Assembly: GCA_034638255.1 (NCBI GenBank)
Contig: JAWPGT010000040.1
Location: 1-64,000 of the forward strand
Length of the DNA stretch: 64,000 bases
Reading direction: 5' to 3'
Source of the DNA: Coprinus comatus
Lineage: Eukaryota > Basidiomycota > Agaricomycetes > Agaricales > Agaricaceae
Below, one piece after another: positions 1 through 64,000 of this stretch. Made by a program: the position numbers and the translations under genes. The stretch's first letter is position 1, and every line of letters starts with the position of its first letter. The notes under the pieces are model-generated. The model was not told the DNA's origin, searched no databases, and saw only the letters and a list, made by a program, of their open reading frames with translations.

Positions 1-2411
1 TACAGGCTGGTCTCTTTTCCGGAATCGTCGCAGCTTTCACCATCGAAGCCGCAAAGGCAGTACAGGGCGACCCTGCAGAGAAGACGGTACTCTTACTACA
101 AACGCTCATCCAACAATTCAACAACCAATCAAACCCACAACCAAATCTTCCAATCGACCTCAACCCAGAAGCTGTACCATCCCTCTACGCCCAGCGTATC
201 AACGCATTGTACTCAGTCAGCCTTGTACTCAGTCTCGTGGCGGTGGTGGGAGGAATTGTTTGTCTACAATGGCTGCGACAGTTTGGTAAGAACATCACGG
301 GCGTGTCGAACAAAGATGACCTGTTACTTCAATACCAACGCCACGAGAGCCTCCGGTCCTGGGGTGTTCTGGGGCTTCTAAACATGTTACCACTCTTCCT
401 TCTTGTCGCACTTGGTCTTTTCTTTGTTGGGTTCATGGTTTCGCAATGGGAATCGAAATCTCTTGCATCAATACCAATAACTATACTCGTCACCATATTG
501 GGTGCCTTTATCCTCTTTACCACGATCCTCCCAGCTGGACAGCTTATCTGGCGTAATTGCAGAGTCTTAAAAAGCCAGACGAACCCACCTGTGCTTTGTC
601 CATACAGATCGCCTCAATCTTGGTTATTTCACCTCTTGCTTCGAGGTCTTACCTACATTCTCCGGCAGTTATTGGACTTGTGTAATGCTGAATTTCAGTG
701 GTTGAAACATTTGGAGGGTATTCGCAGTTGGATGGATTACGACACTAGGGGTGTAAAAAGGTGGAAAGAGAGCGTGGGTGCTGTTAGATCGATTTACCAT
801 CAATTATTATGGATATCACATGAGTATAGGCAAACGACTAAGGTTGCCGAGGATGCATATTGCTGCATGTTGCTTGCTTCTTGCCAGGGGTCACGCATGG
901 AGCTGAAAGAAACCGAACATAACACTGTCAAGTGGGAATGGGAGGAACTCGATTTATTGAGGTTGTTTATGAAGAATAATGTCAATGGTGTATGCTGGAG
1001 GGCTCTTTGGGAAAAAGGGATAGCTGAGGCACGTGCAGAATGCAACACATTGGAAAATACTGGGGTTCAGGCCTTGTCAGGTGTAATGACATATCTTGAC
1101 AACTTCAATCGCATAAGTAAATACCAAGTTATGCATTGGGTATATTCTTTGTTAACAATATTTGCTCCAGATTTCATTGAAGGCATTATCTCTCGCTTGA
1201 GGAAAACTGAGACTACGACAATTACTCCAGAGCATGCAGTTGATATTGTCTGTGACGTGGTTGATTACAATTTGTTGGAGCGGGATTGGACACACCCCAT
1301 TTTGGAAGAGCTGTGCAAGGGTCCAAGCTCAAGGATGTCACTTCCTCACATACATCGTCTTGTCAACAAATACCTGGATGCGAATCGTTTCTCAGAGCAT
1401 CACTGTGATTATTTGGTCAGCGCATTCGACGATGTCTTTCCTTCTGTGCAACATGCGGACTACGAAGTTGTTGCACCTGTCCTTGGTGATCTGCTTGTGG
1501 AATGTAATAGATGCTTTATCGAGTATTGTTTGTCTTCTCATCTACTCTGCCATCTCTCTCTGACCAGCCTTACTCCTCAGTCTATACAAACAACTTCCTC
1601 AAAATCGTACGAATTCTTGTCGTGAATCGTCTCATTGGCAAAGACAAATCATTGGATCGCATCTTCCTCTACACTAAACACATCATACAACACTCACATG
1701 AACTATCTAAAGGACTCCCTCTCCTGAAATCCACTTTCAGTGCAATACTATCTGCTGCTGAAGAACACATTCAAGACTCACCTTCAAGAGATTCGGTTCT
1801 CCACCCAGATAAATTCACCATTCCACGCACACTCCCTCATCCTCACCGGAAAGAAGATCTGAAGCCTGTATGGGCCCTGATAGATGATTTCAACAACAGA
1901 TTGAAGGAGTTATGGCGTGTAGATGAGAACGTTGGGTCTGGTGGTGAAAGGTTGGGTAGAATAGAGCCTATACGGACTTCTAGTAGGCCTCAAATTCATT
2001 TCATCCAATAATATAATTAATAATTTACTAGCAGATGAAGACTTACGAGACGAAACACCTGGTCAAGTCGGTTCAGCCATACACTCTGCCTCAGATCTAC
2101 CCATTGTTGCCACACCCGAGCCCAACTCAAAAAGAGACATTACACCCAGAGTCACAGTTTCTGCTATTCTACCATCGTCATCTCAAGGTTCCGAACATTA
2201 TTCATCCGACAACAACAATATTATACGTTTTGATCCTCATCCTGGAGAAGAAATTCCACTCGTTCAATTGCCAATCGAACATTCCAATATCAAAGAGAGC
2301 AGTGGATCTGATCAGCTCTCTTTGCCTCTCCGCAACGACACTGCTACTGAATCTAGACTTAAAAACCGCTTACATACACACGGATATTTGTATTCACGCC
2401 TTCCTGAATGA
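1..2411 (+). CDS. DUF6535 family protein, copy A (5' end outside window, probably degenerate)
   Basis: The reading frame is already open at base 3 and runs to 1625, so the start lies outside the window. It holds the DUF6535 core seen in copies B and C: the stretch reading QAGLFSGIVAAFTIEAAKAV, then two hydrophobic segments around bases 210-290 and 370-540 that look like membrane helices. An intron of about 95 bp, GT near 1507 and AG near 1591, joins this frame to the one ending at 2011. Relative to copy B the sequence is 5 nt shorter near 1965, a length copy C shares. The last exon can be followed in another frame to a TGA at 2409-2411. DUF6535 proteins are abundant in mushroom-forming fungi; their function is unknown. 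I rate the family call as firm and the integrity of this copy as doubtful. Confidence 0.8.
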
Positions 2412-2645
2412 AATACACAGTGTCTCTTCCTTATTTTCACTCGAGCATATTAGTATATGGGATTTCGAAGCTGAGATTGAGATTGGGGTTGAAAGCTAGG
2501 TGTTCGAGTCCGGAATAATGAGAAGCAATTACTAGTTTAAACGAGGCCTTTCTTTGAAATTGAGGGATGCCACGACGATGATAAATACATGCCTATTCAA
2601 AAGAACGCAGTGATAACAGTTGTTGATCAGGTTACATTGTCATCC
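1..2645 (+). repeat. Inverted copy of the DUF6535 region at about 19,130-22,080
   Basis: Bases 1-2645 on the plus strand match the minus strand of about 19,130-22,080. The match covers the gene and also about 230 bp of downstream non-coding sequence, including the segment next to the phrase gttcgagtccggaataatga at 2500 and its complement near 19,230. Similarity fades near 2645. The homology extends past the gene, so the copies arose by DNA duplication, not retrotransposition. Confidence 0.8.
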
Positions 2646-4042
2646 TAATATTTCCAATCATTTCATCGAGGATCGTGTGGACTGGGGGGTGTTTATGAAA
2701 ATGAGTGAGTTTGAAACGGGTTCTGATGAGCACGATGATGATAAAATGTGGAATAGAAATAAGAAAAGGAAGATACAAAAAAGAACATGTAGTAGAGGAA
2801 AACTAAAGAGTGTAAATCGTGGGACATACATACCTAGGGTTTAGTTTCGCTTGGATAATGAACAATCTTTTCATTATGGGGTATTCTGAAGATTGTCCAT
2901 AGTAGCCTGTTGAATGTCCGAAAAGTGTAGAAGGAAAAAAGGAGAATCAGTCAATGAATCAGTCAACGTAAACACCACAAGTTCTCCGCTTGCTCAGTAA
3001 GTTCCCGTATAATCGTATCGATGATGACTTAACATTGACTATGTCGGGAGTTTAGATAACAGGGTGATTAATATATCATTGACCTGGTAGCGATTCCAGT
3101 CCTGACTAGTCAGATTAATGCTAACTCCCGGTGTAGGCATGGACACTGACGCTGACAATAATGTTTAAGGGTTGGGATTGAGAATGTAATTGAGATGCCA
3201 GCTGTCTGGAATGTGCCTGCCTCATGAATCATCACTGAGACCAAAATGCTATCCGTATGAACGGAGGCCCATACATTGTGTGTATTCTTCCATTTTTCTC
3301 CATACCCATCCGTTGGACAGGCCCAAGGCACTCTAGTCTTTGTATTAATAGTATCACTCTCGGAACCAGACTGATATCGAATGTTGATTGAAAAGAAAAG
3401 ATCCGAAGCTCTGGAGGGAGTCAACGTTAGATGGATCAATACTATGTCACTCAAGCTGCCAAAATCGATACCGCCTCGGAATACGCAGTCGCACTATAAA
3501 CAGATATTTTTGTTAAACAGTGCCGCGTTTACATCCAACCCCATTTCAATTTCAAATGTCGTTCAATGTCCAAATATTCCATTATTTCAGGACCCTTGCC
3601 GAAGTCACAACACACTAACGTTCGCTGCTTAAGCTTGGATGATATGATAAGGTGTGAAAGATAAAATCATAGCAGGTAATAGAAGTGCCAGCACCATAGT
3701 AATTGGGATATAATTGAGCTAGTAGATCACTTCCGCTTCCACCTTGCTGAGTTTCAATACCAGGTACGATTGCTCCATTCGTTGTATCTATCACATCGGG
3801 GTAGTGGTAATAAAAATGATGATCAAGGTAGTGGTTTATGGTAGTACTGCTTTCAGCGGTCTGATAGTACGCACTTGGATCATACGCGTCCACTGTACGA
3901 TTAGTATTTATGTAATCATTAGGCATAGAATTCGAATATCCAGGGGTATGTCAGTTTGCCATCTTCTAGAGTAATGCTCGTTAAAGGACAAGGATGAAAT
4001 GAGTAGGGACGAGTAGGAATAATCAGATGATCTCACGATAAG
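2646..4042. other. Mostly anonymous sequence before Gypsy-A
   Basis: No recognisable gene. Two minus-strand open frames, 3110-3454 and 3615-3926, have protein-like composition and may be exons of one hypothetical gene. The first is Ser/Thr-rich beta-type sequence; the second is Tyr/Asn-rich with a Gln-Gly-Gly-Ser-Gly stretch. Neither resembles a family I know. Gypsy-A is inserted just upstream of the second frame, at 4043, so any gene here would have lost its 5' end. Confidence 0.3.
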
Positions 4043-4567
4043 TGTTATAATCTTGCCTATACCTCCGTTTTGGTATAGACGATGCTACGATGGATCTCTT
4101 CAAGATGCTCGTAGGAGGAGAACGTCTACTCAGACTGAGACTATTTTCATTTCAGGGGACGACCTCCACAGTACTCGGACTGTAGATCACAGGTGTTCCT
4201 TACTAGTAAGCCGTTCGTGCAAGAGTTAGAGCTGACTCCAGTTCTAGGTATCAAGTTAAGGGCGATGAACGAGATAGAGTAGAAGCAACTTAGAGTATTA
4301 AGCTGAAGCTTAATCTCTGTCGCTGTCCATGTATTTATACAACTACGAGTACAGGTTGTAGGCTATGCTTGATACATGTGAGACAGGAGAGTGAAACTAT
4401 CTACAGCTGAAACGGTGAGTGAAACGACAAGTGGAAGTCCGTAGAAAGTACTAGTCCGAGGCTATACGAAACAGTAGTCCAAGGCTATGTGAAACGAGTA
4501 AGAGAAAGTACACTATCGTCCATCATTAGTTCTAATGATTAGTCGTGATAAATATGAAACCGTAACA
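4043..4567 (-). repeat. Gypsy-A 3' LTR, 525 bp
   Basis: Plus-strand sequence begins tgttataatc and ends ccgtaaca. It matches 12,469-12,988 apart from a 5-bp insertion. The left copy of the target duplication ATAAG lies immediately outside. Confidence 0.95.
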
Positions 4568-4835
4568 TTATCCCCTTTCTAGAGAACTAGTCCATAGTTC
4601 ATAAATAATAGTTCAAGGTAGTAGTCCAGACGAAAATAAAAAGGAAAGGAAAAGTACTCAGAGAAAATAGGTCCACGTTTAGACATGTCTGTCATAGCGA
4701 GAGGGTCGAGTTTGGTAGGCGGGCAGCGGAGTGGGTGGTCTGGCAGGAAGAGGGTGGCGTACTGCTGAAGTGGGGATTTCCCAAAGAGGAGGAGTATGTG
4801 AAATGCGGTGTAGGAACTGGGAGGGGTGGCGGATT

Positions 4836-6326
4836 TCATCTACTCGGCGGTTGTCTTTGCTCATCTCGATAGGTGACTCGGTTAGGTGGCAATCTGGGGT
4901 TGACCCATGGTCTGGCATCTCCTCGATAGTTTCCATCGTTCTCCAATTGGCAGGAAAGGGACACTCGTTTGTAAGAGGAGCGAGGGTTCGACGAGCCAGA
5001 ATTCGATCCGAAGTGGGATGAGTGGTTAACAGATAGTAGTGGTGAATTCGGGGTTTCGGTTCTCATCGAGACGTCGAGGGAGAGGAGTGAGGAGGGAGGA
5101 AGTATGTCCAACACGATGAAATTGTAGTCCATGAGCTTTCTGGGTGCCAAAGATCTCGGGAGTGATTTGATCTTGAGCTCTTGTAAGTGCAATGGGAGTG
5201 GCTGGTTCCAGGGCTCGGGAGTATTGAGTCGAGAGACAATGACTGGGGATGTGGGTCGATTCTTGCAAGTCCAGGAATAATGTCCCATGGTGTTGCAGAA
5301 TCGGCATTGGTAGTCAGGGCATGACGATCCAATGTGTCCGACTAATCCACAGACAATGCAACCGTAATCGTAACACTTCTTTTCTTCGTCAGTGAACTGG
5401 TTGTAGACCAGTAAGGGAATATCCTTCTTCATGATATCTTCCTTCAACTTGTAGACCGGGAACCTTCCAAATCGTTGCTCAAAATCTCCAGAACCGATGA
5501 TCTTATCAGCCAGTTCCTTTAATGACGATGCATAGTGAACTGCTCTTGACGATTCGAATGGTGGGTTGGAGATATTTCGTAAGATACGGGCCTCTCGTCG
5601 GTTTGGGGGATGGTAAAGAGCGGGCGTGGTGTATCGATACGGATATCTGGAACCAAGGTTGGCGAATGGATGGTCTGGGGCGATTGGATAGGTATTGGGG
5701 ATGTCGGTAAGGAGATTGGCGGGAGGAACCTGGCTAGCTGGGAGGCTGGGGTTCTCACGTCCAACATTTCTAGGAACATTCGATCCCGTTGGGTCATCTG
5801 GTCGTGGAGGGTTGGTTGTGGGGGTAGAGGCTTCTGAGATCTCCGATGCACGGGCGAGGTACTCGGTAACGGTCTCCCCGAGTTGTCGAACGAAGTATAA
5901 TTGTGCCAAGCGACCGGGTGCGGAGGTTGGAGCATATCGTTCTGCTCGTGCCGTCGACGCAATGTGGGTGAGGACATTCCAGAGTTCATAGAGTTTCTCG
6001 AAATATGGAAGGGAGAGAAACTCGGCATTGGATCCAGCTGGTAACTCTCGTGGTGCCTCTCCATCCTCGTGGTAGGAGAGCATGTTTGGATGTCCAACTC
6101 CCCTTCTCCAGTTATAGTGATTTCCCCATTCCGATGTACTCGAATTATGAATGGAGGGGGTGGCAGGTGCGCTTCTCGGGTGAATTTCCGTCGCAAATAC
6201 TGGTTCAGGCGAGTTACCATCTGACCTAGAGGGTGCAGTGGTCGGTCGTTCAATGAGGGGAGAGACTGCGTCTGGAGTTGCGATGCGGGGTATGGGGTGA
6301 GCAATGGGTGTCTCTGTTTGATCCAT
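4836..6326 (-). CDS. Gypsy-A extra ORF 3b with tandem CCHC zinc knuckles, function unknown
   Basis: 496 codons from an ATG at 6326, in a different frame from 3a. A Pro/Ser-rich N-terminus is followed by a helical segment (YFEKLYELWNVLTHIAS, residues about 108-124), a second folded segment near 265-325, and two adjacent CCHC knuckles, CIVCGLVGHIGSSC and CRFCNTMGHYSWTC, both C-x2-C-x4-H-x4-C. A low-complexity tail follows. Gypsy-B has an ORF in the same position with a similar LW..L.H segment and two knuckles, so the gene is older than either element. The knuckles suggest RNA or single-strand nucleic acid binding, that is, a second nucleocapsid-like protein besides Gag. Confidence 0.7.
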   Translation of the reverse strand: MDQTETPIAHPIPRIATPDAVSPLIERPTTAPSRSDGNSPEPVFATEIHPRSAPATPSIHNSSTSEWGNHYNWRRGVGHPNMLSYHEDGEAPRELPAGSNAEFLSLPYFEKLYELWNVLTHIASTARAERYAPTSAPGRLAQLYFVRQLGETVTEYLARASEISEASTPTTNPPRPDDPTGSNVPRNVGRENPSLPASQVPPANLLTDIPNTYPIAPDHPFANLGSRYPYRYTTPALYHPPNRREARILRNISNPPFESSRAVHYASSLKELADKIIGSGDFEQRFGRFPVYKLKEDIMKKDIPLLVYNQFTDEEKKCYDYGCIVCGLVGHIGSSCPDYQCRFCNTMGHYSWTCKNRPTSPVIVSRLNTPEPWNQPLPLHLQELKIKSLPRSLAPRKLMDYNFIVLDILPPSSLLSLDVSMRTETPNSPLLSVNHSSHFGSNSGSSNPRSSYKRVSLSCQLENDGNYRGDARPWVNPRLPPNRVTYRDEQRQPPSR

Positions 6327-6724
6327 GGTAGGTGAATGGCATTGAATCTTGCCAGGACGATGGCTGCAGCAAGTTGGGGTTCTTCAATCAGAGTTGTTCC
6401 AGGTGGGTAAGTACCACGAGCGATAAGAGTGTCAATGTGCAGGCGATTGAGAATGTGAGGAGGAATATCCTCGATAGCAGTATCAAGAAGAACTTGAACT
6501 TCTTCTGGATCGTCCAGTCGAAGTTGGTTAGGATCAAAAGCTGGATTGAAAGCAAGAGGAGTATTGATAGCTCCTGTTGTAGATGCAGTTCGAGGGGGTG
6601 TGGTTGCTGGTGACGGAAAGGTATCGTTGGTGGTTGAGCTTAGGCTCGGTGTGGAAGATGAGTGAGAGGAGGGCGAGTATTCAAGAGGAGAGGGGCCTGA
6701 GGTAGAGTCTTGTTGTTGGGTCAT
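5519..6724 (-). CDS. Gypsy-A extra ORF 3a in env position, Pro/Ser-rich, function unknown
   Basis: 401 codons starting at the ATG (6724-6722) that overlaps the pol stop codon as ATGA. The first 75 residues are Ser/Thr/Pro-rich. Residues about 75-205 look like a folded region (for example the stretch PFIIRVHRNGEITITGEG). The rest is Pro-rich and overlaps ORF 3b in another frame for 808 nt. There is no signal peptide or membrane segment, so it is not a retroviral-type envelope. It may be a separate protein, or the N-terminal part of one product joined to 3b by a frameshift. Confidence 0.6.
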   Translation of the reverse strand: MTQQQDSTSGPSPLEYSPSSHSSSTPSLSSTTNDTFPSPATTPPRTASTTGAINTPLAFNPAFDPNQLRLDDPEEVQVLLDTAIEDIPPHILNRLHIDTLIARGTYPPGTTLIEEPQLAAAIVLARFNAIHLPWIKQRHPLLTPYPASQLQTQSLPSLNDRPLHPLGQMVTRLNQYLRRKFTREAHLPPPPFIIRVHRNGEITITGEGELDIQTCSPTTRMERHHESYQLDPMPSFSPFHISRNSMNSGMSSPTLRRRHEQNDMLQPPHPVAWHNYTSFDNSGRPLPSTSPVHRRSQKPLPPQPTLHDQMTQRDRMFLEMLDVRTPASQLARFLPPISLPTSPIPIQSPQTIHSPTLVPDIRIDTPRPLFTIPQTDERPVSYEISPTHHSNRQEQFTMHRH

Positions 6725-9700
6725 TTATATCTGCGAGGGGGGGTAGAGAGTGTCTTCTTTGGAGGAGCCCTTTTAAGTGAAAGGCGATGGTTCTTCTGGT
6801 ATTCTCCAAACAGTTCTTTTGCTGAATCTGAAACATTCTCTTCTGGTTCCCAAGTATTCTCTGAGTCAGGAAATCCCTTCCATTTGATCAAATACTTCAT
6901 CTTGTTTCTACTCCTTTTGTGATTAATGATTGCTTCGACTTCCCAGTGTTCTTCTCCATCTATCAAATCAGGGATGGTTTCAGAGGAAGGCTTGTTTGGG
7001 TTGATCTCGTTTTGAACTGCGGGTTTCAACAGAGCCACATGAAACGTATCATAGATCTTCCATGAAGTTGGTAGAAGAAGCTGATAAGTCAGAGGTCCTT
7101 TGCGTTTTAGGATCTTGAATGGACCTTGACGTTTCGGCTTGATCTTCGATGATTGGTATTGGATGGGAAGGTTCTTCGCATTTAGATAAACTTCATCCCC
7201 TTCATTATAGGTTGGATAATGAGGGCGTTTGACACGAGAAGCTATCACTTTAGCTGCGGATTGATAGGCTAGCAGTGCTTCGTGTCTGAAACGATCAAGT
7301 TTTCGAACATGATCATCGACTGATGGTGCACCAGATTCTTCCATGACATTGGGGAAGGATGGTGGATTTGTTCCAGTCATAATTTCTAGTGGTGATCGTT
7401 TGTTGGCGGCATGGGGACGGGAGTTGTAACTGAATTCGAGAAGTGGAAGTGCGTCGACCCAGTCATTCGGTTGGTTGTTGCAGTAGATCGAGAGATATGT
7501 TTCAATCTCTTGATTAGCTCGTTCTGTTGCACCATCTGTTTGGGGATGGTATGCCGTAGAAGGTTTCCAGTTGATCTGGAGCATCTCAAAGAACTTTTGG
7601 GCAGCTTTAGAAGCAAAATGAGGATTGCGATCTGAGACAATAGTGTTGGGGGTACCAAACCGTTTGTAGACATTGTCGATCAGGAGTTTTGAGATATTGG
7701 CGAAGGTACAGGTTTTCGACGTTGGACAGAGTATTATCCCCTTCGATAATCCGCGATCTATCACGGATAATATAGAATCAAATTTTCTGCAAGGAGGGAG
7801 ATCGGTGATTAAGTCCATAGCAATATTGCCAAAAACACGCATGGATTCGGATGGAGGAAGTGGTTGGAATGGAGGTTTTGCAGGATTCCGATCAATCTTG
7901 AATTGTTGGCATTGTGGACAGGCTTTGACATAGTTGGTAATGAAATCGCGCATTCCAGGCCATTTCACTATTAACTGAATTCGTCTTAATGTTTCATCTA
8001 TTCCAGGGTGTCCTGCGGAATGATGATCATGATACTGTGCTAGAAGCCGTTGTTTCTCCTTCAGAGTGGGTTCTTGGGCAATTAAGGCAGGTTCAGTTGA
8101 AGTGGCGTTTAAGAATAGCTTGTTTGGTAAAACCACAATGTCCACATTTTCTTCGGCAGAGTCAAAGTTATGATCTGGTCGTCTAGAGAGTGCATCTGCA
8201 GCAGGAATTTCTTTTCCTGGTTTGTGTTTTATCACAAAGTTGTATTTCTGCAGTTCAGCCCATGTGCGAGCTTGACGACGTGACAGCTTCTGCGAATCTT
8301 GCCAAAAACGGAGATTGTTGTGATCACTGTGCACAGTTACTATATGCGGTGATCCCAGTAGGTAGTGGCGCCAGTCATCAAAAGCTTGTTTGATCGCAAG
8401 GAGTTCTTTGTCCGGAGTGGGATAGTTGCGTTCCGCAGGTCCAAGGGATTTAGAACGGAATGCACAAGGACGAGTAACTCCGTTTTCATCAGTTTGACAT
8501 AGAACACCGCCCGTTGCAAAGTCAGAAGCATCTGTTTCGACATGGAATGGTTTGTGGGGATCGGGAGTGAGAAGGATAGATCCGTTTGCAAACATGTCCT
8601 TAACAGTGTTAAAAGCTTCTTCTGCTTCTGGGGTCCATTTAAATGCTACCGATTTGCGTAGAAGGTCATTTAGAGGACGGGTGATATTGGCGTAGTTCCT
8701 GATGAATTTTCGGTAGAAGTTTGCAAATCCTAAGAACTTTCTAACTTCGCGTTGTGATGTTGGTGTAGGCCATTCTGCAATTCCAGCAAGTTTGTCTTCT
8801 GACATGGTGATACTGTTCTGGCTTATTGTCATTCCTAGGAATTCTATGGAGGTTTTCTCGAATTCACATTTCTCAGTCTTGAGATAAAGATCGTTTTCTT
8901 GGACTCTTTTTAGAACTTCAAGAGTCATCTTGTTAAGATCTTGCTTGTTATCAGAGAAAATGAGAATGTCGTCCATATAGACAATAACTGCTGTACAACC
9001 AGGTTTGTCAATGAGATCTCGGAAGATATGATCCATCATTGCCTGGAACGTTGCAGGAGAATTTGTCATTCCAAAGAACATAACAGTGGGTTCGAAAAGA
9101 CCGAATGGAGTTTTGAATGCTCCTTTCCATTGGTCTCCATCAAAGATGCGAACGTTGTTATATCCAAGACGAACGTCCATTTTGGTGAAGTATTTAGCTC
9201 CACGGAGGCGGTCCATAATTGAGCTAACATTAGGAATGGGATAGGCGTTTTTCACAGTGTGGGAATTGAGGTAGCGATAATCTTGACATGGTCTGAGAGA
9301 TTTTCCATCTTTCTTGTTGACGAAAAAGAATGGTGATGCCATAGGGGATTTAGATGGTCGGATATATCCTTTGGCTAGGTTTTCATCGAGAAAGGTCTTT
9401 AATTCATCCATTTCAGCCGGTGCGAGGCGATATGGTTTGTAAGACTTTGGAGTGAAGGTTTCTTTTAGATCAATGCGATGATCACAAGGTCGTGATGGAG
9501 GGAATCGTTCTGAGGCCTTCTTGTCAAAGACAGGAAGATATTTCCATAATGTTCTAGGAACTATTTCCTTTGGATCGGAAGATGTGGCTTTTGCATGCTT
9601 TTGAGATATAAGTTGGGATGCAGAAGTTTTGGCATTGATTTGTATGAGGCGGCCAGCCAATCCAGTGTCAAGGGTATCAGGGAGCGATTGTGCAGCAATG

Positions 9701-10401
9701 CGGAGGTTTTTAGGAACATCAATTGGGTCTTCACTGTAGCAGGTGACTTCGTTGATTGTGATGGAATTTTCGAGTTGGGAGCAGGAGATGGTTCTAGAAG
9801 ATGGTGAACGCCATTGGAATGTTTTGGCAGTCCAATCAATGTCGGGATTGTACTGTTCCAAAAAGGAAAACCCTAGAATGGCGGGGTGTTTTCCAATTCC
9901 AATAACATAGGCATCTGTCTTGATGTTTCGACCATCAATGATACATTCCACAACTACTTTCTCAGTGATTGTTCCACTGATGTTTTCTGTTCCATCAACG
10001 TTCGTAACAGCGATTGGGGGTTCCACAGGGATTCGTTGGAGGTTAAGGGAGCGTGCAGTTTTCTCGGAAACGAAGTTTCCTTGAGCTCCTGAATCAATCA
10101 GGGCATTGAGGGTGGCGATCTGGTGGGAGCGGTGATTTTGAAGATAGATGGGTAGATAAATAGATTTTTCGTTGCGGGACAGGATGAGAGGAATAACGGA
10201 AATGTTCACTGGTCGTGAATTGTCTGGTCCGGGAGAGTAAATAGGGTCTGGTATGTCCATTGTCTTTGAGGTAGAGGAGTGAGTAGTACTAATGTCCGAT
10301 TCATCGTCTGTAAAGGAGAGATTGTCTGAGTCTTGAGAGTCTTCATGAATCACCGAAAGGATAGCGGAGGCTGGATGGGTTCGACTTGTCGCCTTAAGCA
10401 A
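6721..10401 (-). CDS. pol: Gypsy-A Pol polyprotein (protease, RT, RNase H, integrase, chromodomain)
   Basis: About 1226 codons, uninterrupted. Aspartic protease motif DSGA near residue 103; reverse transcriptase with YMDD at about 475-478; RNase H with the TDAS motif near 630; integrase zinc-binding H-H-C-C near 820-870 and a D-D-E core (AMDLITD, IVSDRNPHF, ATERANQE); C-terminal chromodomain (KYLIKWKGFPDSENTWEPEE). The chromodomain places it among chromoviruses, which target the element to modified histones. The frame has no ATG near its start and lies -1 relative to gag, so it is probably made by frameshifting at the gag end. Its TGA overlaps the ATG of the next ORF (ATGA, 6724-6721). Confidence 0.95.
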   Translation of the reverse strand: MLKATSRTHPASAILSVIHEDSQDSDNLSFTDDESDISTTHSSTSKTMDIPDPIYSPGPDNSRPVNISVIPLILSRNEKSIYLPIYLQNHRSHQIATLNALIDSGAQGNFVSEKTARSLNLQRIPVEPPIAVTNVDGTENISGTITEKVVVECIIDGRNIKTDAYVIGIGKHPAILGFSFLEQYNPDIDWTAKTFQWRSPSSRTISCSQLENSITINEVTCYSEDPIDVPKNLRIAAQSLPDTLDTGLAGRLIQINAKTSASQLISQKHAKATSSDPKEIVPRTLWKYLPVFDKKASERFPPSRPCDHRIDLKETFTPKSYKPYRLAPAEMDELKTFLDENLAKGYIRPSKSPMASPFFFVNKKDGKSLRPCQDYRYLNSHTVKNAYPIPNVSSIMDRLRGAKYFTKMDVRLGYNNVRIFDGDQWKGAFKTPFGLFEPTVMFFGMTNSPATFQAMMDHIFRDLIDKPGCTAVIVYMDDILIFSDNKQDLNKMTLEVLKRVQENDLYLKTEKCEFEKTSIEFLGMTISQNSITMSEDKLAGIAEWPTPTSQREVRKFLGFANFYRKFIRNYANITRPLNDLLRKSVAFKWTPEAEEAFNTVKDMFANGSILLTPDPHKPFHVETDASDFATGGVLCQTDENGVTRPCAFRSKSLGPAERNYPTPDKELLAIKQAFDDWRHYLLGSPHIVTVHSDHNNLRFWQDSQKLSRRQARTWAELQKYNFVIKHKPGKEIPAADALSRRPDHNFDSAEENVDIVVLPNKLFLNATSTEPALIAQEPTLKEKQRLLAQYHDHHSAGHPGIDETLRRIQLIVKWPGMRDFITNYVKACPQCQQFKIDRNPAKPPFQPLPPSESMRVFGNIAMDLITDLPPCRKFDSILSVIDRGLSKGIILCPTSKTCTFANISKLLIDNVYKRFGTPNTIVSDRNPHFASKAAQKFFEMLQINWKPSTAYHPQTDGATERANQEIETYLSIYCNNQPNDWVDALPLLEFSYNSRPHAANKRSPLEIMTGTNPPSFPNVMEESGAPSVDDHVRKLDRFRHEALLAYQSAAKVIASRVKRPHYPTYNEGDEVYLNAKNLPIQYQSSKIKPKRQGPFKILKRKGPLTYQLLLPTSWKIYDTFHVALLKPAVQNEINPNKPSSETIPDLIDGEEHWEVEAIINHKRSRNKMKYLIKWKGFPDSENTWEPEENVSDSAKELFGEYQKNHRLSLKRAPPKKTLSTPPRRYK

Positions 10402-10409
10402 AACCCGGC

Positions 10410-12095
10410 CTAAAAATTCAAATCTTCTTCATCTTCAATCAGTGTTGATGCCACTTTCATGAAGCTTCGGAATTTGTCAATTCCATTGTTCTTCTTCTTC
10501 TTTTTGAAAGGTCTGTTTGATGAGGATGATTTCTTGTTGCGGGGTTTGGAGGATGAGGATTGACGTTTGGGGCATTCTCGGAAGAAATGTCCAGCATTTC
10601 CACAGGAGAAGCAGACACCTCGGCTACGACGTTCCTTTTGTCGTTCCGTAAGAACCATTCCAAGAATTAATTCAGCTTCGTTTTCTTCGTCAGATTCTTC
10701 TGAATCGGAAGAGTCAAAATCTGGGATTCCGACTTCTTCGTATTCATCGTCATCATATCGTCCAGCAGCATCAATCTCCATTGGTTCTCCTTGGGGTAGT
10801 TTGGAGATGTTGAAGTTGTGTCTCTGGTAGCTTTTTGGAGGACGAGGTTTGTGGTTGATCTGACGGATAGCTTGATCAAGTTGGGTGGCAATGGTAGTCC
10901 ATTCATCGAATGTAGTTGGTTGAGGGTAGCGAAGAGCAATGGCTTCTCGGATTTTAGGAGGGAGGGTAGAACGGAATGAATCGACTTTGTAGGCGTCATT
11001 GTCAATTCCGGCTAAGTCAAGAAGTTGTTTGACATTATTAACATGATCTTCCATATTTTGCCAAGGAAGCATGCGATAAGTCTTGAGCTTGTTGCGAGCG
11101 TCGGCAGCTTCAGCATGGGGTTGAAAAGCTCGGTCAAGACTTGTGATGAAATCACGCCATGTTCCGTATCTGTATGTTCCAGCTTCATCTTTATGAGAAC
11201 TCAAGTATTGCCTTCGGAAATGACCACAACTCCCATGAGTTAATAATTGGAGAACAACTGGTATGGCTTGTTCTGTTTGGATAGCACCATTTCGAAAGTA
11301 TTTGGGTTTCGATTGTAGGGCGAGGATGATGCTATCTTTCCAATTCTCATAATGGATGGGTTTTCCATCAAACTTTTCGATTGGGATATCGAATTTTCCA
11401 TTGTAGTTTTCTTCGGTAGGTTGGTCGGTCATTCTGGAGGGAGGACGAGCTGGGTTTCTGGGTGTAGGTGATTGAGCACGAGAATGGGTTTGTGAATTTG
11501 AGTGGATAGAAGCGTCGTCAGGTGATGAGGGATTGGGATTGGGAGGATGAGTTTGGATAGGTGATGATGTAGGGAATAAATCTAGAGCAATGATCTTGTC
11601 GCGGACTGCGTTTCTGAGGTTTGCAAGTTCGTTGCTGTAGAATAGAGTTTTGGTTTTGTCGACTTCGATATCGGTTGTAAGATTGGGGTTTTCAACGGTG
11701 GGTTGATAGAGTCCGTCAACTACCAAGTATAGGTCGTAGGTGTTGACTCGGATAAGAAGTGAGGTGGATTTATAGGGTAGTAGGAAACGGAAGATGTAGT
11801 GGATGTCGGCAGCGATTTGGGAACTTCCTGCTTCGTTGAGTTCTTGAAATCGTTTCCAGGTATCAACAAGACAACTTTGTTGGTCGTTTGAAAGTTTGAT
11901 TCCGGGTGGAAGGTACCTCCTGATTGAAGGAGTTCCAAAGGTTGTGCTGACCTCTGGGATTCGTACGGCGGAGTCAAAGAGATCAACTAGTTCTTGTTCG
12001 TTTGCGTCTCTGGATATGGGTGGTTGTCTGGAAGACGAGGGAGTGGAAGAGGAAATTCGGTGGGAGGCAATTGTGGAAACTTGGGGTGCTGCTTG
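10410..12095 (-). CDS. gag: Gypsy-A Gag (capsid/nucleocapsid) with AUG-less N-terminal extension
   Basis: The frame is open from 12,095 to the TAG at 10,412-10,410. The first ATG is at 11,432-11,430 (protein start MTDQPTEE). From there the product is about 340 residues: a retrotransposon capsid-type helical region, an acidic Asp/Glu stretch, one CCHC knuckle (CFSCGNAGHFFREC) and a Lys/Ser-rich tail. The 221 codons upstream of that ATG, in frame, have convincing protein character, with mixed hydrophobic and charged segments (for example RFLLPYKSTSLLIRVNTYDL) and then a Pro/Ser linker, but contain no Met. Either initiation uses a non-AUG codon upstream or the extension is never made. Gag packages the element RNA in cytoplasmic particles. 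pol follows in the -1 frame. Confidence 0.9.
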   Translation of the reverse strand, partial: QAAPQVSTIASHRISSSTPSSSRQPPISRDANEQELVDLFDSAVRIPEVSTTFGTPSIRRYLPPGIKLSNDQQSCLVDTWKRFQELNEAGSSQIAADIHYIFRFLLPYKSTSLLIRVNTYDLYLVVDGLYQPTVENPNLTTDIEVDKTKTLFYSNELANLRNAVRDKIIALDLFPTSSPIQTHPPNPNPSSPDDASIHSNSQTHSRAQSPTPRNPARPPSRMTDQPTEENYNGKFDIPIEKFDGKPIHYENWKDSIILALQSKPKYFRNGAIQTEQAIPVVLQLLTHGSCGHFRRQYLSSHKDEAGTYRYGTWRDFITSLDRAFQPHAEAADARNKLKTYRMLPWQNMEDHVNNVKQLLDLAGIDNDAYKVDSFRSTLPPKIREAIALRYPQPTTFDEWTTIATQLDQAIRQINHKPRPPKSYQRHNFNISKLPQGEPMEIDAAGRYDDDEYEEVGIPDFDSSDSEESDEENEAELILGMVLTERQKERRSRGVCFSCGNAGHFFRECPKRQSSSSKPRNKKSSSSNRPFKKKKKNNGIDKFRSFMKVASTLIEDEEDLNF

Positions 12096-12240
12096 CTAAA
12101 GGCAGCCCTTCTTCTTTAAGAGGGTATGTTCTCAGCCACTACTTGCTTAAGGTAGACCTGCTCGACGGCGAGGTATGTTATTAGCTACTACTTGCTTAAG
12201 GTAGTCCTGCTCGACGGCGAGGTATGTTATCAGCCTGGAT
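12085..12240 (-). repeat. Three tandem units of 49 bp in the Gypsy-A leader
   Basis: Units start with ggtatgtt on the plus strand at 12,123, 12,172 and 12,221, and each complete unit contains a cttgcttaaggtag-type core. The most gag-proximal unit is diverged and contains the TAG that opens the gag extension frame. Gypsy-B has a triple repeat of unrelated sequence in the same place. Confidence 0.75.
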
Positions 12241-12456
12241 CTTGATCCTATGCGTGAGGGTTTGTGCTAGTTTTCCAAATAATGACGGTTGCGGGTTAGG
12301 CGGTTGTCAGAGGAATAAAAGCAAGGGGTTGCAGAGACTCTGATTAGGAGTTCGCACGGAGTTGGGTTGGGGAGGGTGACGAGTGCAGAGACCTGGGTTA
12401 GAGGTTCGCGGAGGAAGACGATGACAGATATCCTGGTTAGGGATTCGTCGAGTTGT

Positions 12457-12466
12457 AGCTTAATAC
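12457..12466 (-). promoter_or_regulatory. Primer-binding site, self-priming type (Gypsy-A)
   Basis: Two nucleotides inside the 5' LTR the minus strand reads GTATTAAGCT. This is perfectly complementary to AGCTTAATAC in the same LTR at 12,725-12,716, just downstream of the TATA box. No tRNA 3'-end complement (a TGG start) is present. This is the arrangement known from the Tf1/sushi branch, where the folded 5' end of the RNA primes reverse transcription. Confidence 0.65.
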
Positions 12467-12468
12467 AA

Positions 12469-12988
12469 TGTTATAATCTTGCCTATACCTCCGTTTTGGT
12501 ATAGACGATGCTACGATGGATCTCTTCAAGATGCTCGTAGGAGGAGAACGTCTACTCAGACTGAGACTATTTTCAGGGGACGACCTCCACAGTACTCGGA
12601 CTGTAGATCACAGGTGTTCCTTACTAGTAAGCCGTTCGTGCAAGAGTTAGAGCTGACTCCAGTTCTAGGTATCAAGTTAAGGGCGATGAACGAGATAGAG
12701 TAGAAGCAACTTAGAGTATTAAGCTGAAGCTTAATCTCTGTCGCTGTCCATGTATTTATACAACTACGAGTACAGGTTGTAGGCTATGCTTGATACATGT
12801 GAGACAGGAGAGTGAAACTATCTACAGCTGAAACGGTGAGTGAAACGACAAGTGGAAGTCCGTAGAAAGTACTAGTCCGAGGCTATACGAAACAGTAGTC
12901 CAAGGCTATGTGAAACGAGTAAGAGAAAGTACACTATCGTCCATCATTAGTTCTAATGATTAGTCGTGATAAATATGAAACCGTAACA
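12469..12988 (-). repeat. Gypsy-A 5' LTR, 520 bp
   Basis: Partner of 4043-4567. It carries the element promoter (TATA box on the minus strand at 12,760-12,754). The right copy of the ATAAG duplication follows at 12,989-12,993. Confidence 0.95.
12754..12760 (-). promoter_or_regulatory. TATA box of the Gypsy-A promoter
   Basis: The minus strand reads TATAAAT, the only good TATA box in the LTR. The sequence complementary to the primer-binding site begins 35 nt downstream, at 12,725. Gypsy-B shows exactly the same 35-nt spacing, which suggests RNA synthesis starts there. Confidence 0.65.
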
Positions 12989-13384
12989 ATAAGTATATGC
13001 GAGTAGAAGTACTTATCACCATCTTCCTAGAGCGTTACGGTGGCGTGCTTCAACAAAGGAAACCTATTGTTTTATTTTTGGAAAACCTGTTGCTTTGTTG
13101 TTAAGTAAGCTTTTGATAGCACGCTTAAATTAAGCTGATTGTCAAAATCTTTTGTCTGTAGGTTCGTGTTTGCTCTCTTACAGGTATAGCTGCACAATCA
13201 CATGCGAAACATTGAAAGCTGCATGGATATGTAAAATTTACAATTAAAAACAGGCGGAAGCAAAAGTATTAGCATAACATTCATTATAAACAGTACACAA
13301 AAGAAATGAACAGGCTTCCAAGAAAATACTAATACAACATTCAATCTCAATCAAAGATATCAATATCGCACAAAGCAATCACAA

Positions 13385-16300
13385 TTACTCTTCCTCTTCC
13401 TCTTCTATTGTAGCCTGTCTCGTGGCTTTCCTTCTAGCAGAGGCTACGATTACAAAGAAGAATATCACATCAGGACTGGTCGACAAAACAAAACTCAAAC
13501 TTACGTTTTCGTACAGCAGCACGCTTCTTGGCTTTACGTTTCTCTTTCTCAACTTTCTTTTGCATCGCCTCGTCCTCTTCTCCTTGAATCTTGTTTTCCT
13601 CCAAAATCTACAAAAAGCAAAAATTTAGTCAATCAATCAAAGTAAATATACCTGAGGGGAGGCGTACCTTTTCAAATTCATCTAGCTCCGTATCTGGCTT
13701 ATCTTTCGACTTGTTGCTTCTAGCCTGTAGAACTCAAGAGTCAGGACATATCATTGAACAAAATGGCCAGAGAGGTTACCTTGTTCAGGATATCAGCGAA
13801 TCTCTTATACACTTCTTCCTCATGTAACTTGTCACGATAAAATTGTAGGCCTTCAATCAACTTCTTCATCGACCTTTCACTCTTGAAAGGTAACAAAGAT
13901 AAGCAGAACGCAATATCCCTCCATTGTCTAGGTTCATCTGAAAGACGGAACCTCTGACACAACTTCTCAACAATATTCTCTGCTTGTTTTTCCTACAGAA
14001 AGAGACACATAACTTAGTACCTCGTTATAAACGAAGATATTATTGAATAAAACATACTTTATCAATAAAACCAAAGATAAATCGCAAAATATTCTGGAAA
14101 ACCTCCTCATCAACTGCAAATTCACCAGTCGACAAATGACTAATAACTGCACAAACACACATTAACACTCTTATACTGTCAACAACAAAAAAAAGAGACA
14201 TACCATCAGGCAAATTATTATAAATTGCATTCTCCTTCCCAGAAAGTTCCTTAAAGAACAACTTTGCCAAATCCGAAATCCTCTTATCCTGATCTTCCAA
14301 ACATTTCGCCATTTCACCAAGTTGTCCTTTAACCTTGACCATTCCATTCAAAATCAAATGAGTCAACACCATCAACGTATTTTTCTTCACTTGAACAACC
14401 CCGTCAGATAGTCCTTTATAAAGTTCATGCGAGTTCTCATCAAATATAGAAGAGAACGATACAGCAACATCACCAAGAGCGATGACAACATTACTACGTA
14501 TCGTCGCATCTTTTGAAGTATCAAGGATTCTGAATAGAAGATGGTGATGCTCCTCACAGAACTTGGAGCTTACGCAAAGGAACTTGCTGAGCGAGATGAT
14601 AGCTGTGGTTCGTAGGAGCGGATTCTATTTGAAATTTTCGGAATTAAGTTTGAGTTATGCACTCTGGCAAGCTACAAAAAGAACGAACCTTGAACTTGTG
14701 CGGACTTCCGCATATATGGACTAACATTGGTCCAAACAACTTTAACAAAGAACCATCGCCATACAACAATTCAGATTCTCGAACTGTTGCAATATGATCT
14801 CCAATTTCATCTTCCGCGTTTCCGGCTACTTGATCAAGTTCTTCACTCTCCCTTTCTTTGGCTGTCTTAGCATTTCCAGCAAGGGCCTGCTTATCCGCTA
14901 TCCATTTGTGTATAAGTTTCCAAGAAAGAGGAAATAATCATCATAACCACATACCAGCTGTCTTTTCGTCTTTCTGTCTCTTCCACTCCCTTTCTATCAA
15001 TTCCAGAAATACGATCTCCTTGATAGCAACATGACCAACAACAAAAAGTAACTGACTCAACTCAAAAGCATCACCAGCATCTTTCTTCCCACCTTTATTA
15101 GCTTGAATCTGTGAAGGCGCTTGTGACAAAGTAACATCCGCTTGAGACATCGTTACATCTCCATCTCCACCTTGATCTTCCTCATCACTCTTCTCTTTAT
15201 CTTCCCCACAGCCTCCATTATCCGCATTTATTTCATCAGTTTCCATTTCATCAACATTTTTCTCCTTTGGCGTAAATGCCAACTTTGTCAAATTCTTGAT
15301 TAAACGTGCACACCATTCATCTGGATGTTCGCTGAGGGCATACACAGTATTGATAGCTTGTTCCGCCAACCCAAACCACTCTCTCTGCCGACAAGGTCTT
15401 TCCACAGCTCTGTTCAACGCCTCGAATAATCCATGATCCATACTATATCTGATATTATCATCTTTAAGTGAACCCTTGACCTTCTTTGCGCTTCCAGTCA
15501 AGCGTTGTAAAGCAACGCAAGTATATCTTGCTAATTCAAGATCAAGCTAGAATGAATTAAAATATATGCGTTAGTATATCAATTAAATTATTAATAATTT
15601 TATGGAAGAGAAATAACGCTTACTCTACCAAGCCTTCCAAGTCACACTTTCATCATTGTTTCGATATGGGGTACAAGAATATCCTTGTTTGCCAGTGCCA
15701 ACATTCCAAGAATGATAATTGCTGCACGTCGTTGGGCATTAGGAATCATTTTCGTTGTACCTAAACAAAGTTCAATCAATCAATTAAACCTATGTCACAA
15801 CAATTGAAGAAAAAAGGGCGTACTGTAAATTGTCCAAAGTCTGTTGACCACGTTATCATTGACATGATTTTCTTCCATCATAACGCGCATCATCTCTTCC
15901 AAACTAGTTAGTTCGGCAAGGGTGGCATCATAGGTACGCCTAATCAAATCCAGACATCAGAAAAGGTTTTTGAAAAAGAAAAATCCATAGTATATTCCGA
16001 ATTACTCACTCAATCATATTCTTCGCAACTCGACTGATTTCCTCCTTATCATCACCAGCATCCGGGAAGTACAACTCCCTGTATGCTCTCACTAATTCCT
16101 GACGGACACCTTTGGCCTCCTTCCCACCTTCCGAAGTCGGGGTATTATTATCCTTGACCCAAATTAGATGAAGCATTTTTCTGACACCCTCCTACATATT
16201 AGGTTATGAGCAAAATGTTACGATAAACTATTTTACAAAGCATACCTGAGCTCCTTCCAGTTCGTACTGATACGCAAGGCGATAGAACTTCATAGTCTCA

Positions 16301-18657
16301 AGAACTTCAGCTTTGTTAGTCGAACCTAAAAGCTGCGAGAGAATCTCCATAGCTCCTTCTATGAGATGCATGAAGGTAAGCGCTTCAGCATAATATTTTT
16401 TCTTAAGTTTTAGACGAAGTAATTCATCTGCTTCGAGGGCAGCGAGTGCAGCTTGTTCTTGAGTCACAGCGTTCATATCTATTTGCGACTTTCTCGGCTT
16501 GAGTTTGGATGGTCTGGGCTTCTTTTTCTTTGGTGTTCGTGGTTCTTCACCATCAACGGACATTGAATCATCATCCTCAACTTCATCATCACCAGCTCCT
16601 TCTTCATCTTCGTCAACGTCCATAGAATCATCATCAGAATTGCGCTTCTTGGACCTTAGGAAAACGAGCATGAGCATATGGAATAACACAGACCAAAAAG
16701 AATATCACTCACTTTTTCTTTTTCCTCCTTGGTGTTGCGTCTTCCCCTTCCTCGTCATCGCTTCCATCCGGTTCAGTATCACCATCTTCATCTTCATTCT
16801 CCTCCCCATCTTTAGCTTCCTGTTGACTTTCCAAAACCGAAGACCCAAATTTACTCTCCACTTTCTCCAGCTCCTTCTTAACACTCTCATATTCATTCTC
16901 CCAAAGATCATGTGTCAACAAACCACCATGCATCATACCATAAGGATGAGTATCCAACAACTGGATCAAAAGTGAAACTGCAGCTTTTCGAACGGTGGAA
17001 GCTTTATCTTCCAGAGCAGCTACAGCAGCTCTAGTACTAGCCAGTCTCTGTTTTGGGAATTTCGGTGTCTTGATGTCGAATACCTTCGAAAGTACCGCGA
17101 AAACTTTAGTTCGAACATAAGACGAAAGATCTAAAATGCGTTCATGTAAAAGATCAAAAAGTCCATTGATCTTTTTTTGTGTTTGTTTTGGATCGTCGTC
17201 ATTTTCAGCAGTAGCAAGTTCGTGAATCAAGTATCCAATCACTTCAACTAATGCAATACGCATGGGATAGGCCTTTTATACCATGAAGTATTGAGTCCTG
17301 TTCACTAAAAGCAGAAAAAAAATAGCATATACACACCTCAAAGTCCAATTGTCCCAACAGCAAACTAAGTTGCTTCAACACCGAACGTGGGGAGAGTCTC
17401 GCAAACTCGATTAAAAATCTTGAAAAATGCCTTGGACCCTTGTTATCTTGCGCATTAAACGTTTTACTAGTGATTTCCCTCAAAATCTCATCACCAAGCT
17501 GAGTGTGATCATAGGTCGTCGCAAGAACATGTAAACATGTTTCTGGTAGATGCTCGAAGAATTGGAGGTTCTGGATGATATTCATATGTGTGGCAACGAT
17601 CTGGTTGTGGTGTTTGACGGAAACACATATAACCTTCATGGCGCCAAGTTTGATATTCTCTACCTTCATGTACTGTTCCTTTTCAAGTACATGATACGCT
17701 GGTTTGACCAAGCAACTGACACCAATGATCAACATACAGTCAAAGTAACCAAAGACAAAAACGCCCCTGACGAACGCCTCTCGTTCGGCACTTGTAGTCT
17801 ACATCCTTAGTGTCTGTAATCTGACCGAATCCGGAGCTTGTGCTACATGTATACCCATAGGAATGGCAATAGCTACAAACGGAAAGTGAGAAAAAAACAT
17901 TCAATCAAGCCACAATGAAACTCACGAGATTCTGCCATTGAATTCAAGAACATATTTCGTTGGAATTGTAGGTGGACGTTATGCAAATTAAGTTTTGCCA
18001 GGAAAGCATTCTTTTCCGCCTGATAACACGATTAGAAACACAGTCATAACAACCGAAAACGTAGATAAAACCCACCTTGGTCAACGATGATCTCGGAAAC
18101 GATATAAACCACTCCAACAACATATTAAAACTGCTCATTATTTTGATCTTTCAGCGACCAAACGAAACCAAAAAAAAAAAAAAACCATCAGATATCAACC
18201 ACACAAAGCGAAAGCATACGAAAAAAAAATAACAAACAGACCCACTTTGCTGTTTCAACATTGCTATCAACACATCCCGGCATAATCACAATCCACCCCT
18301 TTAGAAACCACACCACCATCATTATTCAATCCTGGTGAAACGCCCACACCCACACCAACACCCAACAATAACGACAACGACTTCCTTTGTTGTTGTCCTG
18401 TCATACCAATTCCAAAAGCCATCCCTTCATATTGTTGAAAAGTCTCTTCAATCTCTTCCAACAAATCCACCATTATTCGTCTTACTATCGTACGCCGCGC
18501 ATAATCTATGAACTTCAACAGCATCAATAGTTGAAATATCCTTTGCTGTTCTTGTCGTTGTCATTGCCCTGGTCGTTTTTGTTGTCGTAGTTTTGGTAGT
18601 AGTTTTGGTAATAGCGGCAGCCCTCCTTCGAGTCGTCCTCGCGGGTTGTTGTGACAT
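13385..18657 (-). CDS. cnd1: Condensin complex subunit 1 (CND1/YCS4/NCAPD2 family)
   Basis: An intron-rich gene encoding the HEAT-repeat subunit of condensin, which compacts mitotic chromosomes. Exons read in order give the N-terminal CND1 region (LLEWFISFPRSSL; the block starting NLQFFEHLPETCLHVLATTY), the conserved block starting MRIALVEVIGYLIHELATAE, the PKFPKQRLASTRAAVAALED motif with HPYGMMHGG, an acidic patch, the ETMKFYRLAYQYELEGAQ motif, and the C-terminal CND1 region (VKKNTLMVLTHLILNGMVKV). The gene ends in a Lys/Arg-rich then Glu-rich tail with TAA at 13,387-13,385. The ATG at 18,657 opens a Thr/Lys/Arg-rich N-terminus. The exon structure between there and 18,270 is uncertain because two frames alternate; an ATG at 18,527 is the alternative. 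A (Gly-Val)n stretch lies near 18,345. This is the only core-cell gene in the window. The 5' third is duplicated at 51.7-52.9 kb. Confidence 0.9.
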
Positions 18658-19656
18658 TAGTGAAGGATTGTCGTTTTCTGTGAGTGAATTGAGATTATTT
18701 CTAGACGATGTTGCTCTGGATAACGTCCTCTTGTGTATGGGTATAGTTGATCACAAACAAAACTATACGTCCACTGGAAATGTTCTGTGATGTCACGTGT
18801 AACTAACTATACTCTATCTAACCGGCAGTTGAAACCGCGACTCACTACTGTTTCTTTGCAATACAGAAGAACCCATTATATTAGGTCTTTGTTCAAGCCT
18901 ATCGCTACTCAAATTAATCTTTCAAACATTGTGTGACTAGTTGTGTATGTCCGGTGCAGTTTGGTTGGCCGAAGATATTAGAGAGGTAGGAGAGAGAATT
19001 TGGCAGTGATGTTCGTCAAATATATACGCCACGTGAAGAAACACTGCAGTAACCAGTAGTATCCTCGATGAGAATGACTGGAAATATCAGTATAACAATG
19101 CAACGAGAATACTAGACTCAAAGTCTACACCTTATCAACAGCTGTTATCAAATAGGCATGTACTTGTCATCGTCAATGGTCATGGCCCCCCTCAATTTCA
19201 AACAAAGACCTCGTACTTGCTTCTCATCATTCCGGACCCGAACACCTAGCTTTCAACCCCAATCTCAATCTCAGCCTCGATCTGCGGCAGTTGAAACCCC
19301 GTATATTAATATACTCGAGTACAATTTGTAAAAATAAAGTAGAGATGTGTATTTCATTCGGGAAGGCGTGAATACAAATATCCATGTGTATGTGGAGGGT
19401 ACGAGTTTGAATATGGGTGTTGTCTAAGTGAATGGTTTGCAGCAAGATGAATGATGCATTTAAGGAAGGCAATGTTTTTCAAAGTCGACAATTTTATTAG
19501 TTTCAAAGATTCAAAATGAAGTATACTGGGGCGTTTGAATACAAACTGAACAAATCCCCACAACGTGGCGATGACGACTTCCCTCATTTCCTACATCTGA
19601 CAACTCCTTTACTCCCAGGAAGATTACAATCCTAACTCATCGTTTCGAGGATTAGA
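18658..19656. other. Intergenic region between CND1 and DUF6535 copy B
   Basis: This holds the CND1 upstream region and the DUF6535 downstream region. I see no further gene. It is repeated in unit 2 (52,938-53,952), and about 500 bp of it is repeated, inverted, at 2410-2645. Confidence 0.6.
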
Positions 19657-22329
19657 TCAATGGGGTTGGTTAGTGTCTTCGTTATGAGTCAGGGGCGGAG
19701 TGCGTGAGGCGGTTTCCAAGTCTTGAGATACAGTCGTAGTGTCGTTAGGGAGAGGAAAAGAGAGCTGACCAGATTCACTGCTCTGTTTGACACCGAAACG
19801 TTCGATCGGAAATTGAACAAGTGGAATTCCTTCTCCAGTATGAGGATCGATACTGTTGTTGTCGGATGAATAATGTTCGGAACGTTGAGATGACGATGGT
19901 AGAATAGGAGAAACTACTACAGGTGTGATGTCTGTTTCTGCATTGGATTTCATGGTCTCGGGTGTGGCAACGATGGGTAGAGCAGTAGACTGTATGGCTG
20001 AAGCGACTTGACCAGGTGTTTCGTCTTGTAGGTCTTCGTGTCCCAGTAAATTATTATCTATATTATTGGAAGAGATAAATTCGAGACGTACCAGGAGTCC
20101 GTATATGCTCTGCTCTACTCTACCCGACCTTTCACCACTAGATCCAATGTCCTGATATCGACGCCATAACTCCCTCAATTTGTTGTTGAAATCATCTATC
20201 AGGGCCCATACAGGCTTCAGGTCTTCTTGCCGGCGAGGATGAGGGAGTGTGCGTGGAATGGTGAATTTATCTGGGTGGAGAACCGAATCTCTTGAAGGTG
20301 AGTCTTGAATGTGTTCTTCAGCAGCAGATAGTATTGCACTGAAAGTTGGTTTGAGGATAGAGAGACGTTTAGATAATCCATGCGAGTGTTGTATGATGTG
20401 TTTAGTGTAGAGGAAGATGCGATCCAATGATTTGTCTTTGGCAATGAGATGCTTCGAGGTAAGGTTTTGTATGATTTCAAGGAATTCGTCTGTAGTGGCT
20501 GAGGAATAGTGGTGGTTAGAGAGAGATGGCAGAGTAGATGAGAAGACGAACCAGAGTAGATAAAGCATTCATTACAATCCACAAGCAGATCACCAAGTAT
20601 GGGTGCAACAACCTCATAGTCCGTCGAGTCCACAAAACAAAAGGCGTAGGTGAATGCGTAGACCAACGAACCACAGTAATGCTCTAAACCACGATCCGCA
20701 TCCCGGTATTTGTTGACGAGATGACGTATGAGAGGAAGTGATGTCCTTGGATGCTTGCACAGCTCATCCAAAATGGGACGTGTCGAATACCACTCCAACA
20801 AATTGTGATCAATCATGTCACAGACAATAGCAACTGCATTCTCTGGAGTAACCCACGTAGTCTCAGATCTCCTCAAGCCAGAGACAACTTCTTGTACGAA
20901 ACCTGGAGCAAGTATTGTTAGAAAGAATATACCCAATGCATAGCTTGACATTTACCTTTCCAATCGAAGTAGTGATATAACATTACATCTGACCAAGCCT
21001 GAACACCAGTATTTTCCAAAGATATATTGCATTCTGCACAAGCCTCAACTATCCCCTTGGCCCAAAGAGCCCTCCAACGTATCCCATTATCATTATTCTC
21101 CATAAATAACCTCAATAAATTGAGTTCCTCCCATTCCCACTTGACGGTGTTGTGTTCTTTTTCTTTCAGCATCATCCGTGACCCCTGGCAAGAAGCAAAG
21201 TACATACAGCAATACACATCCTCAGCAACCTTAGTCGTTTGCCTATACTCTTGTGATATCCATGATAATTGATGGTAAATTGATCTAACAGCACCCACAC
21301 TCTCTTTCCACCTTTTTACACCCCTAGTGTCGTAATCCATCCAACTGCGAATACCCTCCAAATGTTTCAACCATTGAAATTCGGCATTAAACAAGTCCAA
21401 CAACCGCCGGAGAATGTAGGTAAGGCCTCGAAGCAAGAGGTGAAATAACCAAGATTGAGGTGACCTGTATGGACAAAGTACAGGTGGGTTCGTCTGGGTG
21501 TATATGACTTCCAATTAGTACCAGATAAGTTGCCCAGTTGGGAGAATCGAGGTAAAGAGGATAAAGGAACCCAATATAGCAACAAGTACGGTTATGGGTA
21601 TTGACGCAAGTGATTTCGATTCCCATTGTGAGACCATGAACCCAACGAAGAAGAGTCCAAGTGCGAGGAGAAGGAAGAGTGGTAGCATGTTTAGAAGTGC
21701 CAGAACACCCCAGGACCGGAGGCTCTCGTGACGTTGGTATTGAAGTAACAGGTCATCTTTGTTCGACACGCCCGTGATGTTCTTACCAAACTGTCGCAGC
21801 CACTGTAGACAAACAATTCCTCCCACGACCGCCACAAGACTAAGTGCGAGGCTGACTGAGTACAACGCATTGATACGCTGGGCGTAGAGGGATGGTACAG
21901 CTTCTGGGTTGAGGTTGATTGGAAGATTTGGTTGTGTGTTTGACTGGTTGTTGAGTTGTTGGATGAGCGTTTGTAGTAAGAGTATCGTCTCCTCTGCAGG
22001 GTCGCCCTGCACTGCCTTTGCGGCTTCGATGGTGAAAGCTGCGACGATTCCGGAAAAGAGACCAGCCTGTAGAGTGTCGTCAGGAGCATATTTAGAATGT
22101 AGGATTATACTTACGAATATCAGAAGATTTTGCAATTCTCCTGTCCAACTCTCATATGTTTCTTTCGTGAGGAGCTCCCCCTTTCTATTCAAATCTTCCC
22201 ATCTTTTCGCATCTGCCTCGTCGTCAACAATCTTCAAGTTCTAAGTGCACATATATACGGATTTCTTTAACTCATGACCCTACAAAGAGGTTCACTACTT
22301 ACCGGATCTAAACCTTTCGAAGCTGCCAT
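19657..22329 (-). pseudogene. DUF6535 family gene, copy B, with premature stop
   Basis: Start MAASKGLDP at 22,329, then an intron (GTAAGT donor) and the DUF6535 core with KGELLTKETYESWTGELQ and two to three hydrophobic segments. Near 21,515 small indels relative to copies A and C turn the reading after QLIW into a stop (TAC TAA), and reading resumes in the 198-codon frame downstream. Later introns (near 20,880-20,960 and 20,480-20,580) join the C-terminal frames. The C-terminal Ser/Thr/Pro tail ends at 19,657 and is longer than in copy C. The function of DUF6535 is unknown; the hydrophobic segments suggest a membrane protein. Unless the 21,515 change is a sequencing error, this copy is a pseudogene. 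Confidence 0.8.
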
Positions 22330-22769
22330 GATGTTCCTGCTGTCAGTAATCATTCAAAATAAATCAAATAAAGGAACTACTTAAGGACGTCAGGATATTT
22401 ATTATGAAGTAAATCACAACGCACCATACGGCGATGTGGTTTGGGCATAACAAATTTGTGGTTGCTCAAGCAGTCGTTCAAAGGCAAGGAGGCAGGCGGT
22501 TTGTGGATGGGGCACTAAGAACGTCAAGGTTAATGTTCAACGCCCAGTCTTATTAGGGTGATGTAAACAATTGTCGTCCAATTGTTGACTTGAGTAAACA
22601 ACAAAGGTCGTTTACCAGGGTTGATTACACGAGTAGACAATGGTTATTAACTAGTAAATAATGTAATAAATCATTGTTTACACATGTTTTTAATCCGTTT
22701 TTTTGTAAACAATTGTTATACCGCCTTACAACCTTGACGCATACTTCCTACTTATCACTACTCTACCTG

Positions 22770-25110
22770 CTAGAAATCCCAATCTGCGACCTTTGGTACA
22801 TCCGAAGTGGTACTTCCCTCAGCTCTGGCAGGTCCAGGATGGGGTAAGACATCATGATCAGAGATCATATCCTCCAACAACCTTGACGAAAGATCAATAT
22901 CTTTATGGACTTCAAACTTCAACTGAGTTACTGGAACATCAAGAACACTATTGGTAGGACTGGTTAGGTCGTTTTCATCATCTGATTCCTCATCCGAGAT
23001 GAGATTTTGTACATTGGTTGCAACAGGCTCAGTCTGTATACCACTATCACAGGTATTACCAATTTCTTCAGGTTCTTGCACCAAACTTTCATGCAAAGTC
23101 ATCAAGCTAAGACCCTGGAGTCTCTTTAAGGTCCTTTCATCGATTTTCCGAAATTTTACCACTGGGCGAGATGCTATATGATGGGATTTTGTATCAAGAT
23201 TCTAAACGCGTCAGGTAGGCATCAATTAGCTATCTTATGATTCTTGAGTTTGCTTACTTGGTGTATAGTATACCATTGTCGAACTTGTATTGTGTCAACC
23301 ACAGTTTGGGGCTTCTGTCCACTCCGAATGGCAGAATTTAGCCATGTGATAGTTGAGTTGGTTCGTTCATCGGGCATGGAGTTCATGAGGATAGAGAATA
23401 TTTTACATGCTACTAACTGTCCTTGAGGTGAGTATTATGTCCATTAGGCTATTGAACATGCTACTTACACTCAACATACGTGCATCAGAATGCTTCACAA
23501 GTGCTTTCCACCACTGTAATGGATCATTACAGTTTTGGTCATGGTTACAAATAAACACCCCACTCCGTTGCCAATAACTCTTCAGTTGGTCACGTAATTC
23601 AAGTGCTGGTAAACCGGGGCTTGCTTTTGGTCCTACAAGAAGTTCTCGGAGTAACGGTTCTCCTTCATTTGGGTTTTTGATTGTATGGTTGCACATATGT
23701 ATGAGAGTTTTTTTAATAAATTCTTTCATCCGCTCGTATGCTAGATGGAATCGCATCCGTGGTTGGTCTCCGAGGCCGTTTTCGCGTGTAGTACTTGTGT
23801 TGAGAACAATTGTAAGTCGTTCCTTGAGTAAATCTTCTCGTTGATACCCTACGCATTGTAAATAATATTAGCCATGTCAACAGTCAGATATAGTATAAGG
23901 ATTCACATACTTGGATCAAGCATCAGTGCAGTAAAATAAAAGTCATTCTCAAAGAACTGCTTGTAACATATGTTGAAGATATCGGTAATATTATTTCTAA
24001 GTAGAAGTGATAAACCCGTTAACTCTTGGTTCTTTGAGAACAAGGTATCTAGTGCAGATGCACTTGCAAGCCAAAAAATCATAACATCAGATCCATTTGC
24101 ATGTGCTGCTTCAAGAGACCAAAGAGAACGAATCAAGGGAGCCACAATAGTTGTATACTCAATCAACCTATTTTCAAACTCTGCATACCGACTTGCTTCA
24201 CCACGGTTTGCAAAAAGACTTTGTATGCATACATTCTAAATGTCAATCATTAGCTTGAGGTACAGCATCTTGTTAGATGTACAGACCTTGAATTTAATTT
24301 TTCCAGAAAGAACAAGAGTCCGTATAATTGGTAAACAAGGCTCAAGAGAAGTTGCGCTTGAGTAATAAGTGCCAAATCGTGTATTTCCAATAGCTTGAAG
24401 AGCTAAGATTGGTGCTTCATATTCTTGTGACGTTTTTCGCGCTTGCTGAAGCAAATTTTGTGCAAAATTGGACATTTTAAAATACTTTAAAATTCCTTTC
24501 AGTATTGATGTGAACTAGAAGTGATAGTGTTAATTCCATTTAATCAATGCAAGTATAAAAAAGACCATACCCATTTAAAATGCTCAAGCTTTGTGATATC
24601 TCGGATGGTAGTCTGAAGATGATGTACTGAGTCATTTAGGTTAATGATTGTTGGATTAAGTGTCAGGAATGCTCTAGACAGTCCCCAAGGTCAGTACTTA
24701 TTGTTGGTTGAGGTTAGAAGAGTTGTGGTTAGATATTCTCTCTTTGGAGTTCTGGACTTGTAGATTGTTTCCGCTTTCTGTGACATCACAATGTCACGTC
24801 ACACGTTACTGAAGCATCCTGCAGACACATGAAGACTCTCTAGTCTAATACAAGTGTCTGCAAGTGAGTAGTTAAGAAGTTATTGTATCTTTCTAGTCTA
24901 ATACAAGTGTCTGCAGTGTTTGTGTTTTATCTCAGTCATTTCTTATTGGTTTCCCTCCATTCCTTTGTCATCGTGCTCGTCTCGTCGTCCTCTACGATCC
25001 TGCGCTTACATTAAGATTTGTTAGCTCTCGGCATGCAGCTTTTGTAACATTTGTATTATCAGAACAAATTGCTGCAAATCGTTCTGCACCAATTGCTCTA
25101 ATATCCTAAA
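22770..25110 (-). pseudogene. hAT-family transposase, broken
   Basis: Minus-strand exons read as a hAT transposase. They include an RNase H-like segment (IGAERFAAICSDNTNVTKAA at 25,110-25,030), a helical insertion region at 24,480-23,900 (MIFWLASASALDTLF), and the C-terminal dimerisation region (PLQWWKALVKHSDARMLS, then the segment ACKIFSILMNSMPDERTNST near 23,400). A Glu-rich tail ends near 22,770. A 350-bp solo LTR at 24,661-25,010 splits the frame; without it and one TTAAG copy the reading RELTNLNPTIINLN is restored. No N-terminal BED finger is visible, and the 5' side fades into AT-rich sequence. It is non-functional in this state. Confidence 0.75.
24661..25010. repeat. Solo LTR, 350 bp, TSD TTAAG
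   Basis: Begins tgtcaggaat and ends gcgcttaca, flanked by TTAAG on both sides (24,656-24,660 and 25,011-25,015). A near-identical 350-bp copy with a different target duplication lies at 42,896-43,245. No internal region of this family is in the window. The length and ends suit a Copia-type LTR. Confidence 0.9.
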
Positions 25111-25564
25111 TATGAAGTAATTGGTAAGCGCTGATTTCCATCAGGAAAATGGGAGATGGCGAATTATGTATAATGAACATAGAATGTACTGACAAAATGT
25201 GTTAATTCTTGATAATTATGACTCTTCTATTACTTTGCCTAAATTATCATAATTATCCAATTTTTAAACAGTGCGTGTGTCCCCGAAGATAATTATCATG
25301 ACATTTTATGTAATTATGATATAAATTTTCTATCAAGTACTTCATTTTTTCCATCAGGTTATTGAAAACTGTGAGGTAAAATAGGTTCAAGGTGGTTTAC
25401 TTGGGTGTAAGATATACCACACAAACATCTTATCAAAATGTAATTTCATTGATATGTATGTGTATATTCTATAGATTGTAGAATCTAGATACTAGATTTT
25501 CATACAAGAATAAGGATGATTAAATTTGAAATAATGTTTGCATTATAAATTTATAATATGTGAC
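25111..25564. other. AT-rich sequence, no gene seen
   Basis: Very AT-rich with short inverted stretches around the phrase ataattatcatgac. It may be the terminal part of the hAT element plus the 3' untranslated region of the DUF6532-like gene. Nothing codes convincingly. Confidence 0.4.
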
Positions 25565-25832
25565 TACTCTGTAGCTAATTCATCAGCTCCAATGTTCTCC
25601 AATTCAATAATGTTTTCAAGGTTGTTTGCAACCATTTGAGCAGATGTAAGATCTATGGGACTAAACTAGATCTCAGTACTATTCACATTTTGCAATGGAG
25701 TTATAGACTTACCTGCATTTCATGTAGATTTGATGTAGAATAGCATGTTGTTTTAATGGAGCTTTCATTCCAAGGTCATTAAGATACTTGAGATGACCTT
25801 GGTACACATCTTCAACATGGTCAGCAACAAAC
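25565..25832 (-). pseudogene. DUF6532-like protein, C-terminal part (split by insertion)
   Basis: The minus strand reads HVEDVYQGHLKYLNDLGMKA up to the insertion at 25,833, with an intron near 25,700 before a last exon ending ENIGADELATE-type. Joined to 34,459-34,660 it gives the DUF6532 pattern of an ALVALMATAV segment followed by a helical region with VYQGH. DUF6532 is a basidiomycete-rich domain of unknown function. Removing the inserted DNA and one CAAAC copy restores RQSEFVADHVEDVYQGH. Confidence 0.6.
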
Positions 25833-26039
25833 TGTTACGGTTTCATATTTATCATGACTAATCATTAGAACTAATGATGGACGATAGTGTACTTTCTCTT
25901 CTATCTGTTTTACATAGCCTTGGACTAGTGTTTTGTATAGCCTTGGACTAGTACTTTCTATGGACTTCCACTTGTTGTTTCACTCACTGTTTCAGCTGTA
26001 GATAGTTTCACTCTCCTGTCTCACATGTATCAAGCATAG
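25833..26039 (-). repeat. Gypsy-A-type LTR, left part, interrupted by Gypsy-B
   Basis: Starts tgttacggtttcatatttat like the Gypsy-A LTR read on the plus strand. It continues at 34,302-34,453 after the Gypsy-B insertion. The reunited LTR is flanked by CAAAC (25,828-25,832 and 34,454-34,458). About 165 bp in its middle is missing compared with 12,469-12,988. It is a solo LTR inserted in a DUF6532-like gene. Confidence 0.92.
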
Positions 26040-26674
26040 TGTTACGAGTCCACCCAAACCACCGGCCCGTACCACCACCACCGAGGAAGACTTGTTCGCC
26101 ATCTTCCCCGAACTCATTCCCAATGACGACACCATGGACGACTCCGCCTGACATACCATTCCCCGGTGACATCACGGTGACATCACTATGACATCGCTAT
26201 GACCTAACGTCGAACTAAGTATGAGACTCCACTTATGCTTAGAAGTATACATTTCCCCAGCTCCAGTATTAGTTATCTGTTTCGTCATTTTACTCCTGTT
26301 GACTAATCTTTCATTGTATATGGAGTAAATAGTCCCCGACCCCGATGTCTCACCTACTCCTGTTGACAGTTCTAGCATTGTGTATGGAGTAGATTATAAA
26401 GCGATGACGAGTATTAGGTTATAATTAGTTAGTAGCTATTATTAGGTACATCCCTAGAATAGTATAAATACTCGATGTATTAGACGATTAAAGCCTCAAG
26501 CTTTAATCTCTTCTGTTGTAGCCCTTATACATCTCTGTCTCCATACCTCTCGGTCACTAGGTTGAAAGGCCTTGAGATTGCAGCAGAGTGTTTATTGATC
26601 GCACGTTCCTACACGACTGCACTCTAGCGTTTAAGTTCCAGGAGTGTTCAGCTTAACGGTTCGTGGTCATAACA
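26040..26674 (+). repeat. Gypsy-B 5' LTR, 635 bp
   Basis: Begins tgttacgagtcc and ends gtcataaca. It contains the TATA box at 26,463. The first 112 bp include the last codons of the extra ORF as it exists in the 3' LTR. Confidence 0.95.
26463..26469 (+). promoter_or_regulatory. TATA box of the Gypsy-B promoter
   Basis: TATAAAT. The self-primer sequence begins 35 nt downstream, at 26,498, the same spacing as in Gypsy-A. Confidence 0.65.
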
Positions 26675-26676
26675 TT

Positions 26677-26688
26677 AGATTAAAGCTT
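26677..26688 (+). promoter_or_regulatory. Primer-binding site, self-priming type (Gypsy-B)
   Basis: Two nucleotides after the 5' LTR the sequence AGATTAAAGCTT is perfectly complementary to AAGCTTTAATCT at 26,498-26,509 in the LTR. No tRNA-type site is present. The site is longer than in Gypsy-A, but its position and 2-nt spacer (TT) are the same. Confidence 0.7.
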
Positions 26689-27038
26689 CCCTTTCACTGG
26701 ACCGGTAGGGTTATCCGGTCTCTCCCCCTTGGAACCGAACGGAGGATTGTCGAAACCCGGCAGTCAATCGATTCCCGTCATCTTGGAACTTGAAACGGCG
26801 TTACTTGTTCTGGTCTAACCGGTACCTCTTAGTGGTATACTGGTAGTCGTTATACCCGCTAATCCCTGGTATAAACGCGTCGCAGCTCACAAAGTGATAC
26901 TCCTTCGCCGGAGCAAAGTGGGAAGTCTAGGTGTTTGAAATCCTAGCCAACCGGACCGCGGTGGGTTTGTACATCGCTGAAATCTACGCATTTAGTAAGT
27001 CGTAGTCAGGCCCCTTTAATTAGGACCTCCTGGCCGTC

Positions 27039-27142
27039 AAGCTCTAAGCGAGCGCAAGCTGTTAAGTCAGTAAAAGCTCTAAGCGAGCACTCAAGCTGTT
27101 AGTCAGTAAAAGCTCTAAGCGAGCATTATCAAGCTGTCAGGC
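27039..27142 (+). repeat. Three tandem units of 35-36 bp in the Gypsy-B leader
   Basis: Units starting aagctctaagcgagc at 27,039, 27,074 and 27,110. They lie about 100 bp upstream of the gag extension frame, the same relative position as the 49-bp triplicate in Gypsy-A but unrelated in sequence. Confidence 0.85.
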
Positions 27143-27237
27143 AGCAGTTCTCCCTTTTCCATTCCCAATCCATTCCTTACACCACCACACTCCTTTATAA
27201 AAACCTCTACAAATTCTTGGGCAACCACCAACTCTGA

Positions 27238-28906
27238 ATCATCATTTCACGACAACGAAGAACCAGTCAAACATCAGTTCCTAAACCGGAATTTGATAGG
27301 TCACAACTTCAACGAAGCAGATCTCGTTACCGAGAAACCCCTTCCACCGAACCCTTCCCAGTTCACATCCCCGGACCGATCCAAGCCTCTACCTCACAAG
27401 ACTCTGGACGCTCCACCTCGTCATTTTATACACAACCACCAGTACCTCCCCAATCTCAGCTTTTCGGAGAACCTAGTCCTATACAACGACAAGGTTCGCA
27501 ATCTAGCGAAACTTCAAGACAATACAGGGAAAAACCACAACAATCTTCATCTGAAGAAGACGACTCAGACGACGACCCCCCGCCAATCCCTCCTCGAAGA
27601 CCTAGAGTTACTATCCCGTCTCGAATCCATACACCAATCCCAACTCCCGCCAACCCAACAACTCCACACACTCCGTCATTACCCCCGGCTCCACCAAATC
27701 CCTCCACACCTACTACAAACAGCTCGTCAAGCTCAAATTCAAAGATGCCCTCCACAACTACAGTCCCAGCACTCAAACTCCCAGTTCCCCCACCATTCGC
27801 TGGAGACACAGCATCCTACAGTCATTGGAAACAACGACTTGGAATCTACTATGCAGCAGATCAAGCCCGATTCCATGACAGCGAAACAAAGATCCTATAC
27901 ACTCTTTCCCTTATGGTTGGACCGGCAGCCACATGGGCACATGCCTTCACAGAAAGCGCATACGACGACAAGACTTCAACCTACAAATTGGGAACCTTCA
28001 CAGCATTCACCAAAGCCTTGGACACAAGCTTCCGCTCATCCACCCATGTCTCAGATGCCATGGCCCGGATTACCAAGTTTAAACAAGGAATGCGCAACGT
28101 ACACGAGTACATCGCAGAATTCGAATCCCTCGCACTTGAAGCACAAATCACACAAGACACACTCAAAATCCATCTCTTCAAAATGGGTCTTGAACCCACA
28201 ATTGGAATGTATGCCATCAGAGCCATGCCAGCCGATACCTATGAAGCATGGAAAGGCGCTGCCCGCGCAGCCAGCCACATACTTCAGTCTGAACGAGACT
28301 ATCGTCAGACACACTATCCCCAAAGGAACCCTCAAATACGTCAAAACCCTCGCTATCGCCAGGCTCAAAACTTTCGTCAACCGCAGTCTATCCCGCGTTA
28401 CGTTCAACCACCCGTGGTCGCAAAAGACCCGTACGCCATGGATGTCGACTACATCGAAGAGGCAATCAATAACCTTCGCCTCAACGGTAAGAGAGGAACT
28501 CTGTAACATACACGATGAACAGGAGGACTTTGAAGAAGAAGCCCCTCAGCCATCTCAAATTGATCCCGGAGAAATCCTTAATCAATTCATCGACAGAGTC
28601 TTCACAAGTGAACAAAAGGAATTATTCAGAGATCGACTCTGTTTCCTCTGCAAGAAACCAGGCCATTTCGCCAACCGATGCCCAGCTCGACGAACTGGCC
28701 CATCACCTAATCGCCCGAGGACAATCCCTCGCCAGGCATACAACCAGAGGAAGGCCCCGACCAAAAATCGAAACCCCCATCTACGACGCCAGATCAACAA
28801 CCTCATTGAAACCGCCCCTGAAGAAGAAGTAGCAGACGTCTACGATTACTTCTCCCAAGATAACATGAACGACGATTTCAACAGCGAAATCAAGGATTTT
28901 GCTTAA
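27238..28906 (+). CDS. gag: Gypsy-B Gag with AUG-less N-terminal extension, frame broken near 28,490
   Basis: After a TGA at 27,235 one frame is open with no ATG for 169 codons (Arg-rich start, then a Ser/Pro-rich acidic linker including SSSEEDDSDDDPPPIPPR). It then reaches the first ATG at 27,745 (start MPSTTTVPALKLPVPPPF). The capsid region follows (FAGDTASYSHWKQRLGIYYA, TKALDTSFRSSTHVSDAMAR), but the frame ends at TAA 28,504. The nucleocapsid part continues in the next frame to 28,906: an acidic segment, a CCHC knuckle CFLCKKPGHFANRC and a basic tail. A 1-nt insertion or 2-nt deletion near 28,490 explains the break. The long frame that starts at 27,293 and underlies the capsid region is a shadow until 28,490. 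Confidence 0.85.
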
Positions 28907-31900
28907 AGAGATTAGCCACCACGTCTAACTCTCTTCCATCTGTGTCTACTGCCCCATCTACATCATCATATTCTATTCCTCTTCCACTCAACGCTGTACA
29001 ACTCGGAGGAAATGGATCCAACTCTATCTACGCCCCCACACAAACTTCCAGTGCAGTAGCCAACTCAGAAACCGTGGATATCCTCGCCCTCATCGACTCA
29101 GGAGCAGGAGGAAATTTCATTGACCCAGCTTTGGTAAAACAACACCAATGGCCTGTCAAGAAACTCTTAAAACCCATTACTGCTTACAATGCAGATGGTA
29201 CCAAAAATGGTGTTTGTTCATTCTATTCCCCATTGAACTGTACAGTTAATGGTCGACAAACAACCATCGAAGCCAAAATAATCAGTCTCGGAAAACCTAG
29301 AATCATTTTAGGATTCCCCTGGTTACAGGAAAATAATCCAGACATCAATTGGTCTGACAGATTACTCAAATGGAGAGAAGAAGAATCAAGCGACGAGATA
29401 TACCTTGATCTAATTCAAACCATTACAGATGATGACACACAACTGAACAAAATCTGCCTCGACGAGGAAGACTCAGTTGAAATCAACGTAAAACATCATC
29501 CTCTAACACCATTGCTCAACAATTTGGTGACAAGAAACAAGACGACCCTAAGAAAGTCGTTCCTAAAGAGTTCGCCGAATTCTACAAACTCTTTGACAAG
29601 AAAGCATCAGAACGCTTTCCTCAAACCCGACCTTGGGATCATAAAATTGAACTCGAAGATTCATTCGAAGCTCGTTCAATTAAACCATATCGGTTATCAC
29701 CTCTAGAAGAGAAGGAACTCGACACCTTCTTAAAAGAGAATCTTGAAAAAGGTTACATTCGACCTTCAAAATCACCTATGGCCTCCCCTTTCTTCTTTGT
29801 AGGAAAGAAAGATGGAAAACTACGGCCCTGTCAAGATTACAGATATCTAAATCAACACACTATCAAAAACGCATATCCCATTCCCCTCATCTCATCAATA
29901 CTCGACAAATTGAGAGATTCGAAATGGTTCACAAAACTTGATGTTCGTCTAGGATATAACAATATCCGCATAAAAGATGGAGATCAATGGAAAGGAGCCT
30001 TTAAAACAACTAAAGGACTTTTCGAACCCACAGTCATGTTCTTTGGAATGTGCAACTCGCCAGCTACCTTCCAAGCAATGATGGACTCATTGTTTAGAAA
30101 GCTGATAGATGATGGAGAAGTCATTGTCTATATGGATGATATCCTCATTCATGCCAAAACTAAAGAGGAACTTCGCCGTATTACTAAAGAAGTACTACGA
30201 ATCCTCCTAAAGAATGATCTATTTCTCAAAACAGAGAAATGCGAATTCGAAAAAAACAACACCTCGAGTATCTCGGTGTAATCATCACTCCCAACAACGT
30301 CGCCATGGACCCCGCAAAATTACAAGGCATCCAACAATGGCCCGTACCCAAATCAGTACGAGACGTTCGCAAGTTCATTGGATTTTGCAACTTCTACCGC
30401 AAATTCATTCGGAACTACTCCGACCTCGCACATCCGCTTAACGCTCTTATGTCTAATACTAAAGTATTCGATTGGACATCTGAATGCCAGTCTTCATTCG
30501 AAGATCTGAAAGCGCGATTTCTCACACAGCCCATCCTCACAGTTGCCGATCAAACTAAACCGTTTGAAATAGAATGCGATGCATCTCTATACGCAACAGG
30601 AGCTGTCCTACTACAACGAGACACCAATGGAGTCAAGCACCCAGTTGCTTATCACAGCCGAAGTTTCAATCCCGCCGAACGAAATTATCATTGCTCAGAA
30701 CAAGAATTTCTCGCAATAATTCGAGCACTCACAGAGTGGAGACACTACTTCGAAGGATCACCACACAAAACCATTGTATGGTCTGATCACGAAAACCTCA
30801 AACGTTGGAAGAACCCTCAAGATCTCAACCGACGACAAGCACGATGGACAGCGTACATGCAACGATTCAACATTGAAATCCGACATATTCCCGGCAAGAA
30901 AAATGGTCCCGCTGATCATCTATCCCGAAGACCTGATCACGTACCTATCGGAGACGATAATCATGACGTAACTGCACTACCCCCGTCATTATTCTCCACA
31001 GATTTACAAGAAACGTCACTCTGCATTATTGATGACCTCATCGGTCAGAAAATAAAAGACGTCACTCAACAACGGTCTTCATCTATTCCTGAAACATACG
31101 TCATCGATGACGATGGTTTCCTCCGCTACCAGAATAAGATTGTCATCCCAGATGATCTTCTTCTTAGACGATCCCTCTTACAAAGAGTACACGACCATAT
31201 CACCGCTGGACACCCAGGAATTACAGAAACTTTACGAAAACTAAAGCAATACTGTTACTGGCCCGGTATGAACTCGTTCGTACACAACTACGTTCAAGGT
31301 TGTGGAACTTGTCAACAATACAAGATCAACCGCCACCCACTCAAAGCACCTTTACAACCCATAAAAGGACCTGCTTCCATCCGTCCATTCACCCAAATCT
31401 CCATGGATATGATAACGGATCTACCTCCAGACGGCCCCTATGACTCTATATTGTCCATAGTGGACCATGGACTTACAAAGGGGATATTAATTATTCCTAC
31501 TGCGAAAACAGCCACAGCCGATGACATAGCCGAGCTATTGATAGAACGGTTATTCGCCAAATTCGGAACTCCCGAAAAGGTTATCTCAGATCGAGGACCC
31601 CAATTCATCGCCAAGTCAATGCAAGAATTCTATTCAAAACTAAATATAGAACCCGCATACTCGACCGCCTATCATCCTCAATCCGACGGATCAACCGAAA
31701 GATTCAATCAAGAGATCGAACTATTCTTATCCATCTATTGCTCTGCAAATCCCAACTCCTGGGCACGAGCACTGCCTATCCTCGAATTTACACACAATTC
31801 CCGTACCCATGCTGGTCGCACTCAAACCCCATTCGAACTAATGTATGGCTATGCACCAAAAACATTCCATACTACGGAAGAACCCTCAAACATCCCATCT

Positions 31901-32434
31901 ATCTCATCCCGATTTGAGTACCTCAAACAAACAAGAGAACAGGCTCAAGAAGCTCATGAACATATGCGTCAACTTATGGCCGCTCGATCGAACAGACCAT
32001 TACCAACCCTAGAACCAGGACAACGGGTCTGGCTCGATAACAGAAACCTCCAAATCAAATACAAATCGAAGAAGATAGCACAACGCCGAGAAGGCCCCTT
32101 CAAAATTCTACGCAAAATAGGAACAACCACCTATGAGCTAGAGTTACCAATGACGTGGAGGATCCACAACAAATTCCATATCCAACTCCTCACTCCTGTC
32201 AAAGAGAATGACGTATATGGCAAAATGTTTACAACACCACCTCCAGACATCGTAAATGGAGAAGAAGAATACGAAGTCGAAAATATCCTGAACCACCAAG
32301 GAACCCCGAGGACAAGACGGTATCTTGTTCATTGGAAAGGATACTCTTCTACAGAAGATTCTTGGGAGCCTGAATCGAATCTTACCAATTCAGGAGCAAT
32401 CCTAAAAGATTATAAAAAGAGACATGGACTCTGA
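28907..32434 (+). pseudogene. pol: Gypsy-B Pol polyprotein, two frameshifts
   Basis: Protease (LALIDSGAGGNFIDPALV, about 29,083) in one frame. A 1-nt deletion near 29,500 moves reading to the reverse transcriptase frame (YMDD at about 30,130). A second 1-nt deletion in an A-run near 30,255 moves it to the frame carrying the rest of RT, RNase H (IECDASLYATGAVL), integrase (zinc-binding HHCC, catalytic SMDMITDLPPD, VISDRGPQF, GSTERFNQE) and a C-terminal chromodomain (RRYLVHWKGYSSTEDSWEPE). The TGA at 32,432-32,434 overlaps the next ORF, whose ATG is at 32,424. pol begins in the -1 frame relative to the end of gag, at the heptamer GGATTTT (28,894-28,900). The domain order and chromodomain match Gypsy-A. 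Confidence 0.9.
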
Positions 32435-33818
32435 CCAAATCCCCAGTTCAATGCTCTACTCTCCTCCCAATACACCCATCACTACTATCACCAATGCCCC
32501 CTCCACCATACTCCCAACCCAAACCTTGGCTCCTACCAATGGTTCCACCACACGCATCCCTCTCCCGTATTCCCCTGACACTCAGCTTGTTCGATTCCGA
32601 CTATCATGCGAAACATACATCGCTGACCTCGAATCCGTTCATCGAAACAACTCTGAACGCCGCACACTCCTTCACACCCTTCGGGAAGACCTATCTGCTT
32701 ACTTTCCTCAAAGAGCTAAGGAACTGTACCTTTGGGACACCTTGGCCCACACTTGTCAAAAACTCCAATCGAATGGTTTTTCACAACCAGAGCATGCTAG
32801 CCTCCACCAGCTTTTCCAGGATCTTGACAGATCCCGAAATTCAAGACCTTCGCTCTTCAGCGTTAGTTTTGGACCACGATATGTTAGCACTAGCAACCTT
32901 GAGACTCGAAGGGACGGAATCCTTTCTAGAGACTCGGAAGCGACTCACACCACTCCTCAGGAACCACTACATGCTCGAACAATGGGCCCGGAACCTGACC
33001 ACTCAGGAAAGCTACTACCTGACCAACCTACTATCCCACCAAACGTTCCCAGCCAATGTCCCCAGACCCCATACATGCCACCAATTAAATCCACACAGCG
33101 TCGGTGCCCTGCATGTAACGGACATAACCACTTCCTACCACATTGCGAAAGTTACTTCTGCAACCACTGTAAGCAAACTGCTCCAGGCCACTATGCCAAG
33201 CATTGCTCCCGCAACAAGTACAAAGGCCTCCCTTCCAACACCATCCCGACCTCCGTTATTGAGGAGCACTACATCCAAAACCCTAAACTCCGCCCTGCCG
33301 ATAAAACGGACAGTAACATTCTACAAGGAGATAGGACACTTTTACAACAGCAACCGACACAACGACCAATCAATCGAGGGACAACGCGTCCTAGCATTCA
33401 TGAACCACCAGAGATACGCCGCTCACGATCGACAGGACCCCGTACCCCGATTCCGACTGGATCTCGCAGTGAAAGACATCATCGATGCCCCCCTCTCTCG
33501 CCAAGCACGCCGCCGCTCACGCCAGAGTACTGGATCAAATCAAGAAGACTTTGGACGAAACTTTGGAGAAGACTACGACCCCGTCGCCGAGGCCAACATC
33601 ACTGGCTCCCCTTGCCGAGACCTCTGAAGTTGAGAATGAGGACATTCCCCTTAAGGAAGGAAGTAATGTTACGAGTCCACCCAAACCACCGGCCCGTACC
33701 ACCACCACCGAGGAAGACTTGTTCGCCATCTTCCCCGAACTCATTCCCAATGACGACACCATGGACGACTCCGCCTGACATACCATTCCCCGGTGACATC
33801 ACGGTGACATCACTATGA
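32424..33818 (+). CDS. Gypsy-B extra ORF 3b with tandem zinc knuckles, function unknown
   Basis: Starts 8 nt before the pol stop codon. Residues about 50-130 form a helical region with the phrase KELYLWDTLAHTCQKL, resembling the LYELWNVLTHIA region of Gypsy-A ORF 3b. Two zinc knuckles follow near 33,105-33,210: CPACNGHNHFLPHC (C-x2-C-x4-H-x4-C) and CNHCKQTAPGHYAKHC, the second with two extra residues. After about 33,300 the frame becomes Arg/Pro-rich and is probably a shadow of the frame that carries the true C-terminus. The frame runs on into the 3' LTR to 33,818. Confidence 0.65.
   Translation: MDSDQIPSSMLYSPPNTPITTITNAPSTILPTQTLAPTNGSTTRIPLPYSPDTQLVRFRLSCETYIADLESVHRNNSERRTLLHTLREDLSAYFPQRAKELYLWDTLAHTCQKLQSNGFSQPEHASLHQLFQDLDRSRNSRPSLFSVSFGPRYVSTSNLETRRDGILSRDSEATHTTPQEPLHARTMGPEPDHSGKLLPDQPTIPPNVPSQCPQTPYMPPIKSTQRRCPACNGHNHFLPHCESYFCNHCKQTAPGHYAKHCSRNKYKGLPSNTIPTSVIEEHYIQNPKLRPADKTDSNILQGDRTLLQQQPTQRPINRGTTRPSIHEPPEIRRSRSTGPRTPIPTGSRSERHHRCPPLSPSTPPLTPEYWIKSRRLWTKLWRRLRPRRRGQHHWLPLPRPLKLRMRTFPLRKEVMLRVHPNHRPVPPPPRKTCSPSSPNSFPMTTPWTTPPDIPFPGDITVTSL
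32494..33778 (+). CDS. Gypsy-B extra ORF 3a, overlapping frame continuing into the 3' LTR, with 2-bp deletion
   Basis: A second frame is open from the ATG at 32,494 to 33,627, inside ORF 3b. The stretch LTDPEIQDLRSSALVLDHDM and what follows looks like genuine helical protein. Near 33,495 it lacks 2 bp compared with the truncated copy at 42,480. Correcting for that, reading passes into the frame ending MDDSA at 33,778, which contains ARVLDQIKKTLDETLEK and an acidic C-terminus. The last 37 codons lie inside the 3' LTR. In the copy at 42.5 kb this frame is continuous and its length differs only by one codon in frame, so this end of the gene is real. Function unknown. Confidence 0.55.
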
Positions 33819-34301
33819 CATCGCTATGACCTAACGTCGAACTAAGTATGAGACTCCACTTATGCTTAGAAGTATACATTTCCCCAGCTCCAGTATTAGT
33901 TATCTGTTTCGTCATTTTACTCCTGTTGACTAATCTTTCATTGTATATGGAGTAAATAGTCCCCGACCCCGATGTCTCACCTACTCCTGTTGACAGTTCT
34001 AGCATTGTGTATGGAGTAGATTATAAAGCGATGACGAGTATTAGGTTATAATTAGTTAGTAGCTATTATTAGGTACATCCCTAGAATAGTATAAATACTC
34101 GATGTATTAGACGATTAAAGCCTCAAGCTTTAATCTCTTCTGTTGTAGCCCTTATACATCTCTGTCTCCATACCTCTCGGTCACTAGGTTGAAAGGCCTT
34201 GAGATTGCAGCAGAGTGTTTATTGATCGCACGTTCCTACACGACTGCACTCTAGCGTTTAAGTTCCAGGAGTGTTCAGCTTAACGGTTCGTGGTCATAAC
34301 A
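33667..34301 (+). repeat. Gypsy-B 3' LTR, 635 bp
   Basis: Same length as the 5' LTR and the same sequence as far as I can read. A constant offset of 7627 bases holds along its whole length. It is preceded by a purine-rich stretch (aaggaaggaagtaa) that could be the polypurine tract. Confidence 0.95.
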
Positions 34302-34453
34302 CATAGCCTACAAATCTACAGTCTGAGTACTGTGGAGGTCGTCCCCTGAAAGTAGTCTCAGTAAGAGTAGACGTTCTCCTCCTACAAGCACCTTGAAGAG
34401 GTCCATCGTAGCATCGTCTATACCGAAACGGAGGTATAGGCAAGAACTTAACA
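34302..34453 (-). repeat. Gypsy-A-type LTR, right part
   Basis: Continuation of 25,833-26,039, beginning with the second CATAG copy and ending cttaaca. The phrase ggaggtcgtcccctgaaagt matches the Gypsy-A LTR. CAAAC follows at 34,454-34,458. Confidence 0.9.
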
Positions 34454-34458
34454 CAAAC

Positions 34459-34660
34459 TCAGATTGGCGATACATTCCTGAAGACCAATCTTTGATAGAG
34501 GCCTGGACCTCATAAAGATGAATTGAGATATATAATATATGTAATAGAATGTGGTATGTACAGCAGTAGCCATGAGAGCAACAAGAGCTGCAGGTATTTT
34601 GGGTTCATCAGGATAGTTGGAAGATTTGAAGATGGATGGGAATCTGGGGGCACCTGATTG
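34459..34660 (-). pseudogene. DUF6532-like protein, upstream part of the split gene
   Basis: The minus strand reads KIPAALVALMATAV, a GTAC...TATGAG intron, then ASIKDWSSGMYRQSEF, and joins the part at 25,565-25,832. Upstream of about 34,660 the homology stops at repeat-rich sequence, so the N-terminal part is missing. The gene is dead because about 8.6 kb of DNA splits it and it lacks its start. Confidence 0.6.
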
Positions 34661-34679
34661 ATTTATATGGTAACAAACA

Positions 34680-35020
34680 GGTACAACTAGTTGTAAAAAT
34701 CAGGTACCACCTGTTGTAAAAATTATATACTACCCACTGATATTGAAGAAATGTTCAACTACCAGTAGTGAGTTGAAAAGTTGTTCAACTATAAGTAGTA
34801 TAATAAAGTTTGGATACCATTGAATATATCAAAATATATTGAGCAATTGTTCAACTACTGGTAGTACGTTGAAGGATTCTTCAACTACTGGTAGTATGTT
34901 GAAGGATTCTACAACTACTAGTAGAGAGTTGAAGGATTGTTCAACTACTGGTAGTACATTGAAGGATTCTACAACTACTGGTAGAGAGTTGAACATTTCT
35001 TCAATTACTGATACTCAATC
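34680..35020. repeat. Minisatellite, about 35-bp units built on an inverted motif
   Basis: Five to six imperfect units around TTCAACTACTGGTAGTA plus GTTGAAGGATT, so that neighbouring arms TTCAAC and GTTGAA can pair. Diverged units extend left to about 34,680. A related palindrome, TTGAAGAATTCTTCAA, lies at the far side of the two-gene cassette near 38,715, suggesting these are subterminal repeats of one element. Confidence 0.7.
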
Positions 35021-35081
35021 TCAGCCTTTAGATAATCAAAAAGAACAGTAATAACAATATATTGAATCAAATACCTATATT

Positions 35082-37209
35082 CTACTTTCTTGTAGGTATT
35101 TCAACACCCCATGCTTCCTTGTACTTCTTACTAATCCTCTCTACAGTACGAATTGCAACTAATTGCTCATGTCTATCATTATCCATATCCAAGGTACCTC
35201 TGAAAAAGCTTTTCCAGTAAATTCCCAGCTTCTTCAAGTTCTGGATGACAAATAATACATTCCGAGGAAGAAGTGGAAGTGGTCCAAAGCCTTCAGATAC
35301 CATGGTTCCATCAACAATTGAAGAAACTCGCCAGTCCTTCCAAAGTAATGCACCTGCAACAGCAGTTTCAGGAGTGCAACCACAAGTAAGAAAACCAGGA
35401 ACCTGGATTTTTGTTTCTCGTTTCCCAACCCCTGCTCTATGGTGGGGTACACCATGAATTTTAACACCAGAAACAGTTCTATCACCATCTACATGTTTCG
35501 TACTCTTATCTTTCATCAAATGATGAATACAGTTAATATTACCAAGATCATTGGTAAGCATTTCAACTGTAAGAGCAAAAGTCGTGCAATATGCTTCTGG
35601 AAGATAAGCCTGGCTGTCCCGGACACGAGTCTTGATTTCCGCTGGAATTTTGAACTTCTTTCCTGTAGCAGCAAGCCACTCATGAAGCATAGCGAGATCA
35701 TCCTCTATATCACTTATGAATCAAAATATTTATCATAGTGTGATAGTAAAGACATACCATGGTATTCATCGAAGTTAGGTTCAACAGATTCTTCATCATC
35801 ATTAAGTTTTCTTTTTTTGCGTCCTTTTCCTATTGTTTTAGGATGTAAGTCTCCAAACTAACAAAATTAATTAAAAATAAATACCTTGACTATTATTACT
35901 TCCACTCGCCCTTTTGTTGCTTGTAGAGACAACTGTTGCATTTACTTAACACATGTATTAGTAGTAAAACTGAGAAACATACCAATCGTGTTTTCTTCAT
36001 CTGTATCAATATCTACCCATTTAAGAGTAGATTTTTCCTTTTTCTTCTCATTTTTCTTGGCTACTGCATTTATCAAGGGAATATCGGATTCATTATCAGA
36101 TTCATCTAAATAAACGTTAGGTTCTATTATCCAAGCCATGTGAGAGATAAATTAAATATATATAAAATTGGCGTCTTACCTTTTATCTTGGTAGAAGTTA
36201 ATAGCGCACTATTGCCTATCATGTTTATAGATTGAACTCCAATACTAACAGGGGGTGGTGTTGTGTTATGAGTCATGACTACCACAGATGATGGAAGATG
36301 AGTAGAAGGGTTGATTGTAGAAGGAGTAGGAGAAGTAGTAGTTGAAGTTGACTGTGGAATAGGAGCTTGCTCAGGAGGAATTGGAACTGAAGATGGTAAA
36401 GCACTTGTAGTGACAGAAGGGACTGTAGTAGTCAATGCCATTATAGTTGTCATCAAAGTTGACTCAGCAATAGTAGTTTGTTCAAGAGAGATTTCTGCAG
36501 AGGAGAGTAGTGTGGTGGTAGTTGATGCCTGTTCCGAAGTGAGAGCATATTCCTGGTGAGGAGAAAGAGGACTAGTAGTTGTTGTTGCTGGTACGAGGTT
36601 GGTAGATTGTCTGGATAAAGTGGGTGGAGAATCAAAAGAACGTTCGGATACTGTTAGTGGACTAGAACTTGAAATGGGCTCAGATGAAGTAGTGGTATTA
36701 TTGATAACTCCTAATTTGTTAAGAAATTAGACAAAAAAAAACAAAGGGGGGAGTGAAAATACCATTATTCTCTAATTCAGCCTCCATATTATTGTCATTG
36801 GTAGTGAGTATTGTATCATTAACAATGGGCATTATATCTGAAGAGGAGGCTTTTTTTTATTAGAAATACGCTCATATAAGGAAAAAAAATCTACCTGTTT
36901 TTCCATCATTTCCATTCTGTTTTCTAAGCTTTGTAATTTGAGTACGAATTGCCTTTAATTTCTTTTTGATATTTAATATTTGTTGATTTTTAGCTTTGAC
37001 GTTTTCTAGAACAGCAAATATATGTCTTCAAGTGTAAATAGATATAATGATAAATAATACATACGACCAGTTTTCTTTCCTTTTACCAGTTTCAGTTTTT
37101 CAAGTTCATCCACCAAAGGGTTAAGAGAGAGATTAGTAGAGTGCTCAAGTTGAACCAAAGTATCAAGGTCCAAGGTGGAGAGAGGTGCATTTAAAGATAA
37201 AGACGACAT
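35082..37209 (-). CDS. Uncharacterised cassette gene next to TET/JBP
   Basis: A multi-exon minus-strand gene starting MSSLSLNAPLSTLDLDTL at 37,209. The first exons give a Leu/Lys-rich coiled-coil-like part (DELEKLKLVKGKKTG, ILNIKKKLKAIRTQITKLRK). A long Ser/Thr/Pro-rich linker (36,720-36,190) follows, then a mixed acidic/basic part (KKNEKKKEKSTLKWVDIDTD) and a basic patch (GKGRKKRKL) that could be a nuclear signal. The last exon, 35,690-35,082, encodes about 200 residues that look like a globular domain (KIPAEIKTRVRDSQAYLPEA near its start, ERISKKYKEAWGVEIPTRK at its end). I do not recognise the domain. The gene lies 130 bp behind the TET/JBP gene on the same strand, so the two probably belong to one mobile unit. 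Confidence 0.6.
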
Positions 37210-37338
37210 AGTAAAAAGGTTGAAAAGAATAGAAATGGGTAGCACAAACAAGAAATGGATGCGTTGGTTTATAAGAAAAAAATAGTGAGGTAAACTACCT
37301 ATAAGGGAAAATGAATTACAAACAAAGCAAACAATGAA

Positions 37339-38703
37339 CTACATGAAAGAAGTAATTATATTACTAATCTTGGACCAACCAGGAAGGTCAATCTGTAACT
37401 GATCAAATTGAACCTTCTTGAAAAAAGATGCGTAACAAATTCTATCCCCTTTATCCCATGAATCCACTACATGCTGTAACAAATTGCCACAGAAATGAAC
37501 CACAGTACCAGGGGGATAATCAAAAGTAGCACCAAGTTCAGGAAACTTGATAGTAGCTTTTTGATATGTACCAATACTAACAACCTGATCAAACCATGCA
37601 TAATTACCGTTCCTATCAATATGAGGTTTTGAAATCTGATTGGAGATTACAGAAACTCCAGTAAAAACAGAAGCCCAATGATTAGCCCATTCCTTCGTAT
37701 TATCAATGTGTTCTAATTTGTTCAAATATTGGTAACCAGAGTAATAAAGGCCAGGGTGGGTAAACCTCAAGATGTCATTCAAAGCCTTGAATGCATTTGA
37801 AGTAGTCCATAACCAAGGTTTTGTAAAAGCACAATGAGTGGTAATAGATCTTGATGCCTTTACCTGTACTTCCATAGAGTACTAGAGATATGTTAGATCA
37901 ATAGATGAGATATAACATTTATAACGAAATTCTTACTCCATGACCTTGAGGAAACCATCCTGGACTGAATGTCAAAGCACCTGTTGGCATAACACCTCCT
38001 TTTTTCCTCATAAAATATTTCGTATCAACCCTCCAAACCTTTCCATCAGATTTAAGTGATTGCTTGAATACAGATCGAGGACCATCCAAAATTTTTGCAC
38101 CATTAAATAGATCATCCTTAACTTAAAGTGTTAGAGATAAGAACAGAAACAGGTATACAAAAACTCACTTGATAGCCTTGAACAAGAACAGAAGGCAAGT
38201 AAACAAGAAGAATGCAACCATTTTTATCAACCACCATTGTTGGATCCTTGAAATGACCAAGCTTAGGATTTGAAAGAATAGTGGAAATCTTCTTGGGTTT
38301 GATAAGTAACGAAATATCAATGTCAAGAACCACTAGTTTATAATAATAAGTGAAAAGAAAAACAAAAGAAGCATTGACTTACCACAATTTTTAATTGCTG
38401 CTGCAAGAGCCCTTGTAGTGTTCCGAAATTGTGCCTGTTCCAATGGTATCTTTCACCTAGCAAGACCAGTAATTTGGGCAAAAGGTGGGCTGTAATCATA
38501 TTCAATTAGTAATGGAATAAGCAAGAACAAAATATAATTAACCAGGAGGGGTTCTTTGACAAGTAAGTAAGCCGAGTCACAATAGCAGAAAGAAAACGTG
38601 TATGGGTAGAGTAGTTCCGATTAGGTATAACTTCTTTTGGGATGTGTTGCCGACCCCGAGTACACTTGCACTTGCGCTTAGTCTTAGAAGGTTGAGTAAC
38701 CAT
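37339..38703 (-). CDS. TET/JBP-family 2-oxoglutarate/Fe(II) dioxygenase, fungal type
   Basis: A multi-exon gene starting MVTQPSKTKRKCKCTRG at 38,703, with a basic Lys/Arg/Cys N-terminus. The catalytic exon, 37,875-37,339, carries the HxD iron motif in PHIDRNGNYAWFDQ, a Gly-rich strand (VSIGTYQKATIKFPELG), PPGTVVHFCGNLLQHVV with the second iron-binding His, and the 2-oxoglutarate-binding Arg in GDRICYASFFKK. These are the features of the fungal TET/JBP dioxygenases, which oxidise 5-methylcytosine in DNA. In mushroom genomes the family is strongly expanded and associated with transposons, notably KDZ elements. All visible catalytic residues are present. Exon edges upstream of 37,875 are inferred from GT-AG signals. 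The adjacent downstream gene is on the same strand. Confidence 0.75.
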
Positions 38704-38939
38704 GGGAGAGAAACTGGGTTGAAGAATTCTTCAACGCATTATATATACCACAATGAAACACAGGGTAAACGGATGCATTAAAATAGATATGCTGATGCTA
38801 TATCATCACCACAATATATAGTGCATTCCAATTGTCTACCTTACCACAATGTTTTAATTTTTAACCAAGATGCCGATCATATGTACAAATTGAATCCAAT
38901 TGTAACGAAATATCTAGGTCCATTCCTGCCATCATCTTG

Positions 38940-40395
38940 GTGTCAATCATAACACAGAGAGCGCCAACTTCTTCATGCCAACAAATCGTGTGGCTGTGAC
39001 CATCGAGAAGGACCAACAGACCACCATCAGCAGGAGGCCTAGAGTGCGACCACCGTTGAGGTAGAGTGTCCATGTAGTCTGGGAAGAACGGGTGCAAGTA
39101 AAAGAATAGCAAACATTCTCATAGATGAGATCAATGCCGAAGACTGTCTTGAGGGCATCACGGGTAGGAATTTGACCCTTATCAAGAACACGCTTATACT
39201 CAGCCCAGCATGCATCAGAGGCCAAGTGAGCTTTGGTGACGGCACCACAGATGACTGCGAGAGTTGTATCGGGACGTTCGGCAGTAAGCTTGTTCCTGAT
39301 GAGAGAATCGAGCCAACCAGCAGTGAACTTGTTATCCTTGAACGTTTCCAACTCGAGAAGCTTGATAAGGTACTCGATAGTAATGCTCAGCTCCTTGAGA
39401 GCAACAATCATGTTCTTGCAGGACTTGCTACAGTCTTCACCATAAGCAAAGATGTGACCGAACTGCGAGTCAGCAAACTGGTGCAGACCACTGGCAGTAC
39501 TGACTGAGAACCCCAGACATTGGTGCTTGAACGGAAATTGAATTCTTGAAGTGAACCTGAGGATATCTTGAAGCCAGTATCAGGATTCTCAGTAGTGATA
39601 CGAACAGCATTGACATGACCCTTGGGCTTGAGCTTGTGGAGTAGTTGATTGGTTTCAGGCTTGGCCATGTCAAAGTCAATTTCTGAGGTTCCAGTTGGTG
39701 CGACACCATAGAGGACATGAATGTCACGGATTCTGTGAAGTGGGATACCCATGGCAACTTGGAGCTGTGCAGCTGGCAAGTTAACACCAGTGACCGTTTC
39801 GGCAGTAGGATGTTCTACTTGAAGACGAGGGTTGAGCTCAAGGAAATAGAAATAATCTTGTGCATGGCTGTAGAGGTCTATAAACCAAAAATCAGCACAT
39901 TCCCATCTTGCACGATTGTAAAATTCCAAACATACACTCAACGGTACCAGCACTAACATAACTGACCAGCTTGGAAAGATGAACTGTAGCCCGTTCCATC
40001 TGTTCAAATGTCTCCTCCTTTGCAATAGTGGCGGGAGCTTCTTCAATAATATTCTGATAACGATGTTGGACGGAACAGTCACGATCAAACGGTGAAATGG
40101 CATCGCCATACTGATCGGCAAGAAGCTGAGCTTCCAAGCGATGAGCTTGTCCGGTGAGTTTCATGATAAATATTGGTGAACCTACCATGGGTTAGGATAG
40201 CTGCTATTCAGTTGATAGCTGTGTACGCACCTAGGATCTCTCCCTGAACCGCATGGAATGCGTTCTTGAATTGGTCGGGTTGGCCAACCATACGGATACC
40301 CTTTCCTCCTCCACCTTCACCAGCCTTGACCATGACTGGCCATCCAATCTGTTCTGCGCGATTTAGACCATCCTCAACGGTGGTAGTTGAAGTCA
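38940..40395 (-). pseudogene. Acetyl-CoA carboxylase fragment (biotin carboxylase region)
   Basis: The minus strand reads through the ATP-grasp and later parts of the biotin carboxylase domain: [97 protein letters not shown], and the segment after the domain, LLVLLDGHSHTICWHEEVGA. Introns (GTGCGT...GGTAG near 40,220-40,185; GTATGT...TATAG near 39,935-39,880) are still present, so this is a DNA-level capture. The biotin carrier and carboxyltransferase parts and the N-terminus are absent, and there are small frame breaks near 39,500-39,400. Conserved residues are altered (RDCSVQHR where the family has RDCSxQRR). It is non-functional. Confidence 0.88.
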
Positions 40396-40480
40396 GGGTC
40401 GACTGTGCTCATTCAGGTTTGTGAGGGCTGGACCAGCGTTCTGTGTCTCGGTTATCGGCATTGTCCACTACCAGCCCAGA

Positions 40481-42478
40481 CATCAGGATTTCGCGCATGT
40501 CCTTGGAGGTACTTGAAGTTACTTAGAAAGGCATCCAAGGAGCTCCAAGTACACCCCAATAGAATTCAAAGAAGAGTAAAATTATCCTTGGAGTTCCTTG
40601 GAAAATTTGTCCCAAGGAGCTCCAAGTAGGTCCCTCTAACTTGGGTGTACTTGAATAGCTTTGAACGTACTTGGACAGCACATAAAAGTTACTTTTCTAC
40701 CTTGCAATTATATTTTACAGGATTTTATTTGCATTTTCGGGATAATTCAAGTACTCTCAAGGTCACACCAAGTAAGGGAATAAGGACAATAAAAAAAATA
40801 TCATTGAAGTTGTAATAATACATGTGATATACTAACTTAGTCTACAGTATTAATACATTCTTATACCTTTGTATCAGCATAGAGACTGTAATAGTGAAAT
40901 AAGTAATTATTAACATAAAATGGAGAGAAAAAGCGAACCTTGGATGATGTGTTACAAAGATCACATCACACGAAGCATGATACTCGACCGTACGGCGTGC
41001 GAGTACCAGCGTTGGAAAGGGGCGGTTAATGTGGTTATAACGAGCCTAAACACAAAAGGATTGGATAAGAAATGGGCGAGTTATTAGTTATTTAGTTGGA
41101 GAGTAATATATATATAGTAACTTACCAAAGATCTGCATGTCGGTACATGAGTTTTGAGGGGTACGTGGTGCGGATAGTATCGTTGTAACAACGCCGTTTA
41201 GACGGTTTTAACGAACCTAAGTACAGGAGGAGTGCACAGATATTGAATGATATATCAGTTATTTCGTTGGGGAGGAACATATGTGGTAACTTACCAGAGA
41301 TGTGCATGTCGGCACAGGGGTTTTGGACAGTGTGCAGTGTAAATGGTATCGTTCGAACGGCGTCATTTAGGTAATTTTAATGAGCCTAGATACAAAAGGA
41401 GTGCATAGATATTGAGTGACATATTAAATATTTAGTTGGGGAGGAACATATATGGTAACTCACCAGAGAGGAGTGTGTCGGCACCAGAGTTTTGGGTGGT
41501 GCGGAGTGCGGATGGCACTGTTCGGACGGCGTCGTCAAGACAGTTGTAATGAGCCTAAAATCATAAGGATTAAACATGTATCAAGCGAAATATTAGATAT
41601 TTAGTTAGAGTGACTCACCTGGGACCTAGTACCAGAGTATTGCTCACTACACCTCCAATCCTTCCCCACAGCGCAATCAACTTCGGTCAGTCATGGAGGA
41701 GTTACGAATGGTCTAAACGAGCCTAGGTAAATGTCTCTATGTGAAGAAATGAGTGAGACAGCCTCAGGATACTACAGAGTGATGACATACCAATATTATT
41801 CATGCCATACCATGAGAATTAGACCATAGCACGTGTGGCTAGGCTTGTTCGAAGCGGAAAAAAGAGCCGGTTCCAAAGAGCCAAGACGCGTGCCAAAGCG
41901 TGATGAAATGAGTACAACAGACCAAAAACATTGTATGCTTACCTTGTTCAATAAAGTGGCTGTTATAGTACAAGTACTAAACCACGCGACGCGTAACCGC
42001 TGTCATTCGAAGCAAAACGGTGAGACGATTCTAGAGAGCCTAAAAACGTGAGATTTTGTTAGGAATTGAGTGAATAGGGATGTAATGATGTGGCAGAGGT
42101 ATTATGATCTCATGAGATTGTTGCCATTGGGATGTGACGTGGAGTGAGTGATGTGTGACAAGGAGAGTAGGATGTCACACTCATCCGCTTTTTTTGCAAA
42201 GTCCAAATTTGATAACATCAAAAGTTTCAAAACATATGTGATGATCAATAATCATTGATCAGAACAAAAACAAATAGTGTTAATAATGTAAACTAAAGTT
42301 TAACATTTTTCGTGAGCAAGTAAAGCTTGAGGATTTACTTGGTTCTATCCTTGACCTAACTTGGAACTAAAAAGCTCCTCAGAGTACCTTGGGACATTTT
42401 TCACCAAGGATGTACAAGTACAACAAGTAGTCTAAGCAACCCTAAGGTAGACCCAAGCAAATGCGTGATTTCCTGATG
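40481..42478. mobile_element. Non-autonomous element with inverted ends, 2.0 kb
   Basis: The left end, CATCAGGATTTCGCGCATG, is matched by the reverse complement of the right end, CATCAGGAAATCACGCATT. Both are followed by subterminal CTTGG/TACTTG-type motifs that recur at 40,500-40,680 and 42,330-42,450. There is no transposase. The middle holds a roughly 170-bp tandem array. Only AGA on both sides resembles a target duplication, and the two flanks come from different sequences, so superfamily and exact ends are unsure. Confidence 0.6.
40930..42060 (-). repeat. Tandem array of about 170-bp units with splice-like borders
   Basis: The marker GAGCCTA (or GAACCTA) recurs at 41,042, 41,212, 41,382, 41,551 and 41,719, spacing 168-170 bp, and again near 42,036. 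On the minus strand each marker is the end of an intron-like TTTAG/GCTCGTT. About 90-105 nt further on each unit has a donor-like GGTAAGTTAC or GGTGAGT, near 41,119, 41,289, 41,455 and 41,615. The array thus looks like repeated exon-intron pairs. I find no recognisable protein domain. Confidence 0.7.
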
Positions 42479-43654
42479 AGACATCATCGATGCCATTCCC
42501 ACTCTCACCAAACACGCCGCCGCTCATGCCAGAGTACTGGATCAAATCAAGAAGACTTTGGACGAGACCTTGGAGAAGACTACGACCCCATCGCTGAAGC
42601 CAACATCACTGGCTCCCCTTGCCGAGACCTCTGAAGTTGAGAATGAGGACATTCCCCCTAAGGAAGGAAGTAATGTTACGAGTCTACCCAAACCACCGGC
42701 CCGTACCACCACCACCAAGGAAGACTTGTTCGCCATCTTCCCCGAACTCATTCCCAATGACGACACCATCATGGACGACTACGTCTGATGTATTATTCCC
42801 CGGTGACATCACCATGACATCGCTATGACCTAATGTCGAACTAAGTATGAGACTCCACTTATGCTTAGAAGTTTGCATTTCCCCAGCTCCAGTATTGTCA
42901 GGAATGCTCTAGACAGTCCCCAAGGTCAGTACTTATTGTTGGTTGAGGTTAGAAGAGTTGTGGTTAGATATTCTCTCTTTGGAGTTCTGGACTTGTAGAT
43001 TGTTTCCGCTTTCTGTGACATCACAATGTCACGTCACACGTTACTGAAGCGTCCTGCAGACACATGAAGACTCTCTAGTCTAATACAAGTGTCTGCAGGT
43101 GAGTAGTTAAGAAGTTATTGTATCTCTCTAGTCTAATACAAGTGTCTGCAGTGTTTGTGTTTTATCTCAGTCATTTCTTATTGGTTTCCCTCCATTCCTT
43201 CGTCATTGTGCTCGTCTCGTCGTCCTCTACGATCCTGCGCTTACAAGTATTAGTTATCTGTTTCGTCATTTTACTCCTGTTGACTAATCTTTCATTGTAT
43301 ATGGAGTAAATAGTCCCCGACCCCGATGTCTCACCTACTCCTGTTGACAGTTCTAGCATTGTGTATGGAGTAGATTATAAAGTGATGACGAGTATCTAGG
43401 ATATACGTAGTTAGTAGCTATTAATAGGTACATTCCTAGAATAGTATAAATACTCGCTGTATTAGACGATTAAAGCCCTAAGCTTTAATCTCTTCTGTTG
43501 TATCCCTTATACATCTCTGTCTCCATACCTCTCAGTCACTAGGTTGAAAGGCCTTGAGATTGCAGCAGAGTATTTATTGAAAGCACGTTCCTAAACGACT
43601 GCACCTAGCGTTTAAGTTCCAGGGTGTTCAGCTTAACGGTTCGTGGTCATAACA
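42479..43654 (+). mobile_element. Truncated Gypsy-B copy: end of ORF 3a plus 3' LTR
   Basis: Bases 42,481-42,673 match 33,478-33,666 of Gypsy-B, and 42,674-43,654 is its LTR, interrupted by a 350-bp solo LTR. The ORF 3a end is open here from the DIIDAIP stretch to the TGA at 42,788. The LTR differs from those of Gypsy-B by scattered substitutions, so it is an older relative. Everything upstream is missing. Confidence 0.9.
42896..43245. repeat. Solo LTR, 350 bp, TSD AGTAT
   Basis: Near-identical to 24,661-25,010. It is flanked by AGTAT at 42,891-42,895 and 43,246-43,250, inside the Gypsy-B-type LTR. Two solo LTRs of one family and no internal region here indicate repeated LTR-LTR recombination. 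Confidence 0.95.
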
Positions 43655-43812
43655 ACAGGTATTAAATTAAAAATGTCAACTTCGTACCACCCAGAAACAG
43701 ATGGATCCAGTGAAAGGACAAACAAAACAATGAATCAAGCTCTGAGATTCCATGTAGACCAGCAACAACATGGATGGATAAAAGCACTCCCATTTATACG
43801 TTTTGCAATGAT
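43655..43812 (+). pseudogene. Gypsy-C integrase core fragment
   Basis: The plus strand reads MSTSYHPETDGSSERTNKTM and QQQHGWIKALPFIRFAM, the part of a Ty3/Gypsy integrase around the catalytic Glu. It is cut on the left by the Gypsy-B-type LTR and on the right by an LTR fragment. The remainder continues at 44,012-44,029 (PPISYT) and 50,525 onward. Confidence 0.85.
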
Positions 43813-44011
43813 GAAACTCGGAGTCAGCTCTAACTCCTGCACGAACGACTTATTAGTAAGGAACACCTGTGATCTACAGTCTGAGTACTGTGGAGGTCGT
43901 CCCCTGAAAGTAGTCTCAGTAAGAGTAGACGTTCTCCTCCTATGAGCATCTTGAAGAGATCCATCGTAGCATCGTCTATACCGAAACGGAGGTATAGGCA
44001 AGATTATAACA
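43813..44011 (-). repeat. Gypsy-A-type LTR fragment
   Basis: Matches the half of the Gypsy-A LTR that starts ggagtcagctctaac and ends attataaca. The other half is missing. It lies within Gypsy-C integrase sequence. Confidence 0.85.
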
Positions 44012-44029
44012 CCACCTATCAGTTATACG

Positions 44030-44221
44030 TGTTGAACTATTATTAGTTCTACAATGACATTCTCGTATGGCATCACGCTTGACGAATATATCTTCATGAT
44101 CCTTATCATGTGATCTAGTATATTCTTGCACGGACCACTGTAGTTATGTATATAAGTTTGTACTATTGCATTATATACTTCAGTTCCTTTACTACTAACA
44201 ACCATCACCCTCAGTAAGTCC
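44030..44221 (+). repeat. Copia 5' LTR, truncated
   Basis: Matches 50,286-50,477 with a few substitutions, then diverges. The U5 end and the expected primer-binding site are absent. Confidence 0.85.
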
Positions 44222-44393
44222 GAGTTCCGCTCGCTCAAGACGACGACCCACTCAGTGTTCTCTATGCAACCCCTTACCATACTCGGTTAGACGGGCAGCA
44301 CATAGCTCTGTAGAACATAGCGCATGTAGTGCAGCTTTAGTTCATAGTTCTGACATATGTTTTGTTGTATATTTTCATCTCCAAACATTACTC

Positions 44394-47300
44394 ATGGCCG
44401 CTTTGATCCCCTCGATCCCGGTCCTCACTGGCACTGCTAACTACCAAGTGTGGGAAGCACGTGTTTTGTCAATTGCCAATATGATCCACATGGATGGATG
44501 GTGTGTAGCGAGAATGATCGACGGCAGCGCCACAAGGCCTGCAGCTGTTGGTGGTTCCCCCACAACTGCCACTACTGCTATGGTACCCCCCACGAACGTC
44601 GATGAAATTCGAAAGTTCGATAATTGTGAGGCATTTGCACTTGGGATGTTAAATTCCCGATTGAGCGATGACATGCTTAGGCATGGTGAAACAACCTCAG
44701 ATGATCTCTGGACACACCTGAGACGAGTCTACGGTACATTTTCAGCAGGTGCAGCTTACGAGCTGTATGCTTCTGCAGATTCGTTCCGATTATCTGGTGT
44801 AAATGATCCCTCTAAGGAGATCACCACCTTTAGGAACTACTTCATGCAGTTAGAGCAAGCCACGCCCCCAATTAACGTCCCGGGAATCCTCCGTGCGTTG
44901 ATGTTAATGACATGCATTCCTCCTCAATGGAGTGCCACTTGTGCAGCCCTCCTCGTCCAATATGGTAACTCCTTATCAAACCTAACAGTTCAAATCGTCT
45001 CCGATGCAATTATGGGTGCTTGGCGGGATTCCCGTGGAGCTGCTTCTGCTTCTCATGCCGCTTCTACCGGCATTAAAAACTATAAGGGTGCAAAGCCCTA
45101 TTCTAAATCCTCCGGTGGCGCTTCTCAGCAGCCCCAACAACAACAACAGAAGTCGTCATCTGGTGGTTCTAAACCAAATCAGACCCAGAACTCCAGTTCC
45201 GGTGATGCTTCTGGGGGGGATAAGGATAAAAAGAAGAAGCATCGATGTGGAAAATGTGGAGGCAACAAGGCTAACAATGCTGAAGAGGATGCCAGTAATG
45301 TGGATATGATTTTGTCACCCACTGTCTTGGAGTCTTTCACGACTCCCACTAACAAACCTTCCAATACTCGTTCTCTCATCGAGAGGATGAAGACAACTGA
45401 TCCCCACCTCAGGGCAGTGGCCTTGAAAAAGGCTGCAGATGAAGTCGTCGTGCATGGTGTTGAGCCTCCTGCTCCTCATGCTACTCTTCTTCCCCCTGCT
45501 GGGCACCTGGTCGGTCGTACCCGGTATCAGAAAAAGAAGACAGAGGTCTTCGAGAAGATGGGTGCTCGCCTTGGCTTTGGCTTGGTTGAACCCTGTCCTC
45601 CATCACCTCCACTATCGCTTGATGCAATGGTGTCACACATCCTTCCTGAAGAGGAAATTAATTCGTCTTCAGTTTCTACACCTGGGTCCCCCATGTGCAG
45701 ATCTGAGTCTCCTTCTTACGTTCCTCCTTCCGATGTCCCCGAAGTGATCTCCAAGGCTGACGCCTATATGAATGATCCGGACTACAAAGCCGATGCGGAC
45801 TACAAGGTCGATGATGGTTGGTATAACGAGTATGTACCTTTCTTTTCTCAAGATTTCTTCCTTACTAAATGGGATATCCAGAGATGCCCCTGCCAAATGG
45901 GGAGACGAACAAATTGCTCCATTAGACCCAATGTTCTAGTGCGCCATAATGGACTGCCAGACTATAGTCGGACATTTAGTTCTCATGTATCCACTGTTGA
46001 TGTAACTTCTCCTGTTTCTGTAAATGTGATGGTTTCTCCCATTTCTTTATGTGATCCTTTTGTCTTACCGGCAAAATATTTAAGAGATCCTGAAAGTGGT
46101 GATGAACTGGTAAAAGATCTTGAATGCTTATGCAACTTCTGTGAAGATAAAGAAAAACCTAATTATGCTAGAGAGTCTGCTACTTGGCTCCTTGATTCAG
46201 GCGCTAGCTTCAATTGCACTCAGCATATAAGCGACTTTATCGAGTTAGAGGAAGGAGTGTTTGGCAATGTTAGAACTGCTAACAACAAACTCATTGGCAT
46301 TACCGGCCGTGGGAAAGTCCTCTTTCAACATGAAGTAGACGGAGTTACAAGAACAACTCCACTGTATCCGGTCTATTATATTGCGTCTCTCTCCACTAGA
46401 ATCATTTCACCTGGCGCCTTATGGCTGCAAGGAATGAGGAGTGAGTCTAATTTAAAGCGAACCAACATATTTCGTTCAAACGGAAAATTATTTATGCATG
46501 CTACACGCATACCTGTGTTCAAAGAGTTAGAAGATGCACTCCACCACATTCACACTCGGATTGTGCATCACTATACTGCAAACCAGGTGCTATCTTATTG
46601 CGCATCTAAATTATCTGTTTATGATCTTTGGCACTGTCGATTGGCGCATCCTGGAAAGGAAATATTGCGACAACTTCCAAAACACTCAGAAAAAGTACCT
46701 GAGTTTGATATTCCTATCTCTCGTCAAGTTTGTGATGGTTGTGCTCAAGGCAAAATGTCCGATGATGCACATCATCCTTCTTCGACACGAGCGAAGTCAT
46801 TTTTAGAATTGATCCACAGTGATCTTCTAGAATTCCCTGTTGCCTCATACCACAAGTACAAGTGGGCAATGACGTTCTATGGTGACTATTCTAGCCATGC
46901 CTGGATCCTCCTTTTACGAGCCAAATCTGATGCCTTCTCGGCACTTGAAAGATTCTGTGCCTTCGAGGAAAAACAATTCAGTAAAACAATTAAGCGTATC
47001 TGGACAGACAATGGTGGTGAATATGTCTCTAAACAACTTGAGGAATTCCTTCACTCAAAAGGGATAGTACATGAGACGTCTGCACCACATATACACCAGC
47101 AGAATGGTAGAGCAGAAAGACTGAACCGCACACTTCAGGAAAAGGCGCAGGCCATGCAACTTACTGCATGCTTACCGGATTCTTGGTGGGAATTTGCCCT
47201 TAATATGGCTGTTCATTGCTACAATAGAACTCCCATCAAACGTCTTGAATGGAAAACTCCCACTGAAATGGTAACAGGGAAGAAGCCAGATCTATCTGGT

Positions 47301-50249
47301 CTTCACGTGTTTGGCTGTGCAGCTTACGTTTTCATTCCTAAGGAATCGCGTGATGACAAATTATCACCCAGATCTGAAATAATGATCTTCCTTGGATATA
47401 ATGGCACAAACTTTACATTTATGCGACATCAGAAGGGAAATGTTATTTACACTGCAAAAACAGCTATTTTCGACGAGGGCTGGTATCCCAAATGCAAGCC
47501 AGATCACGAAAAACGTAAGGACTCCGGTTCTACAAAAAACCCCAAAATAAATCCTCCTCCTCCGGCGTCTGACAAAGATGACGAGGATACTACACCTGAT
47601 CTTTATCCTGATGATCCTATGGACACATCTCGACAAGATGACAGTGATAGAACACCGTTACCGCCTAGACCGCAAGGTCCGATTCCCGGACCATCTACTT
47701 CTCAAAAACCTCCTGTTCCCAGTCTGAGCAAACATGCTCCCAGGAAAACAACAGTTGAGGAAGTCACTGATGAAGATGATGATGACGCGTTATCATACGC
47801 TGATCCTGAATCACCTATTCGTCAACTGAGTCTGAGCTCTGCTCCTCGATCTGACTCCACCCGTCCCATTTCTCCATCACCTGAACGACCTGCTAGACCA
47901 GTTGAACCTTTACCTCACCGTTCTGGCCGAGAAAAGTTTGTTCCGTTTAGAGAAGGTAACGTTTATGGGGAGAGAACACATCCGTCTGAGATCCTAAGAG
48001 ACTATAATCACAATGAACCTCTACCACCTCAGGGGAGAGTTCGTCTCCATGGTCACGATTTCAGAATCCGAAATCAACAAGATTGCCCTAAAGCAGATCC
48101 ATGTCCTATTTCGCCCGAGGAAGTCCGAGAACGTCGCAATGAAATACACAGACAACACAAGGATGCCTCACAGCAATATGCGAGGGAACAACAACCTGAC
48201 GCAATGGAAGAAGACGCAGATTGTAAGATTCAACGGATAACTAAGGAAGGGGGGTTAGAATTGATGAACTTTTTATTGGCAAAAGCGAGTTCAACTACAG
48301 TTCCTGAGCAATTCCGTGATCTTGTAAAATTGAATCCGGAGGAACATAAACACTGGCACAAAGCTTGTCTCAAAGAACTAGATGCGCTGAAAAAGCATCA
48401 AGTTTATGAGTTGGTGAAACTTCCGGAAGGAAGAAAAACTGTAAAAAATAGATGGGTCTTTAATGAAAAGAGTGACGGTCGCAAACGTGCTAGACTAGTT
48501 GCTAAAGGATTTTCTCAAGTCGAGGGCATCGACTTTGATGAATTATTTTCTCCAGTAGTACGATATGAGTCCGCTCGAATCCTGCTCGGGTTAGCTGCCC
48601 TTGAAGACTGGGACATTGAGTCTGTCGATGTAAAGACAGCATATCTCTATGGCAAACTGGATGAGGAAATCTATATGGATCAACCCGAAGGTTTCAAACT
48701 TAAGGGCAAGGAACATATGGTGTGGAGGTTACGACGTGCATTGTACGGCCTTAAACAAGCCAGCTTAGCCTGGTGGAAGGAGATGGCATCTTCCATGGAC
48801 AAACTAGGTTTCAAGTGATGTGAATCCGATGCCGGTATCTATATTTATCGTTGAAAAGATGGCAAGTTTGTCATTGCTGTCGTGTATGTTGACGACATAC
48901 TTTTTATGGGAAATGACTCCGCCCTGCTTAAAAAGCTTAAAGGAGAGTTCATGAAAAAGTGGGAATGCCGTGACCTAGGAGAAGTCAAAGAATTTCTCGG
49001 TATGCGCATCAGGAGAGATCGAGCTAATCGAAAGATCTATCTTGATCAATGTGCTTATTTAGAAAAGATCCTGGAAAGGTTTAAAATCACTGGCTCTGAC
49101 CGTGATACCAAACGGGTGCGAACTCCGCTGCCAGAAGGGTACTATCCAGTTCCTAACGACAAGCCGATCAACTCCTCCATCCGTTCTAGATACCAACAGG
49201 TGATCGGATCACTGTTGTACATTGCTATTGGCACACGTCCAGACATTTCGTTTGCTGTGACTAAGCTTAGTCAACATTCTCATAACCCTACGGAAGAACA
49301 TTTACAAAGGGCTCTCTATATTTGTAGATACCTACTAGCGACTCGGGAATACCGAATGACGCTTAATGGTTCTGGTAATGAGGGCTTCATCGCTTACAGT
49401 GATTCTGATTGGGCTAGTGATCCTTCTACTTGAAGATCCCAAACTGGTTATCTGTCCACTGTTGCATCCTGCCCGGTAGCCTGGGTTAGTCGATCACAGA
49501 AGACTATTGCGTTATCATCTACAGAGGCTGAGTACATGGCTATTTCCGATTGTAGTCGTCAGTCCATCTGGATCAGAAGCCTAATGACTGAACTTGGTTT
49601 ACACAACAATGAACCAATGGATATTTGTGGAGACAATATGGGCTCTCTCTTTATCGCGCAAAATCCTGCTGTCGAAAAGAGATCAAAACACATAGACATC
49701 ATTTTCCACTTCATTCGTCAAGTAATTGATGAAAAGTATAAGAATAACGAGTATAGTAAGTCTATAGGTACGTCGTTAGCATTAGAAAGTCTAAAGTAGG
49801 TTAAAGAGAATATCATACCTCACACTCGAAGAAGCAATAAGAGAGTGAGGTTTCCAGTTGAACTGGTACAGTATATATATACGAAAAGGAACAGTCTAGT
49901 AAAAGTCTGTGTCGCAAACAAAAGGTGAATAAAGCCAAAGAAACAAAGAAGATGTGTCCGAAGACACGGACACAGTCCCAGTCCAACCTCAAAGAAAGCA
50001 GCCATCCTTCACATGTCACATCAATCACCCGATGCGTCCAGTCCACCCGACTCGGCACGCATTTGTTATTCCTACAAAAAGAAGGTTCAGCTCTATTTTA
50101 TCCCAGGCACTGAGAACCCTGCAGATCTTCTCACGAAGAATCTCGGACGTGTGAAGTTTGAATACTTCCATGATAACTATTACGGGTTGGAGTTTTCTAA
50201 TCCCACATATAGCGCTGCCAAGCGCTCAAATAATATGGTCCCAATGTAA
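44394..50249 (+). pseudogene. Copia Gag-Pol polyprotein with three TGA stops and an insertion
   Basis: A single frame from the ATG at 44,394. It encodes a Copia Gag region (start MAALIPSIPVLTGTANYQVW) with a degenerate knuckle (HRCGKCGGNKANNAEE), protease (WLLDSGASFNCTQHISDF), the pre-integrase zinc region (LYDLWHCRLAHPG; later CDGCAQGK), integrase (IHSDLLEF, WTDNGGEY, QNGRAERLNRT), reverse transcriptase (RLVAKGFSQVEGIDFDELFS; YVDDILFMGND) and RNase H. TGA codons interrupt it at 48,816, 48,852 and 49,431; each sits where the family has Arg (for example DPSTxRS) and fits CGA changed to TGA. A 345-bp insertion near 49,737 separates the last RNase H residues, which resume in the same frame as VQLYFIPGTENPADLLTKNL. 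Confidence 0.92.
49737..50076. mobile_element. Small insertion of unknown type in Copia RNase H
   Basis: 340 bp bounded by AAAAG on both sides (49,732-49,736 and 50,077-50,081). The ends are weakly inverted (TATAAGAATAAC against GTAGGAATAAC). Two internal hairpins are possible (CCTCAC with GTGAGG; GTGTCCG with CGGACAC). It has no coding capacity. It could be a MITE-like or SINE-like element; I recognise no family. Confidence 0.5.
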
Positions 50250-50285
50250 GGCGCTTCATAGCTGCCATGTTCGTATTCAGGGGAG

Positions 50286-50524
50286 TGTTGAACTATTATT
50301 AGTTCTACAATGACATTCTCGTATGGCATCATGCTTGACGAATATATCTTCATGATCCTTATCATGTGATCTAGTATATTCTCGCACGGACCACTGTAGT
50401 TATGTATATAAGTTTGTACTATTGCATTATATACTTCAGTTCCTTTACTACTAACAACCATCACCCTCAGTAAGTCCAGAGTCGTACCTACCCATGTTTA
50501 ACACACTACGCTCTTGTTTCAACA
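50286..50524 (+). repeat. Copia 3' LTR, 239 bp
   Basis: Terminal inverted repeat TGTTGAA/TTCAACA, preceded by the purine run aggggag and followed by the target duplication ATACG. Confidence 0.88.
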
Positions 50525-51141
50525 ATACGAGTACAGATGCACCAGCAGGCAATCATGAACAATTTATACAACATCTCCAGACCTTGACAGCTACAGCACA
50601 AGATAATCTTGCAAAGGCAAAAGTAACACAAACAGTACAGTCCAACAAACATCGGGATGTACGATTCCCCTTCCAAGTAGGTGCTCGAGCCTTAATCCTT
50701 TCGGACCTCAGAAACACAGAGCACCAAGCAGAAGGATCAAGAATAGGTACAAAATTACGACCAGTCTGTGATGGGCCATTCCCAATAGTGGAGGTCAATG
50801 ATGAACACTTTGTAGTTACCCTGAATGTACCCACATTACAAGGGGGAACTACACACCGGAAATATCATGCCTCATTGGTCCGACCATTCATCGAAAATGA
50901 TGACTTGTTGTTCCCATCACGATCCACAGTACCACCAGCACCTGTATTAATGCCAAATGGAATCTATGAGCATTTCATAGAACGCATTATTGCACGAAAA
51001 GCTATTGGTCGTGGCTACAAGTACCTTGTTAAGTGGCAAGGATGTCCTGATAACGAAAATGAATGGCTGTCCCAGGCTGAAATTGCTGATTGCAAAGCAT
51101 TAGATGTGTTTCTCGCGAGCATTGGAGAAACAAAGGCTTAA
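50525..51141 (+). pseudogene. Gypsy-C Pol C-terminus with chromodomain
   Basis: Open from the Copia insertion to the TAA at 51,141. It reads as the integrase tail (AQDNLAKAKVTQTVQSNKH, the LRPVCDGPFPIVEV region), then a chromodomain (YKYLVKWQGCPDNENEWL). Together with 43,655-43,812 and 44,012-44,029 this is one chromovirus, distinct from Gypsy-A and Gypsy-B. Protease, reverse transcriptase and gag are missing. Confidence 0.88.
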
Positions 51142-51708
51142 AAGTGATAAGATTGTAAACGGGGGCTACCCCACGCAACGTTAGGAGTAGTTTTCCTTTT
51201 TTTTTTCTTTCCTTTTTTTTAGTCTACCTTTCTCTTTGCCCGCGGTAGCTTTTTCCCACAGGGTTTTTTAATGCACCCGTGCACGGATTGTAGTGGCATG
51301 TATAGATATTTTCTTCTTATTGGTTGTCACACATTTTTTCTTCTTTTTCTCTTTCTTTCTTCCTCTCATTTTCCTTTTTCTTGCGATACCCATACCAGAA
51401 TTTTTTAAAGGGGGGAAGAGTGTAAACAGTTACACACCTACCACATCACCTAGTGACATCATAGACCCAAGAACTAATGCATACTGCATATAACGACTAA
51501 AAATACTGACATAAACAGGTATATAAGATGGGACCCTCCCCATCTTATAGGACATCATTCCCTTCCCACTTCCCTCACATCCTCATATTATTACTTGTAC
51601 CTTACTGTGCGCACTCTCAATCTTTAATATAGTAACTTTGTGGCCGTTACCTTGGACCTTCGTGAGTTATTATATTTGTTCATCTTCAGTGAGCCGTCCC
51701 GGCTTTCA
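51142..51708 (+). repeat. Gypsy-C 3' non-coding region and 3' LTR (LTR 51,421-51,708)
   Basis: A pyrimidine-rich stretch (51,190-51,380) is followed by a polypurine tract (aaaggggggaagag) at 51,407-51,420 and an LTR starting tgtaaacagtt and ending ggctttca at 51,708. The LTR contains tatataagatgg as a probable TATA box near 51,520. Immediately after it begins the CND1 duplicate, so Gypsy-C marks the left edge of the duplicated block. Confidence 0.8.
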
Positions 51709-52937
51709 GAGAGTCTCGCAAACTCGATTAAAAATCTTGAAAAATGCCTTGGACCCTTGTTATCCTGCGCATTAAACGTTTTACTAGCGATTTCCCTCAA
51801 AATCTCATCACCAAGCTGAGTGTGATCATAGGTCGTCGCCAGAACATGTAAACATGTTGCCAAGGTTTCTGGTAGATGTTCGAAGAATTGGAGGTTCTGG
51901 ATGATATTCATATGTGTGGCAACGATTTGGTTGTGGTGTTTGACGGAAACACATATAACCTTCATGGCGCCAAGTTTGACATTCTCTACCTTCATGTACT
52001 GTTCCTTTTCAAGTACATGATACACTGGTTTGACCAAGCAACTGACACCAATGATCAACATACAGTCAAAGTAACCAAAGACAAAAATGCACCTGACGAA
52101 CGCCTCTCATTCGGCACTTGTAGTCTACATCCTTAGTGTCTGTAATCTGACCGAATCCGGAGCTTGTGCTACATGTATACCCATAGGAATGGCAATAGCT
52201 ACAAACGGAAAGTGAGAAAAAAACATTCAATCGAGCCACAATGAAACTCACGAGATTCTGCTATTGAATTCAAGAACATATTTCCTTGGAATTGTAGGTG
52301 GACGTTATGCAAATTAAGTTTTGCCAGGAAAGCATTCTTTTCCGCCTGATAACACGATTAGAAACACAGTCATAACAACCGAAAACATAGATAAAAGCCA
52401 CCTTGGTCAATGATGATCTCAGCAACGATACAAACCACTCCAACAACATATTAAACTGCTCATTATTTTGATCCTTCAACGACCAAACTAAACCAAAAAA
52501 AAAAAACCCATCAGATATCAACCACACAAAGCGAAAGCATACGAAAAAAAAATAACAAACAGACCCACTCTGCTGTTTCAACATTGCTATCAACACATCC
52601 GGCATAATCACAATCCACCCCTTTAGTAACCACACCACCATTATTCAATCCTGGTGAAACACCCACACCCACACCCACACCCACACCCACACCAACACCC
52701 AACGATGACGACAACGACTTCCTTTGTTGTTGTCCTGTCATACCAATTCCAAAAGCCATCCCTTCATATTGTTGAAAAGTCTCTTCAATCTCTTCCAACA
52801 AATCCACCATTATTCGTCTTACTATCGTACGCCGCGCATAATCTATGAACTTCAACAGCATCAATAGTTGAAATATCCTTTGCTGTTCTTGTCGTTGTCA
52901 TTGCCCTGGGAGTCGTCCTCGCGGGTTGTTGTGACAT
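51709..52937 (-). pseudogene. CND1 5' third, duplicated and truncated
   Basis: Same exons as 17,392-18,657, ending abruptly at the Gypsy-C LTR, so only the N-terminal part remains. Compared with the full gene it has a 57-bp in-frame deletion after the first codons, three extra codons in ETLATCLHVLATTY, and a longer Gly-Val repeat (near 52,665-52,700). Frames are otherwise kept. It cannot make condensin, but an N-terminal fragment could be expressed. Confidence 0.9.
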
Positions 52938-53952
52938 TAGTGAAGGATTGTCGTTTTCTGTGAGTGAATTGAGATTATTTCTAGACGGTGTTGCTCTGGA
53001 TAACGTCCTCTTGTGTATGGGTATAGTTGATCACAAACAAAACTATACGTCCACTGGAAAGGTTCTGTTATGTCACGTGTAACTAACTATACTCTATCTA
53101 ACTGGCAGTTGAAACCGCGACTCGCTACTGTTTCTTTGAAATACAGAATAACCCGTATAGTAGGTCTCTGTTCAAGCCTATCTCCACTCAAATTAATCTT
53201 TCAAACATTGTGTGACTAGTTGTGTATGTCCGGTGCTTTGGTTGGCCAAAGATATTAGAGAGGTAGGAGAGAGAATTTGGCAGTGATGTTCGTCAAATAT
53301 ATACGCCACGTGAAGAAACACTGCAGTAACCAGTAGTATCCTCGATGAGAATGACTGGAAATATCAGTATAACAATGCAACGAGAATACTAGACTCAAAG
53401 TCTACACCTTATCAACAGCTGTTATCAAATAGGCATGTACTTGTCATCGTCAATGGTCATGGCCCCCCTCAATTTCAAACAAAGACCTCGTACTTGCTTC
53501 TCATCATTCCGGACCCGAACACCTAGCTTTCAACCCCAATCTCAGCCTCGATCTGCTTCAGTTGAAACCCCATATATTAATATACTCGAGTACAATTTGT
53601 AAAAATAAAGTAGAGATGTGTATTTCATTCGGGAAGGCGTGGAGACAAATATCCATGTGTATGTGGAGGGTACGAGTTTAAATATGGGTGCTGTCTAAGT
53701 GAATGGCTTGCAGCAAGATGAATGATGCATTTAAGGAAGGCAATGTTTTTCTCAGTCGACAATTTCATTAGTTTTAAAGATGCAAAATGAAGTATACTGG
53801 GGTGTTTGAATACAAATTGAACAAATCCCCACAACGTGACGACAACGACCTCCCTCATTTCCTACATCTGACAACTCCTTTACTCCCAGGAAGATTACAA
53901 TCCTAACTCATCGTTTCGAGGATTAGATCAATGGGGTTGGTTAGTGTCTTCG

Positions 53953-56236
53953 TTATGAGTCGGGGACGGAGTGCGTGAGGCATTTGGGCGTACTGGAAGT
54001 CCGTATATGCTCTACTCTACCCGACCTTTCACCACTAGATCCAATGTCCTGATATCGACGCCATAACTCCTTCAATTTGTTGTTGAAATCATCTATCAGG
54101 GCCCATACAGGCTTCAGGTCTTCTTGCCAGCGAGGATGAGAGAGTGTGCGTGGAATGGTGAATTTATCTGGGTGGAGAACCGAATCTCTTGAAGGTGAGT
54201 CTTGAATGTGTTCTTCAGCAGCGGATAGTATTGCACTGAAAGTTGACTCGAGGAGAGGGCGTTCTTCGGGTAGTCCATATGAGTGTTGTACAATGTGTTT
54301 AGTGTAGAGGAAGATGCGATCCAATGATTTGTCTTTGGCAATGAGACGCTTCAAGGCAAGGTTTTCTATGATTTTGAGGAAGCTATCTGTATTGGCTGAG
54401 GAATAATGGTGGTCAGAGAGAGATGACAGAGTAGATAAGAAGACGAACCAGAGTAGATAAAGCATTCATTACAATCCACAAGCAGATCACCAAGTATGGG
54501 TGCAACAACCTCATAGTCCGTCGAGTCCACAAAACGAAAGGCGTAGGTGAATGCGTAGACCAACCAACCACAGTAATGCTCTGAACCACGATCCGCATCC
54601 CGGTATTTGTTGACGAGATGACGTATGTGAGTAAGTGATGTCCTTCGACGCTTGCACAGCTCATCCAAAATGGGACGTGTCGAATACCACTCCAACAAAT
54701 TGTGATCAATCACATCACAAACAATAGCAACTGCATTCTCTGGAGTAACCCACGTAGTCTCAGATCTCCTCAAGCCAGAGACAATTTCTTTTATGAAATC
54801 TGGAGCAAACATTGTTAAAAAAGAATATGACCAATGCATAGCTTGACACTTACCGATCCAACTAAAATAACTAAGAGATGACGATAGCCCTATAAAATTT
54901 GACCGAGCCTGAATACCAGTATTTCCCAAGGTCATATTGCACTCTGCATATGCCTCACTAATCCCTGTGGTGCAAAGAGCCTCCCAGCGTACCCGATTGT
55001 CATTATTATTCTCCGTAAATAACCTCAATAAATCGAGTCCCTCCCATTCCCACTTGACAGTGTTATGTTCTTTTTCTTTCAGCTTCATCCGTGACTCCTG
55101 GCAAGAAGCAAAGACCATACAGCAGTACACATGCTCAGCAACCTTAGTCGTTTGCCTGTATTCTTGTGATATCCATGACAATTGATGATAAATTGATTCA
55201 ACAGCACCCATCCCCCTTTTCCACCTTTTTACGCTCCTAGTGTCGTAATCTAACCAACTGTGAATACCCTCCCAATATTTTAACCACTGAAATTCAGCAT
55301 TAAACAGCAACAACCGGAGAACGTAGGTAAGGCCTTGAAGTAAGAGGTGAAATAACCAAGATTGAGGTGATCTGTATGGACAAAGTACAGGTGGGCTCTT
55401 CTGGGGTGATATGATTCCAAAAGTACGCCAGATAAGTTGTCCAGTTGGGAGAATCGAGGTAAAGAGGATAAAGGAACCCAATATGGCGACAAGTATAGTT
55501 ATGGGTATTGATGCAAGTGAGTTCGATTCCCATTGCGAAACCATGAACCCAACGAAGAAGAGTCCAAGTGCGAGGAGAAGGAAGAGTGGTAACATGTTTA
55601 GAAGTGCCAGAACACCCCAGGACCGGAGGCTCTCGTGACGTTGGTATTGAAGTAACAAGTCATCTTTGTTCGACACCCCTGTGAAGTTCTTACCAAACTG
55701 TCGCAGCCATTGTAGACAAACAATTCCTCCCACAACCGCCACAAGACTCAGTGCGAGACTCACCGAGTACAATGCATTGATACGCTGGGCGTAGAGGGAT
55801 GGTACAGCTTCTGGGTTGAGGTCAATTGGAAGATTTGGTTGTGGGTTTGATTGGTTGCTGAGTTGCTGGATGAGTGTTTGTAGTAAGAGTACCGTCTTCT
55901 CTGCAGGGTCACCCTGTACTGCCTTTGCGGCTTCGATGGTGAAAGCTGTGACGATTCCTGAAAAGAGACCGGCCTGTAGAGCATCGTCAGGAGCATGTTC
56001 AGAGTGTAAGATCATACTTACGAATATCAGAAGATTTTGTAATTCTCCTGTCCAACTCTCATACGTTTCTTTCGTGAGGAGCTCTCCCTTTTTATTCAAA
56101 TCTTCCCATCGTTTCGCATCAGCCTGTTCGTCAAGAATCTTCAAGTTCTGAGTGCACATATATAAGGATTTGTTTTGACTGATGACCCTCCAACGAGTTC
56201 ACTGCTTACCGGATCTATGCCTTTCGAAGCTGTCAT
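53953..56236 (-). CDS. DUF6535 family protein, copy C (best preserved)
   Basis: Start MTASKGIDP at 56,236, first intron 56,209-56,148 (GTAAGC...CTCAG), then a frame open for nearly 600 codons to 54,366. It contains the DUF6535 core (KGELLTKETYESWTGELQ), a soluble helix pair, and hydrophobic segments VSLALSLVAVVGGIVCLQWL and LLNMLPLFLLLALGLFFVGF typical of membrane helices. A further in-frame intron (GTAAGTG...CTCCAG near 54,855-54,800) and one near 54,470-54,370 lead to the C-terminal exon (KDKSLDRIFLYTKHIVQHSY), ending at 53,953. The C-terminal tail is shorter than in copy B because about 430 bp is deleted. Function unknown; probably a membrane protein. Confidence 0.8.
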
Positions 56237-56470
56237 GATCACATACCTGCTGTCAGTAATCATTCAAAGTAAAATCAAATAAAAGAACTGCTTGAGGACG
56301 TCAGGATATTTATTCTGGTTGAAGTCAATCACAACGCACCCCACAAGGTAAATTAGACATAACAAAAATATTTGTGGTTGCTCAAGCAGTCGTTGAAAGG
56401 TAGGAAGGCAGATGGTTCGTGGATGGGGTATTAAGAACCTCAAGGTAATCATTCAACGCCCAGTATTCCT

Positions 56471-57014
56471 TATACTATATCAGTGATTGGAAACACGTAC
56501 TTACTGCACATTTGTCTGGCGCCTACTACTACATGAGGAGTTGTTATTCGGCTCGTTCAGCATACTTCGGTCCTCGATGCATTATCAATCATGGAGAAAA
56601 TATCATAGCCTTTGTACACGTACTAGAGGAGATCTCATTCAAGGAATGACCACCTTGTTCACTCCAACACAATAGCTATGTATTCATCTTCGGAAATATA
56701 TACAGCTCTCCATGCAAATTAACGGTGATTGAGAGCCAAAGTGTTTTGATTTACCCTGAGATAAGAATCTTGACATTCAACATGACCAGATTAAATTTGG
56801 ACCGTCCTGGCATGTTAGAAGACAAATGCAGCACAACATGTGGAATTCTCCGTATTCACATCATCCCCGAACTGAATTTCTTTACCTTCCTAGAAACATC
56901 AAACTAGCAAGCCCTGAGCCTAATGTCGAAAGAAGTTTATATGAGACAAGATAACACATTTGTGCATCATGGTTGACAGTGCCTAGATTGGCGCTGGGTC
57001 AGTCCCATGTCCAT
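56471..57014. other. Anonymous sequence
   Basis: No gene or repeat recognised. A few short open frames show no protein-like pattern. Confidence 0.4.
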
Positions 57015-57165
57015 CCAAGCGTAGTTCTAATGATAATTCTATGGATGTTGACAAAGATGGAGAAGGATCAGGTGACGATGAAGTTCAGGACGATGATTCA
57101 ATGTCTGTTGATGGTGAAGAACCACGAACACCAAAGAAAAAGAAGCCCAGACCATCACCTGTAGT
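57015..57165 (+). pseudogene. Inverted CND1 exon fragment
   Basis: The plus strand reads an acidic segment with DSMSVDGEEPRTPKKKKPRP, the same as the acidic linker of CND1 at about 16,500-16,640 on the minus strand. Only about 150 bp is present. It lies outside the segmental duplication and in opposite orientation, so it came from a separate event. Several substitutions separate it from the parent. Confidence 0.85.
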
Positions 57166-58850
57166 TCCCAGATATAGCCTAATATTAGAGGTGCCGGTCG
57201 AGAAGACTAACGCCTCTAAGAGTAGGCGTTTTTAGGAGATTACGCACCCGTCGATATTCCGGGGATAAATCCCAAGTTCTTAGTGAATATTTTCGCTCAC
57301 AACCTGATGTCCCCCCACCTCCCACATATTAGTCACGTGTATATTTCATCTGACCGTGAGTCTTTCTGTTTTTTTCCCATTAGACTATGTTGTGAGTCCG
57401 ATTGCTCCGATAGTTCCATATGTTCCCGGTGTTCATAGATATGATTAATATAACTTGATATGTTTTTTTAATGTACATATCATCAGCCCGAGCTCCACTC
57501 ACTCCCGAGTCATGTCGTATATTACACATGTACCCGTATGTTCTCGGTGATCATAGATATATGTAATTACTCTAATATGTCTTTTTTCTTTCTTTTTTTA
57601 AAAAATTTACATGTCATGTCAACTGTGTTCTAGTCCGACCTCCACTCACTCACAAGTCAGGTAACACATGTCTTATTACATGTCTATCCCCCATATATCC
57701 CGTTCATTTGTCATTGTTCATATGATATTATGGTATATATTATGTTATGTTTAAAATGATGATAAGCCTGTTTTTGCATCTAGCGTCCACGCTCCCATGT
57801 TTGTTTTAATCTATAATACTGCTAAGGTCTAAAACTGTTTGAAACTATTGTAGAATTCTGATTCTAAGTATGATTCTTTATGTCTCTTTTTTAAAAGAAG
57901 AAACATGTACATCCGACACCTCATTCCCTGAAGTCGTCGGAATTAAAATGATCGGGGAATGAGTACTCATTCCCCGATCATTTTAATTATGTGCGGAACT
58001 GTCAAGGTGCTCCATCCGCTCCTGTCCAACTTATCAAGTGGTGTCATCTCTGAGGAATCAGTTTACATCCGACTCCGAGGCAGGTGAAGTCCATACTCCC
58101 ATGTTTGTTCTAATCTATAATACTGGTAGGAAGGTCTAAAACTGTATAACATTATAGTACTATGTTATCCAATTCTTTTTAAAAAAAGAAAAAAAGAAAT
58201 GTGTACATCTATTACTTCTTTCCCTCCGCTTACTCTCTGATTTAATAAAAGTTGTCGGATCATTTCCTGAAGACTTTGGGCCACCAAACTCCACGGCCAC
58301 CCAAAGAACTCCACTTTTCATGAACCCACGGCATCCGCGTTTTAATTGTATGGAAGACTTCGGGTACTACACGGCCACCAAATTTCAATTATGGCATGGT
58401 CATTGGTGTCCGTTCAATGCATTCGACTATGACATATATCCCGCTTTTTATCATAGCAAGCCTATCTCTGTGTGTTTTTGCATTCGGACTTCTATAGCTA
58501 GTCTGTATTAATTCATATGAGGTCTAAGACTTTAAGACATATAAGTCTATGAGTTTGTTCAGAAAGAAATGTATGAATCAATTGATTCTGTTTACTACAT
58601 CACATTGTGTGGACAATTTCAAATTCAATAGAAGTTGTCATAACTGACGCCCCAATCACTTTAATTACACGGAACTGTCAAGATGCCCTACTGATCTGTC
58701 TAATTATAATTTAGTCATATTTTTAATTATGTGGACGAGACCACTATTGTAGCCTATGACCTGTCCTTGCCTCTTTTACATTTGGTACCTTGTTTTTTTT
58801 GTTCAATAGGACGCACTTGACCTCCTTTTTGATTTTGTTCATAGTTGGGT
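57166..58850. repeat. AT-rich degenerate repeats
   Basis: Repeated blocks: the phrase ctcccatgtttgtt plus tctataatactg occurs at about 57,793 and 58,096; gcggaactgtcaagg-type sequence at about 57,993 and 58,665; ccactcactc phrases near 57,500 and 57,645. The organisation suggests an old tandem duplication of about 300-670 bp. No coding sequence is supported. Confidence 0.55.
57941..57988. repeat. 48-bp perfect palindrome
   Basis: Starts aattaaaatgatcgggg and is its own reverse complement around the centre gagtactc (57,961-57,968). There is no spacer. Confidence 0.95.
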
Positions 58851-58911
58851 GATCATGTCTTGCATATTTACATCAGGTAGGATGAACACTAGGCTATCAG
58901 TCATGACAAGT

Positions 58912-59102
58912 CTGCGGGAGAATTGTGGAAGCTGTCAGACATGGTACATTTGTGGAAGAGTCGCGGAAGCTGTCAGACATGGTACATTGGCGGGAGAATT
59001 GCGGACTCAGAAGCTGTCAGCCATGGTACGTTGGTGGGCTGTCAGTAACGGTACGTTGTCAGGAGAATTGTAGAAGCTGTCACCCATGGTATGTTGGCGG
59101 GA
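58912..59102. repeat. Minisatellite, about 40-45 bp units
   Basis: Four to five imperfect units around agctgtcagacatggtac and cgggagaattg between 58,912 and 59,102, directly downstream of the KDZ transposase gene. Confidence 0.75.
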
Positions 59103-59135
59103 CATTATTTGTACATACATTCAAAAACATATCAT

Positions 59136-62100
59136 TCACTCTACTAACAAGGGGTCCATAACTCCAACTATCATCTCTAACTCTTCCTGTACCTGAGCTT
59201 CCTCAGATTCCCCTTGTGCTTCAGCTTCAAGTTCTTCCTGTAGCTCTTGACTGACATCATGCTGATCATTTTGTATGTCTAGTGGGGCGGCGTCCAGGTT
59301 TTCGGACTCGGGGGGTGACATTAGAACCGTTGCCATAGAACCTGAGATATGAGCAACGGCAACTCCAGTGGATAAGGTAAAGTTGTATTTCTCAGCGGCT
59401 TTGCATAAACGTTCACGGTGTTGCTGATTGGCAAGTTTGAAGCGTGTTTGGCGGAGGTGTATTTGATGAGCCATCAGTGGATCTGTTTGAGAATAGTAAA
59501 TTTTCATTTGCTCCAGGAACTGTTCTTCGTCGTTCATGAATGTCAGAAAACGTGACATTTCTATCTCTAGGTGTTCGATTTCTTCCTGTGCACGCTGTAT
59601 TTTGAAGTGCTTATCCAATAATGTCCTTGACTTTACACCTGCCCAAGGCTTTTGTCGAATGTCTTCACGTGAATTTGCCAAAATATCAAATTCTGAAATG
59701 AAAGCATACTCCAGTACTTCAGACCACTCCAATTTATCACGTGGTGGAGTAAGACGTTTTGCTGCTTTATTAAATTGGTCAAGTGCCACTCTGATTGCAG
59801 AGGATCGGGATCTGAGACTGTTTGAAATATGTTCGCGTAGTTTGTAGCCTGGAAAAGTAATAGAGTTAAGATCCAAGTAGTTACTAGTAATAAAGAAAAT
59901 GAAGGGATGGCTTACACATTCCCGATTGATTCATTTTCCCCAATTCGAACACTCGTTTGACAACCAGTTTCTCAAGTTTGTCCAAACAAATCTGGTACTC
60001 TCGGTGGACCACAAGATCTTGAACCCTGAGCCAGTTCTCATCAAGTTCCACCCATCGTTGTGTGATCCCAAGTTTTAGCTCAAGCTCATGAATGCGAAGA
60101 AGATATTTCTCCGCCAGCTCAAGATTATGACGCCGTTCAGTTTCTTTTTTAGTAGTAACTCGAACGTCAGTCCTTTCATTGGTTATGTCAAACGGAGTTG
60201 TGATGGACCAATTACGCGAAGCTTCTAACTTCTTACTAGAATTCATACATCAGAATTCTATAATAGAAACTTCTGAGAATATAGATACAGCCACTTACCT
60301 GAGAATGTTATATTTTTCCAACGTTTGGAGATAATCAATTTCATGTGTTACTACTGGTGGCTCCTTTGTCCTACTTGTCAGATAAGCCTTTTCCTCCGCT
60401 AGCCATTGATCAAATACGTTGTCATCAATGATCCCGTGAGTAAGTTTTGCTTGTTGAAATGTGATTTGATCTGCCAAGATCTCCTTTGCACGTTTATAGT
60501 GAGCAACCATGAAAGAACCTACACGTAATGTAACAAGAATCATGAATGAGAATTATGAGATAGTAAGAGGAGATAACAAATTTAAAATACATACTGATAC
60601 CTTCATAAATATCAGTTTCATTGAGATGTCGGAGGAAGTTTATAATACGTTGGCGGCGATGAAATTTACTTGAATGTCGAGTAGAAGCCGCAAGATCATT
60701 TGTTTTTGAAAAAAGTCTTTCAGCACCCTCGAGGTCACTAAGGCCGAGGCCCTTGCGATAAGTTGCTAGGTAGTCCAGTTGACACAGTCGATTATGGGCA
60801 TGTCCATGGAATGATCCGACAAGTGACGTGTATTTTTGTTTCTGTGCTTGCGGACCAAGGCCACTGCGACTGAGTGTTTTTTGAAACCTACACCCGATAT
60901 CATAACCTACACCCAATCCTGAGCCAAAGGCATTCATTAAGTTTTCTGCTACTGCAAGGCCATATTGAGAACTAGAATGGGTTTTATTTAATTTTATGCA
61001 TGATAATTATAGAACTTAAATTCAACTTACCCTTCTCCAGAACGAATCATATCCATAAATAGAAGAATGGTTCCATGCCTGCACAACGCCACGAACACAC
61101 CATTCTCTTCGAAGATACTCCATGACTTTCCTGTTTTTTCACTCGACATGTTTTTCCACCTTTCAGAACAGGGTGTATCATTGTTCTATTCATAATATAA
61201 CTCAATAAGGTATATAAAAAAGAAAGAAAGTTCAAACTCACCTTCAGCTTCTCCGAGTTTTCCTCTGTTACCACAGCTGGCTCTACTCCGTGTAGATCTA
61301 ACAACCACTTCTGAGCTTCTGAGTGAGGTAAGTAGTAGTCGCTGGAAACCTCACGGCCATCAGGAAGTTCATTTACGAGTCGTGTCATTGTCACATCCCC
61401 ATCATTTATTTCTCCAACTCCAGAATAGTCTACAAGCTCGCGTTTGGGAATTCTCTTCAAAGAATTATTCCCATCCATTGTGATTAGCATCCTGAACTCC
61501 ATTTCCTTTTCATCCTTCAAATGGTAAGTACAAGGCGGGCATGCATGCTCCAGTCGCCATTTTGGGTGGTCCCGCCCAAGCGCCTTTTGAACTCTATTGT
61601 TCACTTCGTCAAGTATGGCAAGAAAGGTATCTTGGCAAATGGAGAATTGCTTGCTAATGTGTTGTTTGAATGGTTTCTAACATGTTTGTTTCAACATATT
61701 ACATTTTTGAAGATAATAAAAAGGGACGTACTCGATGGATATCAAGGACTGATTCAACAAAGTTCTGAATTGCCATACGAGCACATCGGAGAGATAAGCA
61801 ACGAAAAAGCTCCAACGTTCGAATAGTTACAGCCATGTGAGGGTTGTAAGGTGCGCAGGGAATCAATCCATGGCCTACTAAGGCAGCAGCAATTCCGTTG
61901 TCCCCTTCAACCAAATGAATAGATTTCAAGTATGTACCTGTCCGATAATATATATAAATTTGAGAATAAACGAATATTGAGAGGGAGGCTACTCACCGTA
62001 AGTATCAACTACAGTAACCTCATACATGCCTTGAGATGGACCTCGATGATTCATCAATGGATCATCCATCCAAAGGCCCTCTTTGGTTGTAGAGGAAGAG

Positions 62101-62618
62101 TTCCACAGCAAGTATCGATCTACCATATAGTCCAATTGTTCGGAAAACCCTAAATTACGTTTCAAGACACGATCCCTCCGATCTCTGGTATCTTTTGGAT
62201 GCAGAATTGGCCTGGAATGCATGAGAATAATGTTAGTAGTATTTTGGTTGAGCATGCGGCATAACTCACCTAGCTTTCCGTAGTTCTTGCACAATCACTT
62301 CTTCAATTTCCCCCCCCTCGTGGCTTGTTATTGGGAAATCAAAATCATTTGTTCCGTCAAAGTCCATTGGGGCGTAAGTTTCATTTTCACCACCAGTATC
62401 ATTCACTGAAATGTATATGTTATCAGTGTACATAGGTCAATAGTTGTGAGACGTACCATTGTCATTGGTTGAAGAGCTTGCGATGTGTTCCTCATATCGG
62501 AGTTTCTGTTTCTTCTGCCCAGACAAAGTTTGTGGTGGTTTCAAGACACCACCATGAGATTCCGATATGCATAGTTTTCGAGAGACAAGGCTTCTTGTCC
62601 TATTGCTTCGGTTATGCA
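59136..62618 (-). CDS. KDZ (Kyakuja-Dileera-Zisupton) family DNA transposase
   Basis: A multi-exon gene from MHNRSNRTRS (62,618) to a TGA at 59,136. Order: a basic N-terminus with KKQKLRYEE; the conserved segment LDYMVDRYLLWNSSSTTKEG; a helical domain (SIHLVEGDNGIAAALVGHGL to QNFVESVLDIHR); a short Cys segment (HACPPCTY) followed by the catalytic MDGNNSLKR (first Asp); GYDIGCRFQKTL (second Asp); GSFHGHAHNRLCQL; and LSDLEGAERLFSKTNDLA (Glu). A C-terminal coiled-coil region with the Zisupton-type helical tail follows, ending acidic. Catalytic residues D-D-E are present and I see no clear stop or frameshift, so the gene may be intact. The family mobilises large elements in basidiomycetes, often with TET/JBP genes. 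I could not find terminal inverted repeats. Confidence 0.88.
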
Positions 62619-64000
62619 TCAGATGGGTTGTGGTGATGTGGTAAATACAAGCAGAGGTGGATGTCACAATTGATGTGTATATGTTGTCACATAATATATA
62701 TGTCGTCCTATACGTGGGGTGCTTAGCTGCCACAAATACACAATATATCTGATACTAACATTGTTGTTTATCAACACCCATGTCCTTTTGTATTATAACA
62801 ACCTGTAATTGGCTATGTTTAAGTTATATATGCGCTTTTTAAAGTCAATCTCCAAGAAAATAACATATAACTTTCAAAGTACTTCACAATGAGCATGAGA
62901 AGCAAAATGAAATGATTTACACGAACTACAAGTCCGCATATTAATGTAAATCAACTCCAGTATGAATCTAGGAGTGAACAGAATCACAAATTCTTCGTTA
63001 AAGTCAGACCAACTTTAACATAACAAAACATATAAAAAGTGTTATGTATATAGTGTAATTTCAGGAAAGCCACCTCTAGAACATGTTAGCTACTATCTTA
63101 CAAAGTATATCTTTCGTTCTGATATAGGTTGGTGATACGGGTACAAGATACCATTGGTAGGTTGTCGGTACAATACTGGAAACGAGAGTGGTATTAGGAT
63201 CATACCTGGAACCAAATGCCGAAAATCAAAATCGCGATACACTCTAGGGCCCAGGCTGAGTTTAATACCCATGGTATGGTAGTCTATTAATATGTGGTTT
63301 CCATCCTGCCAATCTGCCGTGTTCTGGTACAAATTGAGTATTAGTGTGAAAGGTAATTTATTTGTCTATTTTATATTGTAGCGTATACACATTCAATGAG
63401 CAAAAGAATTTATATTCGAACTTAACACTACTGAGAAAGATCTATAAAAATGGTAGCATGGGCATAACTCCATGGAATACCTTCAAATATACAAAATACA
63501 TACCAATAAAAAACTGCTTATTCTGTATCCAATTCTGAAGCAGAGCTGACCGGAGCTGTTGGTAATTGAAGGTATCTACCTCAAGAGTATATTCCTGTGT
63601 ATCCGGTATCTCAGGTTTGCTCTAGTGTTTTATTAAAAATCAATATGATAAAACGGCGGGATGAGGCGGGAGCTGGTAAACTACACGCCCTTACCATATT
63701 AGGACACCCCGCACAGGTCATAATACATTTACTTGACAGTTCCTGTCAACGGTCCTAATCATAGTTGGTTCCTGAGCTTCCTTGGCTTAAGGCAACAACT
63801 TTCTGCTCTGATGAAGTTGAATTTTTTAACATGAAAAGACAATGGAAAGGTCAAAAAACAGCCACAAGAAATCACATTTATCTTTGTACATAAGTAGGCA
63901 TACAAAGATCATAGTCATACCCAACCAAAAGTCCAAGAGATGACAAGAACAAAAAATTATTTACAAAATTACAAGGGAATACGAACTTGCAGGTTCATGG
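62619..64000. other. No recognised gene
   Basis: AT-rich. A minus-strand open frame, 63,093-63,332 (phrase LIDYHTMGIKLSLGPRVYRD), has some protein character but matches nothing I know. The rest shows no repeat or gene. The KDZ element's left end may lie here. Confidence 0.35.

What the first reader, a model, noticed from the sequence alone, without database searches (positions are those of the whole stretch)
11433..12725. Gypsy-A: about 1.29 kb without a single ATG on the sense strand, including a 221-codon in-frame Gag extension
Reading the plus strand line by line from 11,433 to 12,725 (the inferred RNA start), the triplet CAT never occurs, so the sense RNA has no AUG in any frame until the Gag AUG at 11,432. 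About 15-20 would be expected by chance, and ATG on the opposite strand is frequent there. The last 663 nt are also open in the Gag frame and encode sequence that looks like a real protein. Splicing inside the element cannot supply an AUG, because none exists upstream. Two explanations fit: selection keeps scanning ribosomes moving to the Gag AUG, or a non-AUG codon starts a longer Gag, as in the glyco-Gag of some retroviruses. The protein-like quality of the extension favours the second for at least some product.
Basis: partly seen in the sequence, partly recalled or inferred. Interest (0 to 1): 0.82.

Follow-up and report, generated by a model that had tools for sequence, protein, structure and literature searches.

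The report
AUG-free leader encodes extended Gag
A fungal jumping gene keeps the first 1.3 kb of its RNA free of ordinary start codons, yet the end of that stretch clearly encodes protein, so it very probably makes a second, longer version of its coat protein from an unusual start codon.

Summary
From the inferred RNA start (12,725) to the Gag AUG (11,432) the sense strand has 0 ATG against 8.8 expected (0 of 2,000 shuffles). The last 663 nt are open in the Gag frame and are real protein: dN/dS among copies is 0.13-0.23 in that frame (depending on the copies used), about 1 and 1.6-3 in the others. The element offers no usable AUG, so a non-AUG codon must start it. The best candidate is AUU at 12,071-12,069 (ACA-AUU-G), intact in 44 of 44 loci covering it. 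The extension also lacks out-of-frame AUGs, beyond what its protein and codon usage predict (P=0.007), so ribosomes probably also scan through to the Gag AUG. AUG exclusion recurs in Gypsy-B, in this window, and in a third family, but not in a fourth; three other Gag families sampled lack it. Heavily decayed copies carry many AUGs. Coding constraint is shown only for A. Known parallels are RTBV, PEG10 and glyco-Gag; searches listed no fungal LTR-element case.

The parts
12469..12988 (-). Gypsy-A 5' LTR (520 bp); flanked with the 3' LTR by a 5-bp duplication CTTAT
   Evidence: Pairs with 4043-4567; the only difference is a 5-bp insertion in the 3' copy; flanks read
4043..4567 (-). Gypsy-A 3' LTR (525 bp)
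12753..12760 (-). TATAAATA promoter box; the last ATG before the AUG-free stretch (12751-12749) lies just downstream of it and upstream of the inferred RNA start
12716..12725 (-). Inferred RNA 5' end / self-primer AGCUUAAUAC
   Evidence: Complementary to the PBS; a like arrangement with different letters in Gypsy-B and in families C and D
12457..12466 (-). Primer-binding site, complementary to the element's own 5' end (Tf1-type self-priming)
11433..12725 (-). AUG-free leader: 0 AUG in 1,293 nt in any frame
12088..12106 (-). Short hairpin GCUGC-CUUUAGCAA-GCAGC just upstream of the candidate start; letters intact in every copy shown for it. Related hairpins lie in the tandem repeat 12123-12234. 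Function unknown
   Evidence: Alignment; folding of the wider region no better than shuffles (z 0.01)
12069..12071 (-). [quoted passage not shown]
   Evidence: 44 of 44 covering loci (one of them the window copy) keep AUU, -3 A and +4 G; the only in-frame near-cognate with both features among residues 1-58
11433..12095 (-). In-frame Gag extension (221 open codons; 213 from the AUU)
   Evidence: dN/dS 0.13 (15 copies), 0.15 (17 copies), 0.23 (all 20 open copies); other frames about 1 and 1.6-3; codon-position skew 5/1/22
10410..11432 (-). Gag from its AUG (340 aa; AGA-AUG-A), with a weak capsid match and a CCHC knuckle
   Evidence: Pfam Retrotrans_gag E 0.0097, zf-CCHC E 0.00047, both below Pfam's own cut-off
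6721..10428 (-). Pol ORF in the -1 frame (protease, RT, RNase H, integrase, chromodomain)
   Evidence: frame overlap read
26498..27744 (+). Gypsy-B: second AUG-free leader (0 AUG in 1,247 nt) ending at its Gag AUG (27745), with a 169-codon open Gag-frame extension from 27238

Best explanation
Gypsy-A is a chromodomain Ty3/Gypsy element with a self-priming layout whose unspliced RNA carries a 1.29-kb leader kept free of AUG in all frames. 40S subunits scan from the cap. A minority start at a near-cognate codon, most likely AUU at 12,071, and make a Gag with a 213-residue N-terminal extension (553 aa). The majority pass through the extension, where no AUG in any frame can trap them, and start at the Gag AUG (340 aa). 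Shown here: absence of AUG, open frame, protein-level purifying selection on the extension, AUG avoidance beyond amino-acid demand, conservation of the AUU, AUGs in decayed copies. Inferred: the RNA start, leaky scanning as the route, AUU as the actual start, the ratio of products, and the role of the extension (an N-terminal part plus a Pro/Ser-rich linker, in the place that matrix occupies in retroviral Gag).
For: 0 of 2,000 shuffles gave 0 ATG. Extension dN/dS in the Gag frame: 0.13 over 15 open copies, 0.15 over 17, 0.23 over all 20 open copies, 0.13 over the window copy plus 22 copies chosen only by low CpG decay; the other frames give 0.97-1.07 and 1.55-3.02 in the same sets. Variable non-CpG sites by codon position 5/1/22 in 12 young copies, against 2/5/6 in the adjoining leader and 13/13/18 in the LTR part. 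AUU with -3 A and +4 G in 44 of 44 covering loci, while other in-frame near-cognates among residues 1-58 have poorer context; synonymous change is also low around it (0.018-0.021 versus 0.05-0.18 downstream). Out-of-frame ATG 0 versus 3.6 expected with protein and codon usage held fixed (P 0.007). CpG sites, groups set blind to ATG: in 15 high-decay copies ACG>ATG 111 of 157 and other NCG>NTG 172 of 243, i.e. equal; in 22 low-decay copies 12 of 400 and 63 of 793. 16 of 24 Gypsy-B copies have no leader ATG, two have one, six decayed or divergent ones have 5-26. In family C, at 10 of 12 leader ATG positions another copy has ACG, and none is shared by all six copies. Upstream AUGs cannot serve: those at 12,751 and 12,798 stop after 6 and 4 codons.
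Against: No RNA, ribosome or peptide data. Family copies are not independent, so P values on copies are optimistic. In the low-decay copies ACG>ATG (12 of 400, 3.0%) is rarer than other NCG>NTG (7.9%) but no rarer than CG>CA (36 of 1,159, 3.1%), so depletion of new AUGs in young copies is only suggested. L038/L039 (one pair, 82% identical to the window copy) have an open extension but 12 leader AUGs and AUA in place of the Gag AUG. Family D has an extension-like open frame but several leader AUGs, one shared by all three copies. In B and C the extension shows no frame-specific constraint, so coding by the extension is not shown to be general. For B the out-of-frame test is uninformative (0.4 expected). 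No database protein resembles the A extension, and its fold is unknown (pLDDT 38).
Confidence: 0.8

Rival explanations
1. Only scanning matters: the leader is AUG-free so that ribosomes reach the Gag AUG; the open in-frame stretch is not translated.
For: AUG exclusion also covers about 630 nt upstream of the extension, and holds in B and C, where the extension lacks frame-specific constraint.
Against: Low dN/dS in one frame only and third-position variation in A are not expected of untranslated RNA.
Confidence: 0.05
2. Only the long Gag is made: a non-AUG codon (or internal entry) is the sole start and the Gag AUG at 11,432 is an internal Met.
For: The extension is constrained nearly as strongly as the first 20 Gag codons (0.15 versus 0.10).
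Against: It does not explain why out-of-frame AUGs are avoided inside the extension (P 0.007), nor the AUG-free leaders of B and C, which end at the AUG at the head of Gag.
Confidence: 0.1
3. The extension starts at an AUG on another mRNA: transcription from U3 or a host promoter, or splicing into the leader.
For: AUGs exist at 12,751, 12,798 and further upstream; the RNA start is inferred, not mapped.
Against: The two nearest upstream AUG frames are 6 and 4 codons long, and neither has a GT after its start codon (read). A spliced leader would not need to be AUG-free. In B the same order of TATA box, last ATG and primer holds. AUGs further upstream were not examined for splicing.
Confidence: 0.06
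4. Initiation at the extension is cap-independent (internal entry or shunting), with the AUG-free state needed only near the landing site.
For: Conserved hairpin and tandem repeats just upstream of the AUU; RTBV reaches its AUU by shunting (PMC5902531, passages).
Against: There is no short AUG uORF of the kind the RTBV shunt uses, because the leader has no AUG at all; the fold of 12,060-12,260 is no better than shuffles (z 0.01); AUG exclusion begins at the promoter and not at a landing site.
Confidence: 0.1
5. Chance or base composition.
For: The leader is G-poor (15%), which lowers the expectation to about 9.
Against: 0 of 2,000 shuffles in A and again in B; heavily decayed copies carry up to 14 ATGs.
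Confidence: 0.01

Closest known systems
RTBV (plant pararetrovirus) ORF I-II-III translation (PMC5902531, passages read)
   Same: AUU start preceded by a pyrimidine tract; about 900 nt of coding sequence without internal AUG so that ribosomes leak through to a downstream AUG
   Different: RTBV reaches the AUU by uORF-driven shunting and the AUU opens a separate ORF; here there is no AUG uORF and the AUU frame is the N-terminus of Gag itself
PEG10, a domesticated Ty3/Gypsy-like Gag of mammals (PMC2800197, passages read)
   Same: Gag made both from an upstream in-frame non-AUG codon (CUG) and from the downstream AUG
   Different: Extension of 34 aa, host gene, no long AUG-free leader described in the passages read; homology to sushi-ichi elements is from an abstract seen in the listing
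Glyco-Gag of murine leukaemia virus (PMC3423011, passages read)
   Same: N-terminally extended Gag from an in-frame non-AUG codon on unspliced RNA, next to normal Gag
   Different: CUG, 88 extra residues with a signal peptide; the A extension has no hydrophobic signal or anchor stretch (maximum 19-residue hydropathy 0.84)
Self-priming LTR elements Tf1/Tj1 (PMC4600332, passages read)
   Same: PBS complementary to the RNA's own 5' end
   Different: No AUG-free leader or Gag extension is mentioned in the passages read; Tj1 has a stop codon between Gag and Pol, A a -1 frame overlap
AUU-started N-terminal extensions of cellular genes: Cryptococcus ArgRS (PMC7049704, passages) and PTEN (PMC4892431, passages)
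   Same: AUU in good context (cccaccAUU in Cryptococcus) used to add an N-terminal extension
   Different: Cellular genes, not a mobile element's Gag

Membership tests
Chromodomain Ty3/Gypsy LTR retrotransposon (chromovirus) | LTRs, Gag, and Pol in the order PR-RT-RNaseH-IN with a C-terminal chromodomain | tested here: met
   LTR pair 99% identical; gag-asp_proteas, RVT_1, RT_RNaseH, Integrase_H2C2, rve (below cut-off) and Chromo hits in that order
Self-priming (Tf1-type) element | PBS complementary to the element's own RNA 5' end and not to a tRNA | tested here: met
   10-nt match in A and 12 in B just inside the LTR; 12 in C and 12-13 in D within 420 nt of the TATA box, LTR ends not mapped there. 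No tRNA comparison was made and priming itself was not tested
Non-AUG-initiated, N-terminally extended protein | Coding constraint upstream of the annotated AUG in the same frame | tested here: met
   dN/dS 0.13-0.23 versus about 1 and 1.6-3
Non-AUG-initiated, N-terminally extended protein | No in-frame AUG available upstream; conserved near-cognate codon in good context | tested here: met
   No AUG in any frame; ACA-AUU-G in 44 of 44 covering loci
Non-AUG-initiated, N-terminally extended protein | Ribosome initiation or peptide evidence for the extension | not testable with these tools
   no expression data
Gammaretroviral glyco-Gag | Extension carries a signal peptide or membrane anchor | tested here: not met
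   No hydrophobic stretch; maximum KD19 0.84
Gammaretroviral glyco-Gag | In-frame CUG start | tested here: not met
   No in-frame CUG among residues 1-70 of the extension; AUU is the good candidate
RTBV-type leaky scanning | Non-AUG start followed by an AUG-free stretch up to a downstream AUG | tested here: met
   Sequence layout only:
RTBV-type leaky scanning | Leader with short uORF and large stem-loop for shunting | tested here: not met
   No AUG in the leader; the stem-loop was tested only for 12,060-12,260, z 0.01

The most novel reading that the evidence does not exclude
A lineage of self-priming fungal Ty3/Gypsy elements keeps a rule that no AUG may occur between the RNA start and Gag. 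In Gypsy-A that AUG-free space has been colonised by a new matrix-like N-terminal Gag domain, translated only by leaky near-cognate (AUU) initiation, so that each particle contains a fixed minority of extended Gag. This would be a retrotransposon counterpart of the matrix addition seen in retroviruses.
Probability: 0.3. Interest if true: 0.78.

Novelty: new variant of a known kind. Interest (0 to 1): 0.63.

Why it matters
It gives a naturally replicated case (20 open copies of one family, two further AUG-free families, and decayed copies as a built-in control) in which both halves of leaky non-AUG initiation leave separate marks in sequence: coding constraint in one frame and AUG absence in all frames. 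An annotation that starts Gag at its AUG misses 213 residues. If general, Gag proteins of other LTR elements may be annotated too short, and the ratio of two Gag forms could be set by near-cognate initiation.

Tried and rejected
Database relatives: the search for homologous proteins with the 561-aa frame, the extension alone and a five-row alignment gave nothing. IMG/VR gave no relative, and PDB by sequence no credible one; the two hits are C4_nat_HFuse-7900 (E 0.0069) and a designed helical repeat protein (E 0.072). Pfam gave none for the extension. AlphaFold on the single sequence gave pLDDT 38 and was not used.

RNA structure as the reason for AUG exclusion: folding of 12,060-12,260 and of the B repeat region was no better than shuffles (z 0.01 and -0.87).

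Sequence homology of the extension between families: A's extension finds no credible match in B, C or D. B and C share one PFPxHIPxPIQAxTS stretch upstream of the AUG, but codon tests in B and C do not single out the Gag frame, so coding there was not claimed.

Membrane anchor (glyco-Gag-like): rejected on hydropathy.

CpG test: my first grouping (19 young, 21 old copies) was made with ATG counts in view and left out 4 loci. It gave a stronger contrast in the young (7 of 346 against 56 of 689; CG>CA 30 of 1,005). I replaced it by groups set only by CG>CA decay, which weakened the young-copy result.

Rows dropped: 45 of the 50 loci then held matched the A leader (5 gave no blastn match). L001 is the window copy itself. 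One search counted 37 distinct copies with at least 1,200 nt of leader (window copy included), leaving 8 out for coverage. One search used 41 of 44, dropping L023, L032 and L046. The codon tests used 12, 15 and 17 copies, picked mainly for an open extension, which slightly favours constraint; single pairs of more decayed copies gave higher ratios (0.69 for L018-L022, 0.45 for L029-L041), and 15 high-decay copies pooled gave 0.33, 0.82 and 0.99 in the three frames.
Full report
WHAT IS THERE. Gypsy-A lies on the minus strand between LTRs 12,469-12,988 and 4,043-4,567, which are identical but for one 5-bp indel, inside a 5-bp duplication CTTAT (flanks). Gag (AUG at 11,432) is followed by Pol in the -1 frame with protease, RT, RNase H, integrase and chromodomain matches. 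The genome is a 35.7-Mb assembly in 134 contigs. Host genes in the window include a condensin subunit (Cnd1) and a DUF6535 gene, so it is a eukaryote; I take it for a basidiomycete fungus from recall of where DUF6535 occurs, not from a call.

THE RNA START. A TATAAATA box begins at 12,760. At 12,725 begins AGCUUAAUAC, the reverse complement of 10 nt just inside the LTR. A like arrangement, with different letters each time, was found in Gypsy-B (12 nt), family C (12 nt, 2 loci) and family D (12-13 nt, 2 loci) (LTR ends were mapped only for A and B). This is the self-priming layout of Tf1 and Tj1 (PMC4600332, passages).

AUG EXCLUSION. From there to the Gag AUG the sense strand has no ATG, against 8.8 expected and 0 of 2,000 shuffles. 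Control stretches of the same element (U3, Gag, Pol, 3' region) have about as many ATGs as their shuffles or more. Gypsy-B repeats the pattern in the same window: 0 ATG in 1,247 nt, 7.0 expected, 0 of 2,000 shuffles. The two leaders are the longest ATG-free runs on their strands (1,319 and 1,270 nt, next 382 and 457). In both, the last ATG lies between the TATA box and the inferred start.

COPIES OF A. Of 37 copies with at least 1,200 nt of leader, 12 have no ATG; the number rises as identity to the window copy falls (Spearman -0.78). Of the 20 with an open extension, 8 have none, 6 have one, 2 have two, and four have more (L015 4, L021 6, L038 12, L039 12). L038 and L039 are one near-identical pair and have AUA at the Gag start. 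Of the 17 with a broken extension, 4 have none and the rest 1-14. Most ATGs stand where the window copy has ACG. With copies grouped only by CG>CA decay, 15 high-decay copies have ACG>ATG at 111 of 157 cells and other NCG>NTG at 172 of 243, so AUGs then arise freely. In 22 low-decay copies the figures are 12 of 400 and 63 of 793, but CG>CA is 36 of 1,159, as low as ACG>ATG. So this test shows relaxation in old copies and only suggests depletion in young ones. Four copies fell between. Cells are not independent, because copies share ancestry.

OTHER FAMILIES. Gypsy-B: of 24 copies aligned, 16 have no leader ATG, 2 have one (ACG>ATG), and 6 decayed or divergent ones (L070-L075) have 5-26. Family C: 12 leader ATG positions in six copies; none is shared by all, at 10 another copy has ACG, at one the others have GTG, and one is not covered by other copies. 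Family D: several ATGs, one shared by all three copies, so it is an exception. In Gag families E, F and G (three loci each) the longest ATG-free run before the first in-frame Gag AUG is 184-319 nt. AUG exclusion over about 1 kb is thus seen in three of four self-priming families sampled and not in three other Ty3 Gag families sampled; not every Gag family of the genome was looked at.

THE EXTENSION IS PROTEIN. In 12 young A copies the non-CpG variable sites of the extension fall on codon positions 1/2/3 as 5/1/22; the adjoining leader gives 2/5/6 and the LTR part 13/13/18. dN/dS in the Gag frame is 0.13 over 15 open copies, 0.15 over 17, 0.23 over all 20 open copies and 0.13 over the window copy plus 22 low-decay copies. 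The +1 frame gives 0.97-1.07 and the +2 frame 1.55-3.02 in these sets. In 15 high-decay copies the three frames give 0.33, 0.82 and 0.99. The pair window-L018 gives 0.26 and window-L038 0.22. A whole-genome search with the extension finds 59 matches; I saw none that looked like a separate gene, though not every fragment was checked. In B and C the same tests do not single out the Gag frame (B 0.53, 0.44, 0.78; C). B extension lengths differ only by threes (507, 510, 513 in 17 copies) while its upstream leader does not. Translation of the B and C extensions is therefore open.

THE START. Of the in-frame near-cognate codons in residues 1-58, only AUU at 12,071 has both A at -3 and G at +4, and all three features are kept in 44 of 44 covering loci, one of which is the window copy. 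Synonymous variation is low around it (0.018-0.021 in residues 1-28, 0.05-0.18 beyond), as expected if nucleotides there matter as well. An AUU is used as start by Cryptococcus ArgRS (PMC7049704, passages), by PTEN (PMC4892431, passages) and by RTBV ORF I (PMC5902531, passages).

WHY BOTH PRODUCTS. If only the long form were made, out-of-frame AUGs inside the extension would be harmless. They are absent: 0 against 3.6 in shuffles that keep the protein and its codon usage (P 0.007); in Gag itself 21 were found against 16.9. For B the same test is not informative (0.4 expected). An AUG-free coding stretch is what ribosomes scanning through it would require, as for RTBV, where about 900 nt without AUG carry ribosomes past an AUU (PMC5902531).

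WHAT THE EXTENSION DOES is not known. It has about 150 residues of mixed composition, then a Pro/Ser-rich linker, and no membrane segment; the structure prediction is unusable. Its place is that of matrix in retroviral Gag; that is an analogy only.

NOVELTY. Extended Gag from a non-AUG codon is known in MuLV (PMC3423011, passages) and PEG10 (PMC2800197, passages). Searches listed no paper that I recognised as a non-AUG Gag extension in a fungal LTR element; only listings were seen for most, and subscription papers are mostly not in that library. I rate it a new variant of a known kind.

Noticed in passing
26498-27744 (+): Gypsy-B shows an AUG-free leader of 1,247 nt; used as the main replication of the finding.
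   Followed up: yes
27119-28906 (+); L034 1522-3237: In Gypsy-B the +1 frame is stop-free across the extension and nearly all of Gag (572 codons in L034); with Gag-frame codons shuffled synonymously 5.0 stops are expected (P 0.001). Possibly a second overlapping ORF; no start codon or protein evidence.
   Followed up: partly
4836-6724 (-); 32406-33818 (+): Both Gypsy-A and Gypsy-B carry extra ORFs between Pol and the 3' LTR; A's has a weak zinc-knuckle match (zf-CCHC_2 E 0.0065), B's only a sub-threshold zinc-ribbon match (E 0.03). In A two long frames overlap (6724-5519 and 6383-4836).
   Followed up: no
4043-4567 (-): The only difference between the two A LTRs is a 5-bp insertion in the 3' LTR that creates an ATG in its R-U5 part, where it does not lie in the Gag leader.
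   Followed up: yes
12123-12234 (-), 12088-12106 (-): Tandem repeats of 49-nt spacing and a conserved hairpin with CUUAAG/CUUUAG loops just before the extension; CUUAAG is self-complementary, so a dimer or packaging signal is possible. Leader length differs by about 49-50 nt between copies; folding energy is not unusual.
   Followed up: partly
25833-26039 and 34314-34445: Gypsy-B appears to be inserted in an A-type LTR (94% identity) with a 5-bp duplication CATAG: nested insertions.
   Followed up: partly
L017, L022, L025-L027, L029, L030, L033, L038, L039, L041, L045, L048-L050: These old A copies decay strongly at CpG sites (CG>CA at 295 of 414 cells), and stops in old copies are mostly TGA, as expected from cytosine methylation; RIP was not tested.
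   Followed up: partly
L052, L053, L054: Family D has the self-priming layout (seen in L053, L054) and an extension-like open frame but AUGs in its leader; why it escapes the rule is unexplained.
   Followed up: partly
L077-L085: Ty3 Gag families E, F and G of the same genome have no long AUG-free stretch before their Gag AUG.
   Followed up: yes
10410-10428 (-): Gag and Pol frames overlap by about 18 nt in the -1 frame at GAAUUUUUAG, a run of U just before the Gag stop; a possible frameshift site.
   Followed up: no
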